Below are positions 1-64,000 of a stretch of DNA of 64,000 bases, in pieces. The notes under the pieces are model-generated. The model was not told the DNA's origin. It did not search any database and worked only from the letters and a program-made list of their open reading frames with translations. Source of the stretch: Styela clava (Eukaryota; Chordata; Ascidiacea; Stolidobranchia; Styelidae); contig NC_135262.1 in the NCBI RefSeq assembly GCF_964204865.1, positions 8,060,001 to 8,124,000 of the forward strand, written 5' to 3'. The number at the start of each line of letters is the position of its first letter. Position 1 is the stretch's first letter. The position numbers and the translations under genes were made by a program.

Positions 1-665
1 TGGCGTGAACCGATTTTGATGACGTGTCCCGTCCTCCAGTCCATACTCGTGTGTTACTTTATTATGCTTTCATTGTGATGCATGTTTTATAATGTTTGAC
101 GAAATATTAAATCTCTACGTGGTCCATTTTTGGTTCGTATATCAGATTTGTATCAAACATTGTGTCGGACCGGTCGGACCGATGACACATGACATGTTGT
201 GGGACTGTATGAACAAACACAATGAATTCACCGGCTTGAAATGTAGCATTATTACCTTTCTAAACATACGTGAACGAAACAATACTACGTAATATGAAAC
301 CTTCTCAAGATTCGCGTTTTAGCATGGCCCGGGGCGGAAAGCATCTCCATATGTTTACAATTACGAGAAAACGGTTAATTCCTACACACGAAAACCGTTT
401 GGACACGGGGAAGACTCAAATTTGTTTAGTTTCCTGGTTTGTACAGATTTTAAACCAATCATATTGCCACACGGTTATAACTTGAGGTCACAACGCATGC
501 GCAATTCGCTCTAACGGCGCCACGTAAAAATGACAGTGTCTTAAAATAACCATAAGAGGCATAGGTCGCTCTATAGTTTTCTTTTACTAGTTTCGTAGTT
601 GGACTGACATCTGTCGTCGTTTTAGATATAACAAGGTTTTAGGATTGACTAAACAAATAGGAAAA
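1..665 (+). promoter_or_regulatory. 5' flank and likely promoter of the PDI gene
   Basis: No coding sequence is seen here. Two motifs fit an ER-stress promoter. At 455-473 a CCAAT box is followed, after exactly 9 bases, by ACACG, one base away from the ERSE consensus CCAAT-N9-CCACG. At 20-26 there is TGACGTG, close to the UPRE core. A CCACGT occurs at 520-525. A tract ending in TTTTAG at about 638-643 lies 22 bases before the start codon and could serve as a 3' splice site, for a 5' UTR intron or trans-splicing. All are inferred from motif matches. Confidence 0.4.
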
Positions 666-3600
666 ATGTTATTTCGAATTGTACCTGCATTTTTGGTTGC
701 CCTTTTCGTGTTCGCACGGGGAGATGAAGAAGTGAAGACTGAAGATGATGTTTTAATTCTGACAGACTCAAATTTTGATGGCGTTATTGAAAAAAACAGT
801 ATGGTTCTTGTTGAATTCTGTAAGTATCTTTATGCATTTTACCGTATTTTACTTAAATTAGATATAACGCATTTGCATATGTACTGTATGTAAGTTACTT
901 CAGTACTGCAGTACTTACAGCTGTGCAGATCTCTGAATCTGCAGATGCACCTTCTGACTGTCTGACCTTCCTGAAATTTGTGAAAAGTCCATTCTTAAAT
1001 TCTGCAGTTCAAGTAATTCAAACTCGCTTCTGCATTGAAACTAAGCTAGTTGTTGATGAAGTCTGGAAGTGCTGACAGAGTGGAGATCATGATTGTATTG
1101 CACTAGTTTTATTGTCCCATGCTGTAATGCATTAATGGCCGGAAGGTTGAAGCATTGCAGCAGACTTTATTATCAGCATCACATCTGCACATGCCTGGCA
1201 TGCCGTTAAGTATAGCGGCAGCGCCATACACAGTTCTCCGCTTGCAGGAATAGACCCCAAATTAAAAGACATCAATTACCGGTACCAGTTCTTGCAAACT
1301 GCTCCGTTTCAGTGCGGTAGGGTACTCTCGATTCCAAAATTAGCTCCCACATTGAACGGCATTATAACATTGAGTGCACACAACTCTATTACAGTATTAT
1401 GAGTCTGTTTGAGTTACCATATCTGCACAAATCAGCAAACAGCACTTCACAGCTAAACTTAAGGGAAACCCAATCTGAAAACGCCACAGATTCTTCGAAT
1501 TCGATATCCTGAAAAAAATATTTTATAGCAGCATCTGAGATTTTTTTGCAAAAAACACAATTTTGACGATGTGATGCCTGACGCATGTCAGTAGTTATTT
1601 AAATTGTTATCAGAGACGAGCATGGCACGATCTGGCGCATTCTGCATTCAGAGACAAATAGTTTCATTGAATCGGATGTCGGGACATTTTAGAATCAGAA
1701 CTGTATCCTATTGCAAAGGGTCACTGAATAGCCTATTGTCCCATGTCCACTTAATCATCATCAACTGTGCAATCGTCAACACAAATGCTAAAGTGATGTT
1801 GTTGTTTCTTGCTCCATATTTTGCCTAAAGTTGTTTTTATCACTGTTTAATAATATTAGCTACCTATGCTCTGAACATGCTGTTCGCCAAACCATGGGTT
1901 TAATTCATAAAATCTGACATTTTAGTGTTATTATGTTTTGGGGTCACGCTGTAGAACAAAAAAATGAGACATAATCATTTTTGGCTTTACAACGACTATC
2001 AAGAGTTGGTATTTTTAACCACTTTCATTGTGAATGTAAAACAAGTCAAATCAAACCGCCTTGTCTTAAAAGTCTGTAAACACGTAAGAAACCCTTATTG
2101 TTTTAAGCTGTATTGTTTCTATGACATCCTATACTTAACCAAAGGAATATCCAAAATTAATTTCAGTAAATATCATCAGCCTATAAACTTGTTTTAAAAG
2201 ATGCTCCATGGTGTGGACATTGCAAAGCTCTGGCCCCCGAATATGCCAAAGCTGCCAAGAAATTGCTCGAGAAAGAAATGGCACCAAAACTGGGAAAAGT
2301 TGATGCTACCGTAGAGAAAACATTAGCAGAAAAATATAAGGTCCAAGGATATCCTACCTTGAAGTTTTTCAAAAATGGCGTTCCATTAGAATATCAAGGT
2401 CTGTGTTTCAATACTTATATATATTACTAACATTTTTGATTTATATTGACCAGACACAGATTGGTGTGTTCACTGCGGTGATCTCGCCCCTGAATGGATA
2501 AAGATCGCTAAAAAACTGAAAGCGAAAAAATCTAAAGTTGCGGTTGCGAAAGTCAATGGTGATAATTGTAAAGAAGTGCTTCAGAAATTGAAGATCACTG
2601 GATTTCCCACTATTATGCTATTTAAGAAAAAAAAAGTTTGGGAATATGATGGCAAGAAATTGTGATTTAGAATACTGGGGTTAGAGAAATGCATGAATTT
2701 GGAAAAGGACTAGGAATTGCAATAGCTGGCAATAAATTCGAATTTTTGGCTAAAATATGTCTGAATTGAGCATGTGATATGGTACCGAGTATCCAACTTT
2801 TTTTTATAGAAAAGTTTCGTAATGTGAAAAATTGATTTATTTGGTGTTTATGGTTTAATGTTCCTTATTAGTGGTACTTTGAACATAGTTGACTATAGCA
2901 TGATTAGTTGTAGTTATGTTTTTGTTTTGCTGATTGCTTTTTCCACAACAAGTTATATTTTTAATGTAGGAGGACGTACTGCTGATGAAATTGTTACCTG
3001 GCTCGAAAAGAAGACAGGACCACCATCCAGAGAACTTAAAACTAAAGAGGAATTGGAAAAATTCCAGGGAGACAATGATGTCTGTGTTGTTGCTTTCTTT
3101 CCTGTAAGTGACTTTAAATGCAACTTGTACTGTGTTTTTATCAAAAGTTAGGGTCAAAATATAATTATTGATGGTTTAGGTTCCAAGGAGTTCTGAGAAA
3201 TGTGACGAAGTTCTAGTTGCTCAATGGCCTAGTACTCATAAATTTGTCGGAATTAATTAGTTAGCATTGTATGTTCCATGCCCACCATCTGACTCAACGT
3301 TGAAACAATAGACAACAATTTATTTTCAGAATAGTTTCGCTTTAAATCAGGGGTGTGTAACAGTTAATGTTGATATCAGTTGATGTTTAAAAAAGCACTC
3401 ACATGGGTAGTGTCAACATCGGATTACAGTTCTTTCAAAAAATAATATCCTGACTACTTAAGAGCCTTGTTAATAACATGTTTAAAAAAAAGTTTCATGG
3501 ATTTTTACTAACGTGTGTTATATTATAGGATGCTGAAAGCTCAAATTCTAAAGTGTACATAGAAGTGGCTGATGGAATGGATGATGTTAGCTTTGCTCAT

Positions 3601-6600
3601 ATTTCTGATGCTGCAGTCGCCAAAGAAGCTGGTATCGGTGAAAATAAAATTGTTGTCTTCAGAAAGGTTAGTTAGATTACCATAGTTTTAATTTTCCCTG
3701 TTTACCGTATGACAGATGAGTCGTAGACTTTTCAAGCGTAGAATTTAAACTTGCCTCGTTTCAATGAAAAAAATAATATCAAACTGCTGTTTGTATTTCA
3801 ATGTATTTCAAATGTCAAATGTGCCACTTGTTAATACATGGTTCACATTGATATTTTTTTGTGTGTCAGTCTCATGAAATGTACTATGCTATATTCTAAA
3901 ATTGCTTCATTGATCTTACCAAAGCATACCATTGAACCTTTTCTTTATTAAACTTGGGCTGGCTTTGAGAAATTCAAAATTTTGAGCATAGTTCATTGTT
4001 TATTTCATCCATTATTTCAAAGAACGAGCCCAGGCAGGTCTTCCAAGGCACTCTCAGTAAAGATAAACTGGGGGCCTGGCTCTTAGACAAAACATGGATA
4101 TTTTTGCAAGAAATGAATGAACAGGTATTTCCTTTGTGGAGAAGCTCTTAGAAGAGTTTGGAGGGTGGCATATTGTAGTTCATCAGTCGGTTTGCCTAAA
4201 TATATGGTATTGGGGATCTGCTGGATATATGTCATGTATCAAGCCACCATATTGTAATTGCATATCTACAACAAAACATGATGTATATATATATACCGAT
4301 CTAGTTGAATGCAGCTTATGTGGTCCTATTTGGCTTTTACTCGAATTTTTGGTTTCCTAAGTTTATACATATAACTGTTAAAAAGCATTTTTGGTCTTGT
4401 CAGCGAATTTAAAAATTTGGTACTGGGTTGCTACATGGCATGTTGAGCAGATGTTTTACTTTTATCGTGTTTTACATAGTTGGAGTAGTTGCTAGAAATG
4501 GCATGTTTGATTTATTAGTTTGAAGATGAAGAACCAAAAATGGAATATGAAGGTTCTGGAACTGAGGCAGATAGCGTCAGAGATTTCATCAAGGGTAATC
4601 AACTCCCTCTCGTTAGTGAATTTACTCAAGAGGTAAGACTGGATATAAACCTTAATATCATTGGTCCAATAGATTTCTGTTGAAATCATCGGTCTTTAGG
4701 CCATGGTTCTGCTCTAATTTTCAATGATGAAAGGAATATAATGTTATCTAGCTGCAATTTTTGAATTTTGGTGAAAAAATATTTGGTAATGGCATTGTTG
4801 TGCATGTGTTTCATGGTAAAAGAGTATTCTAGTGTGCCTTAGTGCTCTGCTGAATGCAAGTTTAAAAATTTAAGAATCGTTGAGTAATTTTAGGTGCTTG
4901 GAACATTTACTTTTTGATATTAGCATTCAGTGAAGGAATGTGGTTTCCTCTGCTAAATTTTATAACCTAGTATTTTTGTGAACCATTTTCTGGTTTACCT
5001 TTTTTTTTTATAAATTAGGTTTTTCAAGTCTTTTTCACCTTTACGTGTATGATGATTTTCACTAACGGAATGAAAGTTTATTTTTTCAAATTATTATAAT
5101 GGAATAAAACTCCTTTACTCTTATATATTCTATTCCATTAATCCAATTTCATTCCTATTACCGGTAAATCCCAAGTTACCATGTGTGTAATACCATGTAT
5201 GTAATTTCACATTGTATATATAACCTTTCCCTAATACGTTACCCTGTATATAATTTTACGGTGTATAAATAACCTTTCCTTATATTATATGCTCAGTCTG
5301 CTCCTAAAATCTTCGGTGGAGCAATCACAACACACAATCTTCTCTTTATCAAAAAATCTGACGATGGCAGCAAGGATCTTTTACAAAAATTCAGAAAAGC
5401 TGCAGAATCTTTCAAGGGCAAGGTAAGTAGAGTATATATAGTAAAAAAGCATTTCTTCTCTGTAATGTACTGAGACTGTTCTAAAAAAAAAAATCACATC
5501 AACAGCATGTATAAGTCAGCGGTAAAAATAGGTCGCATTAAGTTGAATCAAATCTGTCAGATCAAAGTTTTTTTTTCATTTTTAAAGTTTTTTTCATTTC
5601 GTCGTAAACTGAATTGTTGCATCAATCGTCACTTATTTGGCTTCTCGGTAAGAACCAGAATAATCCATCATAAGTGATTTTTTTCTGGGAGTTCAATAAC
5701 CCCCTCAAATTAGAGTAGATGTTGCGGCTCTGAGTAGATTTTGAGTTTGACTAAACGGATGCCAAAGAAAGCTCTTTCAATGCTAAAGGTTGCTGACCAG
5801 TGGGCTATTGTATTGAATTCAATAAATTTTTGAATTTCATATTGATTTTTCTTATTTTAGTGTTTGGGATCAACTTTTCACTTGAAGTAATTTCAAATTG
5901 TGGTTTGAAATTGTGCTTTTTTTAGGTACTTTTCATTTACATTGATGCCGATATTGAAGAAAATGCAAGAGTTATGGAATTCTTTGGTCTCTCACCAAAA
6001 GATTGCCCGGACTATCGTATCATCAAGATGGATGAAGACATGGCCAAATACAAGCCAGAATCTACTGAATTTACCACTGAATCTATCACTGAATTCACAC
6101 AAAAGGTTGTTGATGGAAACATCAAGGTAACTAACTCCATAATATTTAATTAGTTATACCTCTGTATATTCGATCAAACTTGATCGCGTCGAACACAAAA
6201 AACAGAATTATTGTCGCTGTCACTGAGTTTTATTATATTTAACGATATTGTGGATTTGTGGTACATCATACCTAAAATACCTTTCTCCATTCGGATTTCT
6301 AACAATTTTCAAACATTTTTAGCGTCACATGAACACAGAGGAAATTCCAGAAGATTGGAACAAGAAACCTGTGCACGTTCTCGTCGGAAAGAACTTCAGA
6401 GAAGTTGCTTTTGATGCTAAGAAGAAAGTTTTCGTTGAATTTTGTAAGTGAAGATAATATTTTTAGCAAGTAAATCGTTTGGGTTTGTGAACTTCAATGT
6501 TAAAACAGATTTGTGCTGTGGTAGGTAGCTTTGCCATGGCTAGGTAGACGTTTTATTAAGCAATTCAAGATGATAGTCGTTTCTCTTAATTTTACATATG

Positions 6601-9600
6601 AATTTGTACAACTTTAGTTGTCCATTCTTAATTTGTAATCTACCTCAACAGTATTCATACTGCAATTGCTTATCGTTGTTCTTACGCAAAAAATTTTCAT
6701 GCTTGTTCGTCCCTCCAGATGCACCTTGGTGTGATCACAGTCGACGGTTTGCTCCTACATGGGAGGTTCTGGGTCGTAAATATCGGAATGTTGCCGATGT
6801 GATCATTGCGAAGATCGACGGCTCGAAAAATGACTTGTTTGGCATCAGAGTAGCGTCATTTCCAACACTACTTTACTTTCCGAAATCTTACCGGAGAGAA
6901 GTGAGCATGAGCAGTTGATGTTTAGAAAACTGTATTCAGTATTAGATAATCATCCACGTAGCACAAGCTGAGAATATCTATTCCCCACAAGCTGAGAATA
7001 TCTATTCCCAAAGCCCGGTGCCGAGTTGCGCCATGAATAGTTTTATTAGTTTCATTCATACATGATTGCACGATATTTTAATCAGACCGTGCATAGTCTA
7101 CTATTATAGTTCACAATACAGAAGTCATCGTGATCTTAGTGCAATATTGTCGTCATGTAGCCAGTATATATTGTTTAGCAATATATATTCTAAGATGGAC
7201 TAGTACGCAAGTCTCTGTTTCTACATGTGGTTTATCTATATTACATAAGTTTTAATCAGGTTCGAAAACAATTGTAATAATTGTTCGTGCATAACGAATA
7301 TAAACTTAGTTTCATGTTCCAAATTCATTTGGATATTTTCTGGTATAAAACATCTTTCCATTTGATATGTTAATTCTATTCTCCAGTCATTACTAGTAAT
7401 CAGATTCTTTCAACTAAACCACATAACATGCATGCGACATTCAGCTTTGTTGTTGTCCTTTAGATGCTCCATGGTGCGGTCATTGCAAACAACTTGCTCC
7501 CATCTGGGATAAATTGGGTGAAAAATACGCCGATAGAGATGACATCGTAATTGCAAAGATGGATTCAACAGCCAACGAAGTCGAAGAAGTCAAAGTATCG
7601 GGATTCCCCACCCTCAAATACTTCCCAGACGATCAAGAATCTAGTGTAAGATAGTGCATTGCTGCGTCATGGAGTTTTAGTAAATAACTCACTTCTGATG
7701 ATCTTAAAGTGATCACAGATTATATGTGTAGTGTGGTATTAGATGTCCTAAAATTTTGAACATTGAATTTGCAGAAAACAATCGTATCGTTGTTCAAGGT
7801 TCGTACTTCGGCGTTAAATTTAGAGAGGCAGTGACACTGCGCCACTTTTTCTTCAATATATGCTACATTTATTTCTAAATAGATGGAATTTCAATGCTAA
7901 ATCCTTATCTATTGTTGTGTGTAAATTGCACACCGGTTATTGCACAGTTTGAATAGTTCTTGGTTTGAATAGTTTGAATTCTCACTCCGTGGAGGCTTTA
8001 AGTTATGAGAATACATTGTCATCAACCCAATTTAGGTAGAGTTCCATCTTTGTGCCAAGATTCTTTTTAAGTATTTGATAAACTGATTTTTTTCTTTATA
8101 TAGGTTGTTGATTATAACGGAGCAAGGACACTGGAGGCTATGATAAAGTTTATTGATTCCGACGGAAAAGATGTAAGTGGTGGTGGCGATGAAGAGGATG
8201 AAGAATTAGAAGAGGTGTGTAGTGATAGATTCCAGTCAGGAAATCTTTCGATTCGTCGACGTGTCTCCTGGTTACGTGTAGTCACACGTAACCAGGAGAC
8301 ACGTCAACGAATCATGATCTGGAAATGATTTCCTTGCTGGCTAATGTAGTTGAAGTTATGCCAATGCCACTCAATTTTGTGGCCTATGCAAATGTATGGT
8401 TTCATGAGAGTCATATTGAAGTAGATATGGTAAGTTTATGATGCCATGAATACATGCATTTGTGTGGTTAAAAAATATGAATTATTAATCAGTTCTCTGC
8501 TTTTGCCAGGATATTAAAATTGGTTTATAGAAATTTTTTATAAATATAAACAGCTTTCAAAATTTTTGAATTTGTACATTCATACAGAATTTGATCTCCC
8601 TTAAACATTGAATTGGTACAATAATGAATTTCCGAGAATTCGCGAATGGCGAACTTCATTAGTTGTAGCAGTAGTCATCAAATTGGGTTAATTTTTTGTT
8701 TCTAGCAAGAAAAATTCAACCACATAATTTTACTTAAACTTACTAACCAGTAGTCAGTAGAATCACAAACATAATTTGTTGAGTAGTGATTTAGTTTGCA
8801 TTGTGGTAGTTGCTTTCAACCTTTTTTAATAGTTACTAGCGATTTTGCAGTAGTTATATCGGCTACCTGATCAGTTTAACAAAAAGTAATCGCAGAATGA
8901 AATGACAGAATTTTTGCAGTTTTCAAAATGTTGAAAAAAAAATTAAACACTAAATGCCTAAAAATTCCTAAATATAAAATCGATTTGCTTTATCATTTTG
9001 CTTGAGTAAAGCAACCCATATCTCCAAATGTAAATCACTACTGCATCGCTATCTCCAGCAAAAATAGTTTTAACTTAATAGTTCAATACTAATTGGTAAA
9101 CTATGGAATGCAAGCTTTGTGTGCTTATCTATGATAGATCAGAATTGTTGGTTTTTGTAGATCTGAAATTAGCTCTTAGTAATAAAGGTATGGTGTGGAT
9201 TCTGTGGAAATTACACAACGGTTTTGGATTTTTGTAGTATGTTATTCAATGCGCTCTGTTGCTCCAGTGTGCACTTGGTTGTTGTTAATTAACTCTGGAG
9301 AATGAGAAGCAAATGGCAAATGACGTAGTATTAAATATTGTGTATTTTAGTTTTACGTTGCATGTTGAGTAAGCGAAGGTATTACATGTGAAGCAAATAG
9401 GTTTAGTATTTCGACCTGTGTTCATTAGTTTTAAAGCTAATTATAATGCATGACCAAGTTACAGGTGTTTGAGGAGTTAATGGTATGGGTTTATTCAATG
9501 GTCGTAGTTAAGAATTGTTGGTCAAATCGGAAATTTGTTGGAGAACTCAGCAGTCTATCTATGTGGTACATGATGTCTTGCTGCTATCCCTTGTATATTG

Positions 9601-11977
9601 CCAGTGATAGTTAAAATGTTGATTCAGATTGTTCCACGTAAGAAAGGAGAGGATGAAGGAATCTCCCATCCAGGTGACGATCAGTTACCTGATGATTTAG
9701 AAGACAAATTGCAAGAAAAACTTGATAAAATGCCTGAATACCAGGAGGCATTGACTGCTCAGAAACATATGAAACAACAGAAAAAGGGCCAGGCTGGTCT
9801 CTCTGGTGCATTCGGAGGAATGTCGGAAGATGAAATCACAGCTCATTTTAAAGAAAGATTCAAAGAGATTGCCGAAGAAAAAGGTTTGAAAATTCCCGAC
9901 GGGTTATACAATGCTACTTTGAATGCCACTGAGGTCAATAGTACAGCGCAGAATTTTGTGGACCCGTACCAGAATTTAACTCAAGAACAAAAAATGGAAA
10001 AGTTAGCGGAGCTGAAAAATAAGATGGAGGAAATGAATCAACAGTTTGATAAGGAAATGGCAGAATTCTTTGAATCGGTAATTTGTGTGTCTTAGCGTCC
10101 TATTCTATTAGAAAGTCTATATATTTACAGTTTTTATACTATTTAGATTAGAAGCATGGTAATGAATAGGTGGTACCGCTTACATTGTCTTTTCTTTAGT
10201 AATGGTGTATTTGGTATTCATGGCTAGCGTTTCTTATGAATTGGTTATATAGTTTCTGGCTTGGGATAAGCAATATCGTTAGTTATTAAAGGTTGGGAGA
10301 ATTAGGTCTTGCAGTATAAGCATGAAATACCAGTGATTTTGTCTGACAACTAATTCTTCGGAAATTGAACTTTCAAGGGTTCGTTCATGAAAGATTTGGA
10401 AGCAAATATGCCACCTAGTGACGTTAAAGAAATGCCATCTGGAAATGATGCAGATGATCATGCTGAAGAAATGCCATCAAAAAGTGATATGGATGCATTA
10501 AAGCAAGCGACAGAAAAGTTGAAAGAGAAAAGCAAAGGCGATAAACAAGAACTTTAGGATTAAATTGATAAATTTGTTATAGAAAAATAGATTGCGAGAG
10601 TGAATTTTGATGGACTTGCTGTCGGTTGAACTGAGCTTGCTGTATTTCGGTCGTTTTTAACAAATCACTGAAAGCCTTTGTGTGGTGTATTAGGAAAATT
10701 TACTTGTTGATTTAAGTTTTAAAAAAAAAAGTACTTGGAATATAAAAGCGCTCATGAGAAATTGTTGAAATGAATCGACTTGCCAGGTGTTTATGATAGA
10801 TTTCCACATCCAGGTCAGGAGACTTATTGCAGAGAAATATCAGATTGCGATTCGAAAGTAAATTAAAAAAACATAATACGAATATGAAATTGCTGCATTT
10901 TCATAACTCTGTTCTTCTGTACTGTAGGCTTTGTTTTAAATTATGCGAAGAATCTGCACAAGATTAATATATATAGTATTTAGTCTAAAGTAAGATAAAA
11001 ATTGACATTTCATGATATGCAGGATGGAATCGTTTTCGTAACAACCAAACTACACACAATCATGACATGCTTGTAAAACAAGTGATGGAGAAATCTTATC
11101 TCCCGATGCACAGTATAATAACAAGTAAACTAGGCAACCACATTGCATAAAATAGAGCAGCCAAATAGATCACTACAGATGAGGGAAATTTAATTTGCAT
11201 TCTATCCAATGAGCAAATATGAACATCTTTATTAACAAGACGAGGCCACACGCAGCTCCGGGGTACGCCAGAGATAATATTGCGCAATGATATCAGTAAT
11301 GCAATAATCGGTGACGATAACCAATTTCTTGCGCGATTTGTTGGATTATCCAAATAAAACTAAAATTAATTTGTCAATATTACCAGTTAAAATTATAGAC
11401 AATATGGATAACACGATCACAAAAAATATGAATTCCAGTGTTGTGCCAGTTCACTAGTCCCCTCCTGTCTCATGGGGTGAAATTGTGCTAAAACTTGCAT
11501 TGTAACCAAGACTGTTTTCGTTGTTTGTGTCGCATTAGATCATCTTTGCAAAACTTAACACTAGAGCAAACTTTTAATTTTTTGAATCAAATCATTCCTG
11601 GTATGCATGACCTTAATGTAATAAGATAGTCCTGCCATTTTTTTTTACCAGAATATACTTGTGTTCTATGTGTGATTGTCCATAGCTTTGTTAATAGGAT
11701 AATTTGAATTTCCCAACTAAAACATCCAGCTAATAAAAACGAAAAACGATAGTAGCAACATCCTAACAAAACTACTTTCATTTACTCTAGAATAATGTTT
11801 CACATCCTGATTATATTTTTCATTCCATCTTCGTAAACTTATCTTTGGATATTCTGCGCTTTAACATATTATGTTAACGAACGTTTTCTTTTTTCCCAGG
11901 AGGATATTGATGAAGAGGCCGAAGATCAAGAACAAGAGGAAGTTGAGCAAACAACCGATGGAAAAGATGAATTATAA
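666..11977 (+). CDS. P4HB: Protein disulfide isomerase (P4HB/PDIA1), canonical splice form
   Basis: ER-luminal oxidoreductase and isomerase, also the beta subunit of prolyl 4-hydroxylase in other animals. Exons 666-819, 2201-2398, 2970-3103, 3529-3666, 4519-4632, 5297-5422, 5926-6126, 6323-6443, 7464-7645, 8104-8214, 11900-11977 join in frame to 518 codons (human is 508). The start ATG at 666 gives a hydrophobic signal peptide ([19 protein letters not shown]). The domain order is a (CGHC at residues 56-59), b, b', x-linker, a' (CGHC at 400-403), an acidic tail and the terminal KDEL. Matches to vertebrate P4HB run along the whole length, for example the segment around KIFGG in b' and [13 protein letters not shown] in a'. 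Several introns hold second, in-frame versions of exons (listed separately). Splice sites were called by eye from phase and homology. A stronger-looking donor (GTAAGT) lies inside exon 10 at 8173. Confidence 0.93.
2454..2651 (+). CDS. Alternative a-domain catalytic exon of PDI (CVHC active site)
   Basis: A second version of exon 2 lies 55 bases downstream of it. It has the same length (198 nt) and the same phase at both ends. It follows an acceptor CAG at 2451-2453 and reads [15 protein letters not shown] at the active site, then a thioredoxin core ending in TGFPTIMLF. The reading frame meets TGA at 2662, but just before that, at exactly the position of the exon 2 donor, stands G|GCAAGA, a GC-type donor. 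Exon 1 can therefore join either exon 2 or this one. A 55-base gap is probably too short to be removed efficiently as an intron, which would make the two exclusive. It keeps both cysteines but changes the CGHC glycine to valine and loses the APW lead (TDW instead). Expression is not shown. Confidence 0.7.
3180..3260 (+). pseudogene. Possible decayed duplicate of PDI exon 4
   Basis: After an acceptor-like TTTAG, an open stretch of 26 codons contains [13 protein letters not shown] followed by FVGIN and a stop. It can be laid against the start of exon 4 ([15 protein letters not shown], then FAHIS) with a few shared residues in the same spacing. There is no donor before the stop. The match is weak, and it is called mainly because intact second versions of exons 2, 5 and 9 exist in the same gene. 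Confidence 0.25.
4023..4124 (+). CDS. Alternative exon 5 of PDI (b/b' junction)
   Basis: An in-frame 34-codon stretch between an acceptor (TTTCAAAG) and a donor (CAG|GTATTT), phase 0 at both ends like exon 5 (38 codons, 4519-4632). The two align clearly. This one reads [20 protein letters not shown]; exon 5 reads [20 protein letters not shown]. Shared features include EP-K/R, a Y/F-x-G pair, the hydrophobic pattern, and an ending E-M/F-N/T-E/Q. Exon 4 (ends phase 0) can join either, and exon 6 (starts phase 0) accepts either. It is probably a diverged duplicate used in a second PDI isoform. Splicing is not shown. Confidence 0.55.
4770..4832 (+). pseudogene. Possible decayed duplicate of PDI exon 6
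   Basis: A 20-codon open stretch reads [17 protein letters not shown] before a stop. It resembles the start of exon 6, [19 protein letters not shown], sharing KIFG-x-x-I-x-x-H. No good acceptor precedes it and a TAG ends it, so if it is a relic it is dead. The match is short and was judged by eye. Confidence 0.3.
5587..5677 (+). pseudogene. Possible decayed duplicate of PDI exon 7
   Basis: In the intron before exon 7 a stretch begins VFFI (exon 7 begins VLFI). After a frame change of about 8 bases it continues as [10 protein letters not shown], comparable with [14 protein letters not shown] of exon 7. It holds stops and a frameshift. The match is weak and has value only beside the other duplicated exons. 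Confidence 0.2.
6719..6900 (+). CDS. Alternative a'-domain catalytic exon of PDI (CDHS active site)
   Basis: A second version of exon 9 (7464-7645), with identical length (182 nt) and the same phases, flanked by a good acceptor (CCTCCAG) and donor (GTGAGC). Its active site is [14 protein letters not shown], against [14 protein letters not shown] in the canonical exon. It keeps the cis-proline region (SFPTL) and is open throughout. The resolving cysteine is replaced by serine. In known CxxS thioredoxin-fold proteins (for example ERp44, CRFS) this favours holding a client through a mixed disulfide over oxidising it. The reading frame has been kept despite strong divergence, which argues for use. 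Exon 8 can join either version in frame. Confidence 0.75.
6962..7009 (+). repeat. Perfect 24-base tandem duplication between the two a' exons
   Basis: The unit starting CACAAGCTGAGAATATC occurs twice back to back (6962-6985, 6986-7009), about 60 bases after the donor of the CDHS exon. Its function is unknown. Confidence 0.85.
7775..7834 (+). pseudogene. Possible decayed duplicate of PDI exon 10
   Basis: After an acceptor (TTTGCAG) the frame reads [19 protein letters not shown] and stops. It lines up without gaps with the start of exon 10 and its animal homologues ([13 protein letters not shown] here), sharing the valine pair and the RT six to seven residues later. A donor-like AAG|GTTCGT at 7799 could instead make a 24-nt in-frame micro-exon. 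The match is weak. Confidence 0.25.
8250..8313. repeat. Long near-perfect RNA hairpin in the intron after exon 10
   Basis: Two 30-base arms (8250-8279 and 8284-8313) are inverted copies with one mismatch (a G-U pair in RNA) and a 4-base loop AGTC. Weaker pairing extends outward to about 8232 and 8342. It begins 35 bases after the donor of exon 10, the point where the two alternative 3' ends of the PDI transcript diverge. Confidence 0.9.
8343..9627 (+). other. Intron sequence, nothing recognised
   Basis: This is PDI intron between exon 10 and the KQEL tail exon. No coding stretch, signal peptide exon or repeat was recognised. The absence of a signal-peptide exon here is part of the case that the next exons belong to PDI. 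Confidence 0.5.
9628..10557 (+). CDS. Alternative C-terminal exons of PDI: glycosylated tail ending KQEL
   Basis: Two open exons, 9628-10077 (450 nt) and 10378-10557 (180 nt with stop), begin in phase 0 after GATTCAG, as needed to follow exon 10. They encode 209 residues. The first part is charged and helical, with [12 protein letters not shown] and a later coiled-coil-like segment ([19 protein letters not shown]). Between them lie three sequons (NAT, NAT, NST), with NLT shortly after. The product ends KSKGDKQEL, a KDEL-type ER retrieval signal. Sequons plus KQEL mark it as ER-luminal, yet it has no signal peptide, so the simplest reading is an alternative 3' end of PDI giving a 702-residue protein. 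I do not recognise the domain. It could instead be a separate gene with an unseen first exon. Confidence 0.6.
10558..11899 (+). other. 3' UTR of the KQEL form, then intron before the KDEL exon
   Basis: No coding stretch is seen. ATTAAA at 10559 and AATATAAAA near 10739 are possible poly(A) signals for the KQEL form. The acceptor for the last exon is TTTTTTCCCAG, ending at 11899. Confidence 0.4.
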
Positions 11978-13155
11978 AATGAAATTATTAGTCGTTTCGA
12001 TTTTTTGAGCGTTACGCCTGGGACTGTGAAGCAGCAAAAGAGTGTTAAAGCCCCTCATGAAATAGCAGTAAATTTAGATGAAGGCATTTCTATTTTGTTT
12101 TGAGAAGTGTGCCATAGGAATTCTTGACCCATTTTTCGGTTTTACAATTTTTTTTTTGTGCCAAGCCAGCTATTTGCTCTATTGCTCTGTTAACTTTATT
12201 TAAAAGAGTCCCTTCAGATTAATAAGATGTGCGATTGACAGCATGAATATTTGAAATCTTTATCTTGGTGTCTGTTCAGCATCTATGCATTTAATTTCTT
12301 GAAATTTTGACGGGGATTAAATGAGGAATTCGGAAATCTTCCCGCGTTATTTTTTTTGTTAAAAGCATGTATTAGCAGCTTTAATGCTCTAGTGAGGAGT
12401 GTTTAGTGCGTGGTTGACTGATTGTAAGCTGGTCTTCCTGGCAATGCTCTCGAGAGGATATCCCTTGTCGGATCGTCTGAGCAGGTGGTAGAGAATGAAG
12501 AGTTCTATGTTGGGCACCTATTGCGTTAACGGCGGGGAAGACTACTACCTGCTCACAAACATAGGGTGCAATTCGGTTCGATAAGACCAGGATACAGCAA
12601 TGTCCGTATCCAAGAACCAAGAAGTTCTTCGAACTCGGCGACGACGTTTTCATACATCGCCTCCGAACGAATAGACTCGGACAAAGAACGGTGGAATCAC
12701 AAATCGGACCCACCCTCTACGCATGCACGTCCATGCCCATCCGCCTACACGAAAGGCAATACATATATATATTGGACAAAACCGAATATATGCAAAAACT
12801 AGTCCATAAGAAGGGTAAAAAACACAGCAGGTTTAAGATGTGAACTTCGAAAGAGTAGCCGGATTTCGAGGTCGTATGGGGCGCAATTGTATGTTAACTC
12901 GAAATAAGGATTGGTAATATGATAATAAATATGACGATCATTTTGTAGTGACAAGTCAGTAAGTTCGGAGGTGGGTTATGGAAAAGTGTTAACATGTTGT
13001 ATATTTCTTCTGCTTCATTGACTGTAAGATTATCATGAGAAAATACAAATTTGTGGTAATATTGTTTTGCTTCAGTAAATCGACTCGATTAAAATAAATT
13101 ATATGGACTAGAAACAAAATTTTCAGGTTAATTTTTATAATCGCATTGTATAAAC
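11978..13155 (+). other. 3' UTR of PDI, then unidentified spacer
   Basis: The 3' UTR of the KDEL form probably reaches the ATTAAA near 12315. Beyond it I recognise no gene. The open frames at 12.4-12.8 kb on both strands have no family resemblance. Confidence 0.4.
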
Positions 13156-13690
13156 CAGGGGTGTGCAGAATTTTTTGTTGGTGGTCCATATAGCTGGGCC
13201 ACAACAAAATAGTTTTCCCATGCATACAACGAATGAAAAAGTAGCGACAATCTGGCGCCTCAGTAAAGACATGAGAAGGGAACGCGGCTATCTCTTACCC
13301 TTCCAACGATAAAGGCACAGGGCAAAACGCCGAAAGACTTAACACTGCAAAAGCAGGAAACATCATTATATATATAATATATTCATTTTTTACCCATGTG
13401 AGCGCCCCTTTAAACATGAACTGTCGGATTAGGATTTGATGTGGAAAAAATCGGAGGTTGCATCCTGATATGGACAGGGGATTTGCATTGTTTAACTTCC
13501 CATCTGTGTCGACTCTTGATGATACGATAATAATTTACAACATTGTCTTCGTAGCCAATTTATTGTAATGAATATTTTGAAATCATTATCGGCATTATGC
13601 CCGTGAATTAGATTAGACGATATGATACAACGAGCTTAACGACGCATAAATCTCTGTATGGTTCCAATATGCCGGGCCGGCCGCAAATAT
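13156..13690. mobile_element. Truncated hAT-like element (left terminus)
   Basis: It begins CAGGGGTGTGCAGAA, the same terminus as the complete element at 32575-33132, and runs on as GGTCC and GGGCCAC sequence. No matching right terminus was found. The end point is approximate. Confidence 0.45.
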
Positions 13691-13952
13691 AGCTATCCAT
13701 TTGATTGTTTTATAGGGAGCATGTTGTTTATCGTCATTGAGGTGGCATGTTCAGGAGTAGTCCTGGACCTGAACCGGCACCACGACCGCGAGAATCCCCT
13801 CCCTTTATCTCGCGCCCACAATAATTGTATCCATTAGATTTTTTACAGTAAGCGAGTTGATACTGCTATTTGAGTGACATGTTGGGTAAAGCAGATGTGA
13901 CAAAATTGAAAATCGGCTTAGACTTGCGAGATTGTAGCATTAAGTCACGGTC
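13691..13952. other. Spacer, nothing recognised
   Basis: No gene or repeat was recognised in this stretch. Confidence 0.3.
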
Positions 13953-14252
13953 GATGGTGTGGCGCATCGTGATAAGCGTTAGGAATATGCTCGCCACCGC
14001 AATTCTGATAACCCTGCATAAGTTTGCAGATTCGAATCCGGTGGCGATAATTATGTACGAAATGATTGCTGGAGTCATCACCGACGCCTCGGTGGTTTAG
14101 GTTACGGTTTCCCCCGCCCCCCCCCCATCAAGTACATGCATCTGAAACTAATAACTGGTTACTAATCCCACACCCGACGAGAGGCCGTGGTTTGCCATAT
14201 GATTAAGTCGTTTTATCTCATTCCTCTCCCCCGGGATATTTATATCCTATCC
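13953..14252 (+). mobile_element. tRNA-derived SINE, copy A
   Basis: The head carries tRNA-like internal promoter boxes: an A-box-like GTGTGGCGCATCG at its start and a B box GATTCGAATCC at 14029-14039. A shared body follows, with GAGAGGCCGT and ending near ATATTTATATCCTATCC. Other copies lie at 20228-20542, 26712-26952, 37360-37515, 53256-53555 and 61390-61450. It is interrupted by a C-rich tract at 14110-14130. Confidence 0.75.
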
Positions 14253-14399
14253 TATTCATTCGATATCCGCTTATAAGCAGGTTTGCATGCCTATAAAGTA
14301 AACCAGTGATTTCTCCCCCTTCCATCCCCGAAATTTTAAAACCCCATGATTTGCCTCTTTCATACACGTTTCAAATGATGCTATTTTGAATGAAAACGT

Positions 14400-14530
14400 G
14401 TTATTTATAAGTAAATAGATATCGGTTTTCATATATTCTATATTTGAAATTCTCTACTTTGTAATTTTGTTTTTGATAAATAAAAATATAAGACCCCCCC
14501 CTCGAAAATAAGACCCAGTGTTATGTTCGA
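14400..14530 (+). repeat. Dispersed repeat shared with the foldback centre
   Basis: The stretch with TTACTTTGTAATTTTG-like sequence followed by C-rich GAAAATAAGACCCAGTG is similar to 51145-51240 in the middle of the foldback element. It looks like a fragment of a short DNA-transposon family. Confidence 0.45.
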
Positions 14531-14912
14531 GGTAACAAGGTAACAGAATCAGGATAACAAACAAAACCGCACTACTAACTTTTGATTGTTGCAAACAAAC
14601 TGAAAGTTTTCGGAAGTCAAAATCACCACTGAGTTATTCAAATCGTACAAAATATTGCAGACGTTACTAGAAATTGAAAAATAGCAGTCAAAATTACAAA
14701 TACAAACTAATCTTCACCCTCGTGCCTTTAAATATGCCTCGAGTTTCTCAACAGCTGCTGAATTTTCAATTGCAAAGTCACGGTCTACATGGGTTTATTC
14801 GTGCTGACACCCACTGGCACCTGACAGTGACAACTACAAGCCGATTTTGCGGAAGTAAACAAGGATGTCGCTGCGGAAAAATACCTTATCCGTTATCGGT
14901 CAACACCGCATC

Positions 14913-14943
14913 AAAGTGACTATAAATCGTTTATAGTCACTTT
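14913..14943. repeat. Perfect 14-base inverted repeat, 3-base loop
   Basis: AAAGTGACTATAAA, then TCG, then its exact inverse. A single arm of the same sequence recurs near 30820, so it may be a transposon terminus joined head to head. The flanks 14253-14912 and 14944-15410 hold nothing else recognised. Confidence 0.7.
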
Positions 14944-15410
14944 TCACCGCATGAAATATTCTTGAAAAGCTGAAAAGGGTCGAAGAATAACAAGAATAAG
15001 AGGTATGGCTGGCTCTTGTTGCACCGTCGGTGTACTGACAGTAACTTAAGTGTCCTCGGAGTTTGAATTCTATTTTATAGCATTTTTCTAGTTCGGATGC
15101 AAGAACCAATCTGTTTCAGCTGTGTGCAAGTTAGTCATCGATCTGTACGGTAAGCAATCTCTACATCCTGCAAGCTCCAGTTGAAAAACGGTTTTGGATT
15201 TGGAATTATCTTCTGTTCTCAGTTCTCGAAATGCATTAACCTTAATTCTATTACTGCAGAACTTTACATTACCGGTACATCCTGAATACGTTGAAAACAA
15301 GGACACTCACTTTAATTTGGTGATCGCAAATGTCAGAATATATAAGTTACCTATCCTGTATCACAGAGATGTGAATTTGAGTTAGACTACATTAAATTGA
15401 TAGTCTAGGA

Positions 15411-15794
15411 CAGGGGTTCCCAGGCCCTTTTCAGGACGACCCCAAAGACAACTTTCAATCGTCCAGTGCGACCCCAGTTCAATACATATATTTTCATGGA
15501 ACTTTAGAGCTTCTTTTACTGGACTTTTGAGTTTGGTCAACAGTGATGTCACAATACTGCAATGAGCACTTACATTTTCCATAGCAAATGCATAGAGCGA
15601 TGCCTATTGGCCTGTTTTACAGTAAGCCATGGTACAAACTGCTAAATTTAACATGGTTTGTCAAATCTCAGATATTTTGTACATCCATTCTCTACCATAC
15701 CTCTGCGACCCCACCGACCCAATGACCTGTTTGCGACCCTACCTACCTCTCACTCCGACCCAATTTGGTGTCGCGACCCCTGGTTTGGGACCTG
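15411..15794. mobile_element. Degenerate hAT-like MITE
   Basis: The left end CAGGGGTTCCCAGGCC and right end CCTGGTTTGGGACCTG are imperfect inverted repeats of the common hAT type. CGACCCC motifs lie inside near both ends. No target-site duplication could be made out. The following 330 bases up to CLPTM1L show nothing recognised. Confidence 0.5.
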
Positions 15795-16130
15795 TATCCC
15801 GTTATCGGTCCTGCACATGGATGCGCACAAAACAATGATCAATCACTGTTCTTACTGTTAAAATATTGTCTTTCAGTCCTTTTTAATTATGTTGACCCTC
15901 TCTCTCTTCATTCACGTTTAATCAATCCAAAATCTCCATTTTCATGCTCGTAACTATCATAGTGGTGAGTTGCAACTGTTCTCCGCTTTCATCATTCAGA
16001 CATTAGTTATCAAGACCGATACACAGGCAGACAATAAAAGTTTAGCATACTTACTTTACTATTTTTTCTTTTATATTCCATACCAGTCAGCCAGTAGATA
16101 TTCTAACCATTATTGACTATACACTGTAAC

Positions 16131-19100
16131 ATGAAGTTTTTATCTTTGACAACACTCGCACTTGCGCTTGTAACTGCATACATTTGCAATACTGTCTGGG
16201 TGATGTATACTTTATGGAATCCTAAGGAATGCTCTTCACAAAACAGGGGAATGTGTTTGACCTCTTATGGTTCAAATAAAGTCAAATGGAATGTAAGTAT
16301 TAAAGTATGGAAGTGAAATCCTACACATCATTTTAAACTATTATCAATAGCCAGTTTCGAAAGGCACCTTTTAACGAAGGCTCAAAGTGACTAAGAGTAA
16401 TCCGGACTTATCATATAACTGCCAGAACTTATTATCATCAACAATTTTTTGTTAAAAGTCTTTTTTAAATTGTGTAGTTAATAATTTATAAGTGATGTAT
16501 TTCTGTACTTGGATATTTGTGGGATTTTTTCATCTGCATGACATATTATTATTAATACCGATATTCAAAATTTCTAATTATGTTTTGGTAATCAGGCGAC
16601 ACAAAGAGATTCTAATAAGACTATCACTGCAAAAAGCTTCCAAACAATCGGTAATCATAAAGCAAATTTTTGCGGCACTAAATCATTTTTTCTTTCAGTT
16701 GAAAGTGTATTGCACAAAGAAGAAAAAGGTTTCAAATTATTCGAAGAATGATCTTGTATGGGAGTTGAAAGATGTTGATTTCCAATCAAAAATTACTGAG
16801 TAAGTTAATCTGCGCATTCCTGGATAGGTACTGTTGTTTGAAATCAAAATGTCCCCAGCCCCAGTGCCGCAGTATAATCAGATCGTAGCTCCAGCTCGAG
16901 CTGATCTCGTTTCTACTTCAACATCTTGTCTCCAGCTGGGTCCCCATAGCCAATGATACACATTTGGTTTTTCTGCTGCCATGAAGCATCAGCCCATTCG
17001 CATTTTTGCGGCAGTAGGACTCAAACCATGATGAGGTTTTTAAAATTAAACTGGAGCCACTATAATTTCTGATACCTCTGGCTACCATCTTCATCTTTCC
17101 TAATCCTGGTTTTTGGGAAATATTTGAGATGTGTAGAGAACCTGGTTAACTGATAGTAAACTATCTTTAGTAAGTTACTAAGAGTTTAGAGACCTAATGC
17201 AATTACTGAGATAACATTTTTGCTATTTTTTCAGGAGTGTCACAATTCCTTTATCTCTACCTAAACATTCAAGTACCCGACTCTACTTCCATGTAGTCGT
17301 GCATGAGAACGAACAATCCAAAACTGGAGAATTTTCAGTTCATCAATCGACTAATATCACAAAGTATTCCAAGCCATTAACATATTTTAAATTGGTCGAT
17401 GACAAAAATGAGGTGATTATCTCTTTTTTTTTACCTTTTTCAATTTGTGTTTATTTTTTATACCCCAATGATTGACCAGTCATATACAAGATGGAAAATG
17501 ATGAATGATTTTATATGTCCTTCCTAACAAGTAGTTCATGAACTATTTTTGCACACAAAGTTATCTTGGATATCATTTTGCCAAATTGCTGTCATTTCTG
17601 AGATGAAAAATTGCTGTTCCAATTTTCCATATCAATAACTATGCCACCACATGGTTTTTCTGTCATTAAATTTTATGATTTAGTGCAAAACTAGGATTGA
17701 TAAATTCTTAGTACAAATTATCACTTTGTGTCAATAGATTCAAACCTTGTGCTCTTATTCAGAATAGATCACAAATGTTCTTTTTATTATCACACACGCT
17801 AGGCACTTTATTACTTGCTTTAGAATTTCAATCACAGAGTCTCTTAATCTTATTATCTTAGTATGACATTATTGATCATTCAATACTATAATTTAGACAT
17901 TACATTTAATAATTAAACTATGAAATATTCATATTCACAGACAAAATCAAACTCAACAGATCAGGTATTGCATTGGAGAACCAAAATGAATGTTCATGTC
18001 ATGCATCCGTTTTTCAACTTCGATCGAACAGAATTTCCTATGGAAATTTTCAAATATATAAAGTAAGATGGGAGATAATTTTTTTTGAGTGTGTTGATTA
18101 AGGAAATAAAACTAATAAACATGGTCACAATGTGTGGGGTTTTCAGACCTTTGACTCAACATGAGTGGGACTCGAGTCATCTTTTATAGGAGACTCGAGT
18201 CATCTATATTAAAGGAATTGAATGAATGAACTCATACATAACCAACAGTCAGAGGCATTTGATTGATTCAGAATAGTTTTGAGTAAGAACTGAGCAACCC
18301 TCTCTAAATAATCTCTAGCTAAATAAATATATCTCATATAATGAAATTGAGGAACTTCTGGGATGTAGATTAATAGAGATTGTATATCCGTTTCCTTCCC
18401 AAATTTGTACCAAAACAAGATTTAGTCGTAAATTGCTCAAGATAATGTCAGGAAGTTAAAACTCTTGCTGATCGAGATCAGATGAAACTTCATAAAAATA
18501 TCTTTGTGTGCAGCAAGGCTTTTAAATCACATGGACTGGTCTTTATTCCTGCAAGTGCATTCTTGCATTATTAGATGAGGTACCATATATATAGTTAGTC
18601 TGGCGTACGCGTAACGTTAACTGATAGCCGCAAAGTTAAAACTAGTAATCTATTTTAATTATTTATTATATTCAAAGGCAAACAAAAAGTGGAAATTATC
18701 TTCCAGTCTTATTCATAGATGAGCTGGCATATTTGAAGTCTGATTTAAAGGTAGGCTATTTAGTATTTTATTTTAGTATATAATCAAACACTTCAAGTTA
18801 GTCCCCATATTAAGCTTTTTGGCTCGATAAGTAACCTCTGTTTCATTTTATATTTCTGCATTGTTTCAGTATTTAATTTTTTCATGAATTAAGGGATTTT
18901 CTCAAGCAGCAGTTTTATTTAAAAAAATTGTAAGCCGTTCAAACTACAGTCTCCATTGTGTATTGGTGTTGAATCTTTGACCGAATTAGAGCATTTTTAT
19001 TCTAAAAAACATTGTTTGAATTGCTAATATCAATTTTGGCTACACCTGAAATAGTTCACTCGTATGTGATAATTCATATAAATATAGTATCACTAAAAAT

Positions 19101-22100
19101 AAGTTTTTATATATCTGTATTTCTAAATACATTAAATTTAAATCCCAGAGACTTTCTCATAAGCCATTCTTTGATTGCAGGTAGCTTTTCATCTAAGTTT
19201 CTAAAATGCCTCTTTGTTATTCCATAATTCCATAATTTCTAACCCAGTCAATAGTTATTTATAATAATTGTTATATTTCAGGAAATCAAGCAAGACATGA
19301 CAAACATCAGTGTTGATATCACATATTCTCCAATATCAATTGGAAAATTAAGATTGTGGACAAATCTACTTGTATCTATGCAATCCATGAGAGAGCTAGG
19401 TAAAATTTGGAGATTATTCCAAAGATGGTAGAAGTCATTAGAATTTGGAAATCTATTAGTCTAATGCTTGATATTTCACCCCAGAGTTAACTTGTTTTCT
19501 ATAATTTCCGCCACCACTTGGCGTCACACTTGTACCTCAATCGTATCGAGAAACTCATTGCTCAGCCATGATTCAGTTATGTCTGCAACCAACTTTTGTC
19601 ATTTTAGCCGTTAGGCAATTTACGGTGGTCTTTTAATCTATGTGTCTGTATTTAATTTTAGCATTGTTAACTTATAATTACCGATTTGCATGAAAGCCCA
19701 AAAGCGCTTTTCAATAGATTTTTCATATTTTGAACATCTTAACTAGGTAAGGTCAAATAATTCACCATTCCAAATACACTCTGTATGAAATATTTTCAAT
19801 ACAGCTTATTTTGTGAAGCTACCCATATTGTGGAGGCAAACAATGTAACAATTTAAATTTGACAGTATTTCTAGAAGCATCCTTAAATCTATTGTGCATG
19901 CAAGTTATCTACTGCCAATGAAAAACCCATTCTACAATCATAATCATTGCTACTATTCATTGTATGATGTTAAACAAGGAAAATCGCAACCAAGACCTTT
20001 TAGAGCAAAATTTCATATAATATCATGCAACGAATTTCCACTACTTATAATTTTTTAGATAAAATTTTTTCATTTTTAACAGGATTTACAGAAGAAGATA
20101 CTGAACAAATCCGTGGCTTATTTACAGATACAAATATCATGTTTTTGGCTTTAACTTTTTTTGTTTCAACATTTCATGTAAGATTTATAGTTTTTAACCC
20201 ATTTTTATGAGCATATATCTTTTGTTAGGATTCACATAGGATTAGGATTTTACGAGGGAAAGTCAATAAGATGACTTAACCATATGGCAAACCACGGCCG
20301 TTACTCCGGTTAACAGTCCGTGTCGGGTATGGGATTAGTTAGCCAGTCATTTGTTCAAGATGCATGGACTTGATGGTGGAAGAATACGTAATCGACTGTG
20401 GACCACCCTACGATGACGAGGAGTCCAGCAATCTTCTCCCACATAATTATCCCCTATGATTTAAACCTGCGAACCTACGCAGGGCAATCAGAGGTGCGGG
20501 GGTTAGCGTATTTCCAATGCTTAGCACGATGAGCCACATCGTTGAGGTTGTTCTATTACTTAGTTTAAGTGAGAATTATTCTGTACGGGTTGGAATTCGT
20601 CTTTACATAGGAGTCTATTTTGAATAAAAATCAGATTATCCTCAAAAATGATAAATTTTACCGAAATTTCTTTCGAAAGAAATTTTTTCGAATATTGTTT
20701 GAACAAATTCATTTTCATTGTATTTCAGCTTTTATTTGAATTTCTTGCGTTTAAACATGATGTGCATTATTGGAAGGAAAGGAAAACAATGGAAGGTCTT
20801 TCATTAAATACTGTTATATACAGGTAAGTTTTCTGTATTAAAAAGTATATTTCTTAATCTCTATTCTCAAGTAAAGTAATTATCATATTTCCCGGCGAAT
20901 AAGTCGCTCTTCTAGACCCAAATGATTGGGGCCCCAAATGGCCTGATTTTTTTTGGGGGGGGGGGGGTCATCTTATTAGGCGAGTATGATAATTTTCATT
21001 TTTTTGGTGTCGCCTTATCATGTATTAGGTAATGTTCTTTTATGGTGGAGGCAATTGCGAGTCAAACACAATTAGATTAAAATTTAAAAACAGTTTGAAT
21101 CCCCGTAGTTATTATGGATTGAATATTACGCTACAAGAAAACGTAATTTGAGATTCCGATGTTGATGCGATTTTACTACTCCGACTTATTACTTACTCCG
21201 AGGTTATATTATCGGGTAGACTTATTTGCCGGGAAATACGGTATTTATATGTGCAATACATATTGCCAGTTAATAATATTTCTATATGATACCCTTCAAT
21301 ACTATTTTGTTTGTGTTTGCCCAAAATTTCTTTTATGTGTGACATGTATTCTTAAAATTTATCCTGGCCATCAAATTTTGAATAACATTTTTGTATAGAT
21401 ACAAAACAAGTAAATCAAATGATCTGGTTGGTGTTTTTTGTTTCATTAAACGACTTCCAAGAAATGAAGATTTAGTACAGTGCTTCCCAAAATGAAGAGA
21501 TAAATTGGCTTTTGTAAGCAGTGTACTTTTTTATTATTATTATTTTCCTATTAGGTGTGTGAGCACCTTCATTATATTTCTATATCTGATGGATGAACAA
21601 ACTAGCTATATTGTCTTAGTACCTGCTGGCATAGGATCTATTATTGAAATATGGAAAGTAACGAAGGCATTAAAAGTTAAAATCATTAAAAATGGTTGGA
21701 AGTTTTCAGTGCAATTTGGCACACTTTCTGGAAAGGAGAAAACTACTGATAACTATGATCACCAGGCAAGTTTGATTTTTTTTAGTAAAACCTAGGATAT
21801 ATCTATATCTTATTTATGTAATTTCTAATTGTTGCAAATCTCAGAATGTGAAAAAAGGATGAAAAACTGAACTTTGCTGGGTTTTTTCATACTATCATAG
21901 AGATCCAGTATACAGCTATTTCATCAATGCAATTTAGCTTAACGTTGTATGGCATGAACTGCATATTATTATGACTAATATAATATCACCAGAAAAAAAA
22001 AAAATATATATATATATATAACTACATTTAGGCCAAGATAAAAAGTGGATTAACTTTAATTTTGTTGTTGAAAGTATACATGATAAGTTTGTTTTAAAAT

Positions 22101-23673
22101 TCTAATATCTGTTTTATACAGGCAATCAAATATCTATCCTATATTCTTTATCCATTGAGTGTGTTTGGAGCAATTTACTCGCTCTTCTATGTCCCTCAGA
22201 AAGGGTGAGTAGAATGGTAGTTAACTTATAAGTAAACATTATTGAAAATATTCCCCCTCTCACAATATCATAAACAATGGGTCCCTAGGGGAGATTTTAG
22301 GGCACTCCCGTTACCCTAGTATATGTACTAGATTAGGGTTAGGCAATCATTTTATTCCGATTTTCCGCTTTCTAGTGTAACTGGAACTATTTTAGTTCTA
22401 TTACGAGTGTAGCCGATCGAATAAACCCTTATAGGTTTCAGTCTCTTTATACAACTTGATGAGAAGTAGGCGAACAAAATTAGTTACCTCCATATTGGTA
22501 CATACACTTCTGAAGTGCCGATTTTAATACATTGAAGTTACAGTATCACACTTTCTGAATATTGTCATAGGGACATACATATTTTCTATATGATTTCAGT
22601 ACTTTGCGAAATATTTGTTACTTCCTCATATCTAATGCATTATATTCTAATTTCAGATGGTACTCTTGGGTGATCAATAGTTTAGTTAATGGTGAGTATA
22701 TTCTCATTGCCTTGGAAATATATTAATTTTTATTAAATTATATAAGTTGGTAATAGGCAACCCGTAAATATGAATTAATATTTCAATTTTCTGAGTCTTC
22801 TCGAGATTTTTTTGTTATTGTTGATACTATGTATGTAAACTCAAACTTACATCTTTTTTTATACAGGTGTATATGCATTTGGATTTCTATTCATGTTGCC
22901 ACAACTTTTTATCAATTATAAATTAAAATCGGTAGCACATTTACCATGGAAGGCATTTACATATAAGGTATGATACTTTGGTTTTTCCTTAGGATTGACT
23001 ACGCCTATTAATAATACAGTTTCATTTATTTAAAATTCACAAAATATTTGATTTTACTCTTGCTGTAATTGTTCTTATTTTAGGCATTCAACACCTTTAT
23101 TGATGATGTTTTTGCATTCATTATTAAAATGCCGACTAGTCATAGAATTGCTTGTTTTCGTGATGATGTCGTTTTCTTCTGTTACTTGTATCAAAGATGG
23201 TAAGTTGGTATTTCATTTTTTTTAATCAATTTTTTGTGATACAGTCTACTTTTATCATGAATTTTAATCATTTATTTTGTACAAATAAATGTTCGTATTT
23301 TTAAACCAAAAGTAAAATGATATTGATGAAAGAGTTGCGCTTGTGGAATTTATTTCTCTGACTTGTGTCCTACCAAATTGTCCACCAAAGAAATCTATTT
23401 ACAACTGTTAACTTGTCAGTAGTTGTAGTCATTTCCATTTTCTGAGAATTGTCTTTGAATTAAAGTGAGGATTTGCTTTGAGCAAACTTGTTAATATTTT
23501 GGGATTTCATATCTGTTTTGCGCCCAAATGGAAATAGTTTGATCATGCTTATATTTAGTTAACAGAAACGATTATTTGTTATTTCTTTATGTATTATTAG
23601 GTTATATCCTGTGGATAAAAAAAGAGCGAATGAATATGGCATATCTTATGAAGAAGACAAAAAAGAAAAATAG
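16131..23673 (+). CDS. CLPTM1L: CLPTM1-like transmembrane protein CLPTM1L
   Basis: Multipass ER membrane protein; the vertebrate protein is reported to scramble glucosaminyl-phosphatidylinositol for GPI-anchor synthesis. Exons 16131-16292, 16699-16799, 17235-17412, 17941-18062, 18678-18750, 19282-19399, 20083-20177, 20729-20823, 21555-21765, 22122-22204, 22657-22691, 22867-22967, 23084-23199, 23601-23673 join in frame to 520 residues (human 538). Key matches are an N-terminal membrane segment ending NTVWVMYTLW, the lumenal beta-rich region, LTFFVSTFH, LMDEQTSYIVLVPAGIG, VNGVYAFGFLFMLPQLFINY, KSVAHLPWKAFTYKAFNTF and CFRDDVVFF. Intron 9 uses a GC donor (CAG|GCAAGT at 21766). Exon 11 is only 35 nt. 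Introns carry a SINE, a TA-flanked MITE and simple repeats. A poly(A) signal AATAAA lies at 24057. Confidence 0.95.
20228..20542 (-). mobile_element. tRNA-derived SINE, copy B, in CLPTM1L intron 7
   Basis: The reverse complement reads GTGGCTCATCGTGCTAAGC at the head, then a B-box-like GGTTCGCAGGTTTAAATC region, then the body with ATCAAGTCCATGCATC and the GGCCGTGGTTTGCCATATG tail seen in copy A. Boundaries are approximate. Confidence 0.7.
20883..21241. mobile_element. MITE with TA target duplication in CLPTM1L intron 8
   Basis: Terminal inverted repeats TCATATTTCCCGGCGAATAAG (left) and its near inverse CTTATTTGCCGGGAAATACGG (right) are flanked on both sides by TA. It is 359 bp with no coding capacity and a G-run near 20955. 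The TA duplication suggests a Tc1/mariner-type mobiliser, but the family was not identified. Confidence 0.65.
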
Positions 23674-24056
23674 TTTCCACTGTTCCGATGAAGCTTTTCC
23701 TAATAGTTTTATACATCAACAGTGTTTGAAGCTGCTTATTTATATTATTTTGTTCCATTTGGTCTAGGAAATGACTTGAAGCGTGTACTCGTGTTTGGTT
23801 ACTGAATTAAATTTTAATGGGGGAACTCGGATATTTGTATTGAACTGCAGGTCCTTTCTACTTGATTACCTTCTCTTCCGGATCCGTATGTGGTACTCAC
23901 CACAAGGATGCTTGAACAAGATAGTAAATTTTTAGTATTTAGAACTTCTTTTTCGAATACCTCATCAGCTCTTGTTGATTTCAATATATGGACTTGTTTC
24001 TGTCCCAATACTTATTGCATAAATTATTTTGACACATTTACTGCTCTGTCTAACCA

Positions 24057-24062
24057 AATAAA
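24057..24062 (+). terminator. Poly(A) signal of CLPTM1L
   Basis: AATAAA lies 384 bases after the stop codon. It is the first canonical hexamer in the 3' flank that was noticed. Confidence 0.5.
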
Positions 24063-24963
24063 TTCAGATTAAAGAAAAGCATACGATTGATTCGTTTTTG
24101 AAATTTGTAGCCTTAACCTACCTTATGAATGAAAAAATTATCAATCAATGAACAAATTAAAGGGCTTGGCTTTGAATCCCATGTTCATAATTATTAAGTG
24201 CCATCGATTTAATGGACTATGTGGTTCACATAAGCTGGTTGATTATTGTCCATTGCATCAGAGGCTAAATGGTTCCATTCCATGAATAGGTACAAACATG
24301 CTCATCTCCATGTCTTGCACCACAACACCAAAGTCCTGTGTACTGAAATTTTTTCTCTCTTTGCAGAGTTTGTTACAGGCAGAAATTTTACTTTCGTGAA
24401 TTAACCAAAGTTTTGGCAATAATGGTGCAATACTCTTATATCAGCTTTTTTATATTCATGCCCTTGGTATTATCATAGTGTTCTACTTGGTGTCCGAAAC
24501 AGTGCAATAAGGCCTGGTCACATAAGTTTCTTTGTTAGATGCTGCGGTTGGTTTGCAAATTGTAGGATTTGAGTTGTTGGGCTGGAGACACAAATATATT
24601 GTAACCGGACGCGCCATACATACACACAGTAGATTCGTTATTCACTGTGCTACACTGCCGTTAGTTATACTTGCTGTGGAATTTTACTGGACTGTGACTT
24701 GTAATACTGTGTCGAGGGTTAGCTACGGAAGTAGATTGACAACACCGCCCAATAAGCAGAAATAAGACCTGTTGAACCTCGAACTCTACAGAGTTATCTA
24801 ATAATCTCAATACACCGAACAAGATTTCAACTCACTCGCTATGAAAGTATATGAACCTGGCAGAGCATTTATTAGTATTCAGCTGGACCTACCCACACTG
24901 GCACAATGACAAACACACCTCATTGACTAAAGTTTGATTGAAAGTGGACACCAGCGTATAAAT
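24063..24963. other. Convergent intergenic spacer
   Basis: Between CLPTM1L and the F-box gene. No gene, RNA or repeat was recognised. Confidence 0.4.
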
Positions 24964-24969
24964 TTTATT
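24964..24969 (-). terminator. Poly(A) signal of the F-box/LRR gene
   Basis: TTTATT on the + strand is AATAAA on the gene strand, 179 bases beyond the stop codon. Confidence 0.45.
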
Positions 24970-25147
24970 CCTTCACAGTGGGAAAGTATTGAAACATAGC
25001 AATTTAGATACTGAAGAGCATGGTAAAAGAAGATTTCCATGAAAGGCAGGAATACATGAAAGATATCAACCCAAATCAATACATAATGTGCATGCCTGAG
25101 TGTGAAACTGGAATTCTCAACATTGAAAAATGACCGGTTTGATTGAA

Positions 25148-28100
25148 TCAGAAGATGACCTTTGCCCCCCTCTCTCCTGGACAAACCCATTCAATAAACT
25201 CTTCCTCCATGCTAGATGAAATAGGTTCTGGTGAAACACTTGGTACGAGCACTCGATCGTGATAATAGGTATATACTTCAAGATTCCGTTTCCTAAAATC
25301 AGAGAATTATTCATTTGTATTTTACAGTTGACATCTTCTCTGGTGATTCAAAAAGACTTCTCTCTCATAATAGTTTAATGAATGTCTTGCAACCCAACCC
25401 AGTCACCCCATCTACGTGGCAATAAAGTGGGTAGACTCCAGCCATCCCCAGAACTGTAGCTCCTTACATATAATTGGGAACGGCTCATGGAAATATCAAT
25501 AGACATGTTTGCCTTTCAAAGAAATCTTATGACACATAGCAATTCTCAAGTACACTGAGTTTGCTGAAAAGACAAGCATGATAGAATAATAAGTTCATCC
25601 CTTTAATTCAAAACAGCAAAATTATGGGAAGCATATACAAAACACAGAGTTAACAATTTTATACATGACCAACATAGCTTACTGTACCAACCTGCAAACC
25701 AAGTCGACCAAGCAGTCATCAGGCATATTGTTACAATCAGTCAAATCTAAAAATTCCAGTCTAGGTAATGTTTTATCCAAATCATTCAACCATTTATCTC
25801 CTTCAATACCGAATAAACCAATTAGCGACATCCGTTTCAGTTTTCTGAACAGAGAAGAATATAGATATAGTGTATAATGCCAAAATTCTCATTTAAATGC
25901 AACTATAGATGTGGAAATTGGTTTCAATCAGTGTTGAGTAGAGGTTGCAAAAGTGCGACAAGTCGAGTCATTGATCATCCAAGTCTCGAATCGAGTAAAT
26001 GACTCAAGTCTCCTCAACTTCTCCCAATAAATAGAAAATAAACTCCTTGGGAGTCATAGTAGATTTTATAAACAACAATGGGTTAGGTATCTATGAGTGA
26101 GGTGATCAAATCAAGTATTTGAAAAGAGGGCTTAAGCCTGGCCCTTGACACACCCCAAAACACTGATGCAGCCAACTTCAATTATTCGCACAACTATATC
26201 ATTAAATAAGAGATGACTTGAAAATAAGTTAGAAATTCCATTTTATATAGTACTATGTGATATAAGGGCTTTAAGAGATAATGATAGCAATTTGATGTTC
26301 AAGATAAATATGAACAAATTTAGTTTATATTTCATTCGCAACCTATCATACTTGCAGTTATCAACGACTCCACACATTCCTTTATCAGTGATCTTCCAGC
26401 ACCAATCTATAGTGAGAAGTTCGAGTTGTGGGCAGCTTAAAACAGGAAATTTTATTTATAACATTAGCGGCTGAATTAGGTTACTCAACATTCATTTATA
26501 GCAGCAACATCTTGTGTTAACTCCTATCCTGGCTTATATAGCTGCCATTTGTTGTTTTATGCGAGCTTGACCACAATGGCAGGTAACAATAGTTTTACTA
26601 GGCTATTTTGTTTCCCTCTTATTGAGGTTATCTGGAAAGCCCAGATCTAACTATATTTATAAGAGTATACCATATCAGAAAATGTTATCCTAGAATATAC
26701 TATGTTGGCTCAATCATATGGTGAACCACCACCGGTTACCAGTCCGTGCCAGTTACTTGCTCCAGATGCATGGACTTGATGGAGTAAGCCTGGACCGACC
26801 AGTGGTTACCGTAACCAGCCTGTGATGGCAAGGAGTCCAGTGATACTCTCTTACATAATTATCCCTCACAGGATAAGATCTGAGTGTGAAACAGCAAAAT
26901 GTAATCAGAGGTGTAATAACAAGCGTGTTCTTAACACATAGCACTATGTGCCAACTGCCGATGGTTCAAGATTCCAGTTAATAAAAAAAAAAGGCAGATA
27001 ATTAATTATCAACAATACCTGTATGACATAGAAATAAGTGCATCATCATCCATGTATTCACATTCTGTTATTGTAAAACTTTTAATATTAAATATAGAAG
27101 ACGAATGAAATAATTTGCATATTGATGCTCCGGTGAGGTTTGAAGCTTTCCTGAATTTCAAACTTTCAAGTCTATAAAAATAAGAAGTAAAATTATTTTA
27201 ATGCATATTTATAAAAAAGGGGGTTCTTAATTTAATCAAACCAAAAGATTTAAATGATGAAAAAGAATATTCAAACATTCAAACATAATATGGTTTTTTT
27301 TCCTGTTCCTTTTATATTTGATTGTTTCTAGAATCAGTTGCCGAACTATGAACTCTTCAGTCTTCACTGTCACTAAATACAGCTTTGCTGTGTTTATTTT
27401 ACAGATATTAAACAAACTGTGTTTTTCGCAAGTTTCAAAACTTGTCTATCCAAAAAAATAAACACTTCAGGTCTTCATGTGGATTGACTTAAACTGCTTC
27501 AAATCTTGCATCAATCAAAGTTTGCTAGCATCTGATGCATAGCATATATTCAGTAGCTCTCAGTTTAACTTAAAGTTGCCCACAACTTTGCTTAGATATG
27601 ACTCATATAAAAGTAATAAAACTCCTTTACTTCTGGGTGGGTGTGTCTCTACTTTGAGCAAATTATTTATAAATAAGTTTCATAAAACAAGGTAATAAGA
27701 GCAATTGTTTGCACTTTAAACCAATTTCATGTATAACATCCCTCCCTTATTATTTTCACTAGAAAACTTACTTATATCTTCCTTGAAACGAATAAACACT
27801 GATATCGGAGAGTGATTGACAAAAAGAAAGCTCAAAAACAATTAATCCTGGTAAATGTGATGTTGCAAATAAAACAAGGTCATCTGTCATTTCTTCACCA
27901 TCTAGAATTAACTTTTCCATTGAAGGTTGATGACGTATGAAATTGACCAAACCACTGTAGATTGAAAATTCAAGAGATCAGACAGACAGTAACTAAAAGT
28001 ATCATGTGCAAGTGATATGTACAGGAATACATACCAAAGATATTTTCAAATATAAGAATCAAGAATATTTTTTAGTTCTATGGTCTAACAGCCACGGTGC

Positions 28101-29732
28101 AAGCCCACCACTCACCCAGAGTATAATAAATTGGGTATTTGTTAATAACTTCTACAAAAATGAAAAAATTTATTAGATTTTGTTTTGCTTCAACTTCTGT
28201 TTGTGCATGATTGTACCCGAAATTTCCTGATCTCGAAACTCAAGGCATGAAAGATACAATTGCAAGCGTTGCGCAAAATCGTCACAAATCACAAACACAC
28301 ATCACTATGGGGATTTTTCTGATTTTTGTTGCAATTGCAGTTTTAAGTTCACCAATTGATTGGGGAATGTTCTGATACACCCCATCCTTCGAATACCCCC
28401 ACAGATAAAAAATATGATGTGTTCAAGTCCAATGAGGTGAGGGATTGACTGAGTTGGGGATTGCCAATTTGAGTCTGCGAATACAAGTCTGTCTCCTATG
28501 CTTATTAAGAGGTGAATTGGAACATTTTCTAGAGAGAACATAACTTATGTGTAAAACGTCCTAGATTCCTGGAATTTTTGGGTACAATGATGCACAAACA
28601 GAAGTCCAATTAGAAAGTAAATCACCCTTATTTTGGGTCACCCTGTAGAAGCGAACTCAAAGTTTTACTAACCTTTCAGTAGTTCGCATTACTCCGTCGC
28701 AACTAAGTTCTTTAAGATTAGGAAGATGATATAAATATAATAAGAATTTGTTCGTCAATAAGACACAGTATGATACACACAATTTTTTCAGCTTAGAAAG
28801 CAGAAATATTTCAGAAAAATCATCATCTGCGATGCAACTAAAATGAAACAGAAAACGAAAATAGGTATGAAAAAAGTATATTATCCAGCTATGGTGTTTA
28901 ATCTTCTTACAATTGGAAGAGATCACCAACTCGGACAAAGTAAAACAGACAATTGGCTAGAAAAATCAGAGGCAAGTGACTAGAAAAATCATTTGAAAAT
29001 AATGCATTTTTTAGAAGTTTTTCCCACGCCTATTCTATGATGCATTGTCGCTTGGTGGCATCACGCTTTTTTACACAAGCTGTCTGGACATTCCACTTGT
29101 ACTATTCAACAACAATACCATAAACAAGCATCACTTGGCCATATGCCAAATAAAGAAAATCAATATGAAACCAGGGTATGTTAGAATCGGCAGTCTAAAA
29201 ATAAATCCTACCTGCAACCTTCCAAGCAAAGAGATTGAAGATTTGTGCAATGTTTACAAATAGTTGATAAATCCACATCATCACAGAATCCAATATCTAA
29301 TTCCTGCAAGTTTGTGCACATGCACAAATACTGTAAAGTTGTGTCTTGTAGCCCACAATCATTAAAAAATCTGCTCATCTTTATCGAGTATACAAATGAG
29401 TGGAATATCCTTAATATTGTTTCAAAATCAGAATTAGACACATTCGAAGGTGCCATATCACCGTGTTTTTCAATCATAACTTGAATATCCTTATGCATTT
29501 TATGAAAATCAATGTCCCTCCATAGTGAAGTGTCACGACATAAATTATTCCATCTTTTGCAAACTTTGCATACATTAAAATACAGTTCCGCTTGTGGTAA
29601 ATATTTTAATATATTTAACCATATTTCTTGAGGTAATGATAACCAGTCAACATTCTCCACAAAAGGTTGTTCAGCACATCTGCTGTCGATCAACGAGACA
29701 ATCTCTGATGACAAATTACAATCATCCCCCAT
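25148..29732 (-). CDS. F-box and leucine-rich-repeat protein (FBXL type)
   Basis: Probable substrate receptor of an SCF (Skp1-Cul1-F-box) ubiquitin ligase. On the minus strand, exons 29212-29732, 28673-28837, 27772-27954, 27019-27171, 26343-26435, 25692-25844 and 25148-25292 join in frame to 470 residues. The first ATG in frame is at 29732. The F-box lies at about residues 29-75 (WLSLPQEIWLNILKYLP, then VCKVCKRWNNLCRDTSLW). Leucine-rich repeats of the cysteine-containing type follow (for example TNLQELDIGFCDDVDLSTIC, PQLELLTIDWCWKITDKGMC, PRLEFLDLTDCNNMPDDCL). All six introns are phase 2 and cut between repeats, the usual result of LRR exon duplication. Clear orthology to a named FBXL could not be assigned. 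The short exon at 26343 relies on an acceptor TTTTAAG. Confidence 0.85.
26712..26952 (-). mobile_element. tRNA-derived SINE, copy C, in an F-box gene intron
   Basis: The reverse complement contains the SINE body (ATCAAGTCCATGCATCTGGA) and tail (CATATGATTGAGC region). The tRNA-like head is eroded and its B box is not recognisable. Boundaries are approximate. Confidence 0.55.
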
Positions 29733-30095
29733 TTTCAAATTTTCTATTTTTGTCCATTGGTTATCAAAACAGATAAAGACTATCAGATTCTGTGATAAGA
29801 TACAGAAGAAGAAGTTTTTGGAAAGTAATATACAAATTAGCGATTTAACATGTCTGCATGTGCTTATCAGGTAGCAAAAATTGTTGAGCCAGGCCAACTA
29901 GAAGTACGTACGGCAGTTAGTGAACATGCGCCAAATAAAATAGTATAATATTCATCAAAACAATAAACCCTGAATGATCTGCTGGGGCATGTTCACAACA
30001 CGACGTAAGTACTACAGCACCGGTATTAGGGGTCTTCTGAAGTACACGCCGCAAGTACTTTTTGGGTGACGTACTCAGGTGGGGTTAGGACTATT
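29733..30095 (-). promoter_or_regulatory. 5' flank of the F-box gene
   Basis: No further ATG lies in frame before a stop. The stretch around 29885-29915 (GAGCCAGGCCAACTAGAAGT) is an inverted copy of sequence at 30125-30150, so pieces of the neighbouring MITE family reach into the promoter. Confidence 0.35.
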
Positions 30096-30552
30096 GGGTC
30101 TGGTATAGTTTAGTACCACATGCACTTCTAGTTGGCCTGACTCAACCATTTTTGCATATGCCAATCTTAACCCCCACCTGACTACGTCACCGAAAAATTA
30201 CGTCATTTCGACGTCACATTGGCGTAATAACCCCACCACAAAGTGTGCAGATGGTCGCCCAAACGCGCAGACGATCACCCGAGATCGAGCAATCAATTTC
30301 TCCCGTTTTCTCGTCACAACAATCACGATAGGAGAGAGATCGCCAGCTTTAGCAAGTTTGTTATCGGCGGCGCGGATGCCATTTGCCCATTTCGGGCGAT
30401 CGTAATTATACTTTGGCAATCCCTATGACGTGATGGTGACGTCACAGTGACTTCATTTTTGGATGACATAGTCAGGTGGGGGTTATGAATAGCATATGCA
30501 AAATTCGTTATGCTACGCCCACCGGAAGTACTTGTGGTACTATACTAGACCC
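30096..30552. mobile_element. Long-TIR MITE upstream of the F-box gene
   Basis: A 457-bp element whose two ends are inverted copies of each other over roughly 100 bases. The left end starts GGGTCTGGTATAGTTTAGTA and the right end finishes with its near inverse CTATACTAGACCC. Both arms contain the same CCCCCACCTGACTA-type and GCATATGC blocks. The interior is GC-richer, with several TGACGT motifs. No coding sequence is present. Confidence 0.7.
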
Positions 30553-31698
30553 GATTATTCATGCAGCAAACTTTCCTATGTTCGCCCATTGCAGTATTGG
30601 CTATATTACTAAGAAATGTATAAGATGAAATGATAAACGTTTCAACAGTACAGCAGTAAAACACATAATACTGTAATAATATTGGCGCAATAAGACTAGG
30701 AAACCACCCACCATCCATATTATTCAGTTATTGATAAATCAACCATTTTCACCAACCTAAACAAACCTGCAAACACCAGACCACTGGCGGGATTGTAGAG
30801 TGCAGAGCAGATCAAGTCCAAAGTGACTATAAGTCGTGTTGTGCAGGGAAGCCATGATTGATGATTTGAGTGGGATTTTCCGCGATGGAGAAAAGGATTT
30901 ATGTGTGAGTGAGGAGTTGGTTTTGACTCGATTAATGACTCAATTAGATTTATTTTATGTGATAAGGTTTTTGTTGATTGAAACGATTTAAGTTCATTAT
31001 TCTTTCATTCAATAAACTATCTATCTATCTATCTATCAATATGCGTCGCCCGAGAGCTGCACGATAGCCATTTTTCACGTAAACCCTTCCTATTGCCATT
31101 TGTTTGTCTTTTATTATATCGAGTTCAAAAGCAAAACCTGGGGCCGTGAATCAGAAGTTTAGGTTGTGCACGTTTAGGAGCCTGTGAGTGAATAGGCAAT
31201 GGTGATGGTATCCTAGCTTCAGCTATGGTAGGTAATTATCTCTACCCAAATAGGCCTATATTGCGTCTGTTTAGACAAAATCCTAATTAAGCTCAGATAC
31301 CGTAATTACCGGAATCATTTTAAGGTTAATTTCAATTATAATTTTATTAGGTCCAAGCCCAATTGTCTGATATTACTACAGAAAGTCAGCATGTTGGTTT
31401 ATGTCAATTATCAGATTATTGACACAAACCATGTCCGCATGTTGTATAACTTGTATTCATAACTCAGTAATTGCAGTATTGTGACTGATGTTTGCCTTCT
31501 AATTCTGCCTGAAGTTGTTTCATACACTGATGCTGATGTTCTTTCCGCAGCTTTATTTTGAATAATCCATGTTGTGAACCCATCACAAAAAAGTGGGGAG
31601 CATTTCGCTTTTACCTTGATCATAACGCATAAGCCTACTACTGTACTACAGCCTGACAGCGGTGGTAAACTACAGTCAGACAGTTGTGTGATCTTAAG
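30553..31698 (+). other. 5' flank of NUP54, with a retroposon 3' end
   Basis: No gene is seen. At 31011-31037 AATAAA is followed by about five CTAT units. This pattern, like the ACAT tail of the LINE at 42.25 kb, suggests the 3' end of a truncated retroposon on the + strand. A single arm of the 14913 inverted repeat occurs near 30820. Confidence 0.45.
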
Positions 31699-34600
31699 AT
31701 GGCGTTTAGTTTTGGCAATAAAACTGCTGGAACTGGATCATTGTTCGGGCAAAGCGGCACAACTTCAGGTAATTTTATGATTCATATTACGGTGCTATAA
31801 TAAACTAAATACAGAAATATGTTTTGATAAAGAAAGCAGTACAGTCGGTTTAGTAGGCCCACATACAGACATATGCCATACGTATTTGCCATTGAAATTT
31901 AGAACTTCATGTAACCTCAAGGCTGCAATTTGCGAACAAAATTGAAATTTATTCACTAATTAGTGCAGTGATGACAATTCTACATGTTTGTATTAAATAC
32001 CCGACTGTTAGTACTGTGATTTGCGATTTTTTGTGTTGTGTTATTTGTTAAAGTTAAAACAGTTCAAAAATTGGCATTCGTTTGGTGGATGAGCTGAGTT
32101 TCTTGTGATTTTTGACTTTATTACCCTTCTGGCAGTATGGTTACCTACTCCAGTACTCTACTTATTTGTTTGCTTAATTTTACTTTTTCAATTTCCATGT
32201 TTCATTTTAAAGTAGTCAAAAAAAATCAATGAAAAAAGAATGTTTTGTTTAGCTAAATAGTAAGATGTTGCTTTTGAACCACATAAAACCTGCTGTTACT
32301 TGGGATTTAAACATTTACTATTCCAGGACTAAAAACTGTGTTTTAATCACGCTTCCTTTATCTTGCATTTCTTCAGGTCTGATGGTATATTTTTTTATTT
32401 TACAGCTTTTGGGGCTAAACCTGCCACAACTGCTTCTGCTTTTACATTCGGAGCAGGATCTTCTTCAGTCACAGGTGAGAAAAATTGAATGGTTGAATCT
32501 TAGTGTACTTGTTTGTACTTTTAAACATTATATTATGAGTTTTATTTTTTTGCTATGAATGTGGTGATGTAAAACAGGGGTGTGCAAAGTGAGGCCCGCA
32601 AAGGAAAATTTTGCTGTCGAATTTATTATCTATGCCTATGACGTTGCAACGTCCTGACAGCAAGGCAAACAACTTGATTCGCAAAGCTGTCCCCTGCTGA
32701 GCAGCGAACAATTTAAGAAAAATATGGAGCAGACGCTAATGAACTTGTAAGAACAGGCAATTGAAGTTTAGGCAACTGGCAAGCAGTTTAGCAAGAATTT
32801 ATATTATAGATATACAAGAGCTAAATGAGTTCTGGTTTCAATGTATCAATTGATTTTGTCTAAATCTAATCTAGAATAACGAAAACACCAAGATAACTTT
32901 CTACATTTAAAAAAAGTCGTGGCTTCAACTTTGGCAATATCATGCGTTTCAAACCATCATTTCGGCAAGGAACCTCTAATGATGGCATGAGATCAATAGC
33001 AAAAAGACACTATTTTGTGCCTGCAACTAATAGAAAGCCTACGTTAAATGGTGGTGTGGCTCGCGGCTCCACCCAAATTGAATTGAAATTATTGAAATTT
33101 GGCCCGCCTGAGAAAAAAGTTGCACACCCCTGATGTAAAAGATTGAAGTTTTTTTATTCTTGATTTCATTTCATATTTTATATTCAATGCTTGGATCAAA
33201 TTATTTATTAAAAATATAAATTATTTTGTCAATATGAATTAAAAAATTTTTTTTTATCTCAGTAAAGTTAATGCAATTAAAATGTTGTTATTTTCAAAAT
33301 TTTATGTATTATTATCAAGTGATTAAAAATAAAATGAATTTCAACTTTTGCCAAGCCTATGTTGGTAACCGTCTTAATGCCCAATATAAGGTATTCATAT
33401 TTTTGCAATTTTGTTCAAAGGTTTTGGAGCCAAGACTACCGCTAGTATATTTGGGGGAGGAAATACTGGTACTTCAGGTTAGTGTGTATGTGAAGTTAGT
33501 ATATAAGTATATAATGCATGGCAATGACATAGGACAATCGAAACTTGACATCGTGGGACTGCACACAATGATAGCGCATGAAAATAAGAATATAAAATAG
33601 ATGTAGTCTTCATTAACTTCCCATGTTTGATGTGAGTTATAATTGGATAGTTTTCTTCACCTAACGTTATCTTTTTATTACATCTAGCATTCAGTGGATT
33701 TGGAAAGACGACAACAACTGCTTCTACAGGATTTTCAACAGGTATTCAAACCTGATCAGAGAGTGTTTTTTCCACTCATTCATATTCATGTGTTACCGCA
33801 ATGCTCTTATTCTGGAAGCCCGATTAGAGAGTATAATATCATCATGTTTTTTTTCACATGTAGCCTATCTATGTCACAAATGATTCCCTTTAAAAATTTG
33901 TCATCCTGACCTGATCATCTGTCATATGTAAATATAGTCGACATCCTCTATTTGCAAAGATGTGAATAATTCAGTTTTTTTCAGCCCTGAAGTTAAGTTT
34001 TGTTGTGGTGAACCAATGATTCTTTTCGATAAATGTTATTTAGATCAGGGTGGTCCAAGGTCGTGGGCTCCGCGGGCCACAAAAATATTTTGGCATTGGT
34101 CGCGGGCCACAATAGTATCAAGAATAGGTAAATAGTGCAGTACAAAACAAGCACTTCTATTGTGTAAACACATAGTTATCAGGCATTGCCAACCAAAGCT
34201 AATGAAATCCGCATTCGATTTTTAGTTTTCTATTATGCCTATATTGTTAGCAAATATCCCCAACCAAAACGATAGAAATCTAGGTAACAATTTAAACTGA
34301 CCATCACATCATTCAACTTTGCTAGTTGCTTCAGCTAGCCATCATACTAGTCAATTCAGTCACAGTGGTAATATAACAACAATATGTCAAACGATTTTTC
34401 TGATTTATTTTATAAGAAGCAATTTAAAATACAATATTTTGATTACTCTTCGAATGCGGCGCGGGCCACAGATAATGAAGCGGCGGGCCAAATGTGGCCC
34501 GCGGGCCTGGGTTTGGACCACCCTGATTTTAGATTCCTTTTACTTTGACTGTTAGACATACACTTTTGTTTGAGCTGCTAGTATTTTTTCAATTATTTTT

Positions 34601-37600
34601 AATGAGTATTTATTTGAATTTTAGGATTCACTTCAACTTTAGGAGGAGGTGGATTATTTGGAGGAAATCAACAACAACAACAGCAGCAACAACAACAAGT
34701 TCAAAACAGTCAGGATCCCGGAACTACACTTCTTTTAAATACAGCTTCAGCGCTGTCTGCTCCTATCGTGTTTGGTGATGAGAGAGATGCGATTCTCGCT
34801 AAATGGAATCAGATTCAAGCATTCTGGGGAACTGGTAGAGGTTTTTATCGAAAAGATGGATCACATGTGACTTTTACTCCAGAGAATCATTTCTGTCGCT
34901 TCAAGGTAGAACATTTAATAGCTGAATGAAATTCGTCCTTAAGATTTTGTATCACGATTTGAACATTTTCTTACTTATGACGAATTTCTTGTTTTTGGCC
35001 AATGGCCATTTCCGTAATGTTAACCGGTTCTTAGTTGAAGATGGTATAAGATTGTGATATTTTTCAATAACATGTAATTGCTTTTAGATTGACCAATTAA
35101 CATCTTTTTTATATGGCGTATTTAAAAGTTTTTCACTCTGAACAAGGCACTGTATAAGCATCCACTGCTAGTGCTAAGCAAAGTGCTAATATACAATGAA
35201 AAGACCAATATCTTCCCCGTTTGGCATTGCCTCCTCAATTTAGTACCCTGGGTTGGTTGTGTTCATGGGATTTTTAACCTGTGAGACTGTGATATAGTTG
35301 ATGCAGACGTTTTAACCACTAACCATCGGGATAAATATCGAAATCAAAATTATCATGTTGAGATCTACATGCTTTTCAACTGCTTATTTCGATGGATCCT
35401 TCATTTGGACCAATCAACAAGATATTTATTTAATCATTATGTCATTCCTGTTTGTTAAATTCTAGTAAACAACTGATGTTTTTTGAATTTCTACAAATCT
35501 TAATTAGAGTTGAATTATATTTTCTCTCAGGCAGTGGGATATAGCTGTCTTCCAAAAACGAAAGATGATGAAGGACTGCTTGCAATCGTGGTGAATAAAA
35601 AAGAATCCGAAATTACTTCAGTCGGAAATGATAAAATATCAAGCGTTATTCATGGGATATTAGAATCAAAACCCAATTTGTCAGTCAAAGTGGATTCCGT
35701 CAGATCGCTACCAGGAGACAGGTATGTATGATACGTTTTTCAAAAATGGATCAGCATTTATATTTCTCACATTATAGATATAAGCCTTTGCAAATAATTA
35801 CAGCAATTGGATGTGATTGGTTGTTTATAAAATCTGTAAGTTTTTTTTCCCATTTTACTTATTTATCTATCTATCTTTGCAAACAAATGTCTCTATACAG
35901 AACAGAGATAACAGTCTATGTAGAGGAGCAGTCGGCTGCCACTGGCACAATTAAAAGAGTACCAGCATCAGAACTCCACGCATTCGTCAGCCAACGTCGT
36001 ATACAACAGCAACTGCAACAAAATATGGCTGCAGTATCATGCATGCCCAGAGCGGCTATGAGACCTGAACAGATTAAACAGATTTTGGAAAATCCTCCAT
36101 CTGGTAGATAATTTTAATTTAGCTTTATTTGTGTTTTTTCATATCTTGCTATTTCCATATTGTTGTTTGATTTAGAAGTATTGGGATTTGGGTAGGTTTT
36201 TATATTTATTCCATAAGTTTGAGTTAAATTGATAGCATGTATGTTGGCATATCATGCCTGTTGACATAGCTCCTTTAAAGACATTTTGTTTGAATCAAGA
36301 TTTCTATGGGGACAATTATGTTCTGTCAATTCACGGCTGTACTATTTACAAGCGACTCCGGTGTAAGAAAAATTTTGAATCATAGGAAAGCAAGTTTTGA
36401 TAACGAAAACTTTGGTGTATGCGAGCTTTCGTCGATAAACTGTTAACTCATTGTTTTTGAGGAAAGTTTTGACTACCGGTACTTTAACCTCTAGTCAAAG
36501 TTGTTGATTGGAAATTCTAATTTTTACTCTGGGGAGTTATAAATGTAACTCTTTTGATCGACTAGTTGTGACATTATCTAAACCACAGAGTTCGTGCATC
36601 TGTATCGATTGACAGAATAACTATTCCCATATCCAACCTGAAATAATCAGAGGGGATTCTGCGATTCACCGTCCTATAGCAATTGATTATTGGTTTAAAT
36701 TCAATGAACTTTATCACACAGCTACGTCCCCCTCTCCAACTGAACTATAACAATAGTTTGTGCCTTATTTTAAAATTTCTCAATACTTTACTTATTTCAG
36801 GAATCGATGCTGTAATATGGGAGCAAGCTAAAGCAGATAATCCAGATCCAACATCCTTAATTCCAGTTCCAATGATTGGATTCAGTGAATTACAGAATCG
36901 TCTCATGCATCAAGAAATGATGGCCAAACAACATCAATCACGTTTAGATGTAAACCCCTTTTATTTTCCATTAATCTGATAATAATTTCTATTGCATAAG
37001 TTTTTCTATATTTAGAGAAATCACAAATCATTTGTTTTTATTATTGCTGGTAATGAAGTACAAACTTGAACCTTTTTTGTTCTCAGATATTAAGCAACAA
37101 ATTACATGATCTTCAACAAATGCAAGTAAACGCACAATCAATGATTGAACAAAATAAAAGACAATATTTACAACTATCACACAGAGTTCTGAAGGTTAGT
37201 CTTTTTATTCTCAACTAATGGATTGTTGTACCAACTAGTTGGGGTTGTTGCAATAGAATGGCATTGGTATGAGCATAAAAGTCCGTGGAATGCCAAAAGC
37301 TTATAGTTATATTTCAATTTGTAGTGATCACATGATAGTTTTGAGAGTATTGCTAATTGTGCAATACGTTTGGAACACACTTGTCATGGGTTCGGATGGG
37401 GTGTTACTATGTGCGATGAGGATTACTGGACTCCTCTGTTTCATATGGATGTGGCTCGGGTCTTGCTTCCTCTACTTTCGTCAATCCATGCATCTGAAAC
37501 AAATAACTGGGGATCTATTTCCATATGCAACATGGACAATAATCCTACCAGCTTCTTCAATGATAAACATGAGATTCCTTGATACTACCGACCACAGTAG

Positions 37601-38479
37601 AAAAATAATTCTTGTTCGTAATCGAAAATGTACATGCGAAATTGGTATTACCTTATCAAACATTTCACTACGATACTGCAATAAATACGACGCTAAACGA
37701 CAAGTAATATTGCTATCTTATTAAGATAAAAATGGGTTTCTATTTACACAAAATTTATAGGTGATAATTGCACAAGAGATTTGTAGAAAAGCAGGATTCG
37801 CTATTCAACCTGATGAAGAACAATTAAGAGTTCAGCTTGAGAGTATATACAGTGAATTGAGTGCTCCAACACAATGCAGAGTGAGTTCATTTTTACAAAA
37901 AATTTAGATTCTATGCCAATTTTTCTGGTAACTGCTATTATTGTTTTATCCTTTATACACTTGATTTCGTTTCCAGTTGAGTCTTAGTTTAACAAATATT
38001 ACAAAGAAGATAAAGTTAATGGGCATGATGCTATGAGCAGGCTCTGCAGAACTTAAATTGCTATTGTGCTATGGGGCTGCTTGTTTCGGGCTCTGTTAGA
38101 AGCAAGAGTGTAATCTACCTCAATGATGTAATTTCAATATATAATTTACATATCACAGGGAAGACTAAATGAAATGTTATCACAAATGCGAATGCAACAT
38201 CATCACAATACTTTGGCATCATCTCTTACTTCCGGGCAAAATAGAAGCGACAGAGAAGGCATCTTAGACGATGAGGCTTTATCGGAGATTAAGCTTCATT
38301 TAAAGAAACAACAAGAAGGCTTGAATACACTTATTGGACTATTACGAGAAGATTTTGAGGATTTGAAATTAATGGAACATGGTCTTACAGATGAAGATGC
38401 ATTGGTTTCTGGTATGGGACAAACAGGAATGAATCCCACTGTTGGTAGTAGAGGCTCAGCATATAGATATTATCGATGA
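31699..38479 (+). CDS. NUP54: Nucleoporin NUP54
   Basis: Central-channel nuclear pore protein that partners NUP62 and NUP58. Exons 31699-31768, 32406-32474, 33421-33477, 33688-33741, 34625-34905, 35531-35721, 35901-36103, 36801-36949, 37087-37194, 37761-37880 and 38159-38479 join in frame to 540 residues (human 507). The N-terminal part is rich in FG repeats (MAFSFGNK, SLFGQSG, FTFGAG, GFGAKT, GLFGGN), then glutamine-rich, and is encoded by four very short exons. The conserved body starts near AILAKWNQIQAFWGTGRGFY and ends in helical coiled-coil segments (RLNEMLSQMRMQHHHN and on) in the last exons. Introns 2, 4 and 9 carry two hAT MITEs and a SINE fragment. ATG context: AAGATGG. Confidence 0.95.
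32575..33132. mobile_element. hAT MITE in NUP54 intron 2, with 8-bp target duplication
   Basis: Termini CAGGGGTGTGCAA and TTGCACACCCCTG are exact inverted repeats. The 8-base ATGTAAAA stands on both sides (32567-32574 and 33133-33140), the duplication size made by hAT transposases. It is 558 bp and non-coding, with GGCCCGC sequence near each end. Confidence 0.9.
34046..34525. mobile_element. hAT MITE in NUP54 intron 4
   Basis: Termini CAGGGTGGTCCAA and TTGGACCACCCTG are exact inverted repeats. The flanks ATTTAGAT and ATTTTAGAT look like an 8-base duplication with one added T. Inside, GCGGGCCACA motifs are repeated. It is a different subfamily from the copy at 32575. Confidence 0.85.
37360..37515 (+). 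mobile_element. tRNA-derived SINE fragment, copy E, in NUP54 intron 9
   Basis: Contains a B-box relic (GGGTTCGGATGGGG) and the body (GATGAGGATTACTGGACTCC, then ATCCATGCATCTGAAACA), with both ends missing. Confidence 0.55.
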
Positions 38480-39292
38480 ATCTGAATGAAATTGCGAGTC
38501 ACAAATTTGTTTTGTGATGACTACCATCACGCTGAGGCTAAGTGATACAGATTCCATCATTTCGGATGGTAAAGTGCTGGTATTAGGTATGCAAATGCCA
38601 TAACGCGAAGATTGCTTTCTATACTTCTTCGCTATTTGTCTGATATCCTGAACAGTATTGATATATAAGGTTTGGACAAAAACAGGTTGAAATTGAAACT
38701 ATTGGTAAATGTGTAATGTTTTGGGGGTTTACTGGATGAAAAATCAATGAAAATTTGGTTCACACATGGTGTTTTCATCATTATGAACTTGAGTGAAGCG
38801 TTTTTTAAATACTATCTGCTTTGAGATATACCTAAAACTAATATATTGGCAATGTTAACAAGGAGCACTCGTCCGGGTCATTGTGGCCATACAGCGCACA
38901 CCATAGCTTATGGTACAAATAAATATGGTATATATATACTCGATCAAAAATAGTTTGGTAGCACTTTACTTCTGAATAAAATACACTGTACATTTTACCA
39001 GCGATGAACAGATTCAGAGAATGTAACATTGAATCGATGTGCCAAAAAGTAATGTTCTTCAGCATAAAATAATTGAATAGCATCAATCAATCGATTTAAA
39101 GAACTATTGGTCAGTTAGCCCGAAATTGAGGTTCGTTAGCGTATTCCAGTTGAAGACTTCGTGTGCTTTGATAGTACAATAAAGTTAGAAGAAACTTGAC
39201 ATCCTAAAAAGACCTCTGATGTCCGAAAGAATCGCTTCAGACTGAAATTTGAATTTGAGCAACACAAAAATTCGATATGGCTAAAGTTCTGA
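38480..39292 (+). other. NUP54 3' flank
   Basis: Probably 3' UTR followed by spacer. ACAATAAAG near 39178 is a possible poly(A) signal. No other gene is seen. Confidence 0.35.
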
Positions 39293-40075
39293 TTATATCA
39301 CCGAGCCGTAGCCTACATTGTAGTCTTGAGGGCGTTTTTGGTGATTTACCATACTAGACAAAAAAATTAGTCTGCTGACAAATTCATCAAAAACTGTGTC
39401 ATAATCCTTAGCTCCTATCTCAGTACTCAACATATCATTGCTGAAAATAAACTGGGCATCAGTCAGAAACTGATCAAGATTGAAATGTCTCATGTCCCGT
39501 TTCATTTCAGGAACATGCCTGGAGGGTACATAATCCATCTCGAGATGGCAAAAAATAGGAAAATGGTCTGACGGACTATCATGCAAAAGAATTGGTTTAA
39601 TGTTTTTGTCTACTATGTTTGTGTTCATATGATCAAGTAAATTAGCAGTAGTACTTGTCACTCTGGTAGGAAGTGTAATCAATGGAATTGTGACATGGGA
39701 TCGAAGCATTTCTAGATACTGCTTTGTAAAATTGGTATTTGCATTGAAGTTGATGTTTAAATCACCAACTATAAAAAAAAATTCTTATCATGAGTTAAAT
39801 TATGAAAACTATTTTGTAACTTGTATGAGAACTCTTGGTAGTCCGAATTGGGGTGGCGATAAATTATACCCACAGTCAAGGAATAGGGTTTGGCTGTTCT
39901 AATAGCAACCTCAACCCAGAGCTCTTCACATCCAGCAACATTTAAGTAATTATCCTCAATAAAGTTAGGAGAGAAATGAGTCTTTATATATAAGCCAACA
40001 TCACCAGCATTTGTACTAGATGGTGTATGATAGAAGTCGTAGCCATCTAAGTTAATATTAGTTACAGGTTCGGAT
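39293..40075 (-). pseudogene. LINE endonuclease domain fragment
   Basis: On the minus strand a broken frame reads as the second half of an apurinic-like endonuclease of a non-LTR retrotransposon: GDVGLYIKTHF, then an IYRHPNS-type motif, GDLNINFN, then LLDHMNTN and the catalytic SPSDHFPIF. At least one frameshift lies near 39.7-39.8 kb. It ends before any reverse transcriptase. It is a different copy from the LINE at 42-47 kb. The + strand stretch 39276-39345 recurs at 54075-54150. Confidence 0.7.
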
Positions 40076-40079
40076 GTAG

Positions 40080-40699
40080 TGAGTAGGTTGGATTTGCCGT
40101 TTCAATGTAGTATAGGCCAGGGGTTATAGACCCTTTCTGCGTGTCCACACTCCCGTGTTATTGAACACACGTTAACAGAGTGTAACTCCGATCTGAATTC
40201 CCTCAGAGGTCAATAAGCACACAATGTATTGAATGCCGATGTTGTTATAAAGATGCACAATCCAATTGATCCAAGTAACGGGTAATAACATGCACTATTA
40301 ACAATAAGTGGTGAAAATATTGAAATACACAGTACCTACCTCAATGTACTCGCTACAATCAATGGTGCAAAATGTAAGATAATTTGAAGAAATTCATCGT
40401 TCTGCGCGTTGAAATGGATTTTCACGCTACTGTTGTTCGTTTAGCCATTAACTTGGAAAAGAATAACACAAAACGTGTATACATAGAGATTGAAGAATCT
40501 AGTTTTGGAAGCCAGGTGGGTACGGTGCCGTTTTTGGTCTAGCTTGTGAAATAAGTAAAATTTGTATGTGATCGGTAGAGATAATGGTTGTAATACCATG
40601 ACACCTACTATATGGAACCACGTTCTGTCCATTAAGTAGGCTGAAATGAACGGTTTTGCAAGATTATTGAAATACCGTACCTAATATATCTCAGTACTG
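40080..40699. repeat. Left copy of a large inverted repeat
   Basis: Pieces of 40080-40690 recur inverted on the far side of the block: 40490-40690 matches 49020-49215, and 40370-40510 plus 40080-40102 match 52975-53125. This marks two copies of an older repeat in opposite orientation. Confidence 0.65.
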
Positions 40700-41165
40700 C
40701 AATAGCTAATGTATAAGTTTATTTCGACTCCATAATCAGCATAACAATAAAATGATTGGTAAAAAAAATAAATAAAAACTGATTATGAAATCAGGAGAGC
40801 AAACAAAACCTTAGATACGGTTTAAAACGTACAGAATGTATACAAGATGGAAGGTTTTGCCAAGAAGAAGTGGTACGTGTTCACTCACCTAAAATAATGG
40901 AAATATTTCACACACGCTCACACACACACAACCATACAGAAGTTATAAATTACATACGGGTAGTTAAAAAAAATAAATGAAAATTACTTGCCACACCATA
41001 TTAATAAATTTATAACGTTTGCCACTGCCGAATTGATAGATTTTATAAATGGGAGTGAACAGTAGAGATAAACTTTTATGAAAAATATATTGCCAAGCTG
41101 ATTATAGTTGGAGTCAAATGCCAAAAATGCCCAACCAAAGTTGCCAGAATTGGGTGCATGAAGAG
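40700..41165 (-). mobile_element. Dispersed retroposon-like repeat, copy 1
   Basis: Inverted match to 52266-52814: shared blocks include the CA/GT microsatellite with CTCACCT, GGAAGGTTTTGCCAAGAAG, GCTGATTATAGTTGGAGTC and CCAGAATTGGGTGCATGA. The other copy ends in an A-run. No coding sequence is seen. Confidence 0.6.
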
Positions 41166-41530
41166 GTGGGCTAGCTAGACCACTTCATTCCCCAAACTAG
41201 AGCCTATTATTGCCAAATTATAGTCCAGATTGTAATAAGTATTTAAAGGTACAAGTAACATATAAGTAATTATAATTAATTAAGGTAGGACAACGGGGAA
41301 TAGGAATATGTTGGTTACCAAGGTTTATAACTAAGGTTTTTTTAATCTTAGATATTGACTTCTGCAAGGACAAAGGAATTAGGATTGGTATTTCACAGGA
41401 TCATTTCTTCGTTTACTTAATGTAACGCAATTGTTGTCAATTCAAATTTATCATAGACATCAGACTGCCAATTTTGATGATGTAGACACCCTTTATATTC
41501 AATAAGCTAGCCATTGAATTGGCCATCACA
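41166..41530. other. Spacer, nothing recognised
   Basis: No gene or repeat was recognised. Confidence 0.3.
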
Positions 41531-42090
41531 AACGACCTGAAAAACAGAAAATAAATCTGCGAGTAGAATATTCAAGGGTTACATATTAGGAAATAACACT
41601 CACTCTACCCTACACTTTTGTTGAGAAGAAATTATTATTTTGAGTAAATATTGATCATTAGTTATTTATCTTTAAAACGCAAGTTGAAAGACCTGAGTTG
41701 AATTCTGGTTGGGACACAGGGTAAATAATCTTCGCAAACTATGCAAGAACTCTCAAACCACACTAACCATTTGTATGTTGGCCTTCACGTTAACTTCACA
41801 GCAGAACCTTAACGACCTGAAAAACAGAAAATAAATCTGCGAGTAGAATATTCAAGGGTTACATATTAGGAAATAACACTCATTCTACCCTACACTTTTG
41901 TTGAGAAGAAATTATTATTTTGAGTAAATATTGATCATTAGTTATTCATCTTTAAAACGCAAGTTGAAAGACCTGAGTTGAATTCTGGTTGGGACACAGG
42001 GTAAATAATCTTCGCAAACTATGCAAGAACTCTCAAACCACACTAACCATTTGTATGTTGGCCTTCACGTTAACTTCACAGCAGAACCTT
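41531..42090 (+). repeat. Near-identical 280-bp tandem duplication
   Basis: 41531-41810 and 41811-42090 start with the same AACGACCTGAAAAACAG and differ by only a few bases (for example C/T near 41604/41884). The event is recent. Neither unit is coding. Confidence 0.9.
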
Positions 42091-43477
42091 AACCTAGGAT
42101 AAAATTTTGTATACACACAAGACAAATCATGACTTCGCTAACTAGGTTTTGCTCGATTCTGATGGGTCTATACCCTGATACCTAATGCCATGTCAGTCTA
42201 GGTCTGAATCAATGAACAAGCCCAAATTGGGAATTGTTGAATAACTGTATGTATGTATGTATGTTTATTCGTCTCGTAAAAGCAATATAAAAGAGTAAGT
42301 ACTTATAAATACTGAAGACGGGATGTATGCACAAGACCATATTGGCCTAAAACACAGATGTGCGGCATACACCCCTTTGATTTATATAAATTATAATAGG
42401 GTAAATCAAATATGTACAATATGGTCCTTTATACAGGCAGTTGTGCGAGGAGGGTGGGTGGATGCGGTAACAGGGATATGGGTGGAGTGTACAAAACTGT
42501 TTGTACAAAGGAGTTTGTTAGACAAAACAACATCTATAAATAGAGACACAACACAACATGAAACACAATGCATATGAATATAGTAATAAAATTTTTTTTT
42601 TTTAAAAAAAAAAATTAAGAATTTGGATGAATGTACAATACCATTGAGTGATGATACCACATACTATAAAACGCGGGAATGGTCAAGTTTAAAGGGTGTG
42701 TACATATATGGTATGCATCACTCAAGGGCGACAGTGTTATAAGTGGTCTATGGCTGTTCTGGCCAAAATGTGACCCTACAGGTTTTGGCGAAATATGATA
42801 AAAAAGGTATGTATCAAATGACTCACTATTATAAGGTTTTTTTTGAAATTCTGGATTCAGCCAAAAACAATGGAGTTTCAAAAAAAAAAAAAAAAAAAAA
42901 TAAATAAAAAGAATTAATAAAAAGCATTTCCACAAAACCTATTATGGTTGCATTTCAGCCAGAAGATCAGAAAGGTATAAAGGTACAGTGGGATAGGGAA
43001 TGATAAGTTATAAAGAGAAGCCATTTTACCATGTCATGGATTTTCCAATGTAAATTAAAATAATAAAATTATATGGTATCCTGGGATGAGCAGAAGAAAA
43101 AGTGTGATTCGGTGATAGGTAGCAACAATGGAAATAAATTGAACAGCATGCTACTCAAACAAAAACCATTGTCCCTACTATTTGAGCATTCTATCTATAA
43201 CCTAAATTGCTGTGCTTTTGTTGTTGTCTTATTACGCATGATAATGAAATTAGAATGGTGTGCTAGTTATTAATTCAGTCCATTGTTCTATATTGAATCC
43301 GGGTGAAGTATCCTGTGGAGTTATTGAAATTGTCAGCTGGTCTATGGTGACTGAAGAGGAGGACAGTTTCCTGATAGTTCATTCAATCCAAATAATCAAC
43401 AGCTCTCCCTTTCAGTGTTGAACTGACCTTAAAAAAATAATCTCCAAACAGTAACATGTTCAAAGCAGAGAAAATTG

Positions 43478-45301
43478 CTAATATGATGATAATATATATT
43501 GTTTAAGTTTGGAACGAAATTCTGAGTTCGATTTTGAATTTTTGATGTCATCGGGTAGGGAATTCCAAGCTTTTGGTCCACATACTGCGATTGATTCTTG
43601 TGAAATACTTTTACTGACAAATGGAATAAAAAAATTATCTTTATTTCTGCTGTTTGAATTTGGGTTTGCTTGGAACAGGCTGTTCAGGCTGGACGGAAGC
43701 TCTCCAATGTGACAAGAAAACATCATATTACATAGTTCGAATTTAGCTAAATCCACAACTCGTAGTAGCCTATGCTCTTTAAATAAGTCATCAATTTTTT
43801 CGCGATTACCTCTATGAAAAACTCTTCTAATAAAGCGATTGCAAACACTTTGAATTTTTTTGAGAATGGACGATTGGCGATGAACATAAGCTGAGGCACA
43901 ATAACGAATATGGCTTTCTATCAGAGAGTGGTATAGAGATATTAAACAAGATGTATTTAAGTAGTTGGCTATTTTCGTAATGGCACTAAGAGACGACCTT
44001 GTTTTCGATAGAACCATATTGGTGTGTTGTTTCCAAGACAATTTATCATCGATCATTACACCCAGAAAGCGAGTCTGATTAACTCTTTCTATATTTATTC
44101 CATTTAATTCCAAATTTTGTTGCAGAGTTGGACACTTTTGCTTCGGCGTGCTAAATATCATATATTTAGTTTTATCGACATTAATAGTGAGTTTGTTCGC
44201 AGACAACCAAGCTTGAATATTTACTAAGTCGGTATTTGCCTTGGTCAAAAGTTCAGGCAAGTTTTTGCCTCGAAGATATGGCGTTGAGTCATCAGCAAAA
44301 AGTATGATATCAGAGTGAAGAAGAGAATTCGGAAAGTCGTTAATAATGATTGAAAAACATAATGGAGCCAAAATAGAACCTTGTAAAGTACCTACAGTCA
44401 AATTACAGTATGTGCTAGATGCTACATCATTGTATATAACTACTTGTTTCCTTCCTGATAAGTAGCTTTTAAACCAATTATAACTCTGACCTCTAACGCC
44501 AATATGGTGCAATTTGGCTAGTAATATGTCATGGTCAATACTATCAAATGCCTTGGAAAGGTCCAAGAACATACTGAGAGTATACTCATTCTTATCAAAT
44601 CCTTCTAGAATTTTACTGACAAGCAGGGATGTTGCATGAGATGTTGAATGATTTTGACGAAAGCCAAATTGTTGTGAATAAAAGAAATTTTTTTGGTCTA
44701 GGAAATGGTTGAGTCGTTTGTACATAATTTTTTCTAGAATTTTTGAAAATGCGGGAAGTAAGCTGATCGGTCGGTAGTTTTTTACATCTTTTGCATTTCC
44801 TTTTTTGAACAATGGCATAACTTTGGATAATTTGAACTGGTCTATGTATTTACCAGATTGTAATGAGCAGTTAAAGATATGTGCGAGAGCACAAATACAA
44901 TTCCAGGGCATCATTCGTATAACTTTAAAGGGAATTCCATCTATTCCACAACTGGTTTTGGGTCGAAAAGATTTCAGAATATTTTGGACTTCGAAAGCTG
45001 TTGTCGGGGCAAGAAACATGGAGGTTTTACTGGGATGCCCCATATATTGCTTAAAGTCATCCCTTCTAGTATGAGTAAACCGTTCGACCATTTTATTTCC
45101 AATTGTAGAAAAGTGCGAGTTAAAATGATCTGCTATTTCGACAGGATCCGAGGTTTCCTGGCCGTTAATAGAAAATACTTTTGTTAGATTTGGTTTAGAA
45201 CGCCCAAGCAGATCGTTCATAGTACGCCAAGTTTTCTTAAGATCATTACGATGTCTACCTAGTAATGACTTGTAATAATTTTGTTTCTTAGCAGTTATCA
45301 A
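43478..45301 (-). pseudogene. LINE reverse transcriptase region
   Basis: A 607-codon open frame with the reverse transcriptase blocks in order: NYRPISLL at about 175-182, LDLSKAFD at 246-253, GTLQGSILAP at 304-313 and FADDS at 335-339 (the usual form ends in T). A C-terminal region with cysteines follows. The frame continues upstream of 45301 without a stop to about 45360, where a frameshift separates it from the endonuclease part. Confidence 0.9.
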
Positions 45302-45357
45302 TTTCTCATATTTTTTCTTGCATTCTGAATATTTAAATTTGGTCTGCTTTGATTTTT

Positions 45358-45681
45358 CTAGTTTTTGTATAGTTTATGCTTTTTTTTCTGCATTTTTAAG
45401 AGTTCCTTGTCAAACCATTTATTATTATTTTTAATATTTCTTTTCTTCAGAGGGAAGCAAGTTTTAAAAGATTCAGAAAAATACTCATTAAAAATTCTGA
45501 AGGCTATATCAGGATCCGTTTTGCTGAACACAGCAGAAAAGTCACTTTGTTCTAACATGAGTTTAAAATTATCTAAATTTGAGATATTATATTGCCTGAA
45601 GTATTCGTTTTCTGCCTTGCGAAGTTTTTTTCTTAATGGAATGCAAACCAGGACTGGCAGGTGGTCTGAAATAGGATCCAC
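45358..45681 (-). pseudogene. LINE ORF2 middle segment (end of endonuclease and linker)
   Basis: Starts with the endonuclease catalytic end (DPISDHLPVLV) and runs 107 codons to a stop near 45358. It lies in a different frame from both neighbours, showing one frameshift on each side. Confidence 0.8.
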
Positions 45682-45683
45682 TA

Positions 45684-46748
45684 TTATTGCACTGCGGGGT
45701 TTACTTTACAATCAAAGATGTTTGTCCAAATATGGTCAATGATTGTAGAGCTGCTTTGAGTGATTCGAGTTGGCTTTGACACCACAGGGTAAAATGAAGC
45801 CGAATTCATCAGCTCACAAAATTCATCTACAGTCTTGTTTGTTTCCAGAAGATTATAATTGAGGTCTCCCATGATAATACAATTTTTCGATAAGGTTTGG
45901 AGTGTCGATTCCAGAATACTAATAAATTGATTATTGCTTTGACTATCTGATAAGGGAGATCTGTAAATTGTTCCACACGTCACAATTCTATCCTTTAAAT
46001 AAATGTCTACGAAAGTGGATTCAAAAATTCGCTCATTCATAATTGAAATGTCAGGTCTAGCCTTGAAGGTAATATTTTTTTTGATGTATAGGCCAACACC
46101 CCCACCTTTCGAAGTCACTCGAGGATTTGATAAAAAAGTATAGTCACCCAGGTTCATGTGGGATCCTATCTGATTTGGTTTTAGCCATGTTTCATTGACT
46201 GCTATTAAATCTGGGCAGACTGTCATTGAGGCTATAAGAGCTTCAAGTTTTGAAAAGTTTCTTGGGTTGGCCAAGGAACGCATATTAATACACATTGTAA
46301 CAAGTGGGTTCAAGTTATCACTGCATAGGATATCTAAATTAGCGGCAGAAAGATATTGACAATCAGACATACAAATTTTTGTGGAATCGCTTATTTCATC
46401 ATTATCAATATTCAGTAACGAAGCCTCAGTAAAAAATTCGTTAAGAATTTCTGGGGTCAGAGTCGAGGAAGGGTCATTATTCAGGCATAGGTCATTTACT
46501 TCTGTATTAGATAACGAGCTGAATGGCAGGCTATTTCGTAGGCAAAGTCTACAGTACCAAGGTATATCATTTGGTTCATTACATAGTTTACGAAACTCTT
46601 GTAAATTTAAACCACTACATTTTAGATGAATCCAACGATTACATTTATCACAGTAGATCCCCTTTTCCCTATTGTTTACAGATTTTTGGCATCCATGACA
46701 TGGTAAATCTCTCTTATTAACATTCATATGGGCAAAAAAGATAAACAA
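45684..46748 (-). pseudogene. LINE PHD finger and endonuclease N-terminal part
   Basis: 354 codons. A PHD-type zinc finger (CHGCQKSV, IYCDKCNRWIHLKC, WYCRLC) lies near residues 17-68. The start of an apurinic-like endonuclease follows (NMRSL, VNETWLKP, GGGVGLYIKKN, TIYRSPL, GDLNYN, IDHIWTN). The frame ends at NPAVQ where homology carries on in another frame. Confidence 0.85.
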
Positions 46749-46852
46749 AAGTAAATAAACAAAAGTTGCTCTTGTGTTTAGTGCTTACAATGAGAATTTG
46801 GGCTGTTCTAGCATATCAATAATTCATAGTCTGTAGTTTTACGGTATCTTAC

Positions 46853-47479
46853 TTATATCATAATATCTGATGTGGTTCTAATAATTATTTTCTTACCGTT
46901 ATGAAATCCATATATGTCTCCATTCATAGTCCAAACATTCTTAAGTCCGAGAACTCTTCTTGCTTCGGTGAGAAGTTCGACTCGACGTTTTGTCAGCGAT
47001 TCGGTAATTGATAGTCCAGTCTTTTTAAGTCTTCTTTTCATGGAGTAAATCATATTTTTGGTGCTGCGACGCACAAATTTAACTATTATAGGAACGTTTC
47101 CTTTGCCATCAGCTGGGAGAATATGTGTAACGTCTATATCTCCATATTGTATAGGCCATTCTAATTTCAAGGCCGAGTTTAGCGTATTAGCCACATATGT
47201 TTCAAATTGTCCATAATGACCTGCTTTCGGTATTCGTTTGCAGCCATGCAGTAAGATACAGTTCCTCCTCCCATATTGTTCTAAATTATCGATTGCAATT
47301 TCGTTTTTTGTGGCGCTTTCTTTAATTTGTTCAACTATTTTGGCTAAACTTTCAAGTTTATTTAATATGCAGCTAGATTTGTTTTCCAGGGCGTAAAAAG
47401 AGAAATAAGAAAATACTAAAAATATGCGAAATTGTAATTTATAGGGATGTGTAAAAAGAGAAATAAGCAGAAATGGCAT
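46853..47479 (-). pseudogene. LINE ORF1 (RNA-binding type)
   Basis: Reads as a coiled coil (LNKLESLAKIVEQIKES), then DNLEQYGRRNCILLHG, IDVTHILP, PIIVKFVRR and RRVELLTEARRVLGLKNVW, typical of LINE ORF1 proteins with an RRM-like core. Residues before about 47390 come from the tandem repeat and are probably not original. Confidence 0.75.
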
Positions 47480-47600
47480 ACTAGGAATATGCGAAATTGT
47501 AATTTATAGGGACGTGTAATAGGAGAAATAAGCAAAAATGGCATACTAAAAATATGCAAAATTGAAATTTATAAGGACGTGTAAAAAGAGAAATAGACAA
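47392..47600 (+). repeat. Tandem repeat, about 3.3 units of 59-65 bp
   Basis: Units start at 47392, 47451, 47516 and 47581 with GTAAAAAGAGAAATA or a near form. It adjoins the 5' end of the LINE and could belong to its 5' UTR. Confidence 0.8.
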
Positions 47601-47933
47601 ATATGCTTATAGGCATTAAATGAAAGCTCAGTAAACCCAGGCTCTGCTGAAATTTCGGAATACAACTGTCAAATTTGACATGGGAGGATATAAGCCAGAT
47701 TAAATGTATGCCTTACAAATAGGTACGAATTAGCAGAATAAAAGTTAAAATTAAGGGAAAATGCTTTCAATTCAGGAAGGTATTTTTTTTGTGGGTGGGC
47801 CCATCAAGGATTTGCTTAAAAATCGCCGAAGGTACAGGTGAGAAGGACTGCAGCTTAGAAGTTCTTCACATCTAGTGGTGATTAAATTTTTTTCTTGTAT
47901 TGATTTTATAACACTGTTGTTTTGAAGTATTAT

Positions 47934-48160
47934 TTACAGTCGCTCTGACTTTTGCTTGGGGACTTTCAGCCTTTTCCTGATAGTCTCCAGTTGTTCTGTT
48001 TTTATTTCCAATTTTTTAAAAAACCTGTGAAGACCGCAGCTGTAAGAATGGTCATGGATGATATGGGAAATATATTTCTGTTCACAAGTCTCAACTTCAT
48101 TTGGAATATCAGCTTCAACGATGAGGTACGACAAGATTGGGGCTTGCGTGAAATGGTGAA
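47934..48160 (-). pseudogene. Possible THAP-protein C-terminal exon
   Basis: On the minus strand, after an acceptor ATATTTCAG, an open stretch of about 75 codons carries HDHSYS followed by a basic coiled-coil-like helix (FFKKLEIKTEQLETIRKRL) and a stop. A D/E-H-x-Y motif just before a coiled coil is the arrangement in THAP-family proteins (host-cell-factor-binding motif). No THAP zinc finger was seen nearby, so it may be a fragment. Confidence 0.3.
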
Positions 48161-48930
48161 CTGAAATATAAAACGATATAGGTGTTTAAGCGGTTTTCAA
48201 ACATAATGCAAAATGTGTTAGGTAGTAAAAATAATGCCGTAATATATAGCAATATTATGGGCTACTGATGAAACTTCAAAGTGCAAGATGACTAAACCAG
48301 TGGGTTCTCAACCTCTATGTGCTGGGGGACCCCCTATGCTGCTCTGAAGTATCTGCGAACCCGCAAAATTTTCAAACCGGAAAAAAAAACATTAGAATAA
48401 CATAGCATAGTGCTATTCAGACGACATTTAAATTAGCTGCCACTGCCACTCAACAAAAATAGCGTACATGTACTTATTTATCTCATGTGATCTTGCACTC
48501 CTTGTTTTCGTATTAATTTGAACATGTGTAGAAAACCCATGTCCACATATGTAAGCAGAGACGAAGGGGATAATGATTTTTAATGCAGTGGCGTTATGCT
48601 CACAACTACTTGTTTTTATGCGATATAATCATGAATATGATATCAAAACTGAATTTTTGTTATCAACATATTTTGATACGGAAATCCTAAATTGAGATTT
48701 GTTGTATTTTCTCTGTTTAAGTAAAAGTAATAGCCTTCTAGCGACAATAACAATCTTTTCCTCTGAAAATTTTGAGTCGTTCGATACTGTAGGCTTGATA
48801 AACAGAAGAGCGATTACCTACTCAACAAGAACCATCTAATAGTTCAAATTTGGAGATGAATGTTGTTTCTCTGGTAAAATTTAGCTTTAAATGAAAAGCA
48901 AAATCAGTCATAACAAATAATGGCTATTCA
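48161..48930. other. Spacer with a hAT-like terminus
   Basis: At 48298 CAGTGGGTTCTCAACC looks like a hAT left end, followed by GGGGGACCCCC. A right end was not found. The rest shows no gene. Confidence 0.35.
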
Positions 48931-49222
48931 ACAGATTCCAATTTGAGCTTGTTCATTGATTCATACCTAGACTGCCATTGCATTATGTATAAACACATCA
49001 GAATCAAGCACAACCTAGTTAGCGAATAATACGGTACCGGTACCTGAACCGGTATGTCAGCAATCTGACAAAACCGTGCATTTCAGCCGACTTAATTTAC
49101 AGAACATGCTTCCGTATATTAGGTGTCATGGTATTACCACCGGTATCTATACCAAATCGCATATAAAAACTGTAGCGGTACGGCACCGTACCCACCTGAC
49201 TTTCAAAACTTGATTCTTCAAC
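48931..49222. repeat. Right copy of the large inverted repeat, part 1
   Basis: 48940-49030 is an inverted match to 42130-42240 (sharing GCTTGTTCATTGATTCA and ACCTAGTTAGCGAA), and 49020-49215 an inverted match to 40490-40690. The left copy has an extra 1.4 kb between these pieces. The last 9 bases, 49214-49222, are the left target duplication of the foldback element. Confidence 0.65.
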
Positions 49223-52200
49223 GGGACGGACTAAAAGTAGGCACTTGCAAATTAGGCACTTTTTTAGGCACTTATTTAGGTACTTTGGAAAAAAAGTAAA
49301 AAGGGCGTAATACCTTTTAAAAACATATTTAATTAGTTAAAAATGGTCAAATTAAATGTTGAAAACGCAAATTGCAACGGACAAACTCTATAACAATATT
49401 TAAAACGTAGTATTAAAGGCAGTCGCACGCGCTTGGTCACCACGTATGCTAGGCACATATTTAGGCACTTCGAAAAATAAATAAAATGGCAATTATCACT
49501 AATAAAAGACAGAGACATAAACATATTACCCACACTGATTGGCCTGGGTAAATATCCAATAGATGCACTTGAGTCTAGTACTGGAATTTAGAAATAATAA
49601 ATTGTTACCGGTAGGCACTTATTTAGGCACTTCGAAAAAAAAAGATGAAATGGACGTAGTAACTCCTAGAAAGGTAATGAATTAGTTCAAAATATTTAAA
49701 TTAAATGTTGAACGCGAAAATTGCAACAGTTAAATCCAATAACGATTTTTAAAACGTAGTATTAAAGGAAGACGCACGCGCTCTGTCACCACGTATGCTA
49801 GGCACATATTTGGGCACTTCGAAAAATAAAGAAAATGGCAATTATCACTAATAAAAGACAGAGAAATAAAAATAGTACCCACACTGATTAGCCTGGGTAA
49901 ATATCCAATAGATGCACTTGAGTCTAGTACTGGAATTTAGAAATAATAAATTGTTACCGGTAGGCACTTATTTAGGCACATCAAAAAAAAGGTGAAATGG
50001 GCGTAATAATTTTTAAAATGATAATTAATTAGTTGAAAATTGTCAAATTAAATATTAAACACGCAAATTGCAATGGGTAAACCGAATAACAATATTTAAA
50101 ACGTAGTATTAAAAAGAGTCACACGCGCTCGGTCACCACATATACTAGACACATATTTAGGCACTTCGAAAAAAGAAGAAAATCGGAATTATCACCAATA
50201 GAAGACAGAGAAATAAAAATATTACCCACACTGATTAGCCTGGGCAAATATCCAATAGATGCACTTGAGTCTAGTACTGGAATTTAGAAATAATAAATTG
50301 TTACCGGTAGGCACTTTTTTAGGCACTTCGAAAAAAAGGTGAAATGGACGTAGTAACTCCTAGAAAAATAATGAATTAGTTCAAAATATTTAAATTAAAT
50401 GTTGAACGCAAAAATTGCAACAGTTAAATCCAATAATGACTTTTAAAACGTAGTATTAAAGGGAGACGCACGCGCTCTGTCACCACATATGCTAGGCACA
50501 TATTTGGGCACTTCGAAAAATAAAGAAAATGGCAATTATCACTAATGAAAGACAGAGAAATAAAAATATTACCCACACTGATTAGCCTGGGCAAATATCC
50601 AATAGATGCACTTGAGTCTAGTACTGGAATTTAGAAATAATAAATTGTTACCAGTAGGCACTTTTTTAGGCACTTCGAAAAAAAGGTGAAATGGACGTAG
50701 TAACTCCTAGAAAGATAATTAATTAGTTCAAAATATTTAAATTAAATGTTGAACGCAAAAATTGCAACAGTTAAATCCAATAACGATTTTTAAAACATAG
50801 TATTAAAGGGAGACGCACGCGCTCTGTCACCACATATGCTAGGCACATATTTAGACACTTCGAAATATAAAGAAAATGGTAATTATCATGGATAAAAATA
50901 CAGAAAATAAAAATATTAGTCAAAATAATTAGCCTATTTGAATATCCGATGAATGCACTTGAGTCTAGTAGTGATATTTGAGAATAATAAATTGTTACCG
51001 GTAGGCACTTTTTAGTCACTTATTCAGACACTTCTAATAATGCGTAAAATGGGCGTAATACTAATAACTTTTAAAATGATAATGAATTAGTTTAAAATAT
51101 ATTAAAAAATTAATATGCAAATTGCAACAAGTAAACCCAATGATATCGGTTTTTATATTTTGCATATTTGAAAATATCTTAATTCTTTACTTTGTAATTT
51201 TGTATTTGAATAATTAAAATATAAGACATCCCCCGAAAATAAGCCCTAGTGGTAATTTTAGGAAGAAATTTAAAATAAGACACTGTCTTAATTTCGGGGA
51301 AACACGGTAAAAGGTGTCTACCGGTAACAATTTATTATTCTCAAATACCACTACTAGACTCAAGTGCATCTATTGGATATTCACCCAGTCCCAGGCTAAT
51401 CATTTTGACTAATATTTTTATTTTATTTTTTTTATTGGTGATTGTTTCCATTTTTTTTTTTTTTCGATGTGCCTAAATATGTGCCTAGCATATGTGGTGA
51501 CAGAGCGCGTGCGTCTCCCTTTAGTACTAAGTTTTAAAAATCATTATTGGGTTTAACTGTTGCAATTTTCGCGTTCAACATTTAATTTAAATTTTTTGAA
51601 CTAATTCATTATCTTTCTAGGAGTTACTACGTCCATTTCACATTTTTTTCGAAGTGCCTAAAAAAGTGCCTACCGGTAACAATTTATTATTTCTAAATTC
51701 CAGTACTAGACTCAAGTGCATCTATTGGATATTTACCCAGGCTAATCAGTGTGGGTAATATTTTTATTTCTCTGTCTTTTATTAGTGATAATTGCCATTT
51801 TCTTCATTTTTCGAAGTGCCCAAATATGTGCCTAGCATACGTGGTGACAGAGCGCGTGCGTCTCCCTTTAATACTACGTTTTAAAAATCGTTATTGGATT
51901 TAACTGTTGCAATTTTCGCGTTCAACATTTAATTTAAATATTTTGAACTAATTCATTACCTTTTCAGGAGTTACTACGTCCATTTCATCTTTTTTTTCCG
52001 AAGTGCCTAAATAAGTGCCTACCGGTAACAATTTATTATTTCTAAATTCCAGTACTAGACTCAAGTGCATCTATTGGATATTTACGCAGGCTAATCAGTG
52101 TGGGTAATATGTTTATGTCTCTGTCTTTTATTAGTGATAATTGCCATTTTATTTATTTTTCGAAGTGCCTAAATATGTGCCTAGCATATGTGGTGACCAA

Positions 52201-52962
52201 GCGCGTGCGACTGCCTTTAATACTACGTTTTAAATATTGTTATAGAGTTTGTCCGTTGCAATTTTGTTCATGCACCCAATTCTGGCAACTTTGGTTGGGC
52301 AACTTGGCATTTGACTCCAACTATAATCAGCTTGGCAATATGTTTTCAATAGAATCTTCCTTTTATATCTTAATTAACGATTAGAAGATCGATCAATTTG
52401 GCAATGGCAATCATTACAAAAATATCAATATGGTGTGGCAGAAAATTTTTTTTTTTTTTTCTTGTATTTATTTATTTATTTTTTTTGTTTACTGTATAGT
52501 ATACCCTAAATTTATCGCGTCTTATTCTTACTTAAATAAATTCTCAGTGGTTGTGTGTGTGTGTGTGTGTGTGGCTGGTGGGTGCATGTGAGCGTGTGTG
52601 AAATAACTTAATAATTTTAGGTGAGTAAACACGTACCACTTCCTCTTGGCAAAACCTTCCATCTTATATTTTGTACGTTATAAACCTTATCTAAGGTTTT
52701 GTTTGCTCCCCTGATTTCATAATCAGTTTTTATTTATTTGTTTTTATCTGTCAAATGTATTGTTATGCTGATTATGGAGTCGAAGTAAACTTATACCTGA
52801 ACTTAAAAAAAAAATTGCGTTTTCAACATTTAATTTGACCATTTTTAACTAATTAATTATGTTTTTAAAAGGTATTACGCCCTTTTTACTTTTTTTCCAA
52901 AGTGCCTAAATAAGTGCCTAAAAAAGTGCCTAATTTGCAAGTGCCTACTTTTAGTCCGTCCC
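49223..52962. mobile_element. 3.74-kb foldback transposon of inverted tandem units
   Basis: Begins GGGACGGACTAAAAGTAGGC and ends with the exact inverse. The 9-bp TTCTTCAAC stands on both sides (49214-49222 and 52963-52971). Each arm is made of about 347-bp tandem units that start at TAGGCACTT: 49265, 49612, 49961, 50308, 50655, 51002 on the left, and inverted junctions near 51319, 51671 and 52019 on the right. Unit ends carry GTTACCGG and units contain TAGGCAC motifs and CACGCGCTCTGTCACCAC. A non-repeated centre lies at about 51030-51300. No transposase is encoded. A 9-bp duplication is usual for Mutator-like elements and also seen in Merlin-type elements. The family assignment is inference. 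Confidence 0.85.
52266..52814 (+). mobile_element. Retroposon-like insertion in the right foldback arm, copy 2
   Basis: It splits the arm between CCGTTGCAATTT and TTGCGTTTTCAAC, which are continuous in the left arm. It ends in an A-run (52805-52814) and contains a GT microsatellite at 52552-52573. An inverted copy lies at 40700-41165. Confidence 0.75.
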
Positions 52963-52971
52963 TTCTTCAAC

Positions 52972-53125
52972 TCATGTGCAAACACGTTTTGTGTTATCCG
53001 TTTCCAAGTTAATGGCTAAACCACCAACAATAGCGTGGAAATCCACCACAACGCGCAGAACGATGAATTTCCTCAAATTATCTTACATTTTGCACCACTG
53101 ACACGGCAAATCCAACCTACTCATT
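52972..53125. repeat. Right copy of the large inverted repeat, part 2
   Basis: Continues the inverted match to the left copy (40370-40490 and 40080-40102), showing that the foldback element jumped into this repeat: the two halves join at TTCTTCAA in the left copy. Confidence 0.65.
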
Positions 53126-53255
53126 GCATCCGCAAGCAGAAAGTCGCGCGTACCAAGATGGCCGACGCGACCATCAATTCGGCACAAAATTTTTGCTCCT
53201 ATACGCTTTCTAGTTATATACACCTGAATGATCCCATTGGCGCCAAATGTGATTA

Positions 53256-53555
53256 GGCTCGGCGGTGTGGCGCATCGCGCTAAGCGTTAGGAATACGCTC
53301 GCCACCGCAACTCTGATTACCCTTCGTGGGTTCGAATCCCATGCGGGGATGATCATGTGCGAGAGGATTGCTGCTCGCGCCGTAGGGTGGTTCACGTTAC
53401 CGCTGTTCGGTTACGGCTTCCACCACCATCGAGTCCATGCTTCCGAAAACAAATAACCGACTAACTAATCCCATGCCCGACTTGGACTCTGGTAACCGCG
53501 GACGAGAGGCCGTCTTATCCCTTTCTTCTCCCCAGAATAAATATGTGAATCCTAT
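53256..53555 (+). mobile_element. tRNA-derived SINE, copy D (best preserved)
   Basis: GTGTGGCGCATCGCGCTAAG forms the A-box region and GGTTCGAATCC at 53329-53339 is a perfect B box. The body (GAGGATTGCTG, CATCGAGTCCATGCTTC) and tail (GACGAGAGGCCGT, then AATCCTATC) follow. It is non-coding. Confidence 0.8.
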
Positions 53556-55468
53556 CACGGCAGATGTTTGTTTCCTAATTTACACACGCGGAACAAGAGA
53601 ATAATTAACCCCAATATTACATTACAGAGTATGTACGGCCTTGAACGAAGATAATGCCTAATTACTGCTGTTTACCTAGGCCCAATTGCTTTTTTTTTGT
53701 CAGTATTTTAATCATTAACCAATCGTATTATTCACAATATGACCGAGTCACTGTTACTTGACTGCAATACGTAGAGTTTATTGTATGTACATACAGCAGC
53801 ACAATAGTCTTCTGCGGTAACGGATGGATCAGATATAGTATAGGGCAGTGTTATTCAACCGGATAGCCTATACTGTTTGCCAAGTCAGATCCCGGATGTA
53901 CAAAAACAAATGGTACACGAGGGTTTATAGCTAATGGTCTGGGTCGAATATATATATATACTGTACACTACTGCCAGTTTTGTGTTTTAAAACAGATGCA
54001 GTTCACGTTCGACATTGGAATTTGCAAGTACAGTGTTTGAATTTTCCACAAATTTTGCGAGGTAAATTTATGAGTCAAAATGGCTAAGGTTCTGATTACA
54101 TCACCGAAGCAAAGCCTACATTGTAGTCTTCAGAGCGTTTTTGGTGATTAACTATTTCATCGGATCTTGTGAATTAGTCATACATAACTACAAAATTCTT
54201 CCGAATACATTTGACATTTTGGAAACGTATTGTTATAACAGAAAAATAGAGAGAGATTCAATTGTAGAATTGACCTAAAACTTGTCAGACTTCACATCGG
54301 AAAACAATAAAAAAAAGGTGATAATGGATTCAAAGGTGGGCGATACCGTGTGCTATTATGTCTTTTTAGTTCCTAGTTTGACTTCAACGCCGAATATGGA
54401 CTATCAATGTTGATTAACATATCTTTAAGATATTTGCGCGTTGCACATATTAGACCTATCTGAAATACTGTTGATTTTTCGAAATTTTCAATTTCTTTGT
54501 TATCGATCCTCCGGATTATTGTGCGTGATACATTTTTCACTGGGTGATAGTCGTTTTTTGCTGAAAGTTCTCCCATGATGCTGTATGTTTATACCACGGT
54601 TGTGAAGCAGGAGTTTGGAGCATATTTTCACTGGGGTAGGGGCCGGATTCGTATTTTTGAACTTTCAGACATTCAACTAATGATTTAGTCAGAATTTCCT
54701 TCAAAAACTCAAAACGAAATCAGTTTAATGACCCGACTAGCATATTATGCAAATATATTTGTTGTACAGTATTTGCCGGAGTTGGAAAACGAGGTCGGTT
54801 TATCAACCCATAATCGGAGTCAACGAAAAGATTTTCTCACACTCCATAGCCATTACCCTGGTTTTTCCGAAGATACCAAAACAATATATATATAATTTGT
54901 ACGCCTACAAAATAAACCTATCATTGTAGGCGTTCGTGCTCTTTTTTTAAAATTCTTGATTGCAATCTTACCAAGGTTCCTGAAACAGAATAGGCCGGTA
55001 TACCGTGTTTGCCAAACCCTTTTTTTAGTTTCTTGAATATATATTAAGTATCAGTCGTGTTGAGGTGCTGTTGTGCATCCAGCAACAACCGCGAAATGAG
55101 CAGGGATCAAATTTAAGACTCCTGTTAGGTTATTAATCGATACTCTTTTTATTAAGATTGTTCACATATTTCAAAAAGACAGTGGCTCAGCACGTGATGG
55201 CGTTTGCAGATACTTAACGAAAAATGTAAACGGACGACAGGTCTGTAGGAATTATTGTGTTTGTTCAAAAAACACTGAATAGTTTTGCTCACATTATACT
55301 ATACTGTTCCATGTAAGCATTTTTAATAGTAACAGAAAAGGCATATCCTCAAACAGCTTACAAGCATGGTATAAAAGTGACTTTTATCAGAAATGACTTA
55401 CAATATCAAAAATCCTCAACATAATTTACATATCTCTTGACTATTCTGACAGTCATAACCTTTTTCAG
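53556..55468 (+). other. Spacer or 5' region of the first ODC-like gene
   Basis: The first coding exon of the ODC-like gene should lie here but was not identified. 54075-54150 repeats 39276-39345. A minus-strand open frame at 54373-54576 is uncertain. Confidence 0.35.
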
Positions 55469-58400
55469 AACATTGATGATAGCTTTTACGTATTTGACCT
55501 TGGAGAGTTGACAAAGCTGTACGCTCTGTTGGTGGAACTGCTTCCTCGAATAAAACCATTCTATGCGGTAAAAGCTTCTCCCTATGATCCAGTAATCAGT
55601 GCGTTGATGGAACTAGGCACAGGATTTGATTGTGCAAGCCAGGTAATCTGTCTTTTTTTTATAAACTTTTTAAATCATTATTGTTGGGGATATAAACGCG
55701 GACGATAAAACATTGTTTTTTATTCATCTCAAACGTATACGCTGAGTACTGAATCGTTAATTTCAGAATTTCTTCATATCTATATATATGTGAATGATTG
55801 GTGCCCTATTAGGTTAAAAACTTGGCGCAATATTGTTTAGTGTGTTCATATACTGAGTTAACACACTATCGTAGTTGATGAAATATATATATATACTTCG
55901 ATTAATCTCAGGGAAAATTGTTTCGTTCGGCACAATCATATATACGTACGCGTACCAAACAATATAAATTTCATCATTCTCTGCTTATCTGTAGGAAGAA
56001 CTTCTCCAAGCAAAACGACTTGGAGTGGATTCGGAAGAAATAATCATGTCGAATCCTTGTAAGCAAATTTCACATTTGCAGACAGCAAAGGAACATGGAG
56101 TAAAGATGATTGTTATCGACAACGAAGATGAATTGAAAAAACTGAAAAAATATTATCCAACATCAAAGTGCGTACAGCATTAGTGTTTGTTTTCTGCATT
56201 TGGTATCGTATACTTATGACAAGTGAGAGATTTTCTTTAGATTGGTTTTGAGGATTAATGTCCAAGAGGATGGTAAGAGAAATGTTTACAGTTTAAAGTA
56301 TGGAGCTACGGCCAAACAAGCTAGGGATCTTATACTTATGGCAAAAGAATTCCACATGGACATCGTCGGCATCAGGTTCGAATTTTTTACTGAGATTGGA
56401 TTATTTCTGTTAATAGAGCAGAATGGTCCTAAGTTTTGCAAAAAATGCACTATAAGATAGATGATAATTAGATGAATATCTCGTGTTTATGTTTATATTT
56501 ATTTTGGCATTTCAGCAGCTTATTCGTTGCTGATGGTAATGTCAAGTTTAATACGGAGTAATATTGCCAACGTTTTGAATATCTATTCAAGTCTTTTGAC
56601 AACAAATGAAAAAAGGGAAAAATGAATCGCATCAGAATATACAATAAAAGCGTTTACAAAATTACTTTTTATTCCCCATTTTACAGTTTCCATGTCGGCG
56701 CATTACCAGGAAATAAATCAGATCAGTATAAACAAGCTTTGTCAGATGCAAAAGGGTTATTCGATTTTGCAGAGAATAATAATATATCGTTCAGTTTGCT
56801 TAATATCGGCGGGGGTTTTAGAATGACGGATCCTTACTTGCGACAGGTATGGTAATGGTTAAGTACGGATCACGATTCATGTAGGAATGTATACTCGCGA
56901 TGAAAAAGTATTATTTTGCAAATCTCCCTTGTTTACAGTTCATTCCTTTCTATTTTAACGAACAGATTGTGTCATTTCGATGTGGCCGTTATCTTGACAT
57001 CCATAAATATATAATCCTTTATATATTGTCTCGTTCACATGCGTTCAGAAGTTGCACCTACTAAATTCGTGATTCGTAAGGTTTAAATTTGTCAACCATT
57101 GTGATTAAACAGATATTTTCATATTTTAAGACTATGTCTTCGATTAACATTATTCTCGAAGAGCTGTTTCCAGTTTCAAAACATCCCGACTTGGAAGTGA
57201 TATCTGAACCAGGAGCTTTTCTTACTGACACTGCTTTCACACTGGCGACGAATGTTATAGGAAGAAGAGGTGAATACTGTTATTAAAATTGACTTAGGTG
57301 ATACGTTCTCAAATGAAACCAACGGCTTGAGTATTTTGCGCTGTTATTAGAAATAATATATTTATCATTCATTGTTAAAACTTTGATCATTTCTGTTGAT
57401 TTCAAATATTTTCATCGTACAGTATTGCTTTATTGCACACAAAAAATATTGTGTTTTTTTTTCAACCAGAAATTAAAAATCCCGAAAGTACATACGACTA
57501 CCATGTAAATGATGGAAAATTTGGATCTTTTTTCTCCCTGTTTACGTTGAATAGAGACATGAGATATTTTTTTATATCTGAGGTAGGCACCACGTAATTT
57601 CAAGTTTTAGTAAGATAATGTAAAACTGCTGTAATATATACACTGCAAAGCGTAGTCACAGAGCGTCAAATATGAAGAATAACATGTACAATACTTACAT
57701 GAAATCTAATGCAAAATTTAAGAAGTTTCAAATATCAAATAACAGACTAAACAATTTTCAAATTTTTATATTCACGAGGTTAGATAATGATTTAAAAAAC
57801 GGTATTTACCCAAAACATATATTTTTGTGCTCTCTAGATGTCGAAATTGTTTTTATATGATTAGTAAAATCAAGCAACCACATACTAAGGATGTACTGTA
57901 CTGATATAGTCAAATATGTCATTAATTTATCATATGTCGTATAGTCAATGGAGCAAAAATCAACATTCAAGTCCAGAGTTTGGGGTCCGGTATTGACATC
58001 CCATGATGAAGTGATGGACAAGGTTTTTCTCCCCAAACTTGATATAGGAGATTGGATATTCTGGAGAAGTTAGTTTGTTGTATTTACTCTAAAGGGACTT
58101 TAGCATTGATACTTTAAAGTATATCGGAATGTGTTTCGATTCATTCGGTCATTTTTGCATACCTAAATCATTGAACATCTTGAGATAGTGCAAACCTTCC
58201 GGTCTCCGAGGAAAGATTTATTAAAAATAAAATAATTTAAAATAACAACAACCATGGTTGATTGTTAACGTGTCGTTTATTATCTGTCACTGAATATCTT
58301 TGTGTTCTCATGTTTAGATATGGGAGCATATTCTTTTGCACTCAATTCTAGTTTTAATGGATATAGAACAAAAACATTTTATGATGTCATTTCAAAAGAA

Positions 58401-58587
58401 GATTTGTAAGTATTATAGTGAAGCCAATAACAGAAATCTCTTATTTAATTTATTTGTATAGTAATCATTGCTAGCTATAATTTATTTGTTAATCATCTTT
58501 CATTTTTTGTACAGGTTACTTTTTCAGCAATTGCGCAAGAAGAAAACAACTAGCTGTTTTTGTTTCACAAATTTAGAATATAAATAA
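55469..58587 (+). CDS. Ornithine-decarboxylase-like pseudoenzyme, copy 1 (5' exon missing)
   Basis: PLP-barrel protein of the ODC/antizyme-inhibitor family. Exons 55469-55642, 55995-56167, 56241-56375, 56687-56846, 57131-57269, 57470-57582, 57945-58068, 58318-58405 and 58515-58587 join in frame to a TAA. It keeps PFYAVK (the PLP lysine), GTGFDCAS, NPCKQ, a histidine in FHVG, GGGF, EPG and NMGAY. Lost relative to ODC are the arginine of EPGR (here EPGA), the tyrosine of VNDG-x-Y (F), the substrate aspartate of the YDH motif, and the catalytic cysteine-aspartate of the CDG motif (WGPVLTSHDEV here). It stops without the long degradation tail. Decarboxylation is therefore unlikely, and binding of antizyme like AZIN is a possible role. 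The N-terminal exon was not found. Confidence 0.85.
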
Positions 58588-60165
58588 TAAGAGTGACGAG
58601 GAACTCCATCGATTTATTGTTACAAATATATGATTCTCATAGATTTCGTGTGATATAAAAAAGCTATAACACGTCAACGCTCAGTTAGAACATTTTAATT
58701 ATCATTATTGACTGTAAAACAAAGCTTTAGTTGTAAATCTGGATCAACTCAGATTCTTCGAATTAGGACAAAACAAGTTGATCCTGACAATCCATTTTCT
58801 AGCAGTTAGTTGTTGCGCAGCATTCTCGTCGTTGGCCATAGCTCGGGGACAACACATATTGATTTGATCGGACAATCAAGATTAGATCTCCTACCGTGTT
58901 TGATAATATATTAACTTAAGGACTCAATCTATTATATATAAGCAAATCACGGTTCGTAATAAAAAGACGGGGGTGGAGACAGGACAGAAAGTAACAGTAT
59001 ATACGAGTATCCTAAAGATACTGAAGAATTATGTCGATCAAGTTGGCAATAATACATCAATTGTGTGCTGGTGAAGTCTTTGTATTTGTTGTTGGGAGTG
59101 AAGATCAGGTAATCTCAGAAAGTGGGTGCAATAAAGATTGAGTTAAAGACTGTACCGTTCCCATCTGCCTTCGTACAACAACGCCAAAACATATATACTA
59201 TTAAATTTGCTATATTGGTGCCCTGAACAAAAGATAGCAACCTTCTATTGGAGTCGGATAACAAGAGTATAAAGGGACAAATCAAGCATCGTTTTCCGAG
59301 CCAAAAAAACTTACCACAGCAGAAAAAACTATCTCACAAACGAAACCATGGGACGAAATTGACAAAGCAGAAAGAAAACGAACAATGAACTCGGATAAAG
59401 ACGCATAATATCGTAAAACCGTTATGGACATGGATTGCAATGAACTTTTAAAAACAAAAATATAAAACTGAGGATAAAAAGTCGACTCGAATTCTTGATT
59501 TTACAAAAGTTGTGTGTGTGAAGTACCTACTTGAAGCACTTCCACACAAGGACTGCTTATATATAAATAAATTGAATATAGTTTCAGGCATAAAATATCC
59601 TAGTTATATATTATTGTTTTATATGAAGTATTTTTACGGTGTTGAATTTTTTTCAGACTCTCCTACTGTGCTTCCGTTTCAAATCTTCTTTTCAGGTATA
59701 CTTTGCGGATACTTTTTTTTTATATAATGTGCTTATGCGACGGACACAAACATTCGTTTTAATTTGATAAATTTTGCGGTGCCATTGAATAAGGAATGAA
59801 CTTTTCAATGACACAACTTAACTTAACGAGCAAACATTTATTTTTCCTTTTGCCTGAATGAACAAAGTAAATGATGAGAATTTGCAGATGAAATCAAAAC
59901 AACTGTATTTCCGTATTTTTTCGAGAGCAGTCGAGGAAATGTGAAACGCACATATCTACATAATTACTATAGCCAATAAATCACTAAAGGTGTAATTTAT
60001 TATTTTTAAAACTTTTCTATAATAAAAAGCAGTTGCAAATAAAAAATGGTGCATTTATCAAAAGTTACTGCAACTTGTTTTAGCTTCCTTATATGTCACT
60101 TTAAATCTATGTGGATCATATATTTGTAACTATAAATCGAGCGAGTTCCTCGTTACTCTCCTTCT
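58588..60165. other. Tail-to-tail spacer between the ODC-like copies
   Basis: The first 70 bases and the last 80 are inverted copies (around GAGGAACT-C and TACAAATATATGAT), so the duplication includes the 3' UTRs. The middle is not recognised. Confidence 0.5.
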
Positions 60166-63100
60166 TCATTTATATTCCAAGTTTTTGAAACAAAAACGGG
60201 AAGACGTTTTCTTCTTGCGCAATTGCTGAAAAAGTAACCTGTCCAAAAAATCTAAAATGATTAGCAAATAAAATATTGCTAGAAATGATTACTAAACAGA
60301 TAAATTAAATGAAAGATTTATAAATAATTGTATTGGATTCACTATAATACTCACAAATCTTCTTTTGAAATGACATCATAAAATGTTTTTGTTCTATATC
60401 CATTGAAACTAGAATTGAATGCAAAAGAATATGCTCCCATATCTAAAAAATGAAAACGCAAATATAATCATTGGCAGATACACTATCCGATATTTTTGCA
60501 TAAAAAAGTGATCTAATAAACGACACGTTACAAAACTACAAACAAGAAACCATGGTTGTTGTTAGTTTTAATTATTTATTCTTGACCCGTTGCCTATATA
60601 CTTCAAAAAGTTCAATAAGGTTCAAAAATTGCCTCATACGGAGCTCCAAGGCTTCGTGAGTGAAACCTAGTAGCTGTGTGAGCTATTCGTTTAATCCTTA
60701 AAATACTGACTTGGCTAGTTTTGTAACTGTGCAAAGAAGCAATACCGGCATTAGTAAAATTCGACAACGGTGGCGTCGATAAGGCGATAATTCAAATATA
60801 GAAAATGCCATATTCAATCATAGTTGTACTGAATATTCAGTACAATTATAGTTTGATTCCCTTCTTGTTTTCGACACTACTTTATTAATACGTTTACCAA
60901 GTGTCAAATTTACATCGTTAATGTAACTTATCTGCAAAATTTAGATTTATTTCTACCTTGTATTAGCCCTATCAAGAAAGGTTTAGTATTTTAATTGTGT
61001 TGAACTTTTTTTCTTATACATACAATAAATTGAAAACCAGCAATAATGAATTTAAGTAAGGTTTGTGACTATTCTCGGTTGGAGGAATCTGGCAACTGAT
61101 CAATCCCCATTCACGCATGTTGTCAGTAAAGGTCTTAGATCTGTTGCATTTCCAGTAACAAGTTTAATTATGTTTAGTTAATTAACAGCGTAGGCATGAT
61201 TATTAGAAACGCGATTACTTGTATTTCCAGGATTGTAAAAACAATAATGGTTTAATCCCATACATCGTAAACATAAATGAAAGCAAGTCAACTGCAAATG
61301 ACATTCTCATTGAATGCAGAAACAAAAACTGAATATAAAAAACGGCTAAATGCGGAACTGATTTGCAGCAAATACATCCGAGTCATTGAATAAATCCCAT
61401 ACCCGACATGGATTAGTAAACCGGATGAGAAGCCGTAGTTCACTCCTGCTTTAAAGTATCAATTCTAAAAATGTCCCTTCAGAGTAAATACAACAAACTC
61501 ACTTCTCCAGAATATCCAATCTCCTATGTCAAGTTGGGGAAGAAAAACATTGTCTATCACTTCATCCAAGGATGTCAATACTGGACCCCAAACTTTGGAC
61601 TTGAATGTTGATTTTTGCTTCATTGACTGTACGACATATAATAAATTAATGATATATTCGACTATATCAGTACAGTACATCGTGAATATAGCAGTGTATA
61701 TATTACAGCTGTGTTGATTTATCCTATCAAAACTTGAAAATACATGGTGCCTACCTCAGATATGAAAAAATATCCCATGTCTCTATTCAACATGAACTGA
61801 ATGAAAAAAGATCCAAATTTTCCATCATTCACATAATAGTGGTAAGTACTTTCGAAATCTTCAATTTCTGGTTAAATAAAAAAAAAATTTTCTGTGTGCA
61901 ATAAATCAATACCAAGCATACATTTGAAATTATCAAAAAAATGATAAAAGTTTTACCAATAAATGACAAATATGTTGTTTCTAATACCAACGCACAATAC
62001 TCGTTTAAATTTTCATTAAACGAGTTTTCATTTTGGGCTATTTCAATTCTTTCACAGGATCTAAATTCCACAACGTAATACAAGTATTCATTTGTATCTT
62101 GATAAAAATTGAAGTTGAAAGTAAATTTGGCATCATATATTCAATATGTGTTCAGGCCCCAAAACTTAAATCAAAACTGTTAACTCCGTATTTAGTATAA
62201 ATAGATGTCTATATCCATATATGAGTAGATAAATTGTTACGTCTCGCGCAGTAGGTTTCACTTACGAACGCATAACCTAAATCAATTTTAGAAACGGCAT
62301 TCACCTCTTCTCCCTATTACATTCGTTGCCAGTGTGAAAGCAGTGTCAGTAAGAAAAGCTCCTGGTTCAGATATTATCTCCAAATCGGGATGTTTTAAAA
62401 CTGGAAACAGCTCTTCGAGAATAATGTTGATCGAAGACGTAGTCTTAACAAGAAAATATCTGTTTGGTCGCATAGATCAAATCGTATAGTTTGTTCCGAC
62501 AGTACGTCCGCGATAGATGCAATTCAGATCAACGTAGTCAGGGAACAGGGAAACAACTTATAAACGCATGCGAGTAAGAAAGTTAAACCAGAATATATAG
62601 AATAAACTAGACTTATCGATCGAAGGTTAGGGGATCCCCAAAACAGTGGTCTTACTCCATAGTGACACCGTGTGTCCCATCGCTAATTAATTAATAACTC
62701 GCTAATTATAAGACATAATCCATCCAAAATCAATAGGCTTCTGATCCGAGCTATGATGAATGCACATGCAAAATTTGGAGCAGATTCAACCTCGCTTTCG
62801 TGAGATATTGCGTGCATCTAACACACAGACATACAAATACCTATCAACATTCTCACCGATCTTAAGATCGATAAGTAATAAAGGCTTATCCATTCACGAA
62901 TGTCGAGGAAAACGGCCACATCAAAATGTCACAATTTGTTCTTTGAAATAGAAATGAATATACTGTAAACAGTGGACAAATTTTAAATAATGCTTTTCTA
63001 TCGTGAGTATACATTCCTACATAAATCGTGATTCGTACCTAACCATTACCATACCTGTTGTAAGAAAGGATCCGTCACTCTAAAACCCCCTCCGATATCA

Positions 63101-63928
63101 AGCAAACTGAACGATATATTATTCTTCTCAGCAAAATCGAATAACTCTTTTGCGTCTAACAACGCTCGTTTATACTGATCTGATTTATCTCCCAGTAATG
63201 CGCCGACATGGAAACTGTAAACAAGTAAAACACATAATTCTGTAAACGTTTATATTAGTTATCCAGATGAGATTCATCATTCGTATTTTATTTGTTTTCA
63301 TAAGGAATTGTGCATGGTATATATTCGAAACGTCGGCAGTATCACTCCGTTTCAAACCCGTGATTTTAATTAATATCAATGTGATGCCATTATCATAATC
63401 AATGATTAAACTGCTAAAATACTAACATTATTGTAACATAATCAACGAGGTAGTCATTGAATTATCACATATCTTATAAGTGCAATTTTTGCAAAACTAA
63501 CGACCATTCGGATTTAGAAATAATCTAATCTGAGTGAAAATACGAACCTGATGCCGACGACGTCCATGTGGAATTCTTTTGCCATTAGTATAAGATCCCT
63601 TGCTTTTTTGGTCGTAGCTCCATATTTTAAACTAAAATAATTTATCTTGCCATCCTCTTGAACGTGAATTCTGAGAACCAATCTAAAGAAAATCTCAGAC
63701 TTGTAATAGGTATACAATAACATATGCAGAAAACAAACACTAATGCTGTACATACCGTGATGTTGGATGATATTTTTTCAGTTTTTTCAATTCATCTTCG
63801 TTGTCGAAAACCATCATTTTTACTCCATGTTCCTTTGCTGTCTGCAAATGTGAAATTTGCTTACAAGGATTCGCCATGAATATTTCTTCCGAATCCACTC
63901 CAAGTTGTTTCGCTTGAAGAAGTTCAAC
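60166..63928 (-). CDS. Ornithine-decarboxylase-like pseudoenzyme, copy 2 (runs off the window)
   Basis: Inverted paralogue of copy 1. Minus-strand exons 63756-63928, 63548-63682, 63055-63214, 62305-62443, 61755-61867, 61503-61626, 60355-60442 and 60166-60238 have exactly the same lengths as their partners (173, 135, 160, 139, 113, 124, 88, 73) and stay open to a TGA. It has the same losses at the active site (EPGA, KFGSF, WGPVLTSLDEV) and the same kept residues (FHVGA, GGGF, NMGAY). Amino-acid differences are scattered and conservative. Unbroken frames in both copies argue for continued selection. The exon with the PLP lysine lies beyond the right edge of the window. Confidence 0.85.
60824..60845. 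repeat. Perfect 22-base palindrome in an intron
   Basis: TTGTACTGAATATTCAGTACAA in the intron between the last two large exons of copy 2. Its role is unknown. Confidence 0.6.
61390..61450 (+). mobile_element. SINE tail fragment in an intron of copy 2
   Basis: AATCCCATACCCGACATGG then GATGAGAAGCCGTAG matches the last third of the SINE at 53256-53555. Confidence 0.5.
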
Positions 63929-64000
63929 CTGTGAAAACAGAAGAGAGTGAAAAGACTAGTATTGCTTGATACGGACCCAATAATAAATACTATTGTGTCG

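Follow-up and report, generated by a model that had tools for sequence, protein, structure and literature searches.

Our analysis indicates that a PDIA1/P4HB-type gene of the tunicate Styela clava probably carries tandem duplicates of exons 2, 5 and 9, used as alternatives to the originals, together with two 3' ends, one coding for KDEL and the other for KQEL. The window, the whole stretch of DNA that was analysed (64,000 nt; C17:8060001-8124000), holds on its + strand a complete PDI gene of this type, with 11 exons between 666 and 11977. Once joined, these exons give a protein of 518 amino acids (isoform A) with two CGHC sites and a KDEL end, which is homologous to PDIA1 over its full length and has 8eoj_A (P4HB) as its best PDB match (570 bits). 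The chains 8eoj_A, 4ekz_A and 5xf7_A are taken here to be human, and 29te_B to be fungal. All the second exons are mutually frame-compatible, and 2b, 5b, 9b and the KQEL tail together give one open product of 698 amino acids (isoform B), which matches 8eoj_A over its full length at 458 bits and has CVHC, CDHS and KQEL in place of CGHC, CGHC and KDEL. A preliminary description of this DNA had proposed intact second versions of exons 2, 5, 9 and the C-terminus, and a second set with CVHC, CDHS, a tail with glycosylation sequons and KQEL; we find the exons open and frame-compatible, and the motifs, including four sequons, can be read from the sequence.

Exons with and without a second copy

In the a domain, exon 2 (2201..2398, +), with the CGHC site, is followed by exon 2b (2454..2651, +), an alternative exon with CVHC. 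The two neighbouring homologues have the same length (198/198 nt) and the same phase (1-1), and their products are 42% identical. Exon 2b matches the Pfam Thioredoxin family at 1.2e-14 and its partner at 4e-13 in a search within the 64 kb. The best PDB domain matches of the second active-site exons are thioredoxin domains of the PDI family. Among the five chains shown for 2b, its best single-domain scores (40-41 bits) came from the P4HB a domain and the two PDIA4 domains, with 24 bits for the P4HB a' domain. An open frame like that of 2b occurs in 2.6% of background windows, so an open frame alone is not rare. The donor of 2b is of the GC type (ATG at the exon end, then GCAAGA) and is the lowest of 14 donors when scored on a donor consensus.

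The a' domain repeats this arrangement, with the CDHS exon 9b (6719..6900, +) and the CGHC exon 9 (7464..7645, +), both of 182 nt, equal in phase and 48% identical in protein. Exon 9b matches Pfam Thioredoxin at 7e-8 and exon 9 at 4e-18 within the 64 kb; its PDB alignment to the P4HB a' domain is in register and scores 53.5 bits, against 17.3 for the a domain. Similar open frames were found in 3.6% of background windows. The intron between 9b and 9 also contains an exact 24-nt tandem repeat in two copies (6962-7009).

The case for the linker exon 5b (4023..4124, +; 102 nt, phase 0-0) is weaker than for 2b and 9b, and depends partly on its position, phase and splice sites. Its partner, exon 5 (4519..4632, +), has 114 nt and the same phase 0-0, and their mutual similarity is weak, the comparison of 5b with the tunicate exon 5 not being significant (37/500 shuffles). 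Against P4HB exon 5, however, 5b scored 33, a value reached by 0/300 background stretches and 2/500 shuffles. Open frames of this kind are present in 14% of background windows. The order of the copies is not uniform: exon 2 precedes 2b, but 5b precedes 5 and 9b precedes 9.

The remaining exons appear to be common to both forms, namely exon 1 (666..819), which carries the protein start and the start of the a domain and ends in phase 1, and exons 3 (2970..3103), 4 (3529..3666), 6 (5297..5422), 7 (5926..6126), 8 (6323..6443, ending in phase 1) and 10 (8104..8214, the last before the choice of tail), all on the + strand. Exon 1 showed no second copy in a tblastn search within the 64 kb. Exons 3, 4, 6, 7, 8 and 10 had none above chance in the two neighbouring introns of each (12 tests), in best local alignments queried with the gene's own exon and its P4HB counterpart against a background of 300 same-length stretches of the + strand of window positions 12100-63900; the lowest results were 25/300 (exon 6, at 4776) and 42/300 (exon 8, at 6274). 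The broken look-alikes of exons 4, 6, 7 and 10 that had been reported in the matching introns thus do not rise above background. The description of two PDIs interdigitated exon by exon applies to exons 2, 5, 9 and the 3' end, where intact alternatives exist, but not to exons 1, 3, 4, 6, 7, 8 and 10, and because these have no second copy the two products would be identical over most of their length. A donor PDI for the b exons was also sought in the genome (376.6-Mb assembly, 379 contigs) and rejected: a protein search with isoform B, which scores only the best candidates, listed 34 matches, and all that could be recognised outside the locus fell at sites of the PDI or thioredoxin families.

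Choice between exons and between 3' ends

The arrangement of the locus suggests that the members of the exon pairs are probably mutually exclusive, and in two of the pairs the basis may lie in the gene structure itself. Exons 2 and 2b are separated by only 55 nt (2399..2453, +), whereas the introns of isoform A and of a second PDI-family gene on C18, 21 in all, measure 77 nt or more. Within this gap is a TACTAAC motif whose A at 2430 is the putative branch point; this base is 31 nt away from the exon-2 donor, and the intron ends 23 nt further on. Two articles give a steric limit of about 50 nt between donor and branch point, a figure for vertebrates (PMC7969005, PMC5740500). Because the putative branch point is only 31 nt from the exon-2 donor, splicing of exon 2 to 2b should be impossible, and in a frame test the skipping of both leads to an immediate stop. 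For 9 and 9b, exclusion would be imposed by the reading frame, which in the same kind of test shifts to a premature stop if both exons, or neither, are included. Inspection of frame and sequence revealed nothing that enforces a choice between 5 and 5b or between the tails, and the exclusion of 5 by 5b would need a regulator.

Two 3' ends are predicted after exon 10. One is the acidic terminal exon 11 (11900..11977, +), with KDEL. The other consists of exon 11b (9628..10077, +; phase 0-0), with four N-glycosylation sequons, and the terminal exon 12b (10378..10557, +), with KQEL and a stop at 10555-10557. These four sequons are all the predicted sites of the second forms, and isoform A has none. 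The coding nature of this tail rests on the 450-nt frame of 11b, of a kind found in 2/7,336 background windows, on its good phase fit and on the KQEL end; open frames like 12b occur in 3.8% of background windows. The tail matched no Pfam family above cut-off, had no second copy in a genome-wide protein search with isoform B in which only the best candidates were scored, and did not resemble that of the C18 gene (Z -0.7; 382/500 shuffles). A single-sequence AlphaFold model showed helices, but its mean pLDDT of 58.2 is below what a fold search would need.

A 46-bp hairpin with a 4-nt loop (8232..8340, +; -71 kcal/mol, z -9.7) lies 17 nt after the exon-10 donor. Its inner arms of 30 nt are 97% complementary. 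When intronic pairing was considered as a possible basis of exclusivity, inverted-repeat pairs of at least 18 nt numbered 34 in 11.4 kb, and the 25 shown are imperfect (73-89% complementary) except for this hairpin. A 119-nt query containing it had itself as sole genome match in a search that skips very common words, and no Rfam family matched positions 1-13000, hairpin included, at gathering cut-offs. The hairpin could bear on the choice of tail, but equally could be a young inverted repeat.

One enzyme, two enzymes or relics

If the gene is spliced as we read it, the swaps of exons 2 and 9 would each replace half a thioredoxin domain, and the fold would be completed either way by the shared exons 1/3 and 8/10. 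With 2b, the resulting CVHC site would still be redox-capable, probably with an altered potential. With 9b, the CDHS site would keep the attacking cysteine and lose the resolving one, and because the latter is absent the a' domain should trap substrates rather than turn them over, holding them in mixed disulfides without release, as CxxS proteins of the ERp44 type do.

A more ambitious version of the same explanation is that a single tissue-specific splicing programme selects 2b, 5b, 9b and the KQEL tail jointly, and that the gene thereby yields a coordinated second PDI, distinct and specialised. The mutual compatibility of the second exons and the single open product of 698 amino acids with altered sites agree with this version, but we found no DNA feature that links the choices. 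Read on from exon 10, the alternative tail stays in frame, and it is equally open behind the main exons (702 amino acids); four independent choices would yield up to 16 forms. We therefore regard a joint programme as possible but doubtful. The stronger statement, that a coordinated switch of several exon clusters yields two functionally different PDIs, one CGHC/CGHC with KDEL and the other CVHC/CDHS, glycosylated, with KQEL and a substrate-trapping a' domain, is a shade more tentative still.

The second exons might instead be relics, formerly alternative and now unused or spliced only as noise. This would suit the GC donor of 2b and the strong divergence of the b exons from their partners (42% and 48% identity). 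Exons 2 and 2b, however, differ at 29, 28 and 40 of 65 codon positions 1, 2 and 3, respectively (p 0.023), and 9 and 9b at 26, 20 and 41 of 60 (p 0.0002); when both pairs are pooled, 103/250 differ at positions 1+2 and 81/125 at position 3 (Fisher p 1.8e-5). Such a third-position excess suggests constraint on both copies in each pair, as would follow if they went on coding after duplication. Frames are also unbroken and splice signals present at all five second exons, and it seems unlikely to us that they are relics. The second exons for both active sites, the linker and the C-terminus are real features of the sequence and very probably coding.

The tail at 9628-10557 might also be thought an independent small gene and not part of a PDI, since an in-frame ATG at 9616 lies upstream in the same open frame. 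Its acceptor and its phase match to exon 10 speak for a PDI tail. KQEL resembles an ER-retention signal, which is of use only to a protein that also has a signal peptide, and would presumably be idle in one that lacks it; a separate gene is thus quite improbable.

PDILT and other comparisons

The preliminary description had likened the second set to vertebrate PDILT, and one could go further and suppose that a tunicate PDILT is carried inside the P4HB gene. Altered active sites, predicted N-glycosylation sites (here four, in the tail only) and a KDEL-like end do recall PDILT, as portrayed in PMC3500226, and 22/54 residues are common to 9b and PDILT exon 9. But that source gives SKQS/SKKC (SxxS, SxxC) and KEEL for PDILT, and the second exons have CVHC, CDHS and KQEL. 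Moreover, 2b, 5b and 9b all score higher against P4HB (130, 33 and 160) than against PDILT (45, 18 and 104). A six-row exon tree draws the b set beside PDILT and the C18 gene, but with a support of 32 on a near-zero branch, and for the same reason it gives no date for the duplications.

The C18 gene (C18:12756001-12764000, 12 exons between 226 and 5665) belongs to the PDI family and follows the exon plan of the PDI locus, with 198-, 114- and 121-nt exons in both; its introns are laid out as in PDIA1. It has SKGS and HKES at the CGHC positions of PDIA1, leaving its active-site positions without cysteines, and a long histidine-rich tail that ends in HDET, without KDEL. Its exon 2 favours PDILT over P4HB (60 vs 37), as does exon 9 (80 vs 76), whereas exon 5 favours P4HB (36 vs 15) and so does the full length (135 vs 109 bits), which could reflect slow evolution of P4HB. 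A five-protein tree grouped the C18 gene with PDILT (85/93), on long branches, and the exon tree did so with 95. The five-protein tree also grouped a fungal PDI with tunicate isoform A (90/92), which points to inadequate sampling and to long branches, and the grouping with PDILT is for that reason only supportive. The idea that the C18 gene has second exons of its own was set aside: when PDI exons were compared with its 11 introns, the best scores, uncalibrated against background, were 21-34. On its sequence, the C18 gene appears to be a separate PDILT-like gene of the tunicate. There is therefore no need to find PDILT inside the PDI locus, and that a PDILT is housed there is very improbable. 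The idea that the second exons are an assembly artefact is scarcely credible, as nothing was found in its favour beyond a GC donor that could be a base error, while 42-48% protein identity and differences at most third positions (40/65, 41/60) are far from what duplicated haplotypes would give, and the tail has no second copy in the genome search.

The diversity of animal PDIs is usually put down to gene families. In the tunicate gene with duplicated exons, isoform A resembles PDIA1/P4HB in its full-length similarity, its two CGHC sites and KDEL, but in the sources examined no second exons were found for human P4HB. PMC7640458 deals with splice variants of human P4HB, and the word 'mutually' is absent from its main text. 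The phrase 'mutually exclusive exons' occurs once in PMC8945230, on TXNDC5. Among titles and abstract openings from searches of the PDI literature, with partial coverage of subscription papers, none reported mutually exclusive PDI exons.

Genes with more than one cluster of mutually exclusive exons are well known, among them Mhc (PMC3912159) and human multi-cluster genes (PMC5740500). Arthropod Mhc and Dscam and human CUX1 and TTN resemble the present gene in having several duplicated-exon clusters and steric or frame-shift features of exclusivity (PMC5740500 and PMC3912159), but they are not PDIs, and here the predicted swap would alter catalytic cysteine motifs. A branch point too near the donor of the upstream exon also occurs in alpha-tropomyosin and OGDH, according to PMC7969005. 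In OGDH, the same source indicates, the branch points lie far from the acceptor, whereas here the whole intron is short and the putative branch A is 23 nt before its end.

ERp44 is a CxxS retention protein. The likeness to the predicted CDHS domain would be functional, a thioredoxin domain with an N-terminal Cys and a C-terminal Ser, although the domain order is not the same. The PDI locus is notable because the predicted swap affects both catalytic motifs. If it is spliced as read, a single gene could switch the two motifs of the founder enzyme, the switch being between presence and absence of the resolving cysteine, KDEL and KQEL, and sequons or none. A chordate enzyme would then be added to the genes that have several clusters of mutually exclusive exons. 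With a coordinated switch, oxidative folding would be re-tuned by splicing and not by gene duplication.

Some further features were noted in the window and the genome. Open frames on the - strand at 43481-47503 resemble, by eye only, a non-LTR retrotransposon (reverse transcriptase, endonuclease-like); on the + strand, frames at 38132-38476 and 55397-55705 resemble by eye Nup54 and ornithine decarboxylase, respectively. The genome looks like that of a tunicate: on C9, an open frame judged by eye to be a cellulose synthase is followed, about 2 kb downstream, by the one GH6 match (E 1.5e-6), and the CesA-GH6 fusion is a mark of tunicates. Finally, C19:4603751-4605469 holds a 633-aa open frame in one piece with three thioredoxin matches, PDIA4-like by layout; it seems to be intronless there, in contrast to the multi-exon PDI genes described above.
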